From assembly GCA_029204225.1 (NCBI GenBank), contig CM055108.1, positions 11,067,782 through 11,131,781 of the forward strand: a stretch of DNA of 64,000 bases. Reading direction: 5' to 3'. Both the position numbers and the translations under genes were made by a program. Shown here piece after piece: positions 1-64,000 of this stretch. Numbering within the stretch: position 1 is the stretch's first letter; every line of letters starts with the position of its first letter. The DNA comes from Diphasiastrum complanatum (taxonomy: Eukaryota; Streptophyta; Lycopodiopsida; Lycopodiales; Lycopodiaceae). Under the pieces are notes generated by a model that saw only the letters and a list, made by a program, of their open reading frames with translations, ran no database searches and was not told where the DNA came from.

Positions 1-250
1 GTTAGTACAGTGGGGAAGACAGGTGTCATAACTGAGCATTAGTTGTTATCCATGTCCAAAAGAAGTTATACTACTTATCAGCATAAATAGCATTTTAAAT
101 CATAGTCCAGTCTTCCCAAATGCAAAGACAATTTTTTAGCGATAGGCCAAGCCCCTCTGTTACTGTATCAGGGCGAGTGCCATGCTGATCAATTTTTGGG
201 CATTGGTCCGTATCAATTCATTTCATTTACAACAAAAGCATGAAAAGTTT

Positions 251-643
251 TCACCGTATATATTGCTTATCGCTAAAAGAAATGGTGTGAACACGTGTGC
301 CGGTGTCAGAGCAAATCCATGGTAGCAAAGAATGGATAGCTCCTAAATCAATCATGTCAAATTCCTTTGACAAATCACTCTTAGTAGTGTGCAAAAGAGA
401 AGTGTCGTTAGACAAAATAAATGTATCATCGACGTAAAGAGCTATGTGAACTGAATTGGTGCCTATATGCTTCGAATAAACATTACAATCATCTAAATTG
501 TTTGCAAATCCCAATTGAATGGGATAAGAGTTGATTCTATTGAACCATGCTCTTGCGGCCAGTTTCAGACCGTAGATTGCTTTGTGCAGCTTGCACACTT
601 TGTGCTCTTGGCCTTTGACTTCTGTCAAAAAGTGGTGTGCCAT
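251..643 (-). pseudogene. Copia reverse transcriptase fragment
   Basis: Open minus-strand segment of 130 codons with the middle of a Ty1/copia reverse transcriptase. Near its N-terminus it has KAIYGLKLAARAWF, a degraded form of the usual LYGLKQAPRAWY stretch, followed by the catalytic YVDD box and a decayed DLG segment. The reading decays downstream, and bases 1-250 give only stop-rich minus-strand sequence without recognisable RNase H. No gag, protease or integrase is seen nearby in this orientation. The fragment lies just left of an old minus-oriented LTR remnant, so an internal deletion probably removed the rest of the element. It is an inactive relic. Confidence 0.85.
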
Positions 644-689
644 AAGATAGGTCTAGCTCAAAAAGAAATGAATGAAAATAATTTGTGTC

Positions 690-798
690 TAGAAAGAAAA
701 CTTTTCGTGCATGGCAAAAACTATCTTCGTCTTTCCAATGCATGACTACGCTATCAATTTCAAACAAGACAATGGTGATAGAAATATCATTTGAACTT
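690..798 (-). repeat. Old copia LTR remnant, left part
   Basis: This stretch resembles the inner end of the element C LTR at about 27430-27520, sharing for example TTCCAATGCATGACT and a similarly spaced context. The similarity resumes at 6491 after element A, which shows that A landed inside an older minus-oriented LTR. Boundaries are approximate because the copy is diverged. Confidence 0.5.
794..798. repeat. Target-site duplication of element A, left
   Basis: The five bases AACTT stand immediately before the TG that opens the 5' LTR at 799. The same five bases follow the 3' LTR at 6486-6490. Confidence 0.8.
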
Positions 799-1723
799 TG
801 AAGAAACAAAACCTTTCTATTACCAAAGCTTTGCTAGCTTTCAGTCCTCACTTTGACAAAAATGTTTGCGACCGCGAAAGTCAAAAGACACGAAGCGAAA
901 ATGTTTGTGAACACCCTGACGAAAAAGACACAAACACAAAAATTGCGAAAGAGAATTTTTCGCGGTACAGCGGAAGAAAGTCAAACAACACGAAAGTCAA
1001 ATGACCCAAAGCGACACAAAAATTGTCACAATGTCTTTTTCAACCCTCGCGCTCCAAAAAGGATCAGCAAGATCATGCAAGTACCAAGAAGTACAAATAT
1101 CTGATATGATATCATGACATCAGCAGATGCACTCTAGGTCGTGGCTGATCTACCACTCTTGTGATTCGTGATTAGTTGTAAATGTTTAATCACTCTAATA
1201 TAGAAGTTACACGATGCGACTATATACCTTCTGGTTGATGCATGACATACCAGGTCTAATGCTAGTAAGCAAGATAGATAGACAGAAAGTCCGTCTGCGA
1301 GCGAGACAAGTTTTGTAAGCACGATCCATAGAGATCTAAGTAGTTCGCTAGTAAGCGATACATCACTTGTGGGAGAGCGTCGTTTCTCTCATGCCAACGC
1401 GATGTGTGGGTCTGTCATACAGCGCACGAAAAACAAGAAGATCAATAGATGATATTGTAGCCATTACGCACATATCTCTTTTATCTCTTCTAATGTTCAA
1501 TGAATTGTTGTCCGCCATCGTGTATGTATCTCATTCACTCATTTTATCAATTCTGCACACTGGTTGAATTTTAATGTTGTGTTAATCAAAACATAGATCA
1601 ACAACATCTGTCTACATTTTGGAGGACTGTAGGAATGATACAACTGACAGTGACCAACAATCATATTTGCAATCCATTCGAATTGTTTCGCGTTCACGAA
1701 TGTTGTCGCGCAATTTCGCATTA
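799..1723 (+). repeat. 5' LTR of element A
   Basis: About 925 bp from TGAAG to GCATTA. It is recognised by its match to 5546-6485 and by the PBS one base after its end. The terminal CA has become TA here, while the 3' copy keeps CA. The first 220 bp are dense in GCGAAA and TTCGCG-type words. Confidence 0.88.
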
Positions 1724-1724
1724 C

Positions 1725-1737
1725 TGGTATCAGAGCC
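1725..1737 (+). other. Primer-binding site, element A
   Basis: TGGTATCAGAGCC, the standard plant copia site complementary to the 3' end of initiator tRNA-Met, one base after the 5' LTR. Confidence 0.9.
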
Positions 1738-1835
1738 TACCTTGTCATAGTTTGACATAGCCAAAAAGCTATCAGATCCAGGAGGCCAAGCATTCAAACA
1801 AACAACCATCAACAAGGAAACACACTTCAGAAGCA

Positions 1836-4800
1836 ATGGCTTCAATCAACAACACAGAGCAAGATTTGTACAGTTCTGAATACTTCAGGATTTAACTTTC
1901 TAGCCTGAAAAGTTAAGACATCATTGAGACTAAAGGGTGAAGGTTTCTTCCCCTGGATGGATGGCACAGAGGAGATTCCTACGACATCAGACAAAGAGCT
2001 ACACGAGTGGAGGTAGAAAAATGACAAAGCAGTAGCCTTGCTATCTTCATCCATTGAAGATAGTCTCACACTTGACCTGACTACACTCTCCAAGGCTAAG
2101 GAGATATGGGATACACTGCTCACGAGATTTCAAATGAAATCAAGAAGTGAAATAATAGAACAGCTGACAAATCTATAGTGGGATGGGAAAGACTTCACTT
2201 CTTTTGTGAGGAAGATGATCTATTTCTATTACTACATAACTCTAGAGCAGAGAATACAGTGTCAGTTGAGAAGCAGCTCACTTACCTGTTGAGAGCCTTA
2301 CCTAGATCTTTCTAGACAACCAAAACCTTGCTCGCGAAAGATCCTACAATGACCCTCGAAAAGGCAATTGTTGAGATTGAAGAGGAAGTCGAGGCTAGAG
2401 AACACCTTGATCACATGAATGGTTCTGACCAAGCCCTCTATGGCAACAAGAGAAATCCAAGAAACAATTCAAGCCTAAGAGGGAGTCGAATCAAAGGCAG
2501 GATCATGATCAGCAAGCAGAGGGGACCAGCAAAGGCAACTGGAAGAGCAAAGAGAGGTCGAAACAGCAAGGTGGAGGAAAAAAGACTTGCGTGAGATGCA
2601 GACGAGATGGGCATACGGTTGATACACGTTGGATCAATCCGAAAATTGAATGTTCCACTGCCACAAGAAGGTTCATGCAGCCATGGATTGTCGCCTGAAC
2701 CCAAGAAACAAATTAGCACAAAACAGAGAAGAGAACAACAACAGTTCATCCTATGTCGAGGAGCTTGAGAGCTCACAAATGGGCAAAGAGAGATTGAACA
2801 AAAATTGTTCTGCCACCTATATTTGTGCAGATGTGTGTGCAACATCAACATTTGACACACATGAGGTGATCCTAGATTCAGGAGCCACGTCACACTTTAT
2901 GACATCAAGGCAAATAATGTCAGATTTTTGAATTGTCGATCCATCAAGATTCATTGTTCTTGGAGATGGATCCAAACATCAAGTGGACGGTAATGGTTCA
3001 TTGTGGCTCAACACGAATGGCAGAGACAGACGACTCAAAGACATTCTATTTGTGCCTACACTGCAGCCGGACTTGCTTTCTGTGGCAAAGATAGCTGATG
3101 TAGAGATGTGTGTGATGTTTTCTAACGAAGCATACAACATTATTGAAGCCAGTACTAGTACCCTGATCACTCAAGACAGAAGAAAAGATAATCTATATCA
3201 CCTGAAGGTATGCCTGTTTGTAGATCAGGTGCATCAGACTCATGATGATTCTCCAAACACTCCATGGCACAAGAGATTATGCCACATGAAATGAATGGCA
3301 CTTTACCAAGCAAGCCATCATGGAGCGATAACATGGATCAGCATCTCGAATGCAACCAGTTTGACTGCATGTGATGCATGTCTGAAGGGTAAGATGTCAC
3401 GCACTCCATTTGTCAAAGACTCCTACAGAATGACCAAGATTATGGAGTTAGTGCATTCTAACATCTCTGGGCCCTTCAATGTGATCTCAGTAGGAGGATC
3501 GAAATATTACATAACCTACATTTATAATTATAGTGAATTTTCCAGAGTGTACTTCATTCAGAATAAATCAGAAGCAATTAATAAATTCACAAAGCATGTG
3601 AATTGGGCAGAGAGATGCACAGGCAACAAAGTGAAGCAAAGTAGGACAAATCGAGATGTCGAATACATCTCGAATCACTTCACTGACTTCTTCAATGATC
3701 GTGGCATCATTCACAGAAGGACTGCAGCCTACACACCACCACAACACAATGGTGTTGCAGAGAGGAAAAATAGGACCCTAATGACAGCTGCCAGATGCAT
3801 GATGGCCTACTCGAAAGCTCCAAGGGTATTGTGGGCTGAAGTAGTAGCTGCAGCTGCATACATCTAGAACATGACATGGAAGTCAGGCGTCTCTCACATG
3901 ACACCACATGAATTATGGTGGGGTAGAGAGCCCAACCTGTCTCACATCAGAATCTTTGGTTGTGCAACTTATGCACATATTTCTAATAAGCTTCAAAAGA
4001 AGCTTGATGAGAAAGTTGAACAGGGATTTCTGGTAGGTTATGACAACAATTCTTCATACTACAGAGTCTACATGCTAGACACGAACACTGTGAAAACAGT
4101 AAGAGATGTCAGATTTGATGAGAGCAGGACAATAGCAAATGATGATCCTCTCGGCTATGAGGTTTTGAAAATACAGTACTAGATTTGAGAGGCAGTCTTC
4201 TGCTACAGCACCTGTAAACCAAGATGGTTCTGGACCTAGCAGAGCAAATAGAGGCAAAGGCATTGCTGTCCCAGGAGGATCTCCTAGAATGTCAACAAGA
4301 CCACGAAGAGCACCAGCAAGATACATTTCAGACAGCTCTGCTTCTACATCAGAAGAGTTTTGTGGATTTAGTGACAAACCACAAACTTTTGAGGAAGCAA
4401 TTGAATGTCCAGAGAAGGACAAATGGATCCAAGCCATGAATGAAGAGATGGAATCCATGAGGAAGGACCAGGTATGGATGTTGTAGCCATTACCACATAA
4501 GCACAAGACTGTCAAATGCAAATGGGTTTTCAAGAATGTGTATGTCACAGTCACAGATGGGCAGATCATTATTGTGGCTGTATGTGTGGACGACACTATG
4601 ATACTCTAATAGATTGAGAAGCTGATTGCTGAAGTGAAGGAAGACATCTCGAAACATTTCAAGATTGTGGATCTGGGGAAAGCCAGGTGTTACTTGGCTT
4701 GCAAATTGATAGGGACTATGAGGGAGGTAAGATGTACCTTCATCAATCCAGATACACCCAAAAAATCCTAGATGATTTTGGGATGCTGAATTGCAAAGGA

Positions 4801-5545
4801 GCGAATACTCCAATGCTCGCAGGAATGGTGCTGACGAACGATGATTGTCTGAGGACAGAAGAAGAGAGAGAACAAATGCAGCTCACACCTTACATGAAGC
4901 TGATAGATTTGTTGATGTACCTTGTGGACAACACATGCCCTGACATTGCTTATGCAGTGTTCAGGATGAGCCAATTCTGCACAAATCCAGACTTGACACA
5001 TTGGAAGATTGCAAAATGAATTTTGCTATCTTCAATTAACGAGAGATTATGGCTTGTGTTATTGTCATGATGCAAGGTTCAAGATGTTTTCCTACAGTGA
5101 TGCTAGTTGGGCATCCCTCAAGGACGATTGTAAAAGTGTCTCAGGAGGATGCACCATCGCGTTAGGAGCGACAATTCTTTGGGTCAACAAGAAGCAGACC
5201 ATTGTGGCTCAGTTTTCCTACAAAGAAGAGTATGTTGCATCAACAAAGATGGCCAATAAAATAATTTTGCTCAAATAATCCTGGATGAATTGGGCAAAAC
5301 AAGGAACAAGCCTTTGGTTTTGCAGATGGATAACACATCTACAATATATCTAACGAAAGATCTTGTTTTTCACTCAAGGACGAAACACATCGTGATCGAG
5401 TACCACTTGATTAGGGATCTGATTGAAATGAAGATGTTGCAGACCACCTTCATTGGAACGAAAGACATGGTTGTTGACATTTTTACAAAGGCCCTAAACA
5501 TAGGTGTATTCGAGAGACAGAGGGACAGCCTTGGAATCGTCAAGC
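1836..5545 (+). pseudogene. Decayed copia gag-pol of element A
   Basis: The reading starts at ATG 1836 and follows copia order, with many stops and shifts. Gag occupies about 1836-2640 and ends in two CCHC knuckles, both damaged: the first has lost its last Cys and the second sits in another frame near 2650. The protease box DSGATSHF is near 2875. The integrase zinc region (WHKRLCH and CDAC) and the core run from about 3265 to 3870 and include NGVAERKNR. The RT goes straight from CKWVFK at about 4520 to a CVDD version of the catalytic box near 4590, so over 100 residues are missing. RNase H lies at about 5090-5500. It is non-functional. Confidence 0.88.
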
Positions 5546-6485
5546 TGAAGAAACAAAACATTTCTATTACTAAAGCTTTGCTAGCTTTCAGCCCTCACTC
5601 TGACGAAAATGTTCACAAATGCGAAAGTCAAAAGACACGAAGCAAATTGTTTGTGAACACCTGACAAAAAAGACACAAACAAGAAAAACTTGCGAAATTC
5701 TTTTTTTCACAGTACAACGGGAGAAAGTTAGACGACGTGAAAGTCAAACGACTCGAAGTGACACGAAAATCGTCATGACGTCTTTTTCAACCCTCACACT
5801 CCAAAAAGGATCAGCAAGATCATGAAAGTACCAAGAAGTACAAATATCTGATATGATATCATGACACCAGTAGATGCACTCTAGGTCGTGGCTAATTTGC
5901 CACTCTTGTGATTCATGATTAGTTGTAGATGTTTAATCACTCTAATCTAGAAGCTACACGACGCAACTATATACCTTCTGGTTGATGCATGATATAACAA
6001 GTCTAATACTAGTAAGCAAGGTAGACAGACACAATACAAAATAGAAGTCTGCCTACGAGCGAGACAAGTTTTGTAGGCAGGATCCACAGAGATCCAAGTA
6101 GTCTGCTAGTAAGCGAGACATCACTCATGAGAGAGCATCGCTTCTTTCATGCCAACGCGCTATGTGGGTCTATCATACAGCGCACGAAAAACAAGAAGAT
6201 CAATAGATGATATTGTAGCCATTACGCACATATCTCTTTTATCTCTTCTGATCTTGAATGAATTGTTGTCCACCATCATGTGTGTATCTCGTTCACTCAT
6301 TTTATCAATTTCGCACACAAATTGAATTTTATTGAATGTTGTGTTAATCAAAATGTAGATCAGCAGTGTCTGTCTACATTCTGGAGGATTGTAGGAATGC
6401 TATAGCTGGCAATGACCAGCAATCATATCTAAAATCCATCCAAATTGTTTCGCGTTTGCGAATGTTGTCGCACAATTTTGCATCA
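5546..6485 (+). repeat. 3' LTR of element A
   Basis: About 940 bp from TGAAG to GCATCA, matching 799-1723 with scattered substitutions and small indels. The direct repeat AACTT follows at 6486-6490. No convincing polypurine tract touches its 5' edge; the nearest purine-rich run is at 5512-5528. Confidence 0.88.
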
Positions 6486-6490
6486 AACTT

Positions 6491-6641
6491 ATAGTAACGA
6501 GCTTTGAAATTGCTAGTACTACAGTAATTACGTAGCCAAACAATTAAGCATCAAAAATTATCAGACAAATAATTAGTCATGAATTTTTCGCGAATTAGTT
6601 ACGAAGAAATACAGAAACATATACATTTTGAGATGAAAAAT
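6491..6641 (-). repeat. Old copia LTR remnant, right part
   Basis: Continuation of the remnant at 690-798 beyond element A. It shares TTACGTAGCCAAACA and the following AT-rich words with the element C LTR near 27550. Element B starts inside it at 6642. Confidence 0.5.
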
Positions 6642-7668
6642 TGAAGAAACAAAATGTTTCCAACTACAAAGCCTTGTTAGCTTTCCGCCCTCAACCCGAC
6701 GAAGACATTCGTGAACTTGGAAATCTGGAGACATGAAACACGAAGAGTTTCGCAAACACAAAAGTCAAAAGAGACGAAGACAAACGATTCGCGAACACCA
6801 AAGTCAAAGGAGACGAAGACGAATGATTCGCGAACATGAAAGATCCACGAACAAGATTCCTTTGTGGTCCAGTACGAGAGAAAGGCATACGAGCAAAACA
6901 AAATTCGTTTTGCCCTCACACTCCAAAGAGTACCAGCTAAGATCACGTCCAAAAGTACAGAGATCTGATCTGATGGCATGACGTCAGCAGATATTTCCTA
7001 GGTCGTGGCTAATCTGCCACCACTCTTGTAACTCTCTGACTAGTTGCTTAATCACTCTAATCTTAGATTTACATAGAGCGACCATGCTTACTAGATGATA
7101 CTTGGCATATAGATCAACAGAATACACATACAGTGTAATGTAATAGTATGATGCTAGTAAGCAATCAAGACAAAAAATACATAATACTTGTCCGCCTACG
7201 TGCAAAGACAATTCTGTCTAGGATCAGAAGATCCAACTGTCCGCTAGTAAAGCGAGACGATTACTCGTGAGAGAACCGTGTTTCTCTCATGACAATGCAC
7301 TGTGTGGATATGCACATAGTGCTTAAGGAATCAGAGAAAAGAAATCAATAGATGATATAGTAGCCTTCGCGCACATATCAATTTGTATTGTGTTTGATCT
7401 CGAATGCAATCTGTTAATCACGTGTCTGAGTTTCTTCTTGTCCATTTTGAATTTTTCACTTTGGTTGAAACTATGTTGAATGCTATATTGATTTCATGAA
7501 CATAGATCAGTACTGACTGACTACATTCTGGAGGACTGTAGGAGTGATTCAGCTGGCAGTGTCCAGTGATCGCATTTGAACTCCATCTAAAACAAAGAGA
7601 GTCGTGTTTGATTCACCTTCATGAAAGTTTCACGAATCTGATGAATTCATCAGTCGTCATTTTCAACA
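6642..7668 (+). repeat. 5' LTR of element B
   Basis: Begins TGAAGAAAC like the A LTR and ends CAACA one base before the PBS, about 1027 bp. It shares blocks with the A LTR, notably CTACATTCTGGAGGA near the end. The first 200 bp carry repeated TTCGCGAACA-type words. Confidence 0.82.
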
Positions 7669-7669
7669 G

Positions 7670-7682
7670 TGGTATTAGAGCC
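7670..7682 (+). other. Primer-binding site, element B
   Basis: TGGTATTAGAGCC, the initiator tRNA-Met site with one C-to-T change, directly after the LTR end plus one base. Confidence 0.85.
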
Positions 7683-7785
7683 GGTCATCCTGTCAAATTC
7701 TAACATAGCCAAAGAAACTATCAGATCCAGGAGTCCAAGCATTTAGACAATCAACCATCAACAAGGAAACAGACTTCAAGAAGCA

Positions 7786-10250
7786 ATGGCTTCAATCAGC
7801 AGCATGCAAAGCAAGATTTGCACAATACTTGATTCTTTAGGATCTAACTTTCTAGCTTGGAAAGTTAAGACATCTTTGATACTCAAGGGTGAAGGACTCT
7901 TCCCCTAGGTGGATGGCACAGAAGAAATGCCTACAACAACTGGCAAGGAGCTACACGAATGGAGGGAGAAAAATGACAAGGCAGTAGCCTTGCTATCTTC
8001 TTCCATCGAAGATAGCCTCACACTTGACCTAGCTACACTCTCGAAGGCTAAGGAGATGTGGGATGCATTACTCACCAGATTTCAAACAAAATCAAGAAGT
8101 CAGATCATGATGCTGGAAGATCAGTTGACGAATTTGCAGTGGGATGGAAAAGACCTCACCTCTTTCGTAAGAAAGATGAAGGATCTGTTTTTGTCACTAC
8201 ATAACTATGGAATAGAGAACGTTGTGTCAACTGAGAAGCAGCTCACGTACCTATTGAGAGCCTTACCCAGATCATTCCAAATGACAAGAACCCTGCTCGC
8301 AAAAGATCTCGCCATGAACCTCAAAAAGGCGATTGTCGAGATTCGAGAGGAAGTCGAGGCCAGAGAATACCTTGATCACAAAGATGGTTCTGACCAAGCC
8401 CTCTACGACAACAAAGAAAAATCAAAGAAACAATTTAAGCCTAAGAGGGAGTGCAATCAGAGGCAGGATCGTGACCAACAAGCAGAGGGAACAAGCAAGG
8501 GCAACTGGAAGACCAAAGGGAGGTTGAAACAACAAGATGCAGACAAGAAGACCTGCGTGAGATGCAGAAGAGACAGGCATACAGTAGATACCTGCTAGCT
8601 CAATCCCAAGATTGAGTGTATCCATTGCCATAAGAAGGGTCATGCAGCCATGGATTGCCGCTAGAACCCAAGGAACAAATCAGCACAAAACAGACAGGAG
8701 AACAGCAATAGTTCATCCTATGTCGAGGAGCCCAAGAGCTCGAAGATGGGAGAAGAAAGAACGAATAAAAGTTGTTCAACCACCTACATCTGTGAAGATG
8801 TGTGTGCACCATCAACGTTTGACACACATGAGGTGATCCTAGATTCAGGAGCCACCTCACACTTTGTGACATCAAGACGGATAATGTCTGATTTCAGAAG
8901 TGTAGATCCTTCAAGATTCATAGTTCTTGGAGATGGATCTAAACATCAAGTGAACGGCATTGGTTCACTATGGCTCAACACCAACGGCAGAGATAGACAA
9001 CTCGAAGATGTTTAGTTCGTGCCTACTCTGCAACAAGACTTGCTCTCTGTAGCAAGAATAGCAGATGCAGGGATGCGTGTGACGTTTTCTAACGAAGCAT
9101 GCAATGTGAATGACACCAGTACCAGTACTCTCATCGCTCAAGGCAGAAGGAAAGGGAACCTATATCATCTGAATATATGCCTACCTAAAGATCAGGTGCA
9201 TCAGACTCATGACGATTCGCCAGACACTCTGTGGCATAGAAGACTCTGCCACATGAACTCAATGGCACTTTACCAGGCAAGTCATTATGGAGCAATAACA
9301 GGGGTCAACATCTTGAATGCAACCAGTTCGACCACCTGTGATGCATGTTTGAAAGACAAGATGTCACGCACTCCATTCGTCAAAGACATCTACAGAACAA
9401 CAAAGATTTTGGAGCTAGTGCATTCTGACATCTGTGGACCATTCAACGTGATCTCAGTAAGAGGTTTGAAATATTATATAATCTTCATTGATGACTATAA
9501 CAAATTTGCCAGAGTGTACTTTATTCAGAATAAATCTGAAGCGCTTGATAAATTCACAGAATATGTGAATTGGACAGAGAGATGTACATGCAGCAAGGTG
9601 AAGCATATCAGAACAAATTGAGGTGGCGAATATATCTCGAATCGCTTCACTGACTTCTGCAATGATCATGGCATCATTCACAGAAAAATTGCAGCCTACA
9701 CACCGCAGCCCAATGGTGTTGCTGAACGAAAGAATAGGACCCTAATGGAAGCAGCCAGATGCATGATGGCCTACTCGAAGGCTCCAAGGGCACTGTGGGC
9801 TGAAGCAGTAGCTACAGCCGCATACATCAAGAAAAGGACAGGTAAGTCTGGTGTTCCTCACACGACACCACATGAGCTAAGGTGGGGTAGAAAGCCCAAC
9901 CTATCTCACATCAGAGTCTTTGGCTGTGCAGCTTATGCACATATTCCTGATAAGCTTCGTAAGAAGCTTGATGAAAAAACTGAACGGGGATTTTTGGTAG
10001 GATATGATAGCAATTTGTCATACTACAGAGTCTACATACCAGACAAGAACAGTGAGAGATGTCAGATTTGATGAGAGCAGGACAATGGCCAGCGACTATC
10101 CCGACAGCTACGAAGTTATGGAGAGACAGTACTATGACCTGCCGTCAGTGACATAGGGAGTAGTAGACGAACATAAAAATGAAGATTTTTGAGTCGTCTC
10201 CCATTTGAGCGATGAATCTGACGAAGAAATATTCGAGAGGCAACCTGCTG
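7786..10250 (+). pseudogene. Copia gag-protease-integrase of element B
   Basis: One frame from ATG 7786 to about 10050, broken only by stop codons at 7906 (a Trp codon changed to TAG, as A keeps TGG there), 8596, near 8663, 9013 and 9619. Order: gag helical region; knuckle CVRCRRDRHTVDTC; knuckle CIHCHKKGHAAMDC; protease DSGATSHF near 8842; integrase zinc region with WHRRLCH and CDAC near 9230-9340; integrase core with HSDICGP, FIDDY and NGVAERKNR up to about 9840. A small deletion shifts the frame near 10050 in the integrase C-terminal part. Few lesions suggest a younger insertion than A. The product would be truncated and inactive. Confidence 0.88.
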
Positions 10251-10616
10251 TATACATTGCCATCTGGTCCATACTTTTATTTGTAGATCCATTTACATAT
10301 GACAGTCTTTTTGTCAACTAGTACTGGTTGAAGAGTCCAGATCTTGTTTGTTTGCATGGAGTTCATTTCTTCCTCCATTGCTTTTATTTATTGGTCCTTG
10401 TCAAAATTGTCAATATCTTCTTCATAAGTTTTTGGTTTACCATCGAATCCACAAGACTCTTTTTTCATAGAAGCTGAGCTGTCAAGCACAAACCTGACTG
10501 GTGCTCTCTCTGTTGGATCTCCTTGGAGACTGTGCATGCACTTCAATGGCTTTGCCTTTGTTGAGTGTCTTGCTATTGTCAACTGCAGATTTGTTGTATG
10601 TAGAAAGTGTCTTTGA

Positions 10617-10880
10617 TGTGAAAGATTTCAGATCATTCAAGATCCAATCCATGTCCCTTACTTTGGTTACAATAAGGAACAAACCAACAATCCTACCAAT
10701 GTATAAAAATCAACATCTACATACAAAATGAGATGCAAACTCTAAAAGATACTGATCAAACATGAACCAAAACATAAAATATAATTTTTGTCTATACAAT
10801 TATAGTACCCTACTGTATTTCACATGTGTGGAACTAAAAATAACAATATTTTAGACTTGTTGTGGATGAAGTAGACAACA
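10617..10880 (-). repeat. Truncated LTR fragment, E family
   Basis: Starts TGTGAAAGATTTC and follows the E LTR (15367 onward) through the words TTTGGTTACA, CCAATG and TTTCACATGTGTGGA. It stops after about 240-260 bp where E continues to 643 bp. It lies between the integrase start and the linker of the surrounding remnant, so it marks an insertion followed by deletion. The right edge is uncertain. Confidence 0.65.
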
Positions 10881-11516
10881 ACAAACTTACTCATCAATGA
10901 AGGTGATGTAATATCTCGATCCTCCTATAGAGATCACGTCAAATGGTCCGCAGATGTCGGAGTGTATCAACTCCAGAAGCTCTGCCACTCTGAAGGAATC
11001 CCTGGTGAGGGGTGTATGTGACATCTTGCCTTTGTTGCATGTTCTTGCTGCTTCTTTTCCATCTTCCTTCCTGATCTTTCTCTTTTTCTTGACTTCGGTC
11101 ATGCCTTCTTGTCGACTCCCTCTTAGGATAAGCCTTCTTCTTTGAATGGTCTCTATTGTTGTAGAGAGTCTAATCAAATTCATTCTTGTCATCATAGTGC
11201 TCTATAGCTTCAACTTCTTCCTTGATGTCGATGACTGCTTTATCGAAAACCATAGCGAGATCTTTAGCCAGTGGGGTCAGGGTAGTCTGGAATTGCTGAG
11301 CTGCTTCTCTTGTGAGACTTTGTGCTCTATTTCGGCATTGTGTAACGACATGAATAGGTTTTTCATTTTTTTGATGAAGCTGGTAAGATCTTTGTCATCC
11401 CATCTTAGATAGGTAAGCTGGTCTTCTAGAGACATTATTTGATTGCGTGACTTGGTCTAAAATCTGCTGATGAGTGTATTCCACATCTCTTTGGCATTGG
11501 AGATTGATGCAAAGTT

Positions 11517-12459
11517 TGTAGATAACCTGATCAGACAGATCTCGATTCTACTAACAAAGTGCACAATTTACTTGACAAAGGATGAGAAATGAACGCGAAC
11601 TCAAAATATTTCTATTTGTGATCAACCTCGAAATATTCGAAAAATTTTATCTTGCTTAAAACTCGAAGATTCGCCAAGTATTTGCAAAACAATTTTTTTT
11701 GTAGAAGCTCGTGGTTTTTTGTTGAAGTTTGAAAGATTCACGAACAGAATCTTGTCGCAAAATATTTTGTTTCTTGTTCAAACCTCAGATGTCGCTAAAT
11801 TGTCGTGAACAATTCGCGAAATATTTTGGATTCTTCTTCAAGCTCAAAGACTATCTTCAATCATGAACAATTTGCGAAAGACAAAAATGTCGCAAAGAGA
11901 CAAGTGTCGTGAACAATTCGTGAAACACGAAGATGTAACGAAGAGACAGCCTATCGCAAAATATTCGTGAACAAAAATTATTCGACCCTAAAAACAGAGC
12001 ATCTATTTGAATATCAACCTTTGTAAATGGTTAGATCTACTGTTACAGAATTAAAAGACCAAAAGACCTGTAATTAAAAGGCCAAAAGACCTGTCTTGTA
12101 GCAATATGAATACATGTGCACTACTCGTTGTAACACACTCTCATAAACTCACACTGAAGAGACTCTCAGACTCATTCAATCAGAGACACAACAACGAGAT
12201 AAGATAGCAAGAGATGTATACTGATTTAGAGTCAAAATTATAATTTCATTTTTTATCAATACTTTCTGTTTTTCTAAAATTATCTTAAGTTGTCTTTTAA
12301 TTTTGCATATTATTTCCACACGCTAATTCAATCAAGGTAAATATTGTTCTATTAGTACATAGATCAGAAACAAACCCAATTGAAGACACTGATATTAGTT
12401 TGATTTATTCAAACTTTCATTGTGTTCTCTGTGGAAGAAATTTTACTATTTTTGCTACA
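11517..12459. mobile_element. Solo LTR inserted in gag
   Basis: A 943-bp insertion starting TGTAG and ending CTACA, so its ends are inverted repeats opening with TG and closing with CA. It is flanked by the direct repeat AAGTT at 11512-11516 and 12460-12464, and it splits a gag codon run that rejoins cleanly if removed. It has no coding region. The body is rich in TTCGCGAA and GTGAACAATT words resembling those in the A and B LTRs. A solo LTR left by unequal recombination is the simplest reading; orientation is not certain. Confidence 0.85.
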
Positions 12460-12740
12460 AAGTTGAGGGTGATGTCTTCGATGGAAGAGGAGATGACTGC
12501 TACTGCTTTGTCGTTCTTCTCTTTCCATTCTCGAAGTTCTTTGTCACTGCTAGTTGGCATCTCTTCGGTGCCGTCCACCCAGGGCCATAATGCTTCTCCC
12601 CTCAGTATGAGTGAAGTCAGACCAAGAAATTCGACCCGTCTACTTCAAGAACTATGCAAATCTTTGAGTGAATGCTGTTGATAGAAGCCATAGTTTCTGT
12701 AACTAGGCTCTAAGAACTTTCAAGTATGATGAACCTCGAT

Positions 12741-12853
12741 GCTCTGATACCACTTATGTGAATCCAATCTGGCTCTAATACCACTGTTGTGATGAAAGGC
12801 AATGTCGCTCTGATACCACTTATATGATGAAAGACAATATCGCTCTAATACCA
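12741..12853 (-). other. Four tandem primer-binding sites
   Basis: On the minus strand TGGTATYAGAGC occurs four times, at 12741-12752, 12772-12783, 12807-12818 and 12842-12853, with alternating C and T at the variable base. Each is preceded (minus sense) by a short LTR-end-like segment and AG. The copy next to the probable LTR (starting 12855 on the plus strand) is the expected place; the other three are extra, between it and gag. Confidence 0.85.
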
Positions 12854-12854
12854 C

Positions 12855-13800
12855 TGATGTGAATCCGATGACCAAATGTTCGCTATGTAGGAGAAGTCGA
12901 ACAATCATGATTCACTCAGTGCAAAGTTCAGATGGAGCCAATTTGTCCAGTTGAAGCTACTGTTTCATTCTGCAATCAGACATCCTCCGAACTACAGATA
13001 GCTACTGCTTATCTGTTGTTGATTTATGAACAGTAAAAAATATCTAATGATAGTAAATATATCTCCTATTATCAATCAAGCATCATCAAACATTCAAAGA
13101 TTACACATGATAAAGCATAATGCTGCAACTTGTCTATATTATCAAAATCAAGTATACAACCACAATTTCTTTGAGTGCTGTATGCTTCCTAGATCAGCAT
13201 GTCGACGTAAGAGAGGTGTTCTCTCTCATGAAAGTCTAGCTACTGCTAATTCTTTGTATTTTGTAACTAGCTACTGCTCGTTACATCTCCATATGTATTT
13301 TCTTCTCATGATGATCAAATACATATATCATGCCAGGTGAGATTACAAGACTAATTTACTGATTGTTACAAGAGAGGTTTAAGCTAGACCATGTCTCTTT
13401 CCTATACGTCGCCCTACGACTGAATGTGAAGATTAAAACTTTCACACTTGTCGAGCAGAGGTCCTGATAGTTCGGCCTTGCCTGACAATGTGTGCTGATC
13501 CTTACTTCTTGTTCAAGTTTTGGTGACTGCTCAATGCGTCGGCATGTTCCAATATGTTGGTCACTTCGAAGCCTTGGTGCCTTGGCTTTGTTAATGATTT
13601 CAGCTAAGTCGATGAAGAATGCGAAGGTCTTCACAAAATTGATACTCAGAAAAATAAGCTAAGTGTCGGCTTTTTCGGGATTATGCAAATTGTGCAAAAA
13701 AAAGTCCAAATATGCAGACTATGCAAAATCTAGTTCAAAATATGTAGCAGTCTAAAATGCAAGAAAAACTACTAAAGCTTTAAAATAGAATCTTAAGGTT
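12855..13800 (-). other. Probable LTR and unassigned DNA
   Basis: Directly outside the PBS array a sequence starts TGATGTGAATCC, as expected for the 5' LTR of the minus-strand remnant, but no second copy exists in the window and the outer end cannot be fixed. The minus-strand reading at 13356-13634 (92 codons) has no motif I recognise. From 13640 to 13800 there is only AT-rich DNA with repeated TATGCAAA-type words. Confidence 0.4.
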
Positions 13801-13803
13801 TCT

Positions 13804-14411
13804 TCATATACATTCTTCATCATCTGTATCAACAAGATCTTCATCATCTATATAATGACCTCCAACAAACACAGAGTCATATGTAAACTCCATTATTGGA
13901 GGAGCATACAATCCCATCCAAGATTGGAGTCCAGTAGATTCTTTCTCTAAAGGAATGTTTTGGAGGTGCCCACGTACATCCGTGATTGCCCTCTCTAGAG
14001 ATTCCTCGCCGGTTGGGAGAATTTCATCTTCTTCTAAATCGACACCGGGAACAAGGTCATCAACTTCAAAATCTACAATATCTGAAAATTTTGATCTTGC
14101 CGCTGATAGAAAACACAGGACCTTGTCCTTCCTATAATCAAAAAAATTGCACAAATCTGTAGTCGTAATAAACACATCATCATTTATGTAATATTTAGGA
14201 GCATAAAAAAGAATTTATTGTCTACTATAATGGAACTCTCCTTTGACTTAGAAGAATTGGAAACAATGTATGCTTCCTGAAGAGCTCCAAAATCTATGTT
14301 CATATAACTATTATCGCCCTCCGATGTGCCGATGAGAACAAGGCTAGTTTCCAGGCAGGGTGGGTCGTGTGTTGAGCTAGAACTTTCAACAGATTTGCTC
14401 TTCAACATCAA
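13804..14411 (-). pseudogene. Unidentified acidic coding-like segment
   Basis: Two minus-strand readings, 14411-14184 (75 codons) and 14175-13804 (123 codons), run into each other with a one-base shift near 14200, giving about 190 residues of good codon texture. The C-terminal part is acidic, ending in a DDED and DTDDEE stretch. Upstream in minus sense (about 14500) a Cys-rich segment with CNVCRQKC can be read. I do not recognise the family. It is not gag, protease, integrase or RT. It may be a captured host exon or part of an older element broken by elements E and F. Confidence 0.4.
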
Positions 14412-14576
14412 GTATCACAAGGATTAGAAGAGTATAAATCCAGTTTCGTACTCTATAAATCTACATTTTTGCCTACAAACATTACAATTTGTAGAATGCT
14501 TGAACTACTCAGCAAGCTTGGTGTTCATCCTATCAAGCCTCTGTTTATGGGAGGGGATGTGAAAGATTTGGGATTC

Positions 14577-15340
14577 TTGTAGCACTCACTTGCAAAGTGT
14601 CCTTTGATGCCACGATAGAAGCACTTGAGCTTTGATCTATCCTTCTTTTTGCCACTTGAAGAAGCATCCACTTGATCTTGCCCTTTAGACCACTTGCTTT
14701 TGCTTTTGCCCTTGAATTTGCCCTTTGTGAACAAAGCCTCCTCTTGAAGTGTTGATGTAGATCCACTTCTTGCTTGAAGCCTATATTCTTCATTGATTAG
14801 GATAAAGTCTTTTGAATAGCAATACTTTGAACAATGTTAGCATGAGCATCCAACAAACCATTAAGAATCACTTGAACAAGCTCTCCTTCCTTAATGCTCT
14901 CATCAATGCAAGCCAACTCATCATTCAAAATCTTGATCAACCTATGATTTATCCTCAATATAATGACTCTTGACACTTCCTAATATTGAAACACACTCAA
15001 ATGAAATCTCTATCACTATCTAGATATCCAATCAAAATTAGAGTTTTGACAATATTACAAAAAATTGATTATTCCAAATCTACATGCAAATGCTGAAAAT
15101 TTGATATGCATGCTATTAGACACCACTTAGGGTGATCCAATGATCCAAAAATTGGCCAAATCCAACATGTGAGTTCAAAACTCAGAATTTATCAAGTTGA
15201 TAAACCTATATAGGGTTTTGATCTACAAAAGATCCAATCTACAAATGCAAGAAACTCGATTTTGGTGTAGAATCCTCTCTAGCATGCTCTAGCCTTGATA
15301 TCTTCACCAAATCATTGATGGATATGATTTCCTCCTTCAT
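14577..15340 (-). pseudogene. Decayed copia gag of element E
   Basis: The minus strand at 14793-14577 reads a basic Lys/Ser-rich linker and a knuckle CFYRGIKGHFASEC in which the second Cys has become Arg. This is close to the intact CFFCGKKGHFASEC of element F. Upstream to about 15340, fragments of gag with stops can be read in several frames. It belongs to the same broad group as F, G and H and has no function. Confidence 0.7.
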
Positions 15341-15354
15341 AATCTGAAACACAA

Positions 15355-15366
15355 GCTCCGATACCA
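15355..15366 (-). other. Primer-binding site, element E
   Basis: Reverse complement reads TGGTATCGGAGC, one base off the standard site, directly abutting the LTR. Confidence 0.8.
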
Positions 15367-16009
15367 TGTGAAAGATTTGGGATCAATTCAGATCCAAATC
15401 ATCTAAGGATTTTTGGTTACAAAACAAGATACTCCACCAATCCTGCCAATGTAGAAACATTGGCATCTACACGAAAATAGAATGCAAACTCTAATAGAAC
15501 TTGATCAGACGTGAATCAAATCATAAAGTACTATTGTTTTTTGTACAAAACCAGTAAGCTACTATATTTCACATGTGTGGATCCAAAAATAATAGATATA
15601 GATCATTCTACACATAGAATTGCAAGCAATCACAAGTATAGTGCACCAATGGATAGTAAAACCCAAGAGAACCATGTATAAGCATGAAATGAGATAGAGA
15701 AGAGAGAAGATATGTCTCTCCATGAGTTATGTCCTTTTATAGTAGGTCCAAACCCTATTTGGCCACTTGGCTTTTCCTCCAAAATGTAAACCCTACTATT
15801 TTGGGTCTAGATTCAATGTACCCAACATTTAAATTTGAATCTACTCAAACTCGACTTCTGACTTTCCTACACTTTCAAAAAGTGTCTATTCAAGTGAAAT
15901 TTAGACTAATGAACTTTTAAAAGTCAAACTCTAAGTCTAATATAAAGTTGGTCTCAATTTGCCAAATATAGAATTGTAGCAAATATGACTAAACTAGTTG
16001 AATCTTTCA
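15367..16009 (-). repeat. LTR of element E
   Basis: Plus strand starts TGTGAAAGATT and ends AATCTTTCA, a good terminal inverted repeat. It has no long ORF and contains the palindromic word CACATGTG. A truncated relative lies at 10617-10880. Confidence 0.8.
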
Positions 16010-16077
16010 TGGGGGATAGAACGTACAGGGTTATTAAAATGCATGAACAATAAGGCATTAAAAGAAACAATAGGAAA

Positions 16078-16525
16078 TGTTAGAATTTAGCAATATTCAC
16101 ATGGTTTTTGATGTATATTAGACATCTATGTGGATCCACACGTGTGAGGACCTGTCCACACGTGTGAAATGACACTTGTAATATTCAGATCCATTTTGAT
16201 TAGCTTTCATTTGAGTCTAATCTGACATCTCCTAAATTATAGGAGTTAGGTCCTAGATTGAAGGTCAACATAAACCACCAATGGATGATGTGGCAAACTT
16301 GATAGATCTTATCCAAAGTGGATATGGATGAGTACAATGAGCTGTCCCACATGTGCTGGATGCAACTTAGAGAGAGATTATGATGATTTTGTACTTGATC
16401 CATGATGGATCCATTATTGAGCTAATGATGAGAAACATTGGTTTGTGAAGCCATCTTGGAGTTTACACTCTCTTAAGCACTTTCTTTGTGGATGAATGCT
16501 AAGTAAATGTTTAGTAAACTATTTC
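16078..16525 (+). repeat. 5' LTR of element F
   Basis: Starts TGTTAGAATTTAGC and matches 20519-20977. The last bases are missing compared with the 3' copy, consistent with the deletion that removed the PBS. It contains the palindrome CACACGTGTG twice. Confidence 0.85.
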
Positions 16526-16526
16526 A

Positions 16527-19500
16527 ATTGAAGCCTATCTTCTTGAGGCTAGTGAAAGGCTAAATTCTAATAATTATTCAACTTGGAAAGTAAGAATGGA
16601 GTCTCTACTTGTGCTCCAAGATATGTATGATCTTGTCATAGGAGAGGAAGAAGAACCTCAAGGAGGGCAAGATCTAGTGAGGTACAAAAAGAGAGCTAGA
16701 CTAGCATTACATTGCTTGAAAATGAATGTTAGTAATGAACTTCTAAAGGAAGTGGCATCTTGTACCTTGGCTAAGGAGGCATGGGACTACCTTAAAGGGA
16801 TTTATGAATCCAAAATTACCTCTAGAGTGCTTATGCCATTAGAAACAAAATTCTTCAAAGCATTAGACGGAGTGAAGAGAGTGCAAGAGTATGTCTTGAG
16901 AATAAAATCTCTCAACAAAGAACTTTCCATCATTAGTGAGGGTATTCATGATGATGAACTTGTTCAAATCATTTTGAATGGTCTTGGAGATGAGTTCTCC
17001 GATCTTGTACAAAGCTTTGCTATTCGAGATGCACTACCTTCCATTGACAAGCTCCATAGTGTGCTTGTGGCCGAGGAGAGTAGGATCCTTCATGTCAAGC
17101 AAAGGATTGGATCCTTGAAGTTGCATGATGGTGATGAGAAGGCCAACTTCTCAAGCAAGGGAAAGGCAAAGTCAAAGAAGAAGATCCAACACAAGGAGAC
17201 CAAGAATGATGATCAACCATCAAGCTCCAAAGGTGAAAAGAAGAACAAAGCCAAGCTCAAGTGCTTCTTTTGTGGAAAGAAGGGGCACTTTGCATCCGAG
17301 TGTTTTAAGAAGAAGAATGCACAAGGAGAGAGCATACAAGGCAACCTCACTCTTGAGGAAGATGAGGATGAAGTGGATTCATCCTTAATGGCCTCTATAT
17401 CAACATCCAAGGGCTACTCCAATGACCCATGGTGGATTGATAGTGGGGCTAGTTCCCACATGACATTCCAAAAGGATTTTTTCTCAACTCTTGTACCTTT
17501 TGTAGGTTGTAAAAAGTCTATTCTAACAGCAAGTGATCAAGAATGTAGAATAGATGGAGTGGGAACTTTTCCCTTAAGTCTTGGATCCTCTAAAAGAGTA
17601 GATCCTGATAATGTATTCTATGTTCCTACACTCACTAAGAATTTCTTAAGTGTAGGACAATTGATGGATGATGGCTTAGATGTCCATTTTAAGCAAGGTG
17701 TTTGCTCCATATTGATGAATAATACTTGCATTGTAAATGGATTCAATCAAGGAAGGCTTTTTAAGCTAGATGCTAATGTTTTTCTTGGAAGTGTGAACAT
17801 GGTGAAGGAGGAGCTCAATCAAGTGGAGCTTTGGCATAAGAGGTTGGGCCATCCCAACTTCAAATCTATGGAGATGCTATGCACCAAGAATATTGCTCTT
17901 GGCCTTCCAAAGACACTCTCAAAGTGTGGAAAAGTTGTGAAGCTTGTAGCCTCTCAAAGGCACAAAAGCTACCTTTTGATATCTCTTCCACTAGATCTAC
18001 AAAAGCATTAGATCTTATTCATAGTGATGTGCACTCTTTTTCTCAAGAATCTAATGGAGGTGCATCTATGTATATATCTTTTATTGATGATTACTCTAGA
18101 TACACTTGGATTGAACTCTAGTTGAAAATCAAATTGATGCTAGAATTAAAGTATTGAGGAGTGATAATGGTGGAGAGTATATCTCCACCAAGATGATAGA
18201 GTTTTGTTAATCCAATGGCATTAAGAGAGGACTTACATGTACTTATAGTCCTCAAAAAAATGGTATAGCTGAGAGGATGAATAGAACACTTTGTGAGTGT
18301 GCTAAGGCTTTGAGGTTAGATGCATCTCTACCTAAGTCCTTTTGGGGAGAGGCTATTATTTGTGCAACTTATTTGTGTAATTGATTGCCATGTAAGCCCA
18401 TTGGAGGCATAACATCTTATGAGGCTCTATTTTGTAAGAAGTCCAATCTTAAAGATCTAAGAATTTTTGGATCTACTTGCTATGTTTTTCAAGCATTAGA
18501 TACAAGAAAAAAGGATGATCCTACTTCTATAAAGGGGATCTTTGTTGGTTATGCTGAAAATAGCAAAGGATATAGAGTCTATAATCCAATCACTAAAAAG
18601 ATTTTAGTGAGTAGAGATGTTACTTTTGATGAAGGTAACTACTATCAGTTGAATGAGAAAGCTTCTAATCCATCTTATGTCAAGGATCTTGTAAGGTTTG
18701 AGGAGGAGCCTACATGTGATCAAGATCTTGAAGATCCATCTCAAGATCTGAGGACTCCAAGGAGATCTACAAGAAGGAAGGCCGAGCCCTCAAGGCTCAC
18801 CTATGTTGACAAAGGTGAACAAAGGGAAGATCTACATTCACTTACCTCTTACACTTTTCTAACTTCTATGTTTGATGAGCCAAGTTGCTATGAAGAAGCT
18901 CTTGAGTCACAATAATGCTTCTTGGTTTCCAAGGGGAGGCTCGAACCTGGGACCAAAGAAACTTTGGATGCCAAGCTAACCAGTTGAGCCAACCCCATTG
19001 AGTCACAATAATGGAGGGATGCCATGCAAAAGGAGTATGATGCTCTTATGGAGAATCATACATGGAAGCTTGTGGATCTTCCTCATGGAAGAAATCCACT
19101 TGAGTGCAAATGGATCTATAGGTTGAAGTACAATCAAGATGGGAGCATCAACAAACACAAGGCAAGGCTAGTGGCAAAGGGGTTCTTGCAAACCAAGGGA
19201 GTAGATTTTGATGAAACTTTTGCTCCTATTGCTAAGCTAGTTTCCATAAGGTTGATTATTTCTCTTGAAACTACTTTCAATTGGCCTCTATTTCAACTTG
19301 ATGTGACTAATGCTTTTCTCAATGAATATTTGGAAGAGGAGATTTTCATGAGGCAACCCGAGGGCTTCATCAAAGAAGATCAAGAGGAAAAAGTGTGTTT
19401 GTTGCTAAGAAACCTTTATGGGAATAAGCAAGCACCTAGAGCTTGGTACTCTAGGTTGAATACTTTCTTGAACTCTATTAAGTTTGTTGTAAGTGCTTAT

Positions 19501-20460
19501 GATCCTTCTTTGTACTTAAGATTCAATGATGGTAAGATCATCATTCTCATTTTGTATGTTGATGACATTATCCTTAGTGGAAATGATCATGTTGATATAT
19601 AGGAAGTGAAAGTAGCATTGTTTAAGGAGTTTAATATGGTGGATCTTGGTAATCTTCATTTCATATTAGGAATAGAAGTTTCAAGAGGCAAGGATTTGAG
19701 TTTTATTTGTCAATCCAAATATGCTACTTCTATCTTAGAAAAGTTTGAAATGAAATATTGTAAAGGAGTAGAAACTCCTATGGAGCAAAATGTAAAAGTT
19801 TCCAATAGTGATGATGAAGCATCCTTTGAGAACATCACACTATATAGGAGACTTTAGGCTCCTTGATCTATCTTACTATAACTAGGCCTGATCTAAGTTA
19901 TAGTGTAGGTAAACTAAGCCAATCTATGCAAAATCCATTGGTTTGTCATTGGAAAAATGCAAAAACGGTGTTGAGGTACATCTCGGCCACCAAGAACTTT
20001 GGATGGATCTAATCTAGGGAATATTCGGATGCTGATTTGGTAGGTGATAAGGTGGATAAGAGGTCCACAAGTGCTTTTCTTACCTTCCTTTGCAATGGCA
20101 TAGTGTCCTTGGCTTTCCAAAAAGCAAGATGCTATTTCTCTACCTTCAACCGAATCAGAATACAAAGCACTAACATCCACAACAAAGGAGATCCTATGGT
20201 TGAAGAGGCTTTTGGTGGAGTTGCAAGTCATGGAGGCCAAGGAGCAGCCAATAATATTTTGTGACAACCAATCAAATTAAGCATTAGCAACCAATCCCAC
20301 ATTCCATGCAAGGAGAAAGCACATAGAGATTGCTCACCATTTTGTGAGGGAAAAGGTTCAAGCAAAGGAGATCAAGCTGCATCATGTGTCTTCTTCAGAT
20401 TGCCTTGCTGATCTACTCACTAAAGCCTTGCCAAAGACTTCATTTATCAAGTTAAGATCA
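16527..20460 (+). pseudogene. Copia gag-pol of element F
   Basis: Gag is open from 16527 (first Met 16596) through the knuckle CFFCGKKGHFASEC near 17260 to the protease box DSGASSHM near 17440 and the integrase zinc region WHKRLGHPN near 17830. A +1 shift near 17930 moves integrase (CEAC, HSDVHSF, FIDDYSRYTW) to another frame, and stops or a deletion lie near 18118-18210. The integrase C-terminal part and linker read 18385-18915. After the SINE, RT is open 19024-19602 with LYVDDIILSG; a stop follows, then DLGNLHFILG and a decayed RNase H to about 20450. Inactive, but RT and gag cores are well kept. Confidence 0.9.
18918..18997 (-). mobile_element. 80-bp tRNA-like SINE, copy 1
   Basis: An 80-bp insert in the linker-RT region of F, flanked by the perfect 16-bp direct repeat TTGAGTCACAATAATG (18902-18917 and 18998-19013). 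Read on the minus strand it has an A-box-like TGGCTCAACTGG and a B-box GGTTCGAGCC spaced as in a tRNA gene, and ends AACCAAGAAG. It has no tRNA-unrelated body and no A-tail. A second copy with the same ends is at 34079-34156. Long target duplications plus internal pol III boxes point to LINE-mobilised retroposition. It is not a working tRNA because the T stem does not pair. Confidence 0.8.
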
Positions 20461-20509
20461 GCCTTAGGAGTTGTAGATAGATGTACTATAGTTGTATCAT
20501 GTAAAAGTT

Positions 20510-20518
20510 GAGGAGGAG
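20510..20518 (+). other. Polypurine tract, element F
   Basis: GAGGAGGAG immediately before the TG of the 3' LTR, the expected plus-strand primer position. Confidence 0.8.
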
Positions 20519-20987
20519 TGTTAGAATTTAGCAATTTTCACATGGTTTTTGATGTATATTAGACATCTATGTGGATCCACATGTGTGAGGACCTGTCCAC
20601 ACGTGTGAAATGACACTTGTGATATTTAGGTCCATTTTGATTAGCTTTCATTTGAGTCTAATATGACATCTCCTTAATAATAGCAGTTAGGTCCTAGATT
20701 GTAGGAATCTAGAAGGTCAACACAAACCACCGATGGATGATGTGGCAAACTTGATAGATCTTATCCAAAGTGGATATGGATGAGTACAATGAGTTGTCCC
20801 ACACGTGCTAGATGCAGCTTAGAGAGAGATTATGATGATTTTGTACTTGATCCGTGATGGATCCATTATTGAGCTAATGATGAGAAACATTGGTTTGTGA
20901 AGCAATCTTGGAGTTTACACTCTCTTAAGCACTTTCTTCGTGGATGAATGCTAAGTAAATGTTTAGTAAACTATTTCTCTGTTATCA
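20519..20987 (+). repeat. 3' LTR of element F
   Basis: Starts TGTTAGAATTTAGC. It carries a 12-base extra segment near 20703 compared with the 5' copy and is taken to end at GTTATCA. Scattered differences from the 5' LTR show it is not recent. Confidence 0.8.
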
Positions 20988-21519
20988 GGCCATACAATAG
21001 TTGTACTTCACACATGTGAAGCCATGGGTTATCATTTTTTGAATGTTCTTGCTTGGAAACACAAAGATTGTCAAGTAGAAGCTAAATTTGGAAGCTAGTC
21101 TTGATATAGATCAAGATCCCAAGCTACCAGTCACTCTTTGTGATCATTTGTAGATCAAATTCAGTCCTTTACTCTAAATTTTGACAGAAATTCATCCAAA
21201 AATAAGAATTTTGTAATTGATTGAGACTTTTAACCACAAAAATATGACTAACTTTATTAAAAAAAAAGAGTTCGATAGCATTTACAAATTGAACAAAAAA
21301 AATTGAAAAAAAATATGAAAAAATTTGAATACTTCAAACGATTTGTAATTTTTGTAGCATAAATTGAATATCCTAATGAATAATTGCTACAATGGAAAGA
21401 AAATAACTTTAATTATCAGATTTCCATACAAAGTATTGAAAAGAAAATTACAACTAATGAGAAAATCAAACCTTATTGAACTCAGTAAAATTCATTGTGA
21501 AAGCGAGTGCTTTAAACAT
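20988..21519. other. AT-rich intergenic DNA
   Basis: No coding sequence is supported. The short reading at 21364-21552 is AT-biased and has no motif. Confidence 0.6.
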
Positions 21520-21985
21520 AAATTTGATACGGCGTATCAAAATTTGTGTTAAACATAATCAAAATAAATAATACTTCTCATATAATGATAGGTATAACCG
21601 AATTTTCAATACAACGTATCAAAACATCGTTTAACATTTCTTATTTAAGGTCATTATAAAAGAATTTGATACATCTTATCAAAATTTGATCTATGTCAAA
21701 ATTTGATGCACGTTGTCAATACCTTTCTTTCAGAATTTTTTTTTATAATTTTAAAAAAAAATATGATACACCGTATTGAGTTGATGTGTCCAACTCTATA
21801 TGACGCATCATATTTTATAGTAAATTTTATTATTTATTATTATTTTTATTATAAAATCTGATGCACTATATCGAGTTGGTGTTTCAACCGATACATTGTA
21901 TCGAGTTGAAGCACCACCTGGATACATTGTATCTAGTTGGTGCTCCAACTCGATACATTGCATCAAGTTGGAGCATCTTCTCCCA
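21520..21985. repeat. Nested GATAC palindrome cluster
   Basis: About a dozen variants of GATACA-N-TGTATC, many followed by GAGTTGG and GCTCCAAC words in alternating orientation. Two clear hairpins are 21878-21915 (11-bp arms with one G-T type mismatch around a near-palindromic core) and 21942-21974 (9-bp perfect arms GCTCCAACT/AGTTGGAGC). It has no coding potential and its origin is unknown. Confidence 0.65.
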
Positions 21986-23235
21986 TGGTTTTTATAGAAA
22001 ATTTTAGGTAGTCTATTTATTTTATCGGAGTATCAACTAATTTAGTATCATGCTTACATTCTAATGGCTTTAGCACTTGAAATGGTTGAGCTACTAAAGC
22101 TACCTTTGATTAATGTGTCAATTTATATTGTTTTTTTGAAAAGTTTAGTTATAACGAGAGGGAGTGTTTTCATTTACTAATGATCAAAGCTAAAGGATCT
22201 ATTAATAGTAATGCATATTATTCCAGGAAACCCTGGCTAAGAAAGGCCAACAAATTGACTGTAGAAGAGACTGTATCTTGTTATGTCCTCTTGGCAAATA
22301 AATAGGATATAACAATAACGTTGCTATCCAAATCCAAATATATTCCAAACTTCTACTTGCAGAGTCTTGTATTTATTGTTATTTGTTTTGGTCTAGTAAT
22401 CTTAATATTTAGCACACATCTACAACTTTTTGCGGCAAAGAAAAAATAGAAAAATTATATTACTATGCAATTGAGAATAAAATAGAGCTTCCATAACACT
22501 AAAATGTTACACTTGTCTAGGCTATGACTATTTTGAAAAATATTTGAAAATATTACATATAATGCTTAGTTGGTGCAATTTTTATGTGCATTCTTTAGAC
22601 TGCTTAACAAGCAGAATGGGCGGAGACCCACAGTTTTCAACAAAGCCATTTCTACAACATCTCCAAGATCTTCTTTGTGGTTCACGGGGGATACAGATGG
22701 CTACGAGAGTGAAAATTCCATGTAAATTTTTTTGTATGTATTGGTATTAGTGTAAGAAACATAAATATCTAGACATTTTGGGAAAGAATATCGTTTAATT
22801 TTGTAAAATACATAAAATCAAGACATTATTGTGTATAGTTTATTGTGTCAAAATGCATGTTTTTGAAAATAGAGCAAATTTTAATATGTTTCAATTTTTT
22901 GTTATTTTATTTTAAATTTCATTAAGAAAAACCATGTCTGTTTTAAAGCTCAAAAATCCTAAAGATGTGCAAAATCACCTTTTTTTGGTCATTTTTCAGA
23001 CATGTTTTATGTGTGCGCAAGGTGTTTTTGAAAAGCACCCTAATTCAAGACACATTTTGAGGAAATTTAGGGGAATATTTCAAAAGCTTCTCTTTTGGTT
23101 GCAAAGTTTCTCATTCGACTCGCAATGATGTTGATTGATTTTCTTATAGTTTTTGCCTAGTGACTGCAACAACTCTGAGGTGTACATATTTCGACAAGAG
23201 TTGATTTTGAGCATCTTGGCAAGGTCGATACATAT
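21986..23235. other. Intergenic DNA without recognisable gene
   Basis: Several readings of 60-70 codons exist (for instance 22544-22750 and 22934-23128) but none shows a known motif or a partner exon. The 22600-22700 stretch is less AT-rich and could be a gene fragment; this is not supported further. Confidence 0.5.
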
Positions 23236-23716
23236 ATTGTAAGCGATGACAGTTGGTCGTCTGCATAAATGAACGCAAACTATCATTGAATTTCTGCATA
23301 AATGAACGTAAACTACCACAGGCGAAAAATGTTACACTGCATTTTTACTCGTAATTTCTGATAGGCGAAAAATGTGAAAAAGACGACACTGCCTTTTTGA
23401 ACATAATTCTTGACAGGCAAAAAATGCGAAAAAGACGACATTACATTTTTACACGCAATTTTTGACAAGCAAAAAAATGTGAAAAAACTGACACTGTATT
23501 TTTACATGAGATTCTTGACAGACGACATTGTCGTGTTTGTAGAGAGAGAAAATTCGACACTGTTGTCAAACTCCGTATATTTCTGCAGACTGTGTGAAAA
23601 TACTTGTAATTCTACAGACTGTATAAAGACACGAGAAAATCCACAAAACTGGATAAACAGTTGGATGAAGATAAAAAATCGATTGGTCGATTAGTAGGAA
23701 AGAGAATAATCCAACA
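23236..23716 (-). repeat. 3' LTR of element C, partial
   Basis: In minus sense it starts TGTTGGATTATTC right after the PPT and matches 28108-28572. Similarity stops near 23236, so the distal part of the LTR is gone. It holds four tandem units of about 52 bp. Confidence 0.75.
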
Positions 23717-23725
23717 CTCCTCCTT
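23717..23725 (-). other. Polypurine tract, element C
   Basis: Minus strand AAGGAGGAG directly before the LTR start TGTTGG. Confidence 0.8.
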
Positions 23726-23727
23726 AA

Positions 23728-26700
23728 TCTGAATCCATGAATGCCTTGACCTTTAAACTTAGTTCTGCATAAAACCTTTTGTGTGCATCCAAGCTTAATG
23801 CTTGACAGTACTGCAATCTGACCTCTTCGTTGAGAACTTTGCTTTTGACAAAGTGATACTTCAGTTCGATACTTTAGGTCAATGTGCTTACTCTTAGAAT
23901 GAAATCTAGGATTGGCTGACAAGGCAATGGCACTTTGATTATCACAAAATAATAATGTCAGAGTAGGTTGATTCAGATTGATATCTGAAAGTAAGTTTCT
24001 CAACCAAATCACTTCCTTTACAGCTTGTGAGGCTGCGATATACTCTGATTCTGTAGAAGATAGAGCTATCGAAGATTGCTTGCGACTGTTCCAAAAACTT
24101 GGACCACTGTTGAGGAAGAATGTAAATCTAGAAGTGGATTTACGAGTGTCTACGTCTCCTGCCCAACTTACATCTATAAAACCACTGAGTAAATTGAGTT
24201 TGTCGTGGTGGACTACTGCATAACAAATGCAAAAAATCATAGTAGCTCGAAGATATCTCATGACTCTAATAAGAGCCTTCCAATGTGCTAAACCAAGGTT
24301 GGTCATATACTGACTGAGAGAGCTGACTACAAAAGCTATGTCTAGCCTGGTATAGATTATTGCGTACATAAGATATCCTATAATAGAATGGTAAGAATAC
24401 TCACACATCTGCTCCTTCTCTTGAATTGTTTGAGGACACTGGTCCTTTGACAATTTGAGACCTAGTTCCATTGGTGAGAGAGCTAACTTGTGATTAATCA
24501 GATTATATCTGACTAACATATTGTAGATGTACCTCTGTTGAGTAATGTAGATCAACTTTTGATTTCTGTCTCTGTGGATTTGAATACCAAGGCAGAAATG
24601 AGCTTCACCCAGATCGGTCATGTCGAATTCAGAAGATAGTATTTTCTTGTCTTCTTTTATCATATCGGTGTTGTTGTTGAAAAACAATGTATCATCCATG
24701 TACAAAGTGATAATGATAAAAGATTTTTGCACTGTCTTGAAGTAAACATTTGAATCTGAAGAGCTAGACGTGTCAATGAAAAAAAGTTCAAGCCATAAAG
24801 TGTCTTATGGACAAATGATTGTGTTTACCCTCGATAATATAACTTTTGGGTTGCACTATGTAGATGTCTTCTTCAATAACTCCATTGAGATATGTTGTCT
24901 GTACATCTATTTGATGTATTTACAAATCTGCTACAGCAGCAAACAATAATAAAAGTCGAATAGAAGAATGCTTGATACTAGACTGAAAGTCTCAGTGTAA
25001 TCGACATTGTATACCTGAGAAAATCCTCTAGTGACAAGTCAAAATTTTCTTCTATTGATGCTTCTGTCTGCTTTGTACTTGACTTTGAAAATCCATTTAC
25101 AATCAACTACGTTTCTGCTAGCAAGTAATTTGACAATCGTCTTGATAAGAGATGAATACTCTTTATCCATAGCTTCTTTTCAGAGATCTGAATCTGGCAT
25201 ATTGAGTGCCTCTTTGACAGTCGTCGGCTCGTGAACAAGGTAGGTTGTAGACTCGTCGATATACTTGATAGGTAGTCTGCTAGCTCTTGATGATCTTCTG
25301 GGAAATAGAGGAAGTTGATCATTTTGATCATACTGTAGTTGTTGAATTGCAACATCATCATCTTCTGATTCACCATTGATTTGTTGTTCGTCAAGAGTAG
25401 ATGAGCTTGGTCCTTCAAGAGGAATAGTCGACTGAGGAACTAGGTCAGTTGGATGGGCTGTGCCTTTTCCCTTGAGGTCTTGAAACTGATCTTCGATGAA
25501 GATGACATCCAAGCTAGTGAATATCTTTGACTCGATGGAATTGAACAACTTGTAGGCTTGATCTGAAGTGGTGTAACTGATGAAAATACATTTGATACTC
25601 TAGAAGTTGAACTTCTTCTTGAGATCGTGAGGAATCTGCGCATAAGCAGTACATTCAAAAACTCGTAAGTTTGATAGAGAAGGTTTGGTATCTGTCCAAA
25701 CTTCGAATGGTGTTTTGTTTGAGAGACCTTTATTAGGACATGTGTTCTAAATATTGGTTGTTGTTGAAACAGCTTCAGCCCAGCAGGACTTCGAAAGTGT
25801 CGCATGTGATAACATGCACTTTGCCGATTCGACTAAGGTTATGTTCTTTCTCTCAGCAAGACCATTTGATTGAGGCGAATAGGAGGTAAGTATTATTGCG
25901 CAATGTCGTTGTTAAGACAGTACTCCTTGAATTTGGTGGAGATGTATTCTCCCCCGTTATCTGACCTCACTGCTTTGATTCGTTTACTAGTCTGATTTTT
26001 TGCATGCTCTTTGAATTGTCTGAACTTGATGAAAGCCTCTGATTTCTATTTAATGAAGTAAATAGCTGTCCTTCTAGAGAATTTGTCAATAAAGGTAATG
26101 AAATACTTTGCATCTAACAATGAAGGAGTTTGCATAGGTCCACATATATCAGTATGAAGAACATCTAGTAGAACTTTTGTTGCATGCCTATGACTCGATC
26201 TAAAAGGAATCCTAGTCTGCTTTCCAAGGATGCAGCTATGGCAGACAGGGAGATCGACTTTACCAGAAGAATAGTCGAGATCAAGAGCCATGGATTGTCT
26301 GGACATGTTCGAAATAGATGCATAATTCAAGTGTCCTAAGTGATGATGCCATATTAATGTGTTATTGACAAGAACAGAGGTTTTCAAAGCTTGACTAAAA
26401 TCAGAATAACAATGTGCCAATCTATATAAGTATCCATACCTCTTGCCGAGTGAAAGGATCTTATTACTCCTATCGATAATTCTGCATTGATTAGACTCAA
26501 ACTCCACCTTATGACCTAAATCTGTAATTCTACTTACTGATAACAGATTTGTAGAGAGTTTAGAAACATACAAGACTTTTGACAGTAGTTTGAATTGATC
26601 ATGCTGGAATCTCAATCTTATAGTACCTTCACCTTCGATAGTGTGAGTACTATTGTCACCAAGATGAACATACTTCTTTGTGTTGTAAGGCGTATAGGAC

Positions 26701-27330
26701 TAGAAAATCTCACGATGATTGGTCATATGTTGAGTAGCTCCAGAATCCAGAAACCACGAATCATCCGAATTCACGTTTTTGTCTTTGACCATAAAAGCGC
26801 CTTCGTCCATTTCGACTTGAGGAGATGTTGTAACTGTATTTGATTGTTGATCAGGTTGCTTGACTGCATTATTCGCTTTGAGAATTCGGCAATCCTGGAT
26901 CTCATGGTTATTGCATTTGCAATACCTGCAAAACATCTTCTTCTTCGACAAATGTGGATTTGATGATTGTTCTTGACTTTGAGTTTGTTTTTGATTCGAT
27001 GCAGACTGCTTGGAACTTTTTTTGCTTTTGTCGTTTCGAGCCCTTGTTGACATATAGAGCATGAGACAAAGAGGTAGATGAAGTGTCTTGACTTCTTCTC
27101 ATAACTCATTGGCGATTAGCAAGGTCTTCATCTTAACTTTCCACAAATGATAATTGGATCCATTAAGCTTGTCTGTGATAAGACCATTTATACTTTGAGA
27201 ATCCACCTGGAACTTAGTTTGTCGATTGTATCGATGACGCTAAGATGTAGTAATGCCAACAATAGGAAATCAATTTTCTGATACTGAAAGGATGAAAGGA
27301 ACTGAAGAATATGATATCAATTTGATATCG
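23728..27330 (-). pseudogene. Copia gag-pol of element C
   Basis: In minus order: a very short gag start (NGSNYHLWKVKMKTLL near 27180), joined after a large deletion to the knuckle CRYCKCNNHEIQDC (about 26930); protease WFLDSGATQHM (about 26745); the integrase zinc region and core start (HHLGH, CHSC, HTDICGP, FIDKFSR) in an open stretch 26615-26046; decayed integrase to about 25750; linker 25548-25180; stop-rich RT start 25180-24740; and an open RT-RNase H stretch 24732-23740 with YMDDTLFF, DLGEAHFCLG and RNase H words (DVSWAGD, SSTESEY). FIDD is changed to FIDK. The missing gag core and several stops make it inactive. Confidence 0.88.
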
Positions 27331-27400
27331 CGAAAGATATCAAGTATTAGAGCTTTTCGCTCTGATATTAAAATAGTATTAGGCCCTAAAGAAGAATCAA

Positions 27401-27413
27401 CGCTCTGATACCA
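27401..27413 (-). other. Primer-binding site, element C
   Basis: Reverse complement TGGTATCAGAGCG, directly next to the LTR end CCGACA. Confidence 0.88.
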
Positions 27414-28572
27414 TGTCGGAAATAGGTGAGTAATAGAATGTGAAAACTTCTTACTTCCAATGCATGACTGTGCCTATAAAAAATTGAACAAAGCAGTAGT
27501 GATGGAAATCATGTCCAATCTTTAGCAACTAACTTTCGCTAGATACTAAGTGATTACGTAGCCAAACATAAAGTATTGAATTCTCAAACAATTTCTATCA
27601 ATTACAAAAGCAATACAGAGATGCATGCATTCTAAAAAAAACTGAATGCAATAAGAAAATAGTATTGATTCAGAAAAACAAGATCAGATGCTAATGAGTG
27701 CAAGACAATAGTGGATAGAAATCGCGCACTCTAAAGTTGTCTCTGAGTAACTGAGAATAAGTCTAGAATTTGCAACTCTGCTGATAAGCAGTAGCACAAT
27801 AGCAACTCTAAAATAAATCTCTAAAAAGACTGAGTCAGAATGCTCAAGAGAGTTCAAGCTTGAAAGCTTGATAGAGAGCTAACAACAATACTTTCTGATT
27901 GTGAACGATCTGTTTAATGAGAGCTCAGAAAGCATCGTGTAATAACATTCAACTCCTTCACAATTCACAATGTTGATTGATCATTCTACTTGACCATGAG
28001 ATGTATGAACAGCTGATTTATACTAAGTAATTAGGTCGTCAAATGCGATTGCCAGTTGGCTAGAGTCTGCTGGCATTCATCCAGTTCTTCTCAGAAGTTG
28101 TTTGTTGATAAGCGGTGACAATTGGCCGCCTACAATATAAATGAATGTAAACTGTCATTCTGCATAAATGAACGTAAACTACCACAAGGGAAAAATGCAA
28201 CACTACATTTTTGTTCGTAATTTTTGATAGGCGAAAAATGTGAAAAATGTAACACTGCATTTTTGCACGTAATTCCTGACAGGCAAAAAATGCAAAAAAG
28301 ACGACATTGTATTTTTACACGTAATTCTTGACAAGCGAAAAAGACGACACTACATTTTTACACAGGCAAAAAATGTGAAGAAATCGACACTGCATTTTTA
28401 CACGAGATTCTTGACAGACGACATTGTCAAGTTTGTAGAGAGAGAAAATGCAACACTGTTGTCAAACTCCGTATATTTCTGCAGACTGTGTAAAAACACT
28501 TGTAATTCTGCAGACTGTATAAAGACACGGGAAAATCCGTGAAACAGTTGGATGAAAATTAAAAACCGATTA
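27414..28572 (-). repeat. 5' LTR of element C
   Basis: Plus strand begins TGTCGGAAATAGG next to the PBS. It contains five tandem units of about 52 bp (28188-28415) and breaks off at 28572 against a foreign RT fragment. The inner part resembles the old LTR remnant at 690-798 and 6491-6641. Confidence 0.78.
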
Positions 28573-28985
28573 CGTGATGCCTGTTTTAGACCATAGATGC
28601 ATCTCTGCAATCGACAGACATATTGTCTGTTGTCGGGGTCTTCATAGCCTTCAGGTTGCTTCATGAAAATTTTCTCCACTAGATCTTCGTGGAGAAAGGC
28701 TGTTTTCATGTCAATCTGGTGAATTTCCAGATTGTACTATGTGGCGTATACAAGGAGTAGCCTTATGCTTGTCATCTTGACCATGGGCGAATATGTGTCA
28801 AAATAGTCGACACCATATCTCTGTGTGTAGCCCTTCGCGACAAGCCTTGGTTTGTAGTGGCCAATGGTGCCATCTGATTTCAGCTTTTTCTTGTACACCC
28901 ACTTGCAATCGAATACTTTTTTGTTTTTTGGCAGTGGCTCTAATGTCCATGCCTCGTTTCGCCTCATCGACTCGATCTCTTCTTA
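28573..28985 (-). pseudogene. Copia RT N-terminal fragment D
   Basis: Minus-strand readings give the RT start: EEIESMRRNEAWTLEPLP, CKWVYKKK, VAKGYTQRYGVDY, SPMVKMTSIR, a stop, then MKTAFLHEDLVEKIFM, QPEGYEDP and CIYGLKQASR. It ends at 28573 where the C LTR begins. Upstream it ends near 28990. The remainder of this element is not in the window, and its RT differs from that of C. Confidence 0.85.
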
Positions 28986-29400
28986 CATTGTTTTCTAGGC
29001 CGTCATTTATACCCTTTTTTTTGCATGAATTAATTGATATTCAGGTCTTGATATCACATATATTTATCTTATTGTGCATTAATCTATCCATCTATGAGTA
29101 AATTTACCTACTTATGTTATACATGGGTTTATATACCCATCCACATATTCAATACCATTGGATTCAATAATAATACATCGACATGTATAAAAAAGTATAT
29201 CACACACACATCAACTTAAGACTGTTATATTGGATGTCTCACTGTTAACTACTTTTATCAACCTCCTTATATATACATTTAAGCCAGCACACAACTAAAA
29301 AATGTCATTTTTGGCATAAATGATGGCTTTTGAAAAGTTGTCATATAAACCAGAATTAACGACAGTTTTCTAGGCCATCATTTAATCGAGTTTCTTGCAA
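28986..29400. mobile_element. Possible CACTA-type subterminal repeats
   Basis: The word TTTTCTAGGCCGTCATTTA (28990-29008) recurs with one change at 29367-29385, and an inverted relative ATAAATGATGGCTTTTGAAAA type word lies near 29320. Words of this kind are common near CACTA transposon ends, and a CACA-ACTAAAAAATG string at about 29290 resembles such a terminus. No transposase is present. This is an inference from composition. Confidence 0.35.
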
Positions 29401-31337
29401 TATAAAATATAAATATAACAACTTAGAAATAAATCAAGTAATCATTACGAAAGTAGAGTATCATGCTTGACAAACTGATCCCTTTTGCTTTTGACTACAT
29501 TGAGATATGAGGTGAAACAAGAAAGATATGGAAGTTTAGAATTAAATTAAAAGAATTGGGAAAGGAACAAACTTAGAACAAGGGGTGTTACAAAAACGTA
29601 TCAAGTGAATTTGATAAATTTTGAGTCATTGAGATATGTGGCCGTAAAAAAAATCAAAACAAGTAAAAAAGTTAAAATTTTATGGCAATTTTTTACGATC
29701 ATATTTCAAAATCTTGGAATTTTTTAACACCAAATTTTATTTTGAATGGTACAAAACTTTTTTGCACATAAACATAACTTCAAAAATGAAAAAGTGAAGT
29801 ACTTTTGTCTCACACAAAAAAATACACAAGAGTTTTTAGAATTTTGACAAATCTGACCCAACTTCACTGATTTGACCATAACTCCCTTGCTACTGATCCA
29901 AATCACAAAAACTCAGTACCTCCAAAGAGTTAATAACAAGTTATATCAACCTATAGAATCAGATCAATAACTGGATGTGATTTAATATGTCAAATTCAAA
30001 ACAAAAAATGTCTAAAAATTCTAAAGAAAGTAAAACTAGAAAAAATTATAGCTAGACAACAAGATTTGTCACTCAAAAATGTAAAGAATTCATAAGAAAT
30101 CACTCAAATCATATATAAAAAATTCAATCAAAGTGAAAACTGAATTGTTAGCACCTGTTTTGTAAGCTTTTCAAAAAATTGCAATAACTTTTGCATCCCT
30201 TATCCAGATAGTTTGAAAATTGGCGCAAATGAAAGGTTAAACAAAGCTCTTAATGTCTATGTAGTTAAATTACAAATGAAAAAAAAAAAAAATTGATACA
30301 CTAAAAATTGGTCTAAGTATACTTGAAAATTCAAAAGCTAAAGACTAGCAAAAAGAAAGCTACAAAAGTAATAATAAACTTTCAAATCTAATGACATAGA
30401 TTCATGATGAATCATGGATCTTAGCCTCTATATAACAAGAATGTCATGTGTTATACCCAACCAAATAGTAATAATAATGGAATTACAGCAAAAAGCAAGA
30501 GAAATACAAAGCATTCATGATTGTATAACCACAAGAAGCAAAAGACACGAACATTACCACGAAATGACAATAGAAATGAGCAAATGACTACAAAGCATTG
30601 GATAGGGCATGGATTCATGTGGAGTGGGCACATGAGACCTAGCAAGGTGTAAATGTCAAGATTGACACTCGTAAAGGAGAATGAGGAGATGGAGCTCAAG
30701 TTCTCTGAAATGCAAATGAGCCAAAAAAATACCACTTGCCTCCTTATAGCCAATGCCCTTAAACTAACTAAACATAATTATCTTGAAGAATAGTTATCCC
30801 TTATTAAGACTTATTAAGTTTGCTTCGCTGGTGAGGTAGCGCTGGTGATGAATCCGCACAACAACGGAAGCGAGATAATCTTATTGAAGCGAGTGTTGGA
30901 GAGCCGTTTTTAGGACATCCAGAATTAGGAAAAGTTGTTGGATACAAGGTGGTGGCCAAGCTTGGCATGGTGATATAAACTTCTGAAGGAGTTCAAACCT
31001 CGTATCAGCGTTTGATGTGTCTTAAAGGTCACAGTTTCTCATCATCGTTTCTTCTGCATCTGGTTAGCCTGTCAGACGCGATCTGAGTGGCGTGTTGCAG
31101 TGACAGGAAATAGTGGAGCAGCATCGCAATTCTGACCCGAAATTCAGATCAAAAGCATTCAGCATCAGAATAAAAACTGTAATGCAAAATATTGAACCAA
31201 AAAAAAAAAAAAACAGGTTGGAGTTACGACTGACAGTAGCATTTTCCAAATCATTGCCTTTTCTCTAGTCTTCGAGCTTCCCAAACAATCATTTTGGACA
31301 GGTATTAGGGCGCCTTTGGCTCTGGGCAAGCTAGTCA
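29401..31337. other. AT-rich intergenic DNA
   Basis: No supported gene. The short minus-strand readings at 29724-29906 and 30451-30753 are hydrophobic low-complexity readings of T-rich DNA. Base composition becomes less AT-rich after 30800, which may mark an old gene or element fragment. Confidence 0.5.
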
Positions 31338-31730
31338 GTGGTAGACGCTACCTTCAGAAGTACTTCCCATCGTATTTCTCGCTTTGCCTTCACACCAGGA
31401 GAAGTGGCAAGCGTGGCAGCACAAGAGAAGGAAAAACACTACTCCAACAGACACCCCACTAATGCTTTCCTTCCCCTGGCAATTGAGACTTATGGCACCT
31501 TGCATCGCTGCTTTGAGGATTTTCTTCGCATGTGTTCTCGTCAGGCGGCAGAGCGTCAAGGTATTCTTGGTTCTATTCTCGTGGCTTCTTTCAAACAACG
31601 TATTTCCATTACCCTACAACGTTCTCAGGCCCTATCCATTCTTCAACGGTGCTACATCTCATCTCCCTTCATTAGCCGACTCACCACCTCTTCACTGATC
31701 TGCTGCAGTCAGTTGGTAGACTCCCACTGA
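31338..31730 (+). pseudogene. Doubtful 130-codon reading
   Basis: Open from ATG 31338 with good codon texture, including HPTNAFLPLAIETYG, an LHRCFEDFL segment and ASFKQRISITLQRSQAL. I have a weak memory of similar tails downstream of reverse transcriptases in plant non-LTR elements, but I cannot confirm it. No RT motif is seen upstream in the preceding kilobase. It could be the last piece of a LINE or an unrelated gene fragment. Confidence 0.35.
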
Positions 31731-32029
31731 CATCATCATAGTTTATGCACTTTTATTTTTAATGCCAAGATCTGGATTAATCTTAACTTTACTGCAAGCT
31801 TCGCTCTTGTTTGAGCTTACCTTTGTTTAAACTTCCCCTTCAGGGCGTATATATCTTTTTCATCAATGTACCTACTACTTTTTCCTATGAATAAATGCAC
31901 CAAGGTGTATTACCCTTATTTAAGTACTTTGAGAGACCTAAATAAGGAGACACCTTATTCTTAAGGCTAAAATTTATTTTGTGCCCAACAAAGCTTACAT
32001 TGGATATTATGAAACATTAATGAGACTAC

Positions 32030-32031
<2 letters not shown>
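31731..32031. other. Intergenic DNA
   Basis: Nothing supported. AT-rich sequence leading into a GA array. Confidence 0.5.

Positions 32032-32119
<88 letters not shown>
32032..32119. repeat. (GA)n microsatellite
   Basis: About 44 uninterrupted GA units. It gives false Leu-Ser or Arg-Glu readings. Confidence 0.98.
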
Positions 32120-32121
<2 letters not shown>

Positions 32122-32386
32122 TCTTGTAGGCATTGACCTTTTTGGCCCCAACTTAATGATAGGCACACATTTTGAAACATTAATTTTTGCAAACATTTGA
32201 ATGGATGTCTGTTGTGTCCGAACCTCTAGTGACGACTTTGCCAAGCAAAAGAGCGGGCGTTCTATGGGGCCTTTGCAAGCATGTAATACAACAAATTTAA
32301 AAGAATTAAACTTTGCTACTTCGCTTCCTAGACGCTTAGATGATAATTTATCGATCACAAAATAACGCCTAAGTACAAACCCTTGT

Positions 32387-32388
<2 letters not shown>

Positions 32389-32466
<78 letters not shown>
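32389..32466. repeat. (AG)n microsatellite
   Basis: About 39 uninterrupted AG units, 270 bp from the previous array. Confidence 0.98.
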
Positions 32467-32467
<1 letters not shown>

Positions 32468-33078
32468 ATTCACAAAATGAAGAGGTGAAATGGGGCTAAA
32501 AAATCGCTACCCCATTTGGTGTCATGAATTATGTGGTGCACATGCATCACGTTGGAGCCGAATGTTGGGGCCTGGGGGTTGCTGGCAAGGCCAGCATGGG
32601 GGAGCCCACATTGCATCACACAAGCCTCCAAATTTGGCTTTTATTGCAGAAATATCTACTACACCTATGAGTTGACTTCCTTTTTCTCAATGACTAGTAA
32701 AGAGCGTGTTGCCAATAGCGTGTTGGCCTAGATCCCAAGGCATGGGGCCGTACCGTACTCACCCTAATTGCTAGCTAGTAATAGAGGCCGTACCCACCCT
32801 AATTGCTAACTAGTAACAGGGCCGTCTCACTCACGTGAATTCGCGAAAACTAGTATTCGTCAAAATATTCCCTCCTACCTCCCTCCTGAGGTTGGCTTTG
32901 TCCTTGGAATTGAAAAAAGTCAAAAACATGCCAGCGTTGGAGGCAGCCTCTTGCCAGCTAGCCAAAGCCCAATCAAATGATGACACGTAGGTCGGAGGTA
33001 GCACTCTACTTTGGAAACACATTTTGGGAAGATGCAAGCATCGGCAACCAACCAGAGCCTATGTCATTTGGCCCCGGG

Positions 33079-33079
<1 letters not shown>
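32467..33079. other. Intergenic DNA upstream of RING gene
   Basis: No gene supported. A direct repeat of about 36 bp (CACCCTAATTGCTARCTAGT core) lies at about 32758-32822. The readings at 32490-32731 have no motif. Confidence 0.5.

Positions 33080-33144
<65 letters not shown>
33080..33144. repeat. Compound (GT)n(GA)n microsatellite
   Basis: About 14 GT units followed by about 17 GA units, ending roughly 100 bp before the TATA box of the RING gene, so it lies in the proximal promoter. Confidence 0.97.
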
Positions 33145-33148
<4 letters not shown>

Positions 33149-33240
33149 AAGGTCATTCACTATAGCGACAAACAGATGTTGTATCTGTAGCTTTGACATT
33201 TCCTTGGAGCTTCTAGAGTCTAGACGAATGCGATGAGATC

Positions 33241-33248
33241 TATATTTA
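33241..33248 (+). promoter_or_regulatory. TATA box of RING-H2 gene
   Basis: TATATTTA about 290 bp before the start codon and downstream of the GT/GA array. It would place transcription start near 33270. It is the only good TATA word in the interval. Confidence 0.5.
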
Positions 33249-33372
33249 GGCAGTGCTTCGTATTGTTTCCTGCTCACATAAAGTATTACAGGAGTTTGCT
33301 AAAAGGGTGCAATTCAGCACGAAAACAGCGTTGAGCACAGAGAGAAACCGAGAGAAAAAGGCTGTGATTAAA

Positions 33373-33540
33373 GTGAGTCAGAAAGGTTTGCTGTAGAACT
33401 GTTGTCTTCCACCTCATATTTGATTCAAATCGCAGTTGCCAGAAGATGGGTTTTCAGTGAGTCAGAAAGGTTTGCAGTAGAACTGTTGTCTTCCACCTCA
33501 TATTTGATTCAAATCGCAGTTGCCAGAAGATGGGTTTTCA
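33373..33540 (+). repeat. 84-bp tandem duplication over start codon
   Basis: Units 33373-33456 and 33457-33540 differ at one position noticed (GCTGTAG versus GCAGTAG). Each carries the end of the 5' leader and the first codons ATGGGTTTTCA. The second copy continues into the RING-H2 frame; the first reaches a stop at once. Confidence 0.97.
33446..33460 (+). CDS. uORF of four codons, MGFQ
   Basis: ATG GGT TTT CAG TGA in the first duplicate unit, 69 bp before the main ATG. Its start has the same context (CAGAAGATGG) as the main start, with purine at -3 and G at +4, so scanning ribosomes should recognise both. Whether it is translated is inference. Confidence 0.6.
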   Translation: MGFQ

Positions 33541-33985
33541 TAATATCCCTCTCACGGTTCCTCCTCCTCTTTGCTTCTTGAATCCAGCTATTTCTTTGGC
33601 TGCTATTCGAAGTGCTGTTTTCTCTGTCCTTGAGAATGCTGGAATCAAGCCTAGGATTACTACGCCACCCGTGGAAAGAAGAGATTCAGTTTGGGGGAAC
33701 TGGATAGACGCTGAACATGAGCCAGGCAGCTCCCACACTCGCAGTGTTGGTGATCAGATACGGGACTCACTAACTGTCGTCACGCTGGACTCAGTAGTCG
33801 CTGAGAGGATTTGTTGTGAGGAAGATGCAAATTGTGCAGTTTGCCTTTGTGAGTACGAAAAGGAAGATCCTATATGGTTGCTACCATTTTGTTCTCACAT
33901 ATTTCACAAGCATTGCCTTGATAGATGGCTCCACCAGAATCAAACTACTTGTCCTACTTGTAGACGCTCTCTTTTGAAGCAATAA
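33530..33985 (+). CDS. RING-H2 finger protein, probable E3 ubiquitin ligase
   Basis: Single-exon 151-residue protein. The C-terminus is a complete RING-H2 domain: C102-x2-C105, C121-S-H123, H126-x2-C129, C141-x2-C144, with W133 in the DRWL position that contacts E2 enzymes in this family. The N-terminal 100 residues are less conserved, with a mildly hydrophobic stretch at about 15-36 that is not a clear membrane segment. Size and layout fit the short plant RHA/BRH1-like RING-H2 proteins, which transfer ubiquitin from E2 to substrates in stress and hormone signalling. The substrate cannot be told. It has a TATA box, a duplicated leader and a SINE downstream. No lesions are seen, so it appears functional. 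Confidence 0.9.
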   Translation: MGFHNIPLTVPPPLCFLNPAISLAAIRSAVFSVLENAGIKPRITTPPVERRDSVWGNWIDAEHEPGSSHTRSVGDQIRDSLTVVTLDSVVAERICCEEDANCAVCLCEYEKEDPIWLLPFCSHIFHKHCLDRWLHQNQTTCPTCRRSLLKQ

Positions 33986-34078
33986 TCAACTTACAAAAGT
34001 AAGCAGAGAGAAGAAGAAGAGCTTAAAACATAGTAGGCATTGTGGGTTTCCTTCTGCCATGTCCCTGTTGCAACGAGG

Positions 34079-34156
34079 GTGTTGGCTCAATTGGTTATCT
34101 TGACATCCAAAGTTTCTTTGGTCTCAAGTTCGAGCCTCCCCTTGGAAACCAAGAAG
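34079..34156 (+). mobile_element. tRNA-like SINE, copy 2
   Basis: A 78-bp insert flanked by 21-bp direct repeats (34058-34078 and 34157-34177) with one mismatch. It shows A-box TGGCTCAATTGG and B-box AGTTCGAGCC, and ends GAAACCAAGAAG exactly like copy 1 at 18918-18997. It lies about 95 bp after the RING-H2 stop codon and before a possible poly(A) signal, so it is probably in the 3' UTR. The readings through it with CPCCNE repeats are just the duplicated target sequence. Confidence 0.8.
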
Positions 34157-34248
34157 CATGTCCCTGCTGCAACGAGGATTACTACTCCATTATATCGAAG
34201 ACACAACATAGATACTGTTTCTCATTGAGAGAGAGCATAATCAATGCC

Positions 34249-34254
34249 AATAAA
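34249..34254 (+). terminator. Possible poly(A) signal of RING gene
   Basis: AATAAA about 265 bp after the stop codon. Plant signals are loose, so this is only the best match. Confidence 0.35.
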
Positions 34255-34284
34255 ACCATGAATTCTTACACTAAATATTTTTAG

Positions 34285-36692
34285 CTTTGCCCCTATAGTT
34301 GTAAGCTATAATGACTATGAAGATTTGCTAAAAGCTGAGGTCTCATTATGTTGAGTTTTCAGCATATAAATAAGGATTTTTAATCTTTAATTCTTCTAAA
34401 TTGCAATTGTTATTTTTCATAATTTTCTATAGATTTGAATGCCTCGCACAAGGCAAAGTGATCACCTAGATGCATAGATCACCTTGCTTACCTTTGTTAC
34501 AAGCAAAGGACACCCAATACATATATAAAGAGGCCACATATATGTTTGATTGTGTGACAAGTAATTTTGAATTTCAAAAGACTCATTACCAACTTTTATT
34601 GTAGAGAGCTAGGGTAACTACAATGCTCTCAATTAATTGAGTAAAAGTTTTATCATTTACGCTTGTGTATTATGAAAAAAGTTAATGTCTACTAAACACT
34701 CTCTAGAGCAAAAAGAGGTAACTAGTATCTATATTGCTATATTGCCACTTGCCATGCATGTGATGCATTCTGCGCACTACAAGTGTAAGTCTAATTGCTC
34801 ATTATTTTTAATATGAATAGAAGAAAATTGGGCTGCTCATAAATTAATCTATACTTTGGAATCTACATGTATGCAAATGTTATTGAATCTTCAAATTTTC
34901 ACATCCCCCAAGTGCAATCATATTTTCATTAATATTTATTAATGAAATATAAATTATGCATTGTAATGGGTTTACAACAATGTTGTCACAAATCATTGCG
35001 CATTGAACCAATTACCAAATATCTAGCTTTATTGTAAAGTTACCTGATAAAATTCTTTTCATTTGATATTGAATTAGACAGGGAGCCATTTGACAAAGAG
35101 CACACAGGAATGAGACTGATAGAATAAGAGATTTGTTGATGAAAAAAAACTTAATTGTTGAAGATTGAGACTCTATCATGATTCACTTTAATATTTGAAT
35201 GATGATATATTGGAGACTGGATACAACCTTATTCAAAGGCACAAGGAAGGAAGATAATGTTTATGACTTTAATAAGAGCATTGAATTGAATCTTGTATAT
35301 TAAACATATTGATATCACTAGATGCCCATTGAAACCAACACTACCAAGTGAACAAATTAATAACTTCAACAAAATATGATTCGATGGTCTGCAGATATTA
35401 TCTAATCAAGTTTTTCATTTTTCTAAGTGTTGAACAAATTTTGAAAAAATATTTTTGTTTTGAGAAATTAGAAGTATTTTAGCATTTGCGGGTAATTCCA
35501 CAATCCATCCAAGGATATGCATCTTTTGCATGGTCAGAAGAACAACAACAAGCTTTCGAGTATTTGGAAATGGTGTAAACACAAAATTGGTTTGGGAAAA
35601 GATCAAAATTGATATAATCAATTGGTTATTGTTGTTCAATTGGGCTATTTTATCTAACTTATTTGAAACATGATGACGAGTCAAACATAAGGAGTATAAC
35701 GATCACCAAGTGAAGATCTTCTCAAATATTGTTACATGCAACCAAAAGGACACTTGTGGAGAAAAACCACCCAACCAACAGGAAATGGCTAGACAATACC
35801 CTAACCACTTCACCCCCAAGTCAAGGTGAATGAAAGCAAGAGAGGAGGGGATCCTGGCTACATGAATTAGAAAATTCAAGTGGGAGATAGGCGAGTTTAC
35901 ACTAGTATATATAATCTCCTTTGGGGAGAGATTATTTCTCTTAGGATCCCATACAACCCAAACATAAGCAATTGACCTCCTATTCTTGTCTTATAACAGT
36001 CAAACACCATGCAAGTGCTCCATAGTCCAATTATAGGTTTGAGGTCCAGCCAATTCCAGAATGAGGAGGCATAACTAATTATATTATATAATTATATTAT
36101 ACACTGGAGTAACTGATTATCCATGTCAGGAATTATTCCGAATCCCACATACTGGACATGGATGTAACAAGGAGCATGAGGAATGTCTAAATAGATCTAA
36201 TGAGTTGAGAGAGACAATATGAATTAAAAATAAGAAAATGCAATATACTTGATATCTAACACTCTTTTAAGGAGTCGTTTGTGATACTATTTCTTTTATT
36301 GAAAAGCTCAAACCATTGAAAAATTCACTAGTACAAGACATTTTCATGTTGCTCAAATCCTCTCACAACTAACCATGTTATACTAGTTGAGTTGCAATTG
36401 CCCATCTACTCTATACTTAAAGTTGTATATACATTTACAATTGATGTGAAAATTGTCAACATTTCCTAGCTAGTTTGAGGGACAATGATCTGTTGATCTC
36501 TCTCAACAATACAATAAGTTTCTCCAACTTGTTCTCCACGAATTTCAGCCTAATATAGGTGAGAGAGATGACTCTCTCTCCTCTCTCTAGAACTTAGGAC
36601 CCAATTTTAGGGCACCAATAACCTAAAATAGCCAATTTCGGCCTATATGTCCAAATCTTCATTTCCCAGATCCTGAAGAATATAGATTTTAT
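34285..36692. other. AT-rich intergenic DNA
   Basis: No coding sequence, LTR pair or RNA gene is supported. The reading at 35415-35684 (minus) has no motif. Confidence 0.55.
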
Positions 36693-36811
36693 GCTGCTAA
36701 ACTAGATCTTATTTTTGGTTGACTAGTATCTGATAGATTGTTAATCAAGAACACAATCAACCTTGTGGATCATTCAAAGATCCATTGATGGTCCTTAGTA
36801 CTGTACTTTCA
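36693..36811 (+). repeat. 5' LTR remnant of element G
   Basis: Matches the last ~120 bp of 39936-40613, from GCTGCTAAACTAGATCTT to TACTTTCA. Upstream sequence to 36480 is unrelated. Confidence 0.8.
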
Positions 36812-37233
36812 AAGCCAAGTACAAGGCTATTGATCAGTGTTTAAGACTAATCCAGTTTTAGCGCCAGGTTTTTGGTGCAAAAAGCTAGTATTGGAAGGGT
36901 GAGCTGGTATCCAAGTTTTGGTAAGGGGATTGATCCCAAAAAAATTTTGGATCGTACTGTTCACACATTTGGGCAACTATGAACCAGCATTTAAACCTTT
37001 ATTCATTGGATCACTATAATTTCATCTGGAGTCAGTTTGATTTAATTTTTGGTGCAAATCCAAGGTTAAGCTACCAAGATCACTTGCCATTAATTAGTTT
37101 TGGATTTGTTTCATGAGAACTAATTAATCTAGGCTGAATTCAAGTCCTCTTAAAGTTAAAAACAGGTCTTGAAGGTACATCAAAGTGATAGAGAGAGATA
37201 GAGTCATTCTATTGTCCAAAAATAGCCAAGATG

Positions 37234-37581
37234 GGCAAGATTTGATTGTAATTAGATTTCACATCATCTTATCTTCATTCCAACTTTGTGATGGAATGAT
37301 ATAACTAGGATTATAAGTCCATTTGTTGGATTAGAAATCTAATTTGAGTGAAATACTACAAGAGAGAGACCTTAGTGAGTTTCTAGGGACAATCAGATCC
37401 ATTTCTTGGCAAGATTTGTTTGAAAGTAGTTTTCACTTCATCTTATCTTCATTCCAGCTTTGCGAGGGAGTGATAGAACTATGATTGTAAGACCATTTGT
37501 TGGATTAGAAATCAAATTTTGAGTGAAACACTACAAGTGTGAAACCTTTGTGAGTTTCAAGTCAAATCAAATATGTTTCTT
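37234..37581 (+). repeat. 174-bp tandem duplication in G leader
   Basis: Two units (37234-37407 and 37408-37581) align along their length with about 15-20% difference, sharing CTTATCTTCATTCCA and CCATTTGTTGGATTAGAAAT. They lie between the LTR remnant and gag. Confidence 0.85.
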
Positions 37582-37619
37582 GTGTGTAGAATTCACTAGT
37601 AAGATGGGAACTATTGGAG

Positions 37620-39930
37620 CATAACTTCTAGAAATGAGATTGAATTCTACAAATTATGCTATTTGGAAGATTAGGATGAAGTCACTCTTGGTGCTCCAAG
37701 ACCTCTATGAGTTCTTGATTGAAGATAAACATGAACATCTAGATGTACAAGAGTAAGCTAGATACAAGAAGAGATCTAGGCTTGCACTTCATTGTGTGAA
37801 GATGAATGTGATCAATGATTTGTTGAGAGAAGTATCAGCATGTACTAGTGATAAAGAGGCTTGGGAGTCTTTAAAAGCAATCTATGAATCTAGTAACACT
37901 TCAAGAGTACTCATGCTTATAAAGCAGATTTTGCAAAGCATGAGGAGAAGTGAGGAGAGTGCACAGGATTATGCACTCAGAATCAAGTCTCTAAATAGGG
38001 AGTTGGCTTCCATTGGAGAGAAGATTCATGATGGAGAGCTTGTACAAATTGTCCTTAATGGTCTTGGAGATGACTTTTCAAATTTGGTCCTTGCCATCCA
38101 AGACACTTTGCCAACTATAGAAAAACTTCACAGTGTATTAGTGGTTGAAGAGTGTAGGATGCTCCACACCAAGGCAAGAATGAGTTCATTGTCTTTGCAG
38201 GTTGGAGATGAGAAAGCCAATTTCTCATTAAAGGGCAAAAATAGACCAATGGAAAGAAGAAACATCCCAACGAGGCCAAAGAAGAGGATGATGCATCAAG
38301 CTCAAAGAACAAGTCAAAGCAAAAATGCTTCTGTTGTGGAAAGAAAGGACATTATGCATCCAAATGCTACAAGAGGCTAAGAGCAAAAGAGGAGGACAAC
38401 AAACAAGGGAACCTTGCATATGAAGAGGATGGAGATGAGGAGATCTCATCTTTGATGTCATCTACATCCACTCCAACAAGCAAAAGCAACTCAAAGGATA
38501 CTTGGTGGATTGATAGTGGGGCTAGATCCCACATGACTTTCCAAAAGGACACATTCTCAACCTTAAACTCTTTCAATGGTGCTAATAAATTTGTTTCTTT
38601 AGAAAATGATCAAGAATGTAAGATAGATGGTATTGGTAACATATCATTAAGTCTAGGATCTAGCAAAAGGATGGATCTAGACAATGTCCTTTTTGTACCA
38701 TCAACTACCAAGAGCTTGCTTAGTGTTGGACAACTAATGGATGATGGTTTAGATGTTCACTTCAAGCATGGAGTTTCTTCCATCATAAAGAATGATATTT
38801 GCATAACAAATGGTGTTAAACAAGGTATTTTGTTTAAGTTGGATGCTAAAATTGCTATGAAAAAAGAGGAAATCACACATTCAAATGTACACTCTTTTTC
38901 TCATGTACCAAGTAGTGATGATAAGATGCATGAAACATTCTTAGATGTTTATACAAGAGATGCTTGGATCCATCTAGTATCTTGTGTGAATGAAAGTGAA
39001 ATCAACAACCTTGGCTTGCAAGGATTGAGGAGGAGCAACAAAGTGATGGAGATCTTGAGGATCCACCTCAAAGATCAAGTGCTCCAAGAAGATTCACAAA
39101 GGCAAGGGCCGAGCCTTCAAGGCTCACTTATCTTGGCAAAGGTAATCAAGGGGAAGATTCTCAACCATTCACTTTCAACACTTTTCTTACTTCAATGCTT
39201 GATGAACCATTTTTCTATGATCTACATGAGGCAAACCAAGGTATGCTATGAGAACTACATGAGACAATTTGAGGGCTTCATCAAGAAGGAAGTTGAAGAT
39301 AAGATATGCAATGACTCATTTGAGAACAAGTTTTTATGTCTTAGTGATCTAAAAATTGTTATGGACCAATTAAGAGTAAATTGGTTGTTTGATCAAATGA
39401 GTGCTCTCGGATTTTGGAAGAGCATGGAGTTAATCACTCATTGTTTTGAAAAATGTGTTTTTTCTTTTGGAGAGACAAATTGTAAGCTTCTTATGAGAAT
39501 AAGTGAAACTTCCTTGAAGGACACTTATATCCATGGACTAGTCGTTTTAGCATGATAAATCTTGGTAATAGTAGCAAGTACATGTTTTTTGATCTTGATC
39601 AATGTGATTTTCACAAGAAATGGAGATATTAGATTTCCTTCAAAGAGAAGCATCAAGATCAAGGAGGAGCAAGTTCTGAGTTCATGCATCTTCACTCAAC
39701 ATGGAAGAAATCAAGTGCAAAGGTGCAAGGAAGAATCAAGACTCTTTAATTCATCTTGGAGGAGATCAAGATCAAAGAAGCTCTATCTTGGATATGGTGA
39801 TAGATCATGTCAACATCTTTGGGGGCCTATTAGTCATCTTCTAAACCTGAATATGATTCATTTATGATGTTAAGATCAGGTCTTAGAACTGTATATAGAT
39901 ACATTATTATTTCCAAAGCTAGATTTGAGG
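37620..39930 (+). pseudogene. Gag-protease and fused remnants of element G
   Basis: Gag from about 37650 (NYAIWKIRMKSLLVLQD) has one stop near 37756 and is then open to about 38240. A shift moves the knuckle CFCCGKKGHYASKC (about 38330) to another frame. Protease (WWIDSGARSHM, Ser to Arg after DSGA) opens a 367-codon frame 38452-39555 that runs through the GAG-pre-integrase part and the integrase start, then a deletion point near 39010 into out-of-frame linker, then an RT scrap (MRQFEGFIKKE). From 39300 the reading resembles nothing known. The long frame is an accident of deletion. The last pol words recur near 39870. Confidence 0.8.
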
Positions 39931-39935
39931 AGGAG
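39924..39935 (+). other. Polypurine tract, element G
   Basis: TTTGAGGAGGAG directly before the TGTGAAAAATAG start of the 3' LTR. Confidence 0.8.
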
Positions 39936-40613
39936 TGTGAAAAATAGCCTTATTTGGCAAATCTAGCCAAGTAGAACATTGTAAATATTGTGTATAATTG
40001 GGTTCCACACATGTAAGTCCAAAATGACACGTGGCAACCCACTCCTAAGGTTTAGGTCAAATCAAGAGAGTTGGTCATGTCTATTTGGTGTCAACCCTAC
40101 TTTATAGGACCTACACCTAAGTTTAAGATGAAATTTTGACCAACTAGCTACCTACCAAGCATAACTCTAGGATATACGCTAGGGTTTCACTTTAGGGCAA
40201 GAAAGTTGAGTCTACTTCCTTATTACATGCTAGTCACCTAACTTTGCAAAGGAAGTGTCTTTTACTATGTATTTCCATTCTCCATAGTGAGGAGATAGAA
40301 ACTTTTTGGAGCCTCAAGGAGAAACTCGTATTTTCTCTCTTTGTATGATGATAGTGATTGATTCCAATGAAACCCAGCTTTGGAACACATTAACCTCTAT
40401 CTACAGGCCGTATAGCAGCCTGATTTTCACAGGTGTGAACTCGAGATTTAGTTCTTGATCAATGTTTTGATTGTCTCTACTTGCTTTCTATCAAGCTGCT
40501 AAACTAGATCTTGTTTTTGGTTTACTAGTATCTGATAGATTGTTAATCAAGCACACAATCAACCTTGTGGATCATTCAAAGATCCATTTATGGTCCTTAG
40601 TATTGTACTTTCA
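39936..40613 (+). repeat. 3' LTR of element G
   Basis: 678 bp, TGTGAAAAATAG to GTACTTTCA. A solo relative with target duplication is at 42143-42836, which supports these ends. Confidence 0.85.
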
Positions 40614-40899
40614 ACAAGATCATCTTTCTTTTGCTTTATAATAGTGACATTGTTATTCATTATGGCTAGTGAAAAGAGATTTGGTGTGATTTTGTATTAA
40701 CTCAATTACATATTTGAGAGGGAGATTTTACAAAGGTTAAGTCCTATAAAATGTGTTTTGAGCAAGGTCTATGATGTTCTTAAGGAAGATCAAGAGGTTG
40801 ATCTTATTGTGCTTCATCAACACCAAGTAAAAATTGGCAATTTGGAGCTAAAAAATGGCATGAAGATGGAACCAAATGTTCAAGGCACGAAGGATCTAT
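40614..40899 (+). other. Unassigned DNA between G and I
   Basis: Part of a 69-codon reading (40758-40967, MSKVYDVLKEDQEVD start) has fair codon texture but no recognised motif. Likely an element fragment. Confidence 0.35.
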
Positions 40900-41520
40900 T
40901 TTTGCAGGAAAAATTCTCACTAGCTCTACCAATCTTTTTCAAACTAGATCAACCTCTCATCAATTGATGGAGTATACACAAAGTTTGGGTCACACTATCT
41001 TTGGCACGTGTGAAACACTCCAAGAATCCACAGATCACTCAAATACAAGCCAATTGTATGAAAGAAAGTGGCTATGACCTCAAAATGATGACTAGATCTC
41101 AAATAGATGACATTGGTAAGCCTCTTCTTGAATTTTTTGGTCAAACTAGCAAGATACAATCAAACCAAATGTGCCCACATAGGTCAAGGTGCCCTACCTA
41201 ACCCTCTTCAAAAGATTATAACTTTTGATTGGCTCACGAAATGGATTGAAACAAATTGCTACAAAAACTAGACAAAACTAGCTTTCAAACAAGCTATCTA
41301 GCACCAAATTTGGATCTAACTTGGAAGAGAACTTTTCAAATGAACTTGGCTATAGTTCACACGTGGGAATTCCATATAGTACCTAAAATGATTCAATCAT
41401 TATAATAATGAACCCTCTTGATCCAAATTTCCTTGAGATAGCATGGGAGATACAATCAACACTCTCTAGATCTTGATTTTCACAAAAATTTTAAAACTCA
41501 GCCATGTGGGAATGCCCTAA
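40900..41520 (-). other. Leader of a minus-strand copia (I)
   Basis: Aligns with the untranslated leader of element H (about 49960-50560), sharing GGTGCCCTACCTAACCCTCT and TATAACTTTTGATTGGCTCA. No gag remains and the PBS word is lost at the LTR edge. Confidence 0.75.
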
Positions 41521-42976
41521 TGTGTGAAATTGGTCTCCTACACCTGGCTCATGCACAATAGATCACCTATTGATTGAAATCCAAGATCAATGACAGATCT
41601 AAGGCAAAAAGGCCATTCTACATGCATTCCTTCATTGCCAAAAGGTGTTTCACATGTGTGGAAGACTTCATGAAATAAACTAAGTCTCGACAAGCTCCTC
41701 TCCTCGGGTAGAGAGAGAAAATACCACTTTGGGGCTCATCCAGAGAGAGTAGGCAATACAAGCAAAATTGACAAATCTCCAAATTGACTCAGAAACTCAT
41801 AGATCTCTCATACATCATTAAAGGGAATGGAAATACATATAGAAACTCATAGAGAGCCAAGCTAATTCCTATTGGACCCCTTAAACATAGCCTCTCTAAT
41901 CCTATTGGATATTTTATGCAACATCCCTCACTTTTGATTGGACCCTTCCAACACATCTATCTCTTATGATTGGACCTTTTGACTTTTGCCACCACATAGG
42001 GTGCATCACTCATCAAACCTAAACTTGATATGTGTAAGCAACCTAACTAGCTGAGTTACATCACAATTGAATTTTGGCCTAATCATGACAAAACATGTGT
42101 ACTTGACCAGTTGACCTCTAAAGCCAAAATTGGCCACCTAGTTGTGAAGAATTGCCAAAAATTGGCAAATCTAGCTTGATCAAAAACCATGTAGTAATGT
42201 AAATTGTGTACATAAGTGGATTACACACATGTGAGGCCAAGATGCCACGTGGCAATCCACTCCTAATCTAGGTTAGTTCAAGTCCATAGGGTTGGTCATT
42301 TCATTTTGGTAGTGATTCCTAGTTTATACGACCTAACTCCTAGATTTAAGGTGAAAATTGACCAACTCGCTATCTACCAAGCATGACTCTAAGAAATAGA
42401 CTAGGGTTTCATTTTAAGGCAAAAAGGCTTGAGTTAACTTCCTTATTACATGCTGGAAATCCACCTAACTTCACAAAGGAAGTAGAATTTGCTATGTGTT
42501 CCAAGCTCCCATAGTGAGAAGATAGATTATTTTTGGAGCTTATTGGCAATCTCAAGCTACTCCACTATGTACATTGAGTTTTTGTGATCCAAATGCAACC
42601 AAATCAATTTCTACTTGTTTCTCAGCTTGAAGGTCGTACTACATCCTGTAGTACACACGTGTAGGCTCAAATTTCAATGTTGATCGATGCTTTTGATTGT
42701 TAATGCTTGTTGTTTGTCAAATTGCCAATCAACTTTTTTGTTTCTAGTCTTTTGATAGATTGTTAAGCAAGCATCCAATCACTCTTGTGGATCTTTTGTA
42801 GATCCATTTATGGTCCTAAAGTACAGTACTTTCACACTAGTGACACCAAGATGCTTGACTAGCAATATTTATTATACCCCTAAAGTCAACATTATAAACT
42901 ATTTCTAACTATTTTACACATGTGGGAACATGCTCCACACATAAATCACCAAGATAGATTTTGACCATTTTTCACA
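41521..42976 (-). repeat. LTR of element I, split by a solo LTR
   Basis: Plus strand starts TGTGTGAAATTGG and ends TTTTTCACA; without the solo LTR and one target copy it is about 757 bp. It is related to the H LTR: both carry TCCTCGGGTAGAGAGAGAAAATAC, and each has four ATTGG (CCAAT) boxes about 33 bp apart (41871, 41904, 41937, 41969). It is the 5' LTR of a minus-strand element now reduced to leader plus LTR. Confidence 0.75.
42143..42836 (+). mobile_element. Solo LTR of G family
   Basis: 694 bp, TGTGAAGAATTG to TACTTTCACA, aligned end to end with the G 3' LTR. It is flanked by CTAGT at 42138-42142 and 42837-42841. It sits inside the I LTR and therefore is younger than I. Confidence 0.88.
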
Positions 42977-44672
42977 ATCATTCCTCATAGTTAGATCATG
43001 ATCTTGAGCTCTATCATGCAAAGTATTCACAGTACTAGAACGTAGGCAATTCAGTTTGAATTATGTATCTTTATTTTGAAAGATAGAAAGCTCAAAAATT
43101 AGCATTTAAGTTGAGTACAACAATATTTTAGAATTGTCTAATTTGTTGTGTAACTTTGTCTATAATTGTCTAATTCACTTATTTTCTTAGCTATTGGTAA
43201 TTGTAGAGTCAAGATCTTGATAGATTAGTGATATTCCACTATCAAGCATTGATCCTAACACAGTGACCTTCCTTTGATCACCATTTACCTTGAATTTCCA
43301 ACAACACCTTCATGTAGTTAGCCACCTTTGAATATTTTGACTTGTTATGAAACATTGTGCTAATCTTGGAATTTGATTTCAAATTCAAAGGACATCATAA
43401 AACATAGGAAGGGCTCTAACTCATAGCTTGGGAAATTAAGATTTTTTTTGTTGTAGGTTGCTAAGAGTTAAAAATTACATATAAACTTCAAAGTTGAACG
43501 AAAAAAGTTCATGTATGATTCTAGGTTGGATACAAATCTACAATCAATCCACTAAATTGTCAAAATGCTTCTTCTCAAAGCAAATCGTATCTTGGTCCAA
43601 GATGCATCTGGCCATATTGCATCAAGGTCCAATAGAGATCTAACATGAATGTAATGTGTGGAGAGATCAACATCCTTGCAATAGATATATTTAAGACAAA
43701 CAAGTTAACCCTTCAAAATCCATAAAAATCAACTCTAACTACCCAACTCACACCAAACTATTTCTGGCATTTTTGAGGAGTAAAAGAATATCAAGATCTC
43801 AAAATAACATCTCATTCACAATTCAAAACAAATTCAATTCCATGATTCTTTTATCCATGAAAATTTACCCAAGGTGCACAATATTCTAAAAATAAAATTG
43901 TTGGTCTGATAGACTTTCAAATTTGATATATTACAAGGTCCGGTTTATTATTATTCAACTAAGCACAATCAATTAGATCTGCATGTTCATGTCAAAAGAT
44001 TTGGGATTTGAAAAGCTTAACAACAAAATTATCTTCCTAGTAGTGAATTTGACAACTTGACTAGCCTCGATTTTAAGATAGTTTTAAATATCATATGGTA
44101 TTGTGGAAATCACATCATGCAAATAGTAATATACAAGAATTTTAATTTGCATCTTGTTGCATCAAGTATGTGAAAATTTTCATGTAACATTTTATTGTTG
44201 TACTATGACTATGCTCAACTTCATCGTCCTATGGTCCAACACCTAAACAAAAATTGTAAAATTGAGAAAACTAATTAGGGTTGTAGTATGCTTCATAAAA
44301 TTTGGAAAACCATGTAGGAAAGCTCCCTTGAAAACCTTGTTTTATTTTGGCCCTCAAAAAGCCCAGTTGCCAATTGTTGCTACATATCAATAGATTTGTT
44401 GCCTTATACCAAACAATTTTCACCAAATATTGATGCGGCCTATTTGGATGCTACAAATTTGTAGTTCTTCTTCTAACATTTCTAAGTTGTTGTCAAGGGA
44501 TGTTGCCATAACTACCAAACATCTATCACAGTTCTTTGAAGTATGTTAAAGCTTATTAATCTACAACGTGCACATATTCTATGTGAAAAATTGTCAACTA
44601 GTACTTATCTATTTTTGTCATTTTAGGCCTAGTTGAGGTTGATGCATATACAATTTACATGGTTTTCTCACA
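42977..44672. other. AT-rich intergenic DNA
   Basis: No gene, LTR or RNA supported. Confidence 0.55.
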
Positions 44673-44996
44673 TGTGTGAAATTAGATTACATGACTATTT
44701 TTAACTAGTTCCAAGTTCATTTGATCACTGGTGCATGAAAATTGTTTATTTTTAGAGTTACTTGGCAATTTTGGCCAACATAGCTAATTTTGGCCAAGTG
44801 GTGGCTAAGTTAGGGAACTAACTAGCTTGAGTTTACATCATGTCCTACTTATGGCCAAACCATGGCTTTACATGTGGATTTGACTATTTTGCCTTCTAAG
44901 CCAAAATTGGCCCTATCATCATCCTACACATGGATGGTAACAAAAAAGTTCATCTTACTTCTAGACTCAACATAGATGACTTTTTGATTTTTCACA
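44673..44996 (-). repeat. Shortened 3' LTR of element J
   Basis: Starts TGTGTGAAATTAG and ends TTTTTCACA like the I LTR, but the middle with the CCAAT boxes is absent. The left edge is tentative. Confidence 0.5.
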
Positions 44997-45129
44997 CTCC
45001 TCCTAAAAAGTTATCTATTATCATTTAAGCATAGATCTCGGAGATAAATCCAAGGTTGGATCTAAGCGTAATGAATGAACTCTTGATCAAAGGCTTGGTG
45101 AGTAGAAGATCGGCAATACATGAAGATGA

Positions 45130-45833
45130 TGTTGAATTTCACACGTGTGGACTGTCCACTACATGTACTTGTGATCTCCTAAGGTGTGTAGATGCACCAA
45201 GATCAAGACTAGATTGAGATTCAAGATCAATCTTGAATCCTATGGCAAAAACACACTACTACATGCATTCAATCACTTCCAACTCTCACTCACACGTGTG
45301 GGAAGTATTCAAAAAATAATCTAAGTAAAAACAAGCTGCTCTCCTCGGGTAGAGAGAGAAAATACATCAAGAGCTCTCGGGTAGAGAGAGAAAGCTAGAA
45401 ATCCAATAACTCACAAAATCCATGAAATCACCAAATCAATTGATTTCAAAATGAGGAGTACAATGATACTAGTAGGTCCACGAGCTACCACTATGCTTAA
45501 CTATGATTGGACCACATTTTGTCACCTCTTAATTCTATTGGACTATATTCAAGCACACCTCAATTTCCTATTGGACCTCACAAGGTTCCACCTCTATATC
45601 CTATTGGACCTCTTGGAATTCATCAAACAAAAACTTTACACTTGTCTACACTCTAATTAGCAAGTGTTTAGCCTCTTACTCTATTTTGGCTCAATAGTGG
45701 CATTACAAGTGGAAATGCATAATTTGCCATCTATGCCAAATTTATTCCTATCAACATCCTACACCTAGATGCTTGATGTAAAAAACATAAGACCCCTATA
45801 TCTAACATAGATAATCTTTTTCAATTCTTCACA
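45130..45833 (-). repeat. 3' LTR of element H
   Basis: Plus strand TGTTGAATTTC to CTTCACA. It carries CACACGTGTG twice and four CCAAT boxes (as ATTGG on the plus strand) at 45506, 45537, 45570 and 45603. Confidence 0.95.
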
Positions 45834-45841
45834 CTCCTCCT
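45834..45841 (-). other. Polypurine tract, element H
   Basis: Minus strand AGGAGGAG directly before the LTR start. Confidence 0.88.
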
Positions 45842-45851
45842 AAAAAATTAT

Positions 45852-48800
45852 CTATGAAGATTTGAGCATTGATCTTGATATAACTCCAAGATTAGATCTA
45901 TGCTTGATGAAAGCACTTTTGCTCAAAGGCTTGGTGAGTAGATCGGCAATACAAGAGGACGAGTTGACATGCTCCAAATAGATTTCTCCTCCAATAAGCT
46001 TTTCTCTCACAAAATGGTGTGCCACTTCTATGTGCTTGCTTCTTGCATGAAATATGGGATTATTGGCAAGAGCTTGGGCCGAGATGTTATCACACTTGAT
46101 CATTGGTAGATCATCCTCCTTGATGCACTTTAGTTCCATTAATAACCTCTTGATCCAAAGCACTTCTTTGGTAGTTGTAGTGAGTGCTTTGTACTCGGCC
46201 TCACATGAAGAGAGAGATATAGTATCTTGCTTTTTGGAAAGCCAAGATATTAGATTGCCTCCAAGAAAGATAGTGTATGCACTAATAGACTTTCGATCCA
46301 TTTTGTCACTTGCAAAGTCCGAATCCGAGTAGCCAATAATGGATAGATCTTCACTTTTATAGAGTAGACCGTAATCACAAGATGAAGATACATATCTTAA
46401 AATCCTCTTGGCCATCTTCCAATGATGGATCTTAGGTTCTTGCATAAATTGACTCAATTTGTGCACACAAAAACTAAGATCGGGCCTAGTAATGGTAAGC
46501 CAAATCAAGGAGCCTACAAGACTCCTAAAAAGTGTGATGTCCTCAAAGGATATTTCATCACCTTTATTAGGATCTTTTACAATTTGCTCCATTGGAGTAT
46601 CTATGCTCTTAGAATTTTCCATATGGAATTTTTTCAACATAGAGTGAGCATATCTAGATTGGCATATAAAGACATGATTTTCATAAAAATCAATTTCTAG
46701 GCCTAGGATGTAATGTATCTCTCCTAGATCTTGCATTTTAAACTCACATCCAAGTGCTAGCTTGGTTTCATCAACTAGCTTGATACAACTTCCACAAAGA
46801 ATAATGTCATCAACATAAATTAGAAGAATGACAATATTGCTATCAACAAACTTTAGATACATGGAAGGATCATAGTCACTAAGAGTAAATCCTAGTGACA
46901 TAAGGAAAGAGTTAAGTCTTGAATACCATGATCTTGGTGCTTGCTTGAGTCCATAAAGACTTTTGAAGAGCAAGCACACTTTGGACTCATCCTTGATGAA
47001 TCCTTGAGGTTGTTCCATATAGATCTCCTCCTCAAGATAACCATTTAGAAAAGCATTGGATACATCTAATTGGAACACCTTCCACTTGAAAAAACAAGCA
47101 AGAGAAATAAGAATTCTTATTGTCACCATCTTTGCAACGGGTGCAAAGGTTTCCTCATAATCAAGACCATGGATTTGAGCAAATCCTTTGGCACATAATC
47201 TTGCTTTATGCTTGTTGATGGTGCCATCATGATTGAACTTGATCCGAAATACCCACTTGCAACCAATCACATGCTTGTTGGAAGGAGGATCCACAAGTTC
47301 CCAAGTGTTGTTGGTGATCAATGCATCATACTCTTGCTTCATGGCATCATACCACTCCTTGGTATTAAGTGCCTCTTGTACATTCTTTGGCTCTTCATGA
47401 GAGACATAAAAAACATAATTAGTGGAATCAAGATCCACTTGTTTGCCTTTGTCAACATATGAGAGCCTCTTAGGCTCGGATCTATCTCTCATGGATCTTC
47501 TTGGTGAAAAAATCCGAGGAGAGTCTTCTTCAAATCTCGACCCCATCACATCATGATTGTCTTCAAAATCAATAATTGATGATGCATCCATAGATTTCTT
47601 GATCTCGGCCTCTTCAAATGATGAGTGTTGATCTTCATGAAAGACAACATCTCTACTTTCAATAACTTGAGAAGTAGAGAGTATAAAGACTCTATAGGCC
47701 TTCTTGGTGGATGAGTATCCAACCATGATCCCTTTGCATGCACTAGGATCTTCCTTCTTCCTTGTTTCCAAGGGCATATGGACAAAGCATAAGCATCCAA
47801 AAATTCTAAGGTGATCAACCTTAGGCTTCTTCAAAAATAAGATTTCATATGGTGACTTTCCTCCAAGAGCTATATGTGGGAGCCTATTGCAAAGATAATT
47901 TGCACAATTAATGGCTTCTCCCCAAAAATCTTTGGGCAAAGATGCCTCAATTCTCATAGATTTTGCACATTCACATAGAGATCTATTCTTTCTCTCGGCC
48001 ACTCCATTTTGAGATGGAGAGTAGGCACAAGAAAACTCTCTTTTAATGCCTTCAAGCTCACAAAAGTCTTGAAATTTATTGGAGATATATTCACCACCTC
48101 CATCACTTCTAAGAGCTTTAATCTTGAATGAGAATTGCTTCTCTACATAAGCTTTGAAAATAAGGAAATGATCAAACACCATAGATTTTGAAGCAAGAAG
48201 ATATATCCAAGTGAATCTTGTGTAATCATCAATGAAAGTAACAAAACAAGTGGCTCCTCCCTTGCTTGTAGTTGATGAGAAATGCACATCCGAGTGGATT
48301 AACTCCAAAGGATGCTTGCTTTTGATAGAAGATCTTGTAAATGGCTTTTTGTGAGATTTAGCAATAGCACAAGCCTCACAAGGCTTGATCTTCTTGGAGA
48401 ATGACTTTGGCAAGCCAATAGCTTTGGATTCTTTGATCATAGAGAGCATGGATTTGTAGTTGGGATGTCCCAACCTCCTATGCCATAATTCCTCCATAGA
48501 GAGCTTGTTCACAAGAGCAACATTACAAGCATTCACATACTCATTTGGATCTAGTTTATAGATGCCACCAAATCTAGATCCTAATGCAAGTATCTCATCA
48601 TTCTTCTTGATAGTGCAAGTATCAACATTGAATTTTACATCAAGGCCATTATCAAGCAATTGACCAACACTAATAAGATTCTTGGTAAGCTTAGGTACAT
48701 AAAGAACTCTAGAGAGAGAAAGAACTTTAGAGGATGCAAGCTTCAAGGGAATGTTCCCTATGCCTTCAATAGGACATTCAAAATCATTTGCAGTGTATAT

Positions 48801-49895
48801 TGATTTCTTCACTCCATCATAAGGTGCAATAGAAGAGAAAGAGTCCTTGGAGCTACACATATGTGAAGAGGCTCCACTATCAATATACCATAGGCCGTCC
48901 TTCTTGAAAGGAGTAGATGAGAAACTAGAGACCATAAGAGATCCCTCTCCATCACTTGCAATAGTGTCTTCCTTCTCATTGGTAATATTGGCTTGCTTGA
49001 GTTGATTCTTCTTTTTGAAGCAATTGGTGGCATAATGACCTTTCTTGCCACAATAAAAGCACTTGATCTTCTTCTTCTTCTTGAGCTTGGATGATGAAGC
49101 ATTAGAGGAATCATCTTCCTCCTCATCTTTGTCTTTGGATTTGACTTTGTCCTTGCTTGAGGATTGTTGATGTTGGTTCTTGCTCCTCTCTTTGTGCTTA
49201 TCCTTGGCAAAAAGAGCTTTGCCATCATTATGAGTGAGAGAAAGCTTGTCCATCCTCAAGAGCTTATACTCTTGTCTTGATTCTTCTGAAATTAGCACAC
49301 TTTGGAGAGCCTCCAAACTTGGTAGCTCCTCCTTAATGGCATAGGATTGGACAAGATTATCAAATTCACTTCTCAAGCCATTGAGAATGACTTGAACTAG
49401 CTCATTTTGATTGATGGAATCACCAATACAAGCAAGCTCTCTATGAATATCTTTTACTCTCAAAACATAACTAGATGCACTCTCATCACTCTTTTGGCTA
49501 CTTTGAAAGATTTGATTCCTAAGAGTGAGAAGCCTAGAGGTATTCTTAGCCTCATAGATAGTCTTGAGACAATCCCAAGCTTCTTTGGCTGCTGTACAAG
49601 TACCTATCTCCCTCAATATCTCATTAGAGACATTCATCTTAATGTAGTGGAGAGCCATCCTAGCTCTCTTTTTGTATTTTTGAACCTCTTGAAGAACTTG
49701 TGGTTCTTCTTCAAGGCCAAGAACTATGTCCATCACGTCTTGAAGGATCAAGATGGACTCCATCCTCATTTTCCAAATTGAATAATTTGAAGTGGTCAAT
49801 CTTTCACTTGGTTCCAACAAGGATGAACCCATTGAAGACATTTGAAGTGAAGAAAACTCAGATGATGAACAATAAATGTTGTTACACACTTTCAA
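45852..49895 (-). CDS. Intact copia gag-pol polyprotein
   Basis: A 1347-residue uninterrupted frame, the size usual for a copia polyprotein. Approximate layout: gag helical region 25-230; Lys/Ser-rich linker; knuckle CFYCGKKGHYATNC near 280; protease WYIDSGASSHM near 336; integrase zinc region (WHRRLGHPN, CEAC) near 470-510; integrase core with HSDVH, LRSDGGGEY and NGVAERKNR forming the D, D(35)E set; RT with CKWVFRIKF, LYGLKQAPRSWY and catalytic IYVDDIIL near 1027; RNase H with SDSDFASD and SSCEAEY to the end. The protein would be cut by its own protease. A second Met at residue 19 (MSSMGSS) is an alternative start better matching relatives. No lesions are visible. Confidence 0.94.
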   Translation of the reverse strand: MKVCNNIYCSSSEFSSLQMSSMGSSLLEPSERLTTSNYSIWKMRMESILILQDVMDIVLGLEEEPQVLQEVQKYKKRARMALHYIKMNVSNEILREIGTCTAAKEAWDCLKTIYEAKNTSRLLTLRNQIFQSSQKSDESASSYVLRVKDIHRELACIGDSINQNELVQVILNGLRSEFDNLVQSYAIKEELPSLEALQSVLISEESRQEYKLLRMDKLSLTHNDGKALFAKDKHKERSKNQHQQSSSKDKVKSKDKDEEEDDSSNASSSKLKKKKKIKCFYCGKKGHYATNCFKKKNQLKQANITNEKEDTIASDGEGSLMVSSFSSTPFKKDGLWYIDSGASSHMCSSKDSFSSIAPYDGVKKSIYTANDFECPIEGIGNIPLKLASSKVLSLSRVLYVPKLTKNLISVGQLLDNGLDVKFNVDTCTIKKNDEILALGSRFGGIYKLDPNEYVNACNVALVNKLSMEELWHRRLGHPNYKSMLSMIKESKAIGLPKSFSKKIKPCEACAIAKSHKKPFTRSSIKSKHPLELIHSDVHFSSTTSKGGATCFVTFIDDYTRFTWIYLLASKSMVFDHFLIFKAYVEKQFSFKIKALRSDGGGEYISNKFQDFCELEGIKREFSCAYSPSQNGVAERKNRSLCECAKSMRIEASLPKDFWGEAINCANYLCNRLPHIALGGKSPYEILFLKKPKVDHLRIFGCLCFVHMPLETRKKEDPSACKGIMVGYSSTKKAYRVFILSTSQVIESRDVVFHEDQHSSFEEAEIKKSMDASSIIDFEDNHDVMGSRFEEDSPRIFSPRRSMRDRSEPKRLSYVDKGKQVDLDSTNYVFYVSHEEPKNVQEALNTKEWYDAMKQEYDALITNNTWELVDPPSNKHVIGCKWVFRIKFNHDGTINKHKARLCAKGFAQIHGLDYEETFAPVAKMVTIRILISLACFFKWKVFQLDVSNAFLNGYLEEEIYMEQPQGFIKDESKVCLLFKSLYGLKQAPRSWYSRLNSFLMSLGFTLSDYDPSMYLKFVDSNIVILLIYVDDIILCGSCIKLVDETKLALGCEFKMQDLGEIHYILGLEIDFYENHVFICQSRYAHSMLKKFHMENSKSIDTPMEQIVKDPNKGDEISFEDITLFRSLVGSLIWLTITRPDLSFCVHKLSQFMQEPKIHHWKMAKRILRYVSSSCDYGLLYKSEDLSIIGYSDSDFASDKMDRKSISAYTIFLGGNLISWLSKKQDTISLSSCEAEYKALTTTTKEVLWIKRLLMELKCIKEDDLPMIKCDNISAQALANNPIFHARSKHIEVAHHFVREKLIGGEIYLEHVNSSSCIADLLTKPLSKSAFIKHRSNLGVISRSMLKSS

Positions 49896-50583
49896 TAGGA
49901 TCCAATAATTGAGTACTATCTCCTCTTATGAAAGATCTTACAACATTTGTGAATTGATTCTCACTAGCTACACAAATCTCTCTAAAACAAGATCTATTTC
50001 ACATCAAATGATGGAGTATAGGCAAAGTTAGGATCCAACACTCTTAGCACGTGTGAAATACACTAAGAAACCAAATTTGACTCAAATACAATGATATTGC
50101 ATGAAACAAAATGGCTAAGATCTCAAAACAGTGCCTAGATCACATATAGATGAGATTGGCAAGCATACAACTGTGATTTTGGATCAACCAAGCAATCTCT
50201 TGACCAAACCAAATGTGTCCACCCAGGTCTAGGTGCCCTACCTAACCCTCTTCAAAAGCTTATAACTTTTGATTGGCTCAACCAAATGGAATGAAACTGA
50301 TTGCAACAGAAACTAGACAAAAATAGCTTCAAAACAAGCTATCAAGCAAGATAAATGGATCAAACATGAGAGAGAACTTCCAAACTGAAATTGGATGTTC
50401 CTCACACGTGTCTGAGCACCTGATTCCGTACAGTACCAGATCAGACCCAATCAATGTCCTTTTGATCTCTTTTGATCCAAGATTGAACAAGATAGCTAGG
50501 AAAATGGGCCTTGACAATTTCTAGCTCAAGATTGATGAAAATTTTTCACTTAGATGGATCAAAATGCATGGTAACCTTAGGTA
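49896..50583 (-). other. Leader of element H
   Basis: About 690 bp between PBS and gag without a long frame. It is conserved with 40900-41520 of element I. Packaging and priming signals usually lie here. Confidence 0.75.
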
Positions 50584-50596
50584 GGCTCTGATACCA
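50584..50596 (-). other. Primer-binding site, element H
   Basis: Reverse complement TGGTATCAGAGCC, a perfect initiator tRNA-Met site with no spacer to the LTR. Confidence 0.93.
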
Positions 50597-51300
50597 TGTT
50601 GAATTTCACACGTGTGGACTGTCCACTACATGTACTTGTGATCTCCTAAGGTGTGTAGATGCACCAAGATCAAGACTAGATTGAGATTCAAGATCAATCT
50701 TGAATCCTATGGCAAAAACACACTACTACATGCATTCAATCACTTCCAACTCTCACTCACACGTGTGGGAAGTATTCAAAAAATAATCTAAGTAAAAACA
50801 AGCTGCTCTCCTCGGGTAGAGAGAGAAAATACATTAAGAGCTCTCGGGTAGAGAGAGAAAGCTAGAAATCCAATAACTCACAAAATCCATGAAATCACCA
50901 AATCAATTGATTTCAAAATGAGGAGTACAATGATACTAGTAGGTCCACGAGCTACCACTATGCTTAACTATGATTGGACCACATTTTGTCACCTCTTAAT
51001 TCTATTGGACTATATTCAAGCACACCTCAATTTCCTATTGGACCTCACAAGGTTCCACCTCTATATCCTATTGGACCTCTTGGAATTCATCAAACAAAAA
51101 CTTTACACTTGTCTACACTCTAATTAGCAAGTGTTTAGCCTCTTACTCTATTTTGGCTCAATAGTGGCATTACAAGTGGAAATGCATAATTTGCCATCTA
51201 TGCCAAATTTATTCCTATCAACATCCTACACCTAGATGCTTGATGTAAAAAACATAAGACCCCTATATCTAACATAGATAATCTTTTTCAATTCTTCACA
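50597..51300 (-). repeat. 5' LTR of element H
   Basis: 704 bp, identical to 45130-45833 except one C/T. CCAAT boxes at 50973, 51004, 51037 and 51070. As the 5' LTR it would drive transcription leftward. Confidence 0.95.
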
Positions 51301-51903
51301 GATGATCCAATATGCTCCAATTTGTTCTCTCCTCCAATGAGCTTTTTTCACAAAATGATGTGCAACTTCAATATGTTTTCTTCTTGCATGAAAGACAGGA
51401 TTGTTGGCAAGGGTTTGGGCAGAGATGTCAGATTTGATTAATGGTAGATCATTCTCCTTGATGAACTTTAGCTCCAATAATAGCCTCTTGATCCAAAGCA
51501 CTTCTTTTGTTGTTGTAGTTAGTGCTTTATACTTGGCTCACATGATGAGAGAGAAATAGTATCTTGGTTTTTGGAAAGCCAAGATATGAGATTTCCTCCA
51601 AGAAATATGGTGTAGGCACTTGTGGATTTTTTATTCACCTTGTCACTAGCAAAAGCCAAGTCCAAGTAGCCAATAATAGATAGATCTTTACTTTTTTAGA
51701 GCAATCCATAATCACAAGTAGAAAATATATACCTCAAGACTCTCTTGGCCGATTTCCAATGGTAGATCTTGGGATCTTGCATAGATTGGCTTAGCTTGTG
51801 CACACAATAGCTCAAATTGGGCCTAGTGATGGTCAACCAAATCAAGGAGCCAATAAGAGTCCTAAAAAGGGTTATGTCCTCAAGGGATCTTTTATCTCCC
51901 TTC
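51301..51903 (-). pseudogene. RT-RNase H end of element J
   Basis: Minus-strand reading from about 51903 (DITLFRTLIGSLIWL, TRPNLSYCVHKLSQ, KRVLRYIFSTCDYGLL) through a shifted RNase H to IKRLLLELKFIKENDLP and HARRKHIEVAHHFV near 51320. It parallels the last 250 residues of the H protein with stops and small indels. It continues at 45129-45005 beyond H. Confidence 0.85.
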
Positions 51904-52689
<786 letters not shown>

Positions 52690-52764
52690 AGATACTTTTG
52701 TTTGTTGGTTTTTCATTGTTTATTGGTTGATTAATGAATGATTGTTCATTGTTGGCTTTTGTAG

Positions 52765-53058
52765 AAGAAAGTGATGCAATTTTGAAGGAAAGGAGACAAT
52801 CCAAGCAAATACATGAGGTATGTTATACATTCTAAATTTTGCTAGACTACATTTGATTCATAAAGTGCATTTCATAGTATCTTCTACATGGTGAGATTGA
52901 TGTAGATTACATTTGATTTATAGAGTGCATGTCATAGTAGTTCAATTTTTGTTGATTGATTTGTAATCTAACAATGATTTGATTTTATTGTTTGCTTTTG
53001 TAGAGAAAAAAGAGATGCATCTTAGAAGGAATTAAAGACCATCCAAACAATAGATGAG
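52765..53058 (+). pseudogene. Duplicated exon-like segments
   Basis: Two similar short segments, 52765-52817 and 53004-53058, are each preceded by TTTTGTAG and followed by GAG|GTATGTT, good plant acceptor and donor sites. In one frame the first reads ESDAILKERRQSKQIHE; the second reads a related peptide broken by one TAG. The intervening 186 bp is T-rich like an intron. They may be leftover exons of a transposase or host gene; no family is recognised. Confidence 0.4.
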
Positions 53059-53309
53059 GTATGTTTTTCCATCTTAGATTGATGTTTTTGTTTGTTTGTA
53101 TATGTTTACAACAAATTTATACATGATGAAATAGAAAAACATAAACAATAAGCAATCATTTCACAGATAATGAGATAGAGATGATCAAATACAATCCAAA
53201 AAAGTGTACATATGCATCTAATTCTTATAAAGGGCTTTGATGCTAATACTCTTTTTTCTACTTTTGCAAATAATAAAAATACATCAAATCTAAGAAGAAA
53301 TTATAGACT

Positions 53310-53690
53310 TCTTAGTCTTCACTCTCTTCTCCCTCATTGTTGTCCAAAGCTGAATCTTGTCCTTCTCTTCGCCTTCATCCCCTTCATCTTCATTCCCTTC
53401 TTCTCCTTGGTTTCCTCCCGTACTTTCTTCCACAAAGGAAGCAGATGCCCTCTACATACACATTCACAAAACAAATGAATAACTATTAGCCAAACACATG
53501 TCATAAGAATGAAATGAAATGAAAATTATGTACCAAAAATATGAGAAATACAAATTATGTAGCAAAAATTCACCCTTGAATGTACACCTTGTGCCGCAAA
53601 TGATCAACCAAGGCACTATAGCCTTGGCGATATCCAATATTGTACTTGGGGTTTGTATAATTGCGCCCATAATCTTCAACTTACATCAAA
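53310..53690 (-). pseudogene. Two-exon coding-like remnant
   Basis: In minus sense, 53680-53575 reads EDYGRNYTNPKYNIGYRQG and then YSALVDHLRHKVYIQG, ending at a GT donor. An acceptor-like TGTATGTAG lies at about 53460, followed by an acidic or Lys-rich reading to about 53310. The tyrosine-rich first segment has real coding texture, but I do not recognise the family. The exon join and the frame of the second part are uncertain. Confidence 0.4.
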
Positions 53691-53829
53691 GAGTGTGTGA
53701 AAAATGAAAAGTAGATATGAAGGAGTGTGAGAGAGAGAAAGAGAGATTGGAGATTGGAAAGTGAAAGATGTGTGTTTGTGTGTGTGAAGACGGAAGGGGG
53801 TCTGCTAAGAATGGTACTTAGGGATTTGT

Positions 53830-55390
53830 AGGACCCAAAAAGTACCTATCATTGGAAAATGGAACAAAAATCAAGAGTCACCTAGGCTGTGGCGTATCCA
53901 ACATGAAGAGGATATTAGGTTATCGATGAGGTACAGCTCGTCTTTGTAGGATATCAATAGGACCATCATCCTAAGAGTCAAACAAAGTGATGGACAAAAG
54001 AGTACACATTGGAGAGAGTGGAACGTTGTAAAAGTCCAAGATCATCCCATAAATAGTACCCTTGAAATTCAAGAAGATCACATGGGTGATTGACGTCAAA
54101 TTTGAATTATCTTGAGTGGTAGGAGACATTTCCATCTACCAGGGGCCAAAAATTGATTGTTCCAAATTGTAGATTGATCAAGTTCAGTCACTCGATTTTC
54201 TATGTCAAGTGATAAGGATCTTGTATTGGACATTAGATTTGAGCTATCTCAAGTGATGGGGACCGACTTTGACCTATTTCATGAGCACACAATTTCTCAA
54301 ATTTGATCAATTTACAAGAAACCTTTAGTGATATTCATCAAAAGTGAGCTATTCCAAAAGATGCACATCAAATATCTCATGCGATAAGAGTCAATTTCAT
54401 TGACAAGGGATCAAGCATGAGCTATCTTAATATACTAGATTTGGGGTTGGTTGTGTCTGATCACTTGATGAGCCATGTCGGGTGATAAGCAACAAAACCA
54501 TGCATAGACATAAAATTTAAGTTATCACGTGTGATAGGGGTTTGGCAAGGGGTTGAACTTGAGTTGTCTTAATATATTACTTGTTGAGTCTAGTCACTTG
54601 ATGAGCCATGTCAAGTAATAAGCAGCAAAATCATATGTTAGGTAGCAAAATTTGACTTTCCCGAGTGATAGAGACACTAAAATGAGGCTATTTACATTGA
54701 TAGACCCCAAGTTTGAGCTATCTAATGTGAGGTTGGTCAATTATGATCACTTAATGAGCAATGATCACCTAATTAGGACCAAAATTGAGTTGTCTCACAT
54801 GTAAGCATTGCATTCATAGTTACATGAATGTCATAAACTCGAAATTACTCTAACTTGATCACTCAATGGACAATCTCAAGCAATAAGGGCCAATATGCGA
54901 TATCTCAAGTGATAGACAATAATGTTGAGCTCGCATGATAGGAGTCAATTCCATTGATAAGCGATTAAAAAAAATCTACCTAAATGTACTAAACTCGATA
55001 TTAGTCAATTTTGATCACTCGATGAGCTAATTCGAGTGTTGAGGACCATATTTGAAATTTCCCACATGTAGGAGTCAAATTCAAATTTTTTCGAGTGATA
55101 AACATCAATATTTTAGCTATATCAAGCGATAACGACCAATTCCATCCATGACGGATCAAACTCAAGCAATATGCATGTCCTAAGCTTGAGGCTAGCCAAG
55201 TTCGATCCCTTCATCAATTATGTGGAGTGCTAAGGAAAAAATCATAGCATGGGCATCAAAGTCAAACCATGTTGAGCAAAGAGACAGAGAAAAGAGACAT
55301 CAAATTTGAGCTACTTAAATGTCCTAAAGTTGACATTCCTCTTATTCGATCGCCCAATAAGGTCCAAAACTGACTTATCTATGATGATAT
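53830..55390. repeat. Degenerate minisatellite
   Basis: Irregular tandem repetition of a word like TTGAGCTATCTCAAGTGATA followed by GGGACCAA and GATCACTTGATGAGC, with strong divergence between units. The segment with GATGAGCCATGTC occurs at about 54464 and 54598, 134 bp apart. No coding potential. It appears to be an old satellite-like or element-internal array. Confidence 0.6.
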
Positions 55391-55690
55391 AGAGAGAGTA
55401 GAGTCCTGTGCATGAACCCATATAATTCTCATGCAGGTCAATTATAAATAGATCACATCTCTTCATGCAGTCCTCCTACCTATATCTGTCACACGTACAT
55501 GCACTACTCCATATGTCTCAATTAGAGTGTCTGGGTCTTCTCAAGGTTATTAGTCACAAACAGGACTCGACATGGAATTAAATCTTAGCGTGACCAATAA
55601 TCTCGAATATCGGAGGGCCGAACTATTCTCATGTCCTTAACAGAATATGGCCATAACATTCTTCCTCCCTTAATTTGGTTCTGTCCTCAG
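55391..55690 (-). repeat. Possible gypsy LTR edge and PPT
   Basis: In minus sense AATTAAGGGAGGAAGAA is followed by TGTTATGGCC, as expected for a PPT and LTR start of a Ty3/gypsy element, with the LTR running left from 55658. No matching second LTR or pol is seen, so this is tentative. Confidence 0.35.
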
Positions 55691-57299
55691 AACGGAAAAA
55701 GAGTGACATAAAATTATTCCTTAAAGGTTTCAACTTTTAACCATGAATTATTATCCTTAGTCTAATCTTTCATTCTGAATAAGTACTCAAACATGCAACA
55801 ATTCTTCAATTTCTGAACTCTACAAAAGAGTACTAACTCAAATCCCAAAGATACACTAATCGATAAATATTCCACATAGGTTGATTTTCTCCAAATAAAA
55901 GTTCATCATCTTCATGTAATCCCATTTACATGAATTTCGGGTGAATTAACTTTTTGAGATCAAGTCCAAAAACTAGAGAAAAATTCACTTTTCTGATAGT
56001 CTAAATCATATCCACAATTTCTTGTAGTTAATAATGCTTCTTGGTACAAATATTCTTATAATATTAAAATGTTCTAAAATACAACAATTCATTTAACTAA
56101 AATCTCTAGGAGATCCATCAAGACTAAGACAATTATAACTCAATCTAGAGTACTGCAGTTACTCTAACGAGTTAGTAGCCCCATTTCTAGCATCACATGT
56201 AAGAAATCACCAATCCATCTGAATCTCAATAGATTTAACTATCTCCTGTAAATTTGGAGATATAGATTGAACTTGTACACAAGCACTTATAGACTAAAAT
56301 TTGTAGCAGAATAAAATCCACTAAAATAAACAAACTCTTGATAAGCAAATACAATTTACTTTACAAGAAATGATTGAGAAATCCAATAGGATTTCATAAG
56401 ATACTGGAATAAAAATATTTACATTTTTAAAAATGCTAATTTGAAATCTTGACTCAATTAGTAAACTGGGAATTACTCAACATACCCAAGAATCAACACA
56501 TTTCTTGATTATTCACAGATTAAGTATCCATTTATGATCCATCAATCACAAATAATTAGATTCTTATGATTCGTCAATCATAATTCTCAAGAATCTCAAA
56601 ACATACTTAATTGCTAAAGGATACTGGAGTTTATGTTTAATACACAACTCTTAAAATATATAAGAATGATTCTAAAATCTTTTTCAGTAGGAAAATACTA
56701 GATTTTAAGAATATTCTTAAAACTGGATTCTTAACCAAAATGTGAGTTATCAAAATTCCAAACCATCAAGTAGTTAAAAACAGAAGCATACCAAAATGAT
56801 ATCAATAACCATATTCATCCACCAAAAACTTTAGATTATAGTCTAGAGCTAAATCTAGATATTCAAAGTTCTACTAAATTTACCAAAAATTTAGTTGTCA
56901 TTCTTGGAATCATTATGATTCGTTATCCAATTGAGCACTCTAGAATACAATCACTAATGAATTGAGTCTATTCCTCAACTAAAAAATACACCCAAAAATT
57001 TCGTATATCCTATGCACATAATTTTAACTAATGAATCTAGATGACTCACAATTCATGCATCTAATATACTTAAAACAAACAATTCCTAGTGAATTCTCTT
57101 CCCACTGTCCATTTTACCAATGAGTAAACCAACCACTCAAGTTAATTGCCAATGATTTAGAAATCTCAACTGTCTAGGTGCAGATCCTAATTGTACATGT
57201 ACAACACCACATTTAGATCCATATCCAAATCACTTTTAAGTTAACCAATAAGTTTTTCACGGAAACATCCATTAAATTTTGCAAATATCGGTTTCAACA
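55691..57299. other. AT-rich intergenic DNA
   Basis: Stop-rich in all frames; no gene, RNA or repeat pair supported. Confidence 0.55.
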
Positions 57300-58052
57300 T
57301 GTTGAAGGGTTTGCGGATCCCAAGGCAATCCTAACCCTAGTTAATAAGTGAGAGGGATTTGGCACCCTGCGTGTGTAAGTCCAACCCAATGATCACATAG
57401 TTATTTGATTGATTAGTTAAAAGTTAATAAAAGAACTTTAGACCTTTTTGCGGGACTTTTAATGTCGTAGGGCCCAAATGTCAAGTTAGTGGGTTTCCCT
57501 CCAATTTGGATGGTTCCCACACTTTTTTAAATTTGAATAAAATAAGAGGCAAGACTGGACCAATAGGATTCAGAGGCCAGGGTCCACCTCTCTACTATAA
57601 AAAGGGACCAACTCGAGTTGTTCCTCATGTTCATTCCCTCATTTCAATAAAGCAGATTGGTTCTCTTTAAAAATGGATTGATGAATGTCCTTGCTCTTCC
57701 TCTCTTTTCCTCCATTTCTCATGCTTTCTTTGGATTTTGCTAATTGTTGGATCTGATCATTAATGGGATTGCTATTTCTAATGCTTTTTGTGAGAGAGAA
57801 AGGGAGAGAGAGAGAAGAGTAAGTTTCTATCATTGTTGTGGACTTAGGGTTAATGGAAGTAGGGTTAATGGATGTAGTGTTAATGCTTAGTGTTAATGGA
57901 TGTTAGTGTTAGATCCTCCATTCATCTTGAAATCTGAATTATACTATCGCTCTCATGGGAACGAACCTACGCGTGACAACTAACTCCGTCTCTTTGATGC
58001 TAGATTGACTAGATCTTGGATTCAGGTTAGGCAAGGAAAGGAACCCACTACA
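57300..58052 (+). repeat. 5' LTR of element K
   Basis: TGTTGAAGGG to CCCACTACA, about 753 bp, ended by the PBS context. It contains a CCAAT box, TATAAAAA and an AATAAA word about 50 bp later. A run of imperfect TAGGGTTAATGGA units is at about 57847-57915. The left end rests only on the TG start because the 3' LTR is outside the window. Confidence 0.7.
57560..57603 (+). promoter_or_regulatory. CCAAT and TATA boxes in K LTR
   Basis: CCAAT at 57560-57564 and TATAAAAA from 57596 stand at ordinary promoter spacing. Element transcription would start near 57625. Confidence 0.6.
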
Positions 58053-58056
58053 ATTT

Positions 58057-58074
58057 TGGCGCCGTTGCCAGGGA
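58057..58074 (+). other. Primer-binding site, element K
   Basis: TGGCGCCGTTGCCAGGGA, one base off the Tat/Athila consensus (tRNA-Asp type), four bases after the LTR end. Confidence 0.88.
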
Positions 58075-59296
58075 GCTACGCCAATTTTTCAGTTTGCAGC
58101 ATGTTTGGCTGACGGTTAGATTGCATTAGGCATCTTGTCGTGGCATGAATAGTGTTAAAACTGCATTGTAGGGTTAGTTTGGGATTGATTTTGCTAAATT
58201 TGGAGTGGATTTGCTTGTTTGAAATCTAATCTGATTCTTAAACAGGAAAAACTATTCTGATCACCAATCATAAGATCCATTTGGATCTGAGATATTAGAG
58301 AAAATAACAAAAATCGGTCAAATCTATCAAATTTGGTCAAAAAGAGAAAAAAAAAAAAAAAAAGCGTCATCAGAGCCCAGAACTTTTTATCCTCTTTTGA
58401 AAACCTTCGCCGAGTTGCAGACACCTTTGGTTTTGTTTACAGAACCCTCAATTTGAAAGGCGAAGATTAATTCCCAACAGATTTCTAAAAACATCAAAAA
58501 AACCACCAAAAAACACCAAAAATTATCAAAACCATAAAAAAATACAGAAAAAGAACCTTCGCCCAATTCACTGTGCTTAGATGTGATTTAGATCTATCTA
58601 CTGCCAGGTTGGCTAAGAATAATACCAAAAATAAAAAGGTTTTCAGAGGATCAGTTGTCATATTGTCATATTTTTGCCAAAAAAAAGTCACTTTTTTGCA
58701 AAATTACCATTATTACTCTTGATCCTTGGCCAGAACCTTCGTCGAGCTTCCAAAACATTCTATGTATATAAAAATACTATTTTTGAGTTCGATGAAGATT
58801 TATCTTGATCAGATCACAAAAAATCTTGATTCTTACCCTCGCCGGATCGCAAAAATTGTATTTTCTTGTGTCAGAAATCTTCGTCCAATTTTCCATAGTT
58901 TTATCTATGTCAGATCTTCCAGTTGAGAAGTCGGCAAAGGTTATTTTCCAAGAAATTGCCAGAAAAGTGTTCAGAGAGTTTTTATCCCAAAATAGCACTG
59001 TTGAACCTTCGTCGAGACAACCTTTGCTTAGAGAACCTTTGCCAGTCCTATTTTTAGTTTCTGATTTTCCAAATCAAGTCTCTATCAAAATTTGGATCAC
59101 ATTTGATATATTCTGAATTGGACTCTGAGAGATTTATCATTTTTTGAGAAGTATCGATTGATCAAGTTTTGGGTAGTTTTTCATCATATAGAATCAGATT
59201 CTTGAAAATTGGAATAGAGCTAGCATATCTAATTTGAGATAGTTTTTGGAAAAATCTATATCCAATTACATTATCAATTTGATCTAAATTTGTAAG
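58075..59296 (+). other. Leader of element K
   Basis: About 1.2 kb without a convincing frame. It repeats AACCTTCGCC or CCTTCGTCGAG several times (for example 58554, 58734, 59002), an interspersed word of unknown role. Confidence 0.6.
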
Positions 59297-61131
59297 ATGG
59301 CTGCTCCTGGAGGTGCTCCACAAGAGGTCAATCCAATTATAATTAGAAGAGCACCCCGATTGGATCTACCTAAATATAATGGATTAACAGATCCAGTTAG
59401 ATTTCCTCAGATCTATGCTGAATCATGTGAGGTCTATGGTGAGATTTATCCTCAAGATAAACTTAAGCTATTTCATATGGCCTTAACATGCGCAACACAA
59501 GATTGGTACTATAACCAAGATGAAACTGAGCGTACAAATTGGGAGGTTGTTAAACGAGCGCTTATGACACGGTTCAAACCACGGAAGTTTATGGAAGACC
59601 CTTTCTTACTTTTAGGTAAAATTAAAATGGAAAAGCGAGAAATGGTTCGAGATTACATCGAAAGGGTGAAACGTCTTAGATCTGAATGTGAGCCTGAGAT
59701 GATTAATGAAAATGCCATGATTATGTGGTTTTTGTTAGGACTACCTAAACAGATCAGATGTGAACTGAAATGCCATAATGAGTACGCACTTTTGCAAAAT
59801 GCGATGGACGATGCAATTCGGGAGGAGGATGAAAATTCAGATGATGAGCCGAATGTCAGTATGTTGCCTTATATAGCAGGGCAGACTCCTATGACATCCA
59901 CCACTATTGCATCAACGAATGCCAATGCTACTGCAGAAATGATGCTCAATGAATTCGAGAAACTTGGAAAGACCCAGCAGAAATAGATGGAAAAGTTGCA
60001 ATTTCAATTTGATGAGAAGATCAAAGCATTGGAAAATTTCCACGGAGAAGCGAACAAGGAACCTGAGAAGTTTGCAAAGACTTTTCCTACCAGGGAAAAT
60101 GTCTGGTATTCTATTTGTACAAGAAATCACACAGTGAATGAGTGTCCTCAATTGAAAAAACGAATGGAAATCAGTGTTTGCCATCTATGTAATTCACTTG
60201 ACCATGAGACTGCCTTTTGAATCTTCAACCCTCAGATAACTCAGCAACGGTATGCCCAGATGGGATATCAAGATCCACAGTATGGAGGCAATCCAGCAGC
60301 AAGACTACAAAAATCTACTCTTGGATACTCGGATCGTCTAGCTTTGCTTGTCCCACCAAAACACTCCGCTCCTCCTGCCAATTTGATGGACCAGAACCTT
60401 ACAGAAGTGCTGAGCAATGGAGTTATGATAATGATTAGAAAGGTGGATCTTCAGAACAGTATGCCATTTATGCTGCCGCTCAACAACAAGCCTCGAAAAA
60501 TTGGGCCAGAGCACCACTTGGATGCCTTGCATGTGGAGAAAATCACAGAGTTGCAGAATGTCCAAATAAAGAAAAATTTGTACCATTCTGTCGTGACTGT
60601 AGATATGGGCATTGCTATACAGACTGTCCAGCAAGACCAAAGCCACCACCAGTTACAGCACCTATAAATTTGATAACAATCAAGCAATTATCGGTATCTC
60701 ATAATAAACCAAGTGCACTGTTGATGGTGGTCACCAGAGCACAAAAGCAAAAAGAACCAGTAGTGGATTCAGTACCTGCTGATTCTATACCATTGAACGA
60801 TACACCAACAGCATCGAAAGTCTATCCAAATCTTAATACAGAAAAACGAAGATATCAGGATATGAGACAATGGATTAAACATCTGCAAGAAGAGGAGGAA
60901 CTTGAAGCTACTAAAGTAACAGCTGAAGTTTGGTCTTCACCATTGCAGCCTCCAAGAAATTTACGTACGGATATGAATGATCAATTACATCATCACAAAG
61001 AACCCTTCAAGATGACTGAACCGGAAGCACCGCATACAGAATTACTCATGAATATTTTGTCTAGCACGATCAATATTTCATTGGGAGAGTTCCTAAAGTT
61101 GGTGCCAAAAGCAAAAGAAGTCTTAGCGTAA
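59297..61131 (+). pseudogene. Gypsy gag of element K
   Basis: Opens at ATG 59297 with a typical Ty3 gag helical domain (WEVVKRALMTRFKP, GLPKQIRCELK) to an in-frame TAG at 59984. It continues in frame to 60220, shifts by one base near 60215, then reads on in another frame with a TAG at 60436. Two Cys-rich knuckles follow: CLACGENHRVAEC at about 60523 and CRDCRYGHCYTDC at about 60590, both CX2CX3HX4C. An earlier candidate CTRNHTVNEC lies near 60118. The region ends at a TAA at 61131. The protein would coat element RNA; here it is broken at three points. Confidence 0.85.
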
Positions 61132-61289
61132 AAGTTAGCTCAAGAAGAATCAGAAGACCATCAGGAGCTGCTTTTTTGTGCTGGATTTGAAGAATCTAAC
61201 GATGTACTCCATGTTGGAGCAGCTTGGGAAAGTGAACAGAAGAATATCACTCTGCCGATACAACATAGAAATTTTCTAAAGAAGTAGCC

Positions 61290-61601
61290 ATGATAGACGG
61301 CGATTCAGGAGTTAACCTGATTTCTATAAAGCTATGTACAAAATGGGGCCTTACAAAGATTAAGCCTGTTACTTTTGCTATTAAGCTAGTTGATCAGACG
61401 ACGGTTTGTCCACGAGGAATGGTGGAAGATATATCTGTCAAGATTGCAGGAGTACAGTTTGTCATTACTTTCATTGTGATGGACTTACCAGAAGCACCAA
61501 ATGTCTATCGAGTTCTCTTAGAACGTCCATGGTTACGAGGTGCGCAAGTAATTCATAAATGGGGTACGGGCAAAATCACTTTTGAAATTGTGAACGTGTA
61601 G
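61290..61601 (+). pseudogene. Gypsy aspartic protease of element K
   Basis: 103-codon open piece with the active-site word DGDSGVNLIS at its start and a later VYRVLLERPWLR stretch in the place of the usual flap-to-C-terminal region. It is out of frame with gag and RT, so it is a pseudogene segment. Confidence 0.75.
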
Positions 61602-62179
61602 TTAAAATTGATCCTACGAGTTGGACTATCAAGCCAGTGGTTCAAAAAGCGGATGACAATTCCTCAACAACAGATCACACTTGTGATCGACCAGAGAAAA
61701 AATTGGGAGTTCACTACAATTCTCAAACGGATACTATCAATTGGAATGAAGCTCTTGCAACAATTGATTGTACAGCATGATATATGTGTCAACAAGATAT
61801 TCAATCAGAAATGAGCGAGATTTCCTTGTTAGATCGAACTTTGGATACGCCATTCATGTTTCCACTAAATGTGCTGAATGTAGCCTGGATATCAACAGAA
61901 CCTATACCAGATCCAATTGAGGATGATCTCATACCAATAAGCCATGCCTTAATTTATGATGGCAATGCAGAACTTACGGATGAACAGATTCTACATCATA
62001 TGGATCCGACCAAATTTGGAGTGCGTAATGTTCCTGATGAACCACCAATCAAATTGCCCAAAGCAGTTATATTGAAGGGAGATAGGATGACAAGTTTGAT
62101 GACGAAGAAACAAGCAAAGCAACATTATAATACGGTCCTGAAATGAAAAAATTCCTCTCAAAAGATCGATTTAAAAAAA
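61602..62179 (+). pseudogene. Protease-RT spacer of element K
   Basis: Open pieces at 61608-61814 and 61784-62146 in different frames, without catalytic motifs; the second is in the RT frame and ends in a stop. They correspond to the variable spacer before RT. Confidence 0.5.
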
Positions 62180-63991
62180 GTGCCACCTCTATTGGATAAA
62201 GGCAAAGGGAAAGTCAAGAATGATTCTTCAAGTCAGATCTCCAGCAAGACATCATTGTCTAGGAAGTCTTCACCTGAGAAGAAAGATTTATCATCCCGAA
62301 AGTCATCACCTCCACGATTAATTCCTGCTAATAAGACTAAACGAAGATCCAAGACAAGTCCTTTCGAAAAAGAACAAGCAAATGTAGTCCATCATGATAT
62401 GTCAGAGCATTTTAAACGTTATACACTAGATGATGTGGCTATCATGTTACCTAAAGCACATCGTGAACTTGAAGAACACATGCCAGAATCTAAAGAGGTT
62501 TACGATGGCCCAACTAGGACGCAGCCAATGAATCTTGACGAATTAGGAGAACCGGAAAAGATTGTACAAGTGGGATCACAACTTACTCTTGAACAGTATC
62601 AAGCACTTTGTTTGCTACTTATTAAGTATCAAAATTGTTTTGCATGGACTTATCAAGATTTGAAGGGTATTTCAACATCGGTCATTGAACATACCATACC
62701 TTCAGTACCTGATGCAATACCAAAGGTTAAAAAGTTCTATCGTTGTAATTCTAATGTGGCAGATCTGATAAAGAAAGAACTTCAGAGATTGCTTGACGCC
62801 GATTTCATTTATGAGATCGAGCATACCGAATGGATTTCATCGATTGTCATTGTTCCTAAGAAAAATGGAAAATTGCAATTGAATAAAGTGACACGGAAGG
62901 ATCACTTTCCGTTACCTTTTACTAAAAGCATTTTGGATCGCCTTGCTGGAACGAAAGCTTATAGTTTCATGGATGGATTTAGTGGTTACAACCAGGTTAA
63001 GATTGCACCTGCCGATCGTCACAAAACTGCTTTTGCAACAGAATGGGACACCTATGCTTACAAAGTAATGTCGTTTGGACTCTGTAATGCACCAAGTTCA
63101 TTCCAAAGAGTAATGCGATTTGCCTTTAAAGATTACCTGCAGAAATTCCTTGAAATTTACTTGGACGACTTGGGAGTTAATAGTACAGATACAGACCACC
63201 TGGATCGATTGGAGAAAGTCTTAGAAAGATGCCACAAATATCAAATTTCTCTAAATCCTAAAAAATGCCAGGTATGGGTTTCTCATGGAGTGGTGTTTGG
63301 ACATGTGATATCAAGACATGGTATTGCCACCGATTATTCAAAGATCAAAGTTATTGTGGAATTGCCACCGCCAGTAACAATTCGAGGAGTTTATGTGTTT
63401 ATGGGTCATGCGAACTACTATCGAATTTTTATTATCTTCTTTGCAGATTTAGCACGACCTATATACAGATTAAATATTGTTCCTATTTGGACAGTAGAGG
63501 CATTAGAAGCCTTTGAAAAATTAAAAAAAGCATTATCTTCAACACCAATACTACGTTCTCTAGATTGGACATTAGAATTTCATGTTCATATGGATGTCTC
63601 AAAATACGCCATTGGATCAGTTTTGATGCAGCCATGTGACTATAAGAAGGATTATCCTATACGATTTGCAAGCAGACAACTTACAGATCCAGAGAAGAAT
63701 TATTCAACAACAGAACGTGAAGCGCTAGCCATGATTTTTTTTGTTCGGAAATTTCGTCACTATCTTTACTTGGTAAATAAGATGTGTAATATTGGACGTA
63801 TTGCAAGATGGTTATTATTATTGACTGAATTTGACTTTTGAATTGTGGTCAAAAAGGGGAAGCAACATTATCTAGCCGATCACGTTTCACGAATTGAATC
63901 CGCACTAGTTACTTCTGAAGTGGATGATGAACTGCCAGATGCTGCGTTGTTCTATGTTGAAGCAGTACCTGAGTGGGCAGCAGATATTGTT
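62180..63991 (+). pseudogene. Gypsy RT-RNase H of element K
   Basis: 553 open codons to the TGA at 63839, then the same frame continues with KKGKQHYLADHVSRIES to the window edge. RT starts around residue 170. The fingers keep VPKKNGKLQ, but about seven residues before LNKVTRKDHFPLPF are missing, removing the usual CVDYR words. Motif A (FMDGFSGYNQVKI), FGLCNAPSSFQRVM and the catalytic IYLDD are present. The RNase H words MDVSKYAIG and TEREALAM are kept, but about 20 residues after HYLY are missing. These gaps and the stop make it inactive. Integrase would follow outside the window. Confidence 0.88.
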
Positions 63992-64000
63992 GAGTACCTG

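Follow-up and report, generated by a model that had tools for sequence, protein, structure and literature searches.

How so short a SINE can be integrated and propagated, and what determines the place where it lands, is the question raised by an insertion at positions 18902 to 19013 of the window, i.e. of the whole stretch of 64,000 nucleotides of Diphasiastrum complanatum DNA that was analysed. According to our analysis, the insertion is probably one copy of a body-less, tRNA-like SINE of about 86 bp, which is mobilized in trans by a non-LTR retrotransposon via target-primed reverse transcription (TPRT), and whose split target site is reused on the 5' side of existing copies, which gives rise to polar arrays. 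The relevant features of the window are the following; a slash marks a junction or a nick, and TSD stands for target duplication.

16078-20977, plus strand: copia LTR element into which copy 1 is inserted, with LTRs inferred at 16078-16525 and 20519-20977
18902-18917, minus strand: 3' TSD of copy 1 (direct reading)
18918-18997, minus strand: SINE copy 1, 80-bp core (direct reading); about 86 bp if the head ACTCAA, which overlaps the TSD, is counted
18921-18933, minus strand: possible 3'-terminal hairpin CTTGG-AAA-CCAAG of copy 1, just ahead of AAG/CATT
18937-18947, minus strand: pol III B box GGTTCGAGCCT of copy 1 (by reading)
18980-18991, minus strand: pol III A box TGGCTCAACTGG of copy 1
18998-19013, minus strand: 5' TSD of copy 1 (CATTATTGTGACTCAA on the minus strand; reading and empty sites)
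19014-19033, minus strand: upstream half (-20 to -1) of the target signature of copy 1, with C at -20, TT at -18/-17, T at -6, and C at -1
34038-34057, plus strand: upstream half of the target signature of copy 2, with C at -20, TT at -18/-17, C-T-T at -7 to -5, and C at -1
34058-34078, plus strand: 5' TSD of copy 2 (CATGTCCCTGTTGCAACGAGG; direct reading)
34079-34156, plus strand: SINE copy 2, belonging to the GGGTGTTGG...TTGACATCC subfamily (direct reading and family comparison)
34157-34177, plus strand: 3' TSD of copy 2, 20 of 21 positions identical to the 5' TSD (direct reading)

The original prediction had described copy 1 as a minimal tRNA-like SINE with a perfect 16-bp duplication, and this description holds: the TSD TTGAGTCACAATAATG is identical in both flanks at 16 of 16 positions (18902-18917 and 18998-19013), and pol III A and B boxes are present at the spacing typical of tRNAs. 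The A box agrees with TRGYNNARNNGG at 12 of 12 positions and the B box with GGTTCGANTCC, the B-box consensus, at 9 of 11; the stricter B-box pattern GGTTCGANNCC had no match in copy 1, and an Rfam search gave no tRNA match for the SINE. These boxes make transcription by pol III plausible. Copy 2, for which the same 3' end and a long duplication of its own had been predicted, agrees with copy 1 at 29 of the last 30 nucleotides (0 matches in 100 shuffles), in addition to its TSD of 20/21. The head ACTCAA of copy 1 coincides with target letters and is thus concealed within the 16-bp repeat. As a further observation, the stop of a RING-H2 reading frame is found about 94 bp upstream of copy 2; the segment 34058-34177 thus lies in the presumed RING-H2 3' UTR and could influence polyadenylation or regulation.

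Copy 1 is inserted into the copia element between the SH3-like domain and RVT_2. The uninterrupted junction has 277 matches in the genome within 3 mismatches (control 0), and each of the 100 matches listed among these 277 contains 2 or 3 mismatches. Because such empty sites exist, copy 1 is younger than the copia family, in agreement with the predicted order of events.

In the 1.74-Gb assembly which contains the window, the 28-nt tail of the SINE has 3,226 exact matches, and 6,862 matches if up to 3 mismatches are allowed; the reversed pattern, which served as control, gave 0 matches at both stringencies. The family is thus numerous, as had been expected from two insertions in the window. From the genome-wide density, one would expect about 0.25 copies in 64 kb; with two copies, the window is somewhat rich. 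The predicted length of 80 bp has to be corrected: genomic copies begin about 6 nt further 5' (ACCCAAYGGGG) than the 80-bp core, which gives a full length of about 86 bp. The head reads ACCCAAY, or in variants ACTCAAG or ACCAAC, followed by GGGG, and the 3' end is AAGAAG without a run of A or T. The proposed absence of a body and of an A-tail is borne out: an A-tail is missing both in copies 1 and 2 and in the copies identical to the window's 80 nt, and a longer version of the SINE was not among the fetched copies. Clustering of the 152 full units in the two samples described below gave three main subfamilies with 91, 26, and 16 members, the consensus sequences of which differ at 5-7 positions. 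The 86-mer RNA folds at -32.5 kcal/mol (z -2.2), and in this structure CCAA-GGGG of the head is base-paired to CCCC-UUGG close to the 3' end. UUGG thus has the CCAA of the head as its partner in the full-length RNA and does not form a local 3' hairpin; the isolated hairpin folds at -6.1 kcal/mol, which is no better than for shuffled sequences (z -0.33). A scan of viral contigs with a 21-nt part of the tail gave 0 matches.

The mode of insertion was deduced from an unbiased sample, namely the first 100 tail places along contig C1, 97 of which were fetched. After removal of repeated views (L064-L067, L069, L070) and of near-identical or segmental duplicates (L097, L098, L099, L109, L121, L052), 80 groups remained: 54 single copies with a TSD of at least 9 bp, 10 single copies without a clear TSD, and 16 arrays. 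TSDs, called with one mismatch tolerated, hence occur in 54 of the 64 single groups, i.e. in most of the sampled single copies, as predicted; their modal length is 15 bp, and 45 of the 54 span 13-18 bp. The dispersed copies thus have TSDs of their own as well as a common 3' end, as is characteristic of tRNA-derived SINEs. Note that the copies were picked by their tail, so that the common 3' end postulated originally is partly built in; what stands is that the duplication begins directly after AAGAAG. CAT is found at this position in 73 of the 80 groups, and also in 38 of 41 neighbour units which lack the exact tail. Moreover, 22 of the 112 C1 units are truncated at the 5' side, starting at element position 10 or beyond at many different points, and among the truncated single copies a TSD of 9 bp or more is present in 10 of 15. 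TSDs combined with 5' truncation and an intact 3' end are the reason why we infer TPRT.

An alignment of 68 C1 sites, anchored on the start of the TSD and leaving out groups without a clear TSD, revealed a split target: SYTT at -20 to -17, VTY at -7 to -5, and Y at -1, followed by CATT. The nick side has Y at -1 and CA at +1/+2 in 68 of 68 sites, T at +3 in 64, and T at +4 in 55. In the near upstream module, position -7 is other than T in 65/68, T occupies -6 in 49/68, and Y is found at -5 in 55 and at -3 in 54 sites; in the far module, C or G occurs at -20 in 56/68, T at -18 in 52/68, and T at -17 in 54/68. Between the two, positions -8 to -16 contribute 0.05 bit or less each. A first BLAST sample served as hold-out for positions -22 to -1 and also supplied arrays to the comparisons of units, subfamilies, and direction (its duplicates L013, L027, and L032 were removed). 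Its 30 loci score 4.0 bits, as compared to -6.0 at 1,633 background CATT sites (p 4e-17); the query of this sample contained CATTATTG, and that octamer is consequently over-represented. Genome-wide, CAT follows directly after 3,030 of the 3,226 exact tails. The sites of copies 1 and 2 score 16.8 and 12.3 bits, respectively, the mean of the 68 C1 sites being 12.0 in-sample and about 10.4 when leaving one out. In copy 1, the first nick would lie between 19013 and 19014.

These features can be combined in a model of insertion. The endonuclease complex of the candidate non-LTR retrotransposon partner, which would mobilize the SINE RNA in trans by TPRT, is proposed to recognize a split site about 24 bp long and to nick the bottom strand at Y/CATT, leaving a primer ending in ...AATG-3'. 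Since nearly every source copy has its own CAT(T) directly 3', the SINE RNA would nearly always carry CAU(U) after AAGAAG, and such a tail would allow primer and template to pair; transcripts with ends AAGAAGCAUU(N) would fit this inheritance of the tail. Cleavage of the second strand would take place about 13-17 bp downstream. Once the SINE is inserted, the complete site would be kept on the 5' side and be lacking at the 3' junction; the context AAGAAG/CATT indeed scores only -6.6 bits, as opposed to 12.0 in-sample for real sites. A complete site that exists only on the 5' side could be reused there, giving polar arrays of independent insertions. More tentatively, and with somewhat less than even confidence, we propose that the signature represents a new, nearly site-specific code in which three modules about one helical turn apart (SYTT, VTY, and Y/CATT) are read, CATT is inherited as the priming tail of the RNA, and the full site is re-created exclusively on the 5' side, so that the arrays are polar and datable.

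Arrays of this kind are frequent. The 16 arrays among the 80 C1 groups are arranged head to tail and consist of 2-10 mostly diverged units with one duplication in common, repeated with a period of about 100 bp (element plus TSD); note that picking copies by their tail enriches for arrays. For a single junction type, 413 occurrences were counted in the genome (control 0). The 71 of these 413 junctions that were examined represent 51 loci and 47 different spacers, and 67 of them contain CATT. In 19 of 20 arrays with at least two full units (both samples, indels counted), there are at least 4 aligned positions at which the units differ. Because the units diverge, most arrays are not multiplied single insertions, and we consider it quite unlikely that unequal crossing-over or segmental duplication created them later from one insertion each. 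The 5' truncation of some units right at the TSD points in the same direction, as does the comparison of units: in most arrays, the units appear to be related to one another no more closely than to other members of the family. Such processes have nevertheless left traces in their favour: a two-unit pattern is repeated in L063, including a common mutation of the TSD, the two units of L112 differ at one position, and several loci are segmental duplicates. The difference between units also led us to reject, for most arrays, a return of read-through RNA to the site of the copy from which it was transcribed.

A single event of reiterative TPRT, in which copying of the left TSD overhang into the growing cDNA restores the primer and synthesis continues on a second SINE RNA, would accommodate different templates and at the same time nearly constant TSD lengths. 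In fact, when TSD boundaries within 24 arrays are compared with that of the unit lying furthest 3', 39 of 54 comparisons show the same boundary, whereas a fraction of 0.20, estimated from single copies, is expected if boundaries were independent. A fixed overhang, however, predicts neither TSDs of unequal length in one array, as found in L068 and L125, nor non-genomic letters shared by neighbouring TSD copies, so that this explanation seems unlikely to us. Such letters are AG after the TSD in units 1-3 of L063 and AGTG in the TSD copies of units 1-2 of L108, which is absent from the genomic flank; in L120, unit 2 carries AACC, matching the head of the next unit. In all three loci, the letters of the TSD copies resemble the 5' junction of the neighbouring unit and not the genomic flank. 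Serial insertion on the 5' side would be expected to leave both constant boundaries and inherited junction letters. Where the boundary deviates, the TSD is shorter in 12 of the 54 comparisons and longer in 3 (sign test, p=0.035), but only 5 of the 12 shorter ones are clear (L068 twice, L086, L105, L125); of the others, those in L063 and L095 reflect mutated TSD letters, the one in L014 an odd TSD, and that in L094 a chance extension. L041, unit 2 of L014, and L011/L013, a paralogous pair with flanks 96% identical, are at variance with strictly 5'-ward growth. We interpret the arrays as the result of repeated insertion at one site with growth towards the 5' side, which may be the general rule; the evidence for the direction is suggestive, not strong.

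Specificity for the site does not account for the number of arrays. With 187,000 effective sites, about 4% of insertions are predicted to share a site for 7,000 copies, whereas 48 of the 112 sampled C1 units belong to arrays, a value biased upwards since neighbours are counted. This under-prediction means that something local is also at work or that recombination has enlarged arrays. Likely contributions come from recombination within arrays, as in the two-unit repeats of L063, and from local accessibility, or else an existing insertion attracts the next one. That better-matching sites become arrays was not supported: the sites of arrays score no better than those of single copies (14 vs 54, p 0.97). 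In this context, L063 (C1:15.42 Mb) and L109 (C1:43.79 Mb) deserve mention, which are segmental duplicates of about 94-97% identity with one target, but contain 10 and 3 SINE units, respectively, in different order; they constitute a natural experiment on the growth and loss of arrays.

The enzyme supplying the machinery is presumably a LINE, and both the target and the 3' end of the SINE bear on its clade. The signature is unlike the TT/AAAA of L1 and the Tn-TA of RTE. An ordinary tRNA SINE that was mobilized by an L1-clade LINE via poly(A) and whose tails have since eroded is hardly credible: the genome does contain LINEs that have a zf-RVT domain and end in poly(A), but even copies identical to the window's 80 nt lack an A-tail, so that the data already contradict this route, and TSDs start with CATT after Y and not at TT/AAAA. 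Neither the poly(A) tail nor the TT/AAAA target of L1-mobilized SINEs was thus observed. A partner of the RTE clade is very doubtful as well. In RTE LINEs, as described in PMC13295347, the nick is at TA and a stretch of T's lies about 10 nt upstream, and the split target of the SINE with its upstream T's recalls this signature. In our sites, however, the interval from -8 to -16 is not enriched, T's being located instead at -6 and -17/-18, the nick is Y/CA instead of TA, and a (TTG)n tail is missing. Measured against that description, the SINE thus has neither the Tn about 10 nt upstream nor the TA nick nor the (TTG)n or T tail of RTE-mobilized SINEs. It shares with RTE-associated SINEs, as presented there, a split signature upstream of the nick and a first TSD letter tied to the 3' end of the RNA; it differs by having two upstream modules, another spacing, and the nick Y/CATT.

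A LINE with a matching 3' tail, which the original prediction had suggested to look for, did not emerge from searches restricted to exact tails. The search with the same 13-18-nt tail yielded 25 hits and no recurrent LINE family; a second one gave 99 hits (control 1), and the 10 recurrent ones that were read turned out to be other repeats or SINE variants. Protein searches gave 144 matches for PF14529, of which 8 downstream stretches were read, and 71 matches for zf-RVT, of which 12 LINE ends were read. Five of these ends (L155, L157, L159, L160, L163) have poly(A), and we take these LINEs to be of the L1 clade. The only lead is that the SINE end weakly resembles a 3' hairpin found in a LINE that occupies (TC)n tracts (p 0.02-0.05, uncorrected).

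With regard to known systems, body-less tRNA SINEs have precedents such as rodent ID, which has an A-rich tail and uses L1. Like ID, the SINE consists of little beyond a tRNA-like promoter module; unlike ID, it ends in a fixed AAGAAG before CATT. Au-like and p-SINE families are longer than this SINE. According to PMC3747384, plant Au-like and p-SINE families resemble it in having a tRNA promoter, no poly(A), and an unknown partner LINE, but end in T runs where our SINE ends in AAGAAG. Since CAT follows AAGAAG in the above 3,030 of 3,226 exact tails, the short 3' T run of Au-like SINEs is absent. For ZmSINE2/3 and LINE1-1_ZM, PMC3747384 proposes a 3' hairpin in a stringently recognized end; this logic is similar, but a matching LINE tail is lacking here and the hairpin is not better than shuffles. 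In cat CanSINE arrays, existing SINE loci are likewise re-targeted, giving tandem arrays; the TSDs at the hotspots described in PMC4084570 are different, overlapping, or unique, whereas here one near-constant TSD is reused up to 10 times.

In the literature covered, mostly non-subscription papers, no earlier report of this SINE family or its signature was found. The family itself may well have been named somewhere; the target signature and the arrays are the new part, going beyond the earlier call of a minimal SINE. Since the SINE is very short and its target both sharp and split, its many natural insertions lend themselves to working out how the endonuclease reads DNA, and the same insertions could reveal the link between RNA tail and nick site. 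If ordered arrays at single sites are confirmed, they would record the succession of active subfamilies.

Several observations on other elements were made along the way. The loci L135-L139 (on C3880, C9, C16, C697, and C4) contain a LINE in (TC)n or (TTTC)n tracts, the 3' end of which is a hairpin followed by AAAAGAC(A/G)TTAATAA; this is a microsatellite-targeting LINE in a plant. Behind the tract, further LINE-like reading frames are found in L137, L138, and L139, while the PF14529 downstream stretches L140-L142 contain no LINE frame. PF14529 endonuclease-like frames at L153, L154, L167, and L168, next to which no RT was recognized by eye, are reminiscent of the endonucleases of Helitron-type elements. 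Finally, zf-RVT matches lie in open frames that recur with lengths of 1577 or 1527 aa, and in some cases in frames as long as 7,233 aa, on the small unplaced contigs C429, C630, C895, C2882, C3077, C3692, C4775, C4778, and C5075, and may reflect either recent amplification or foreign sequence.
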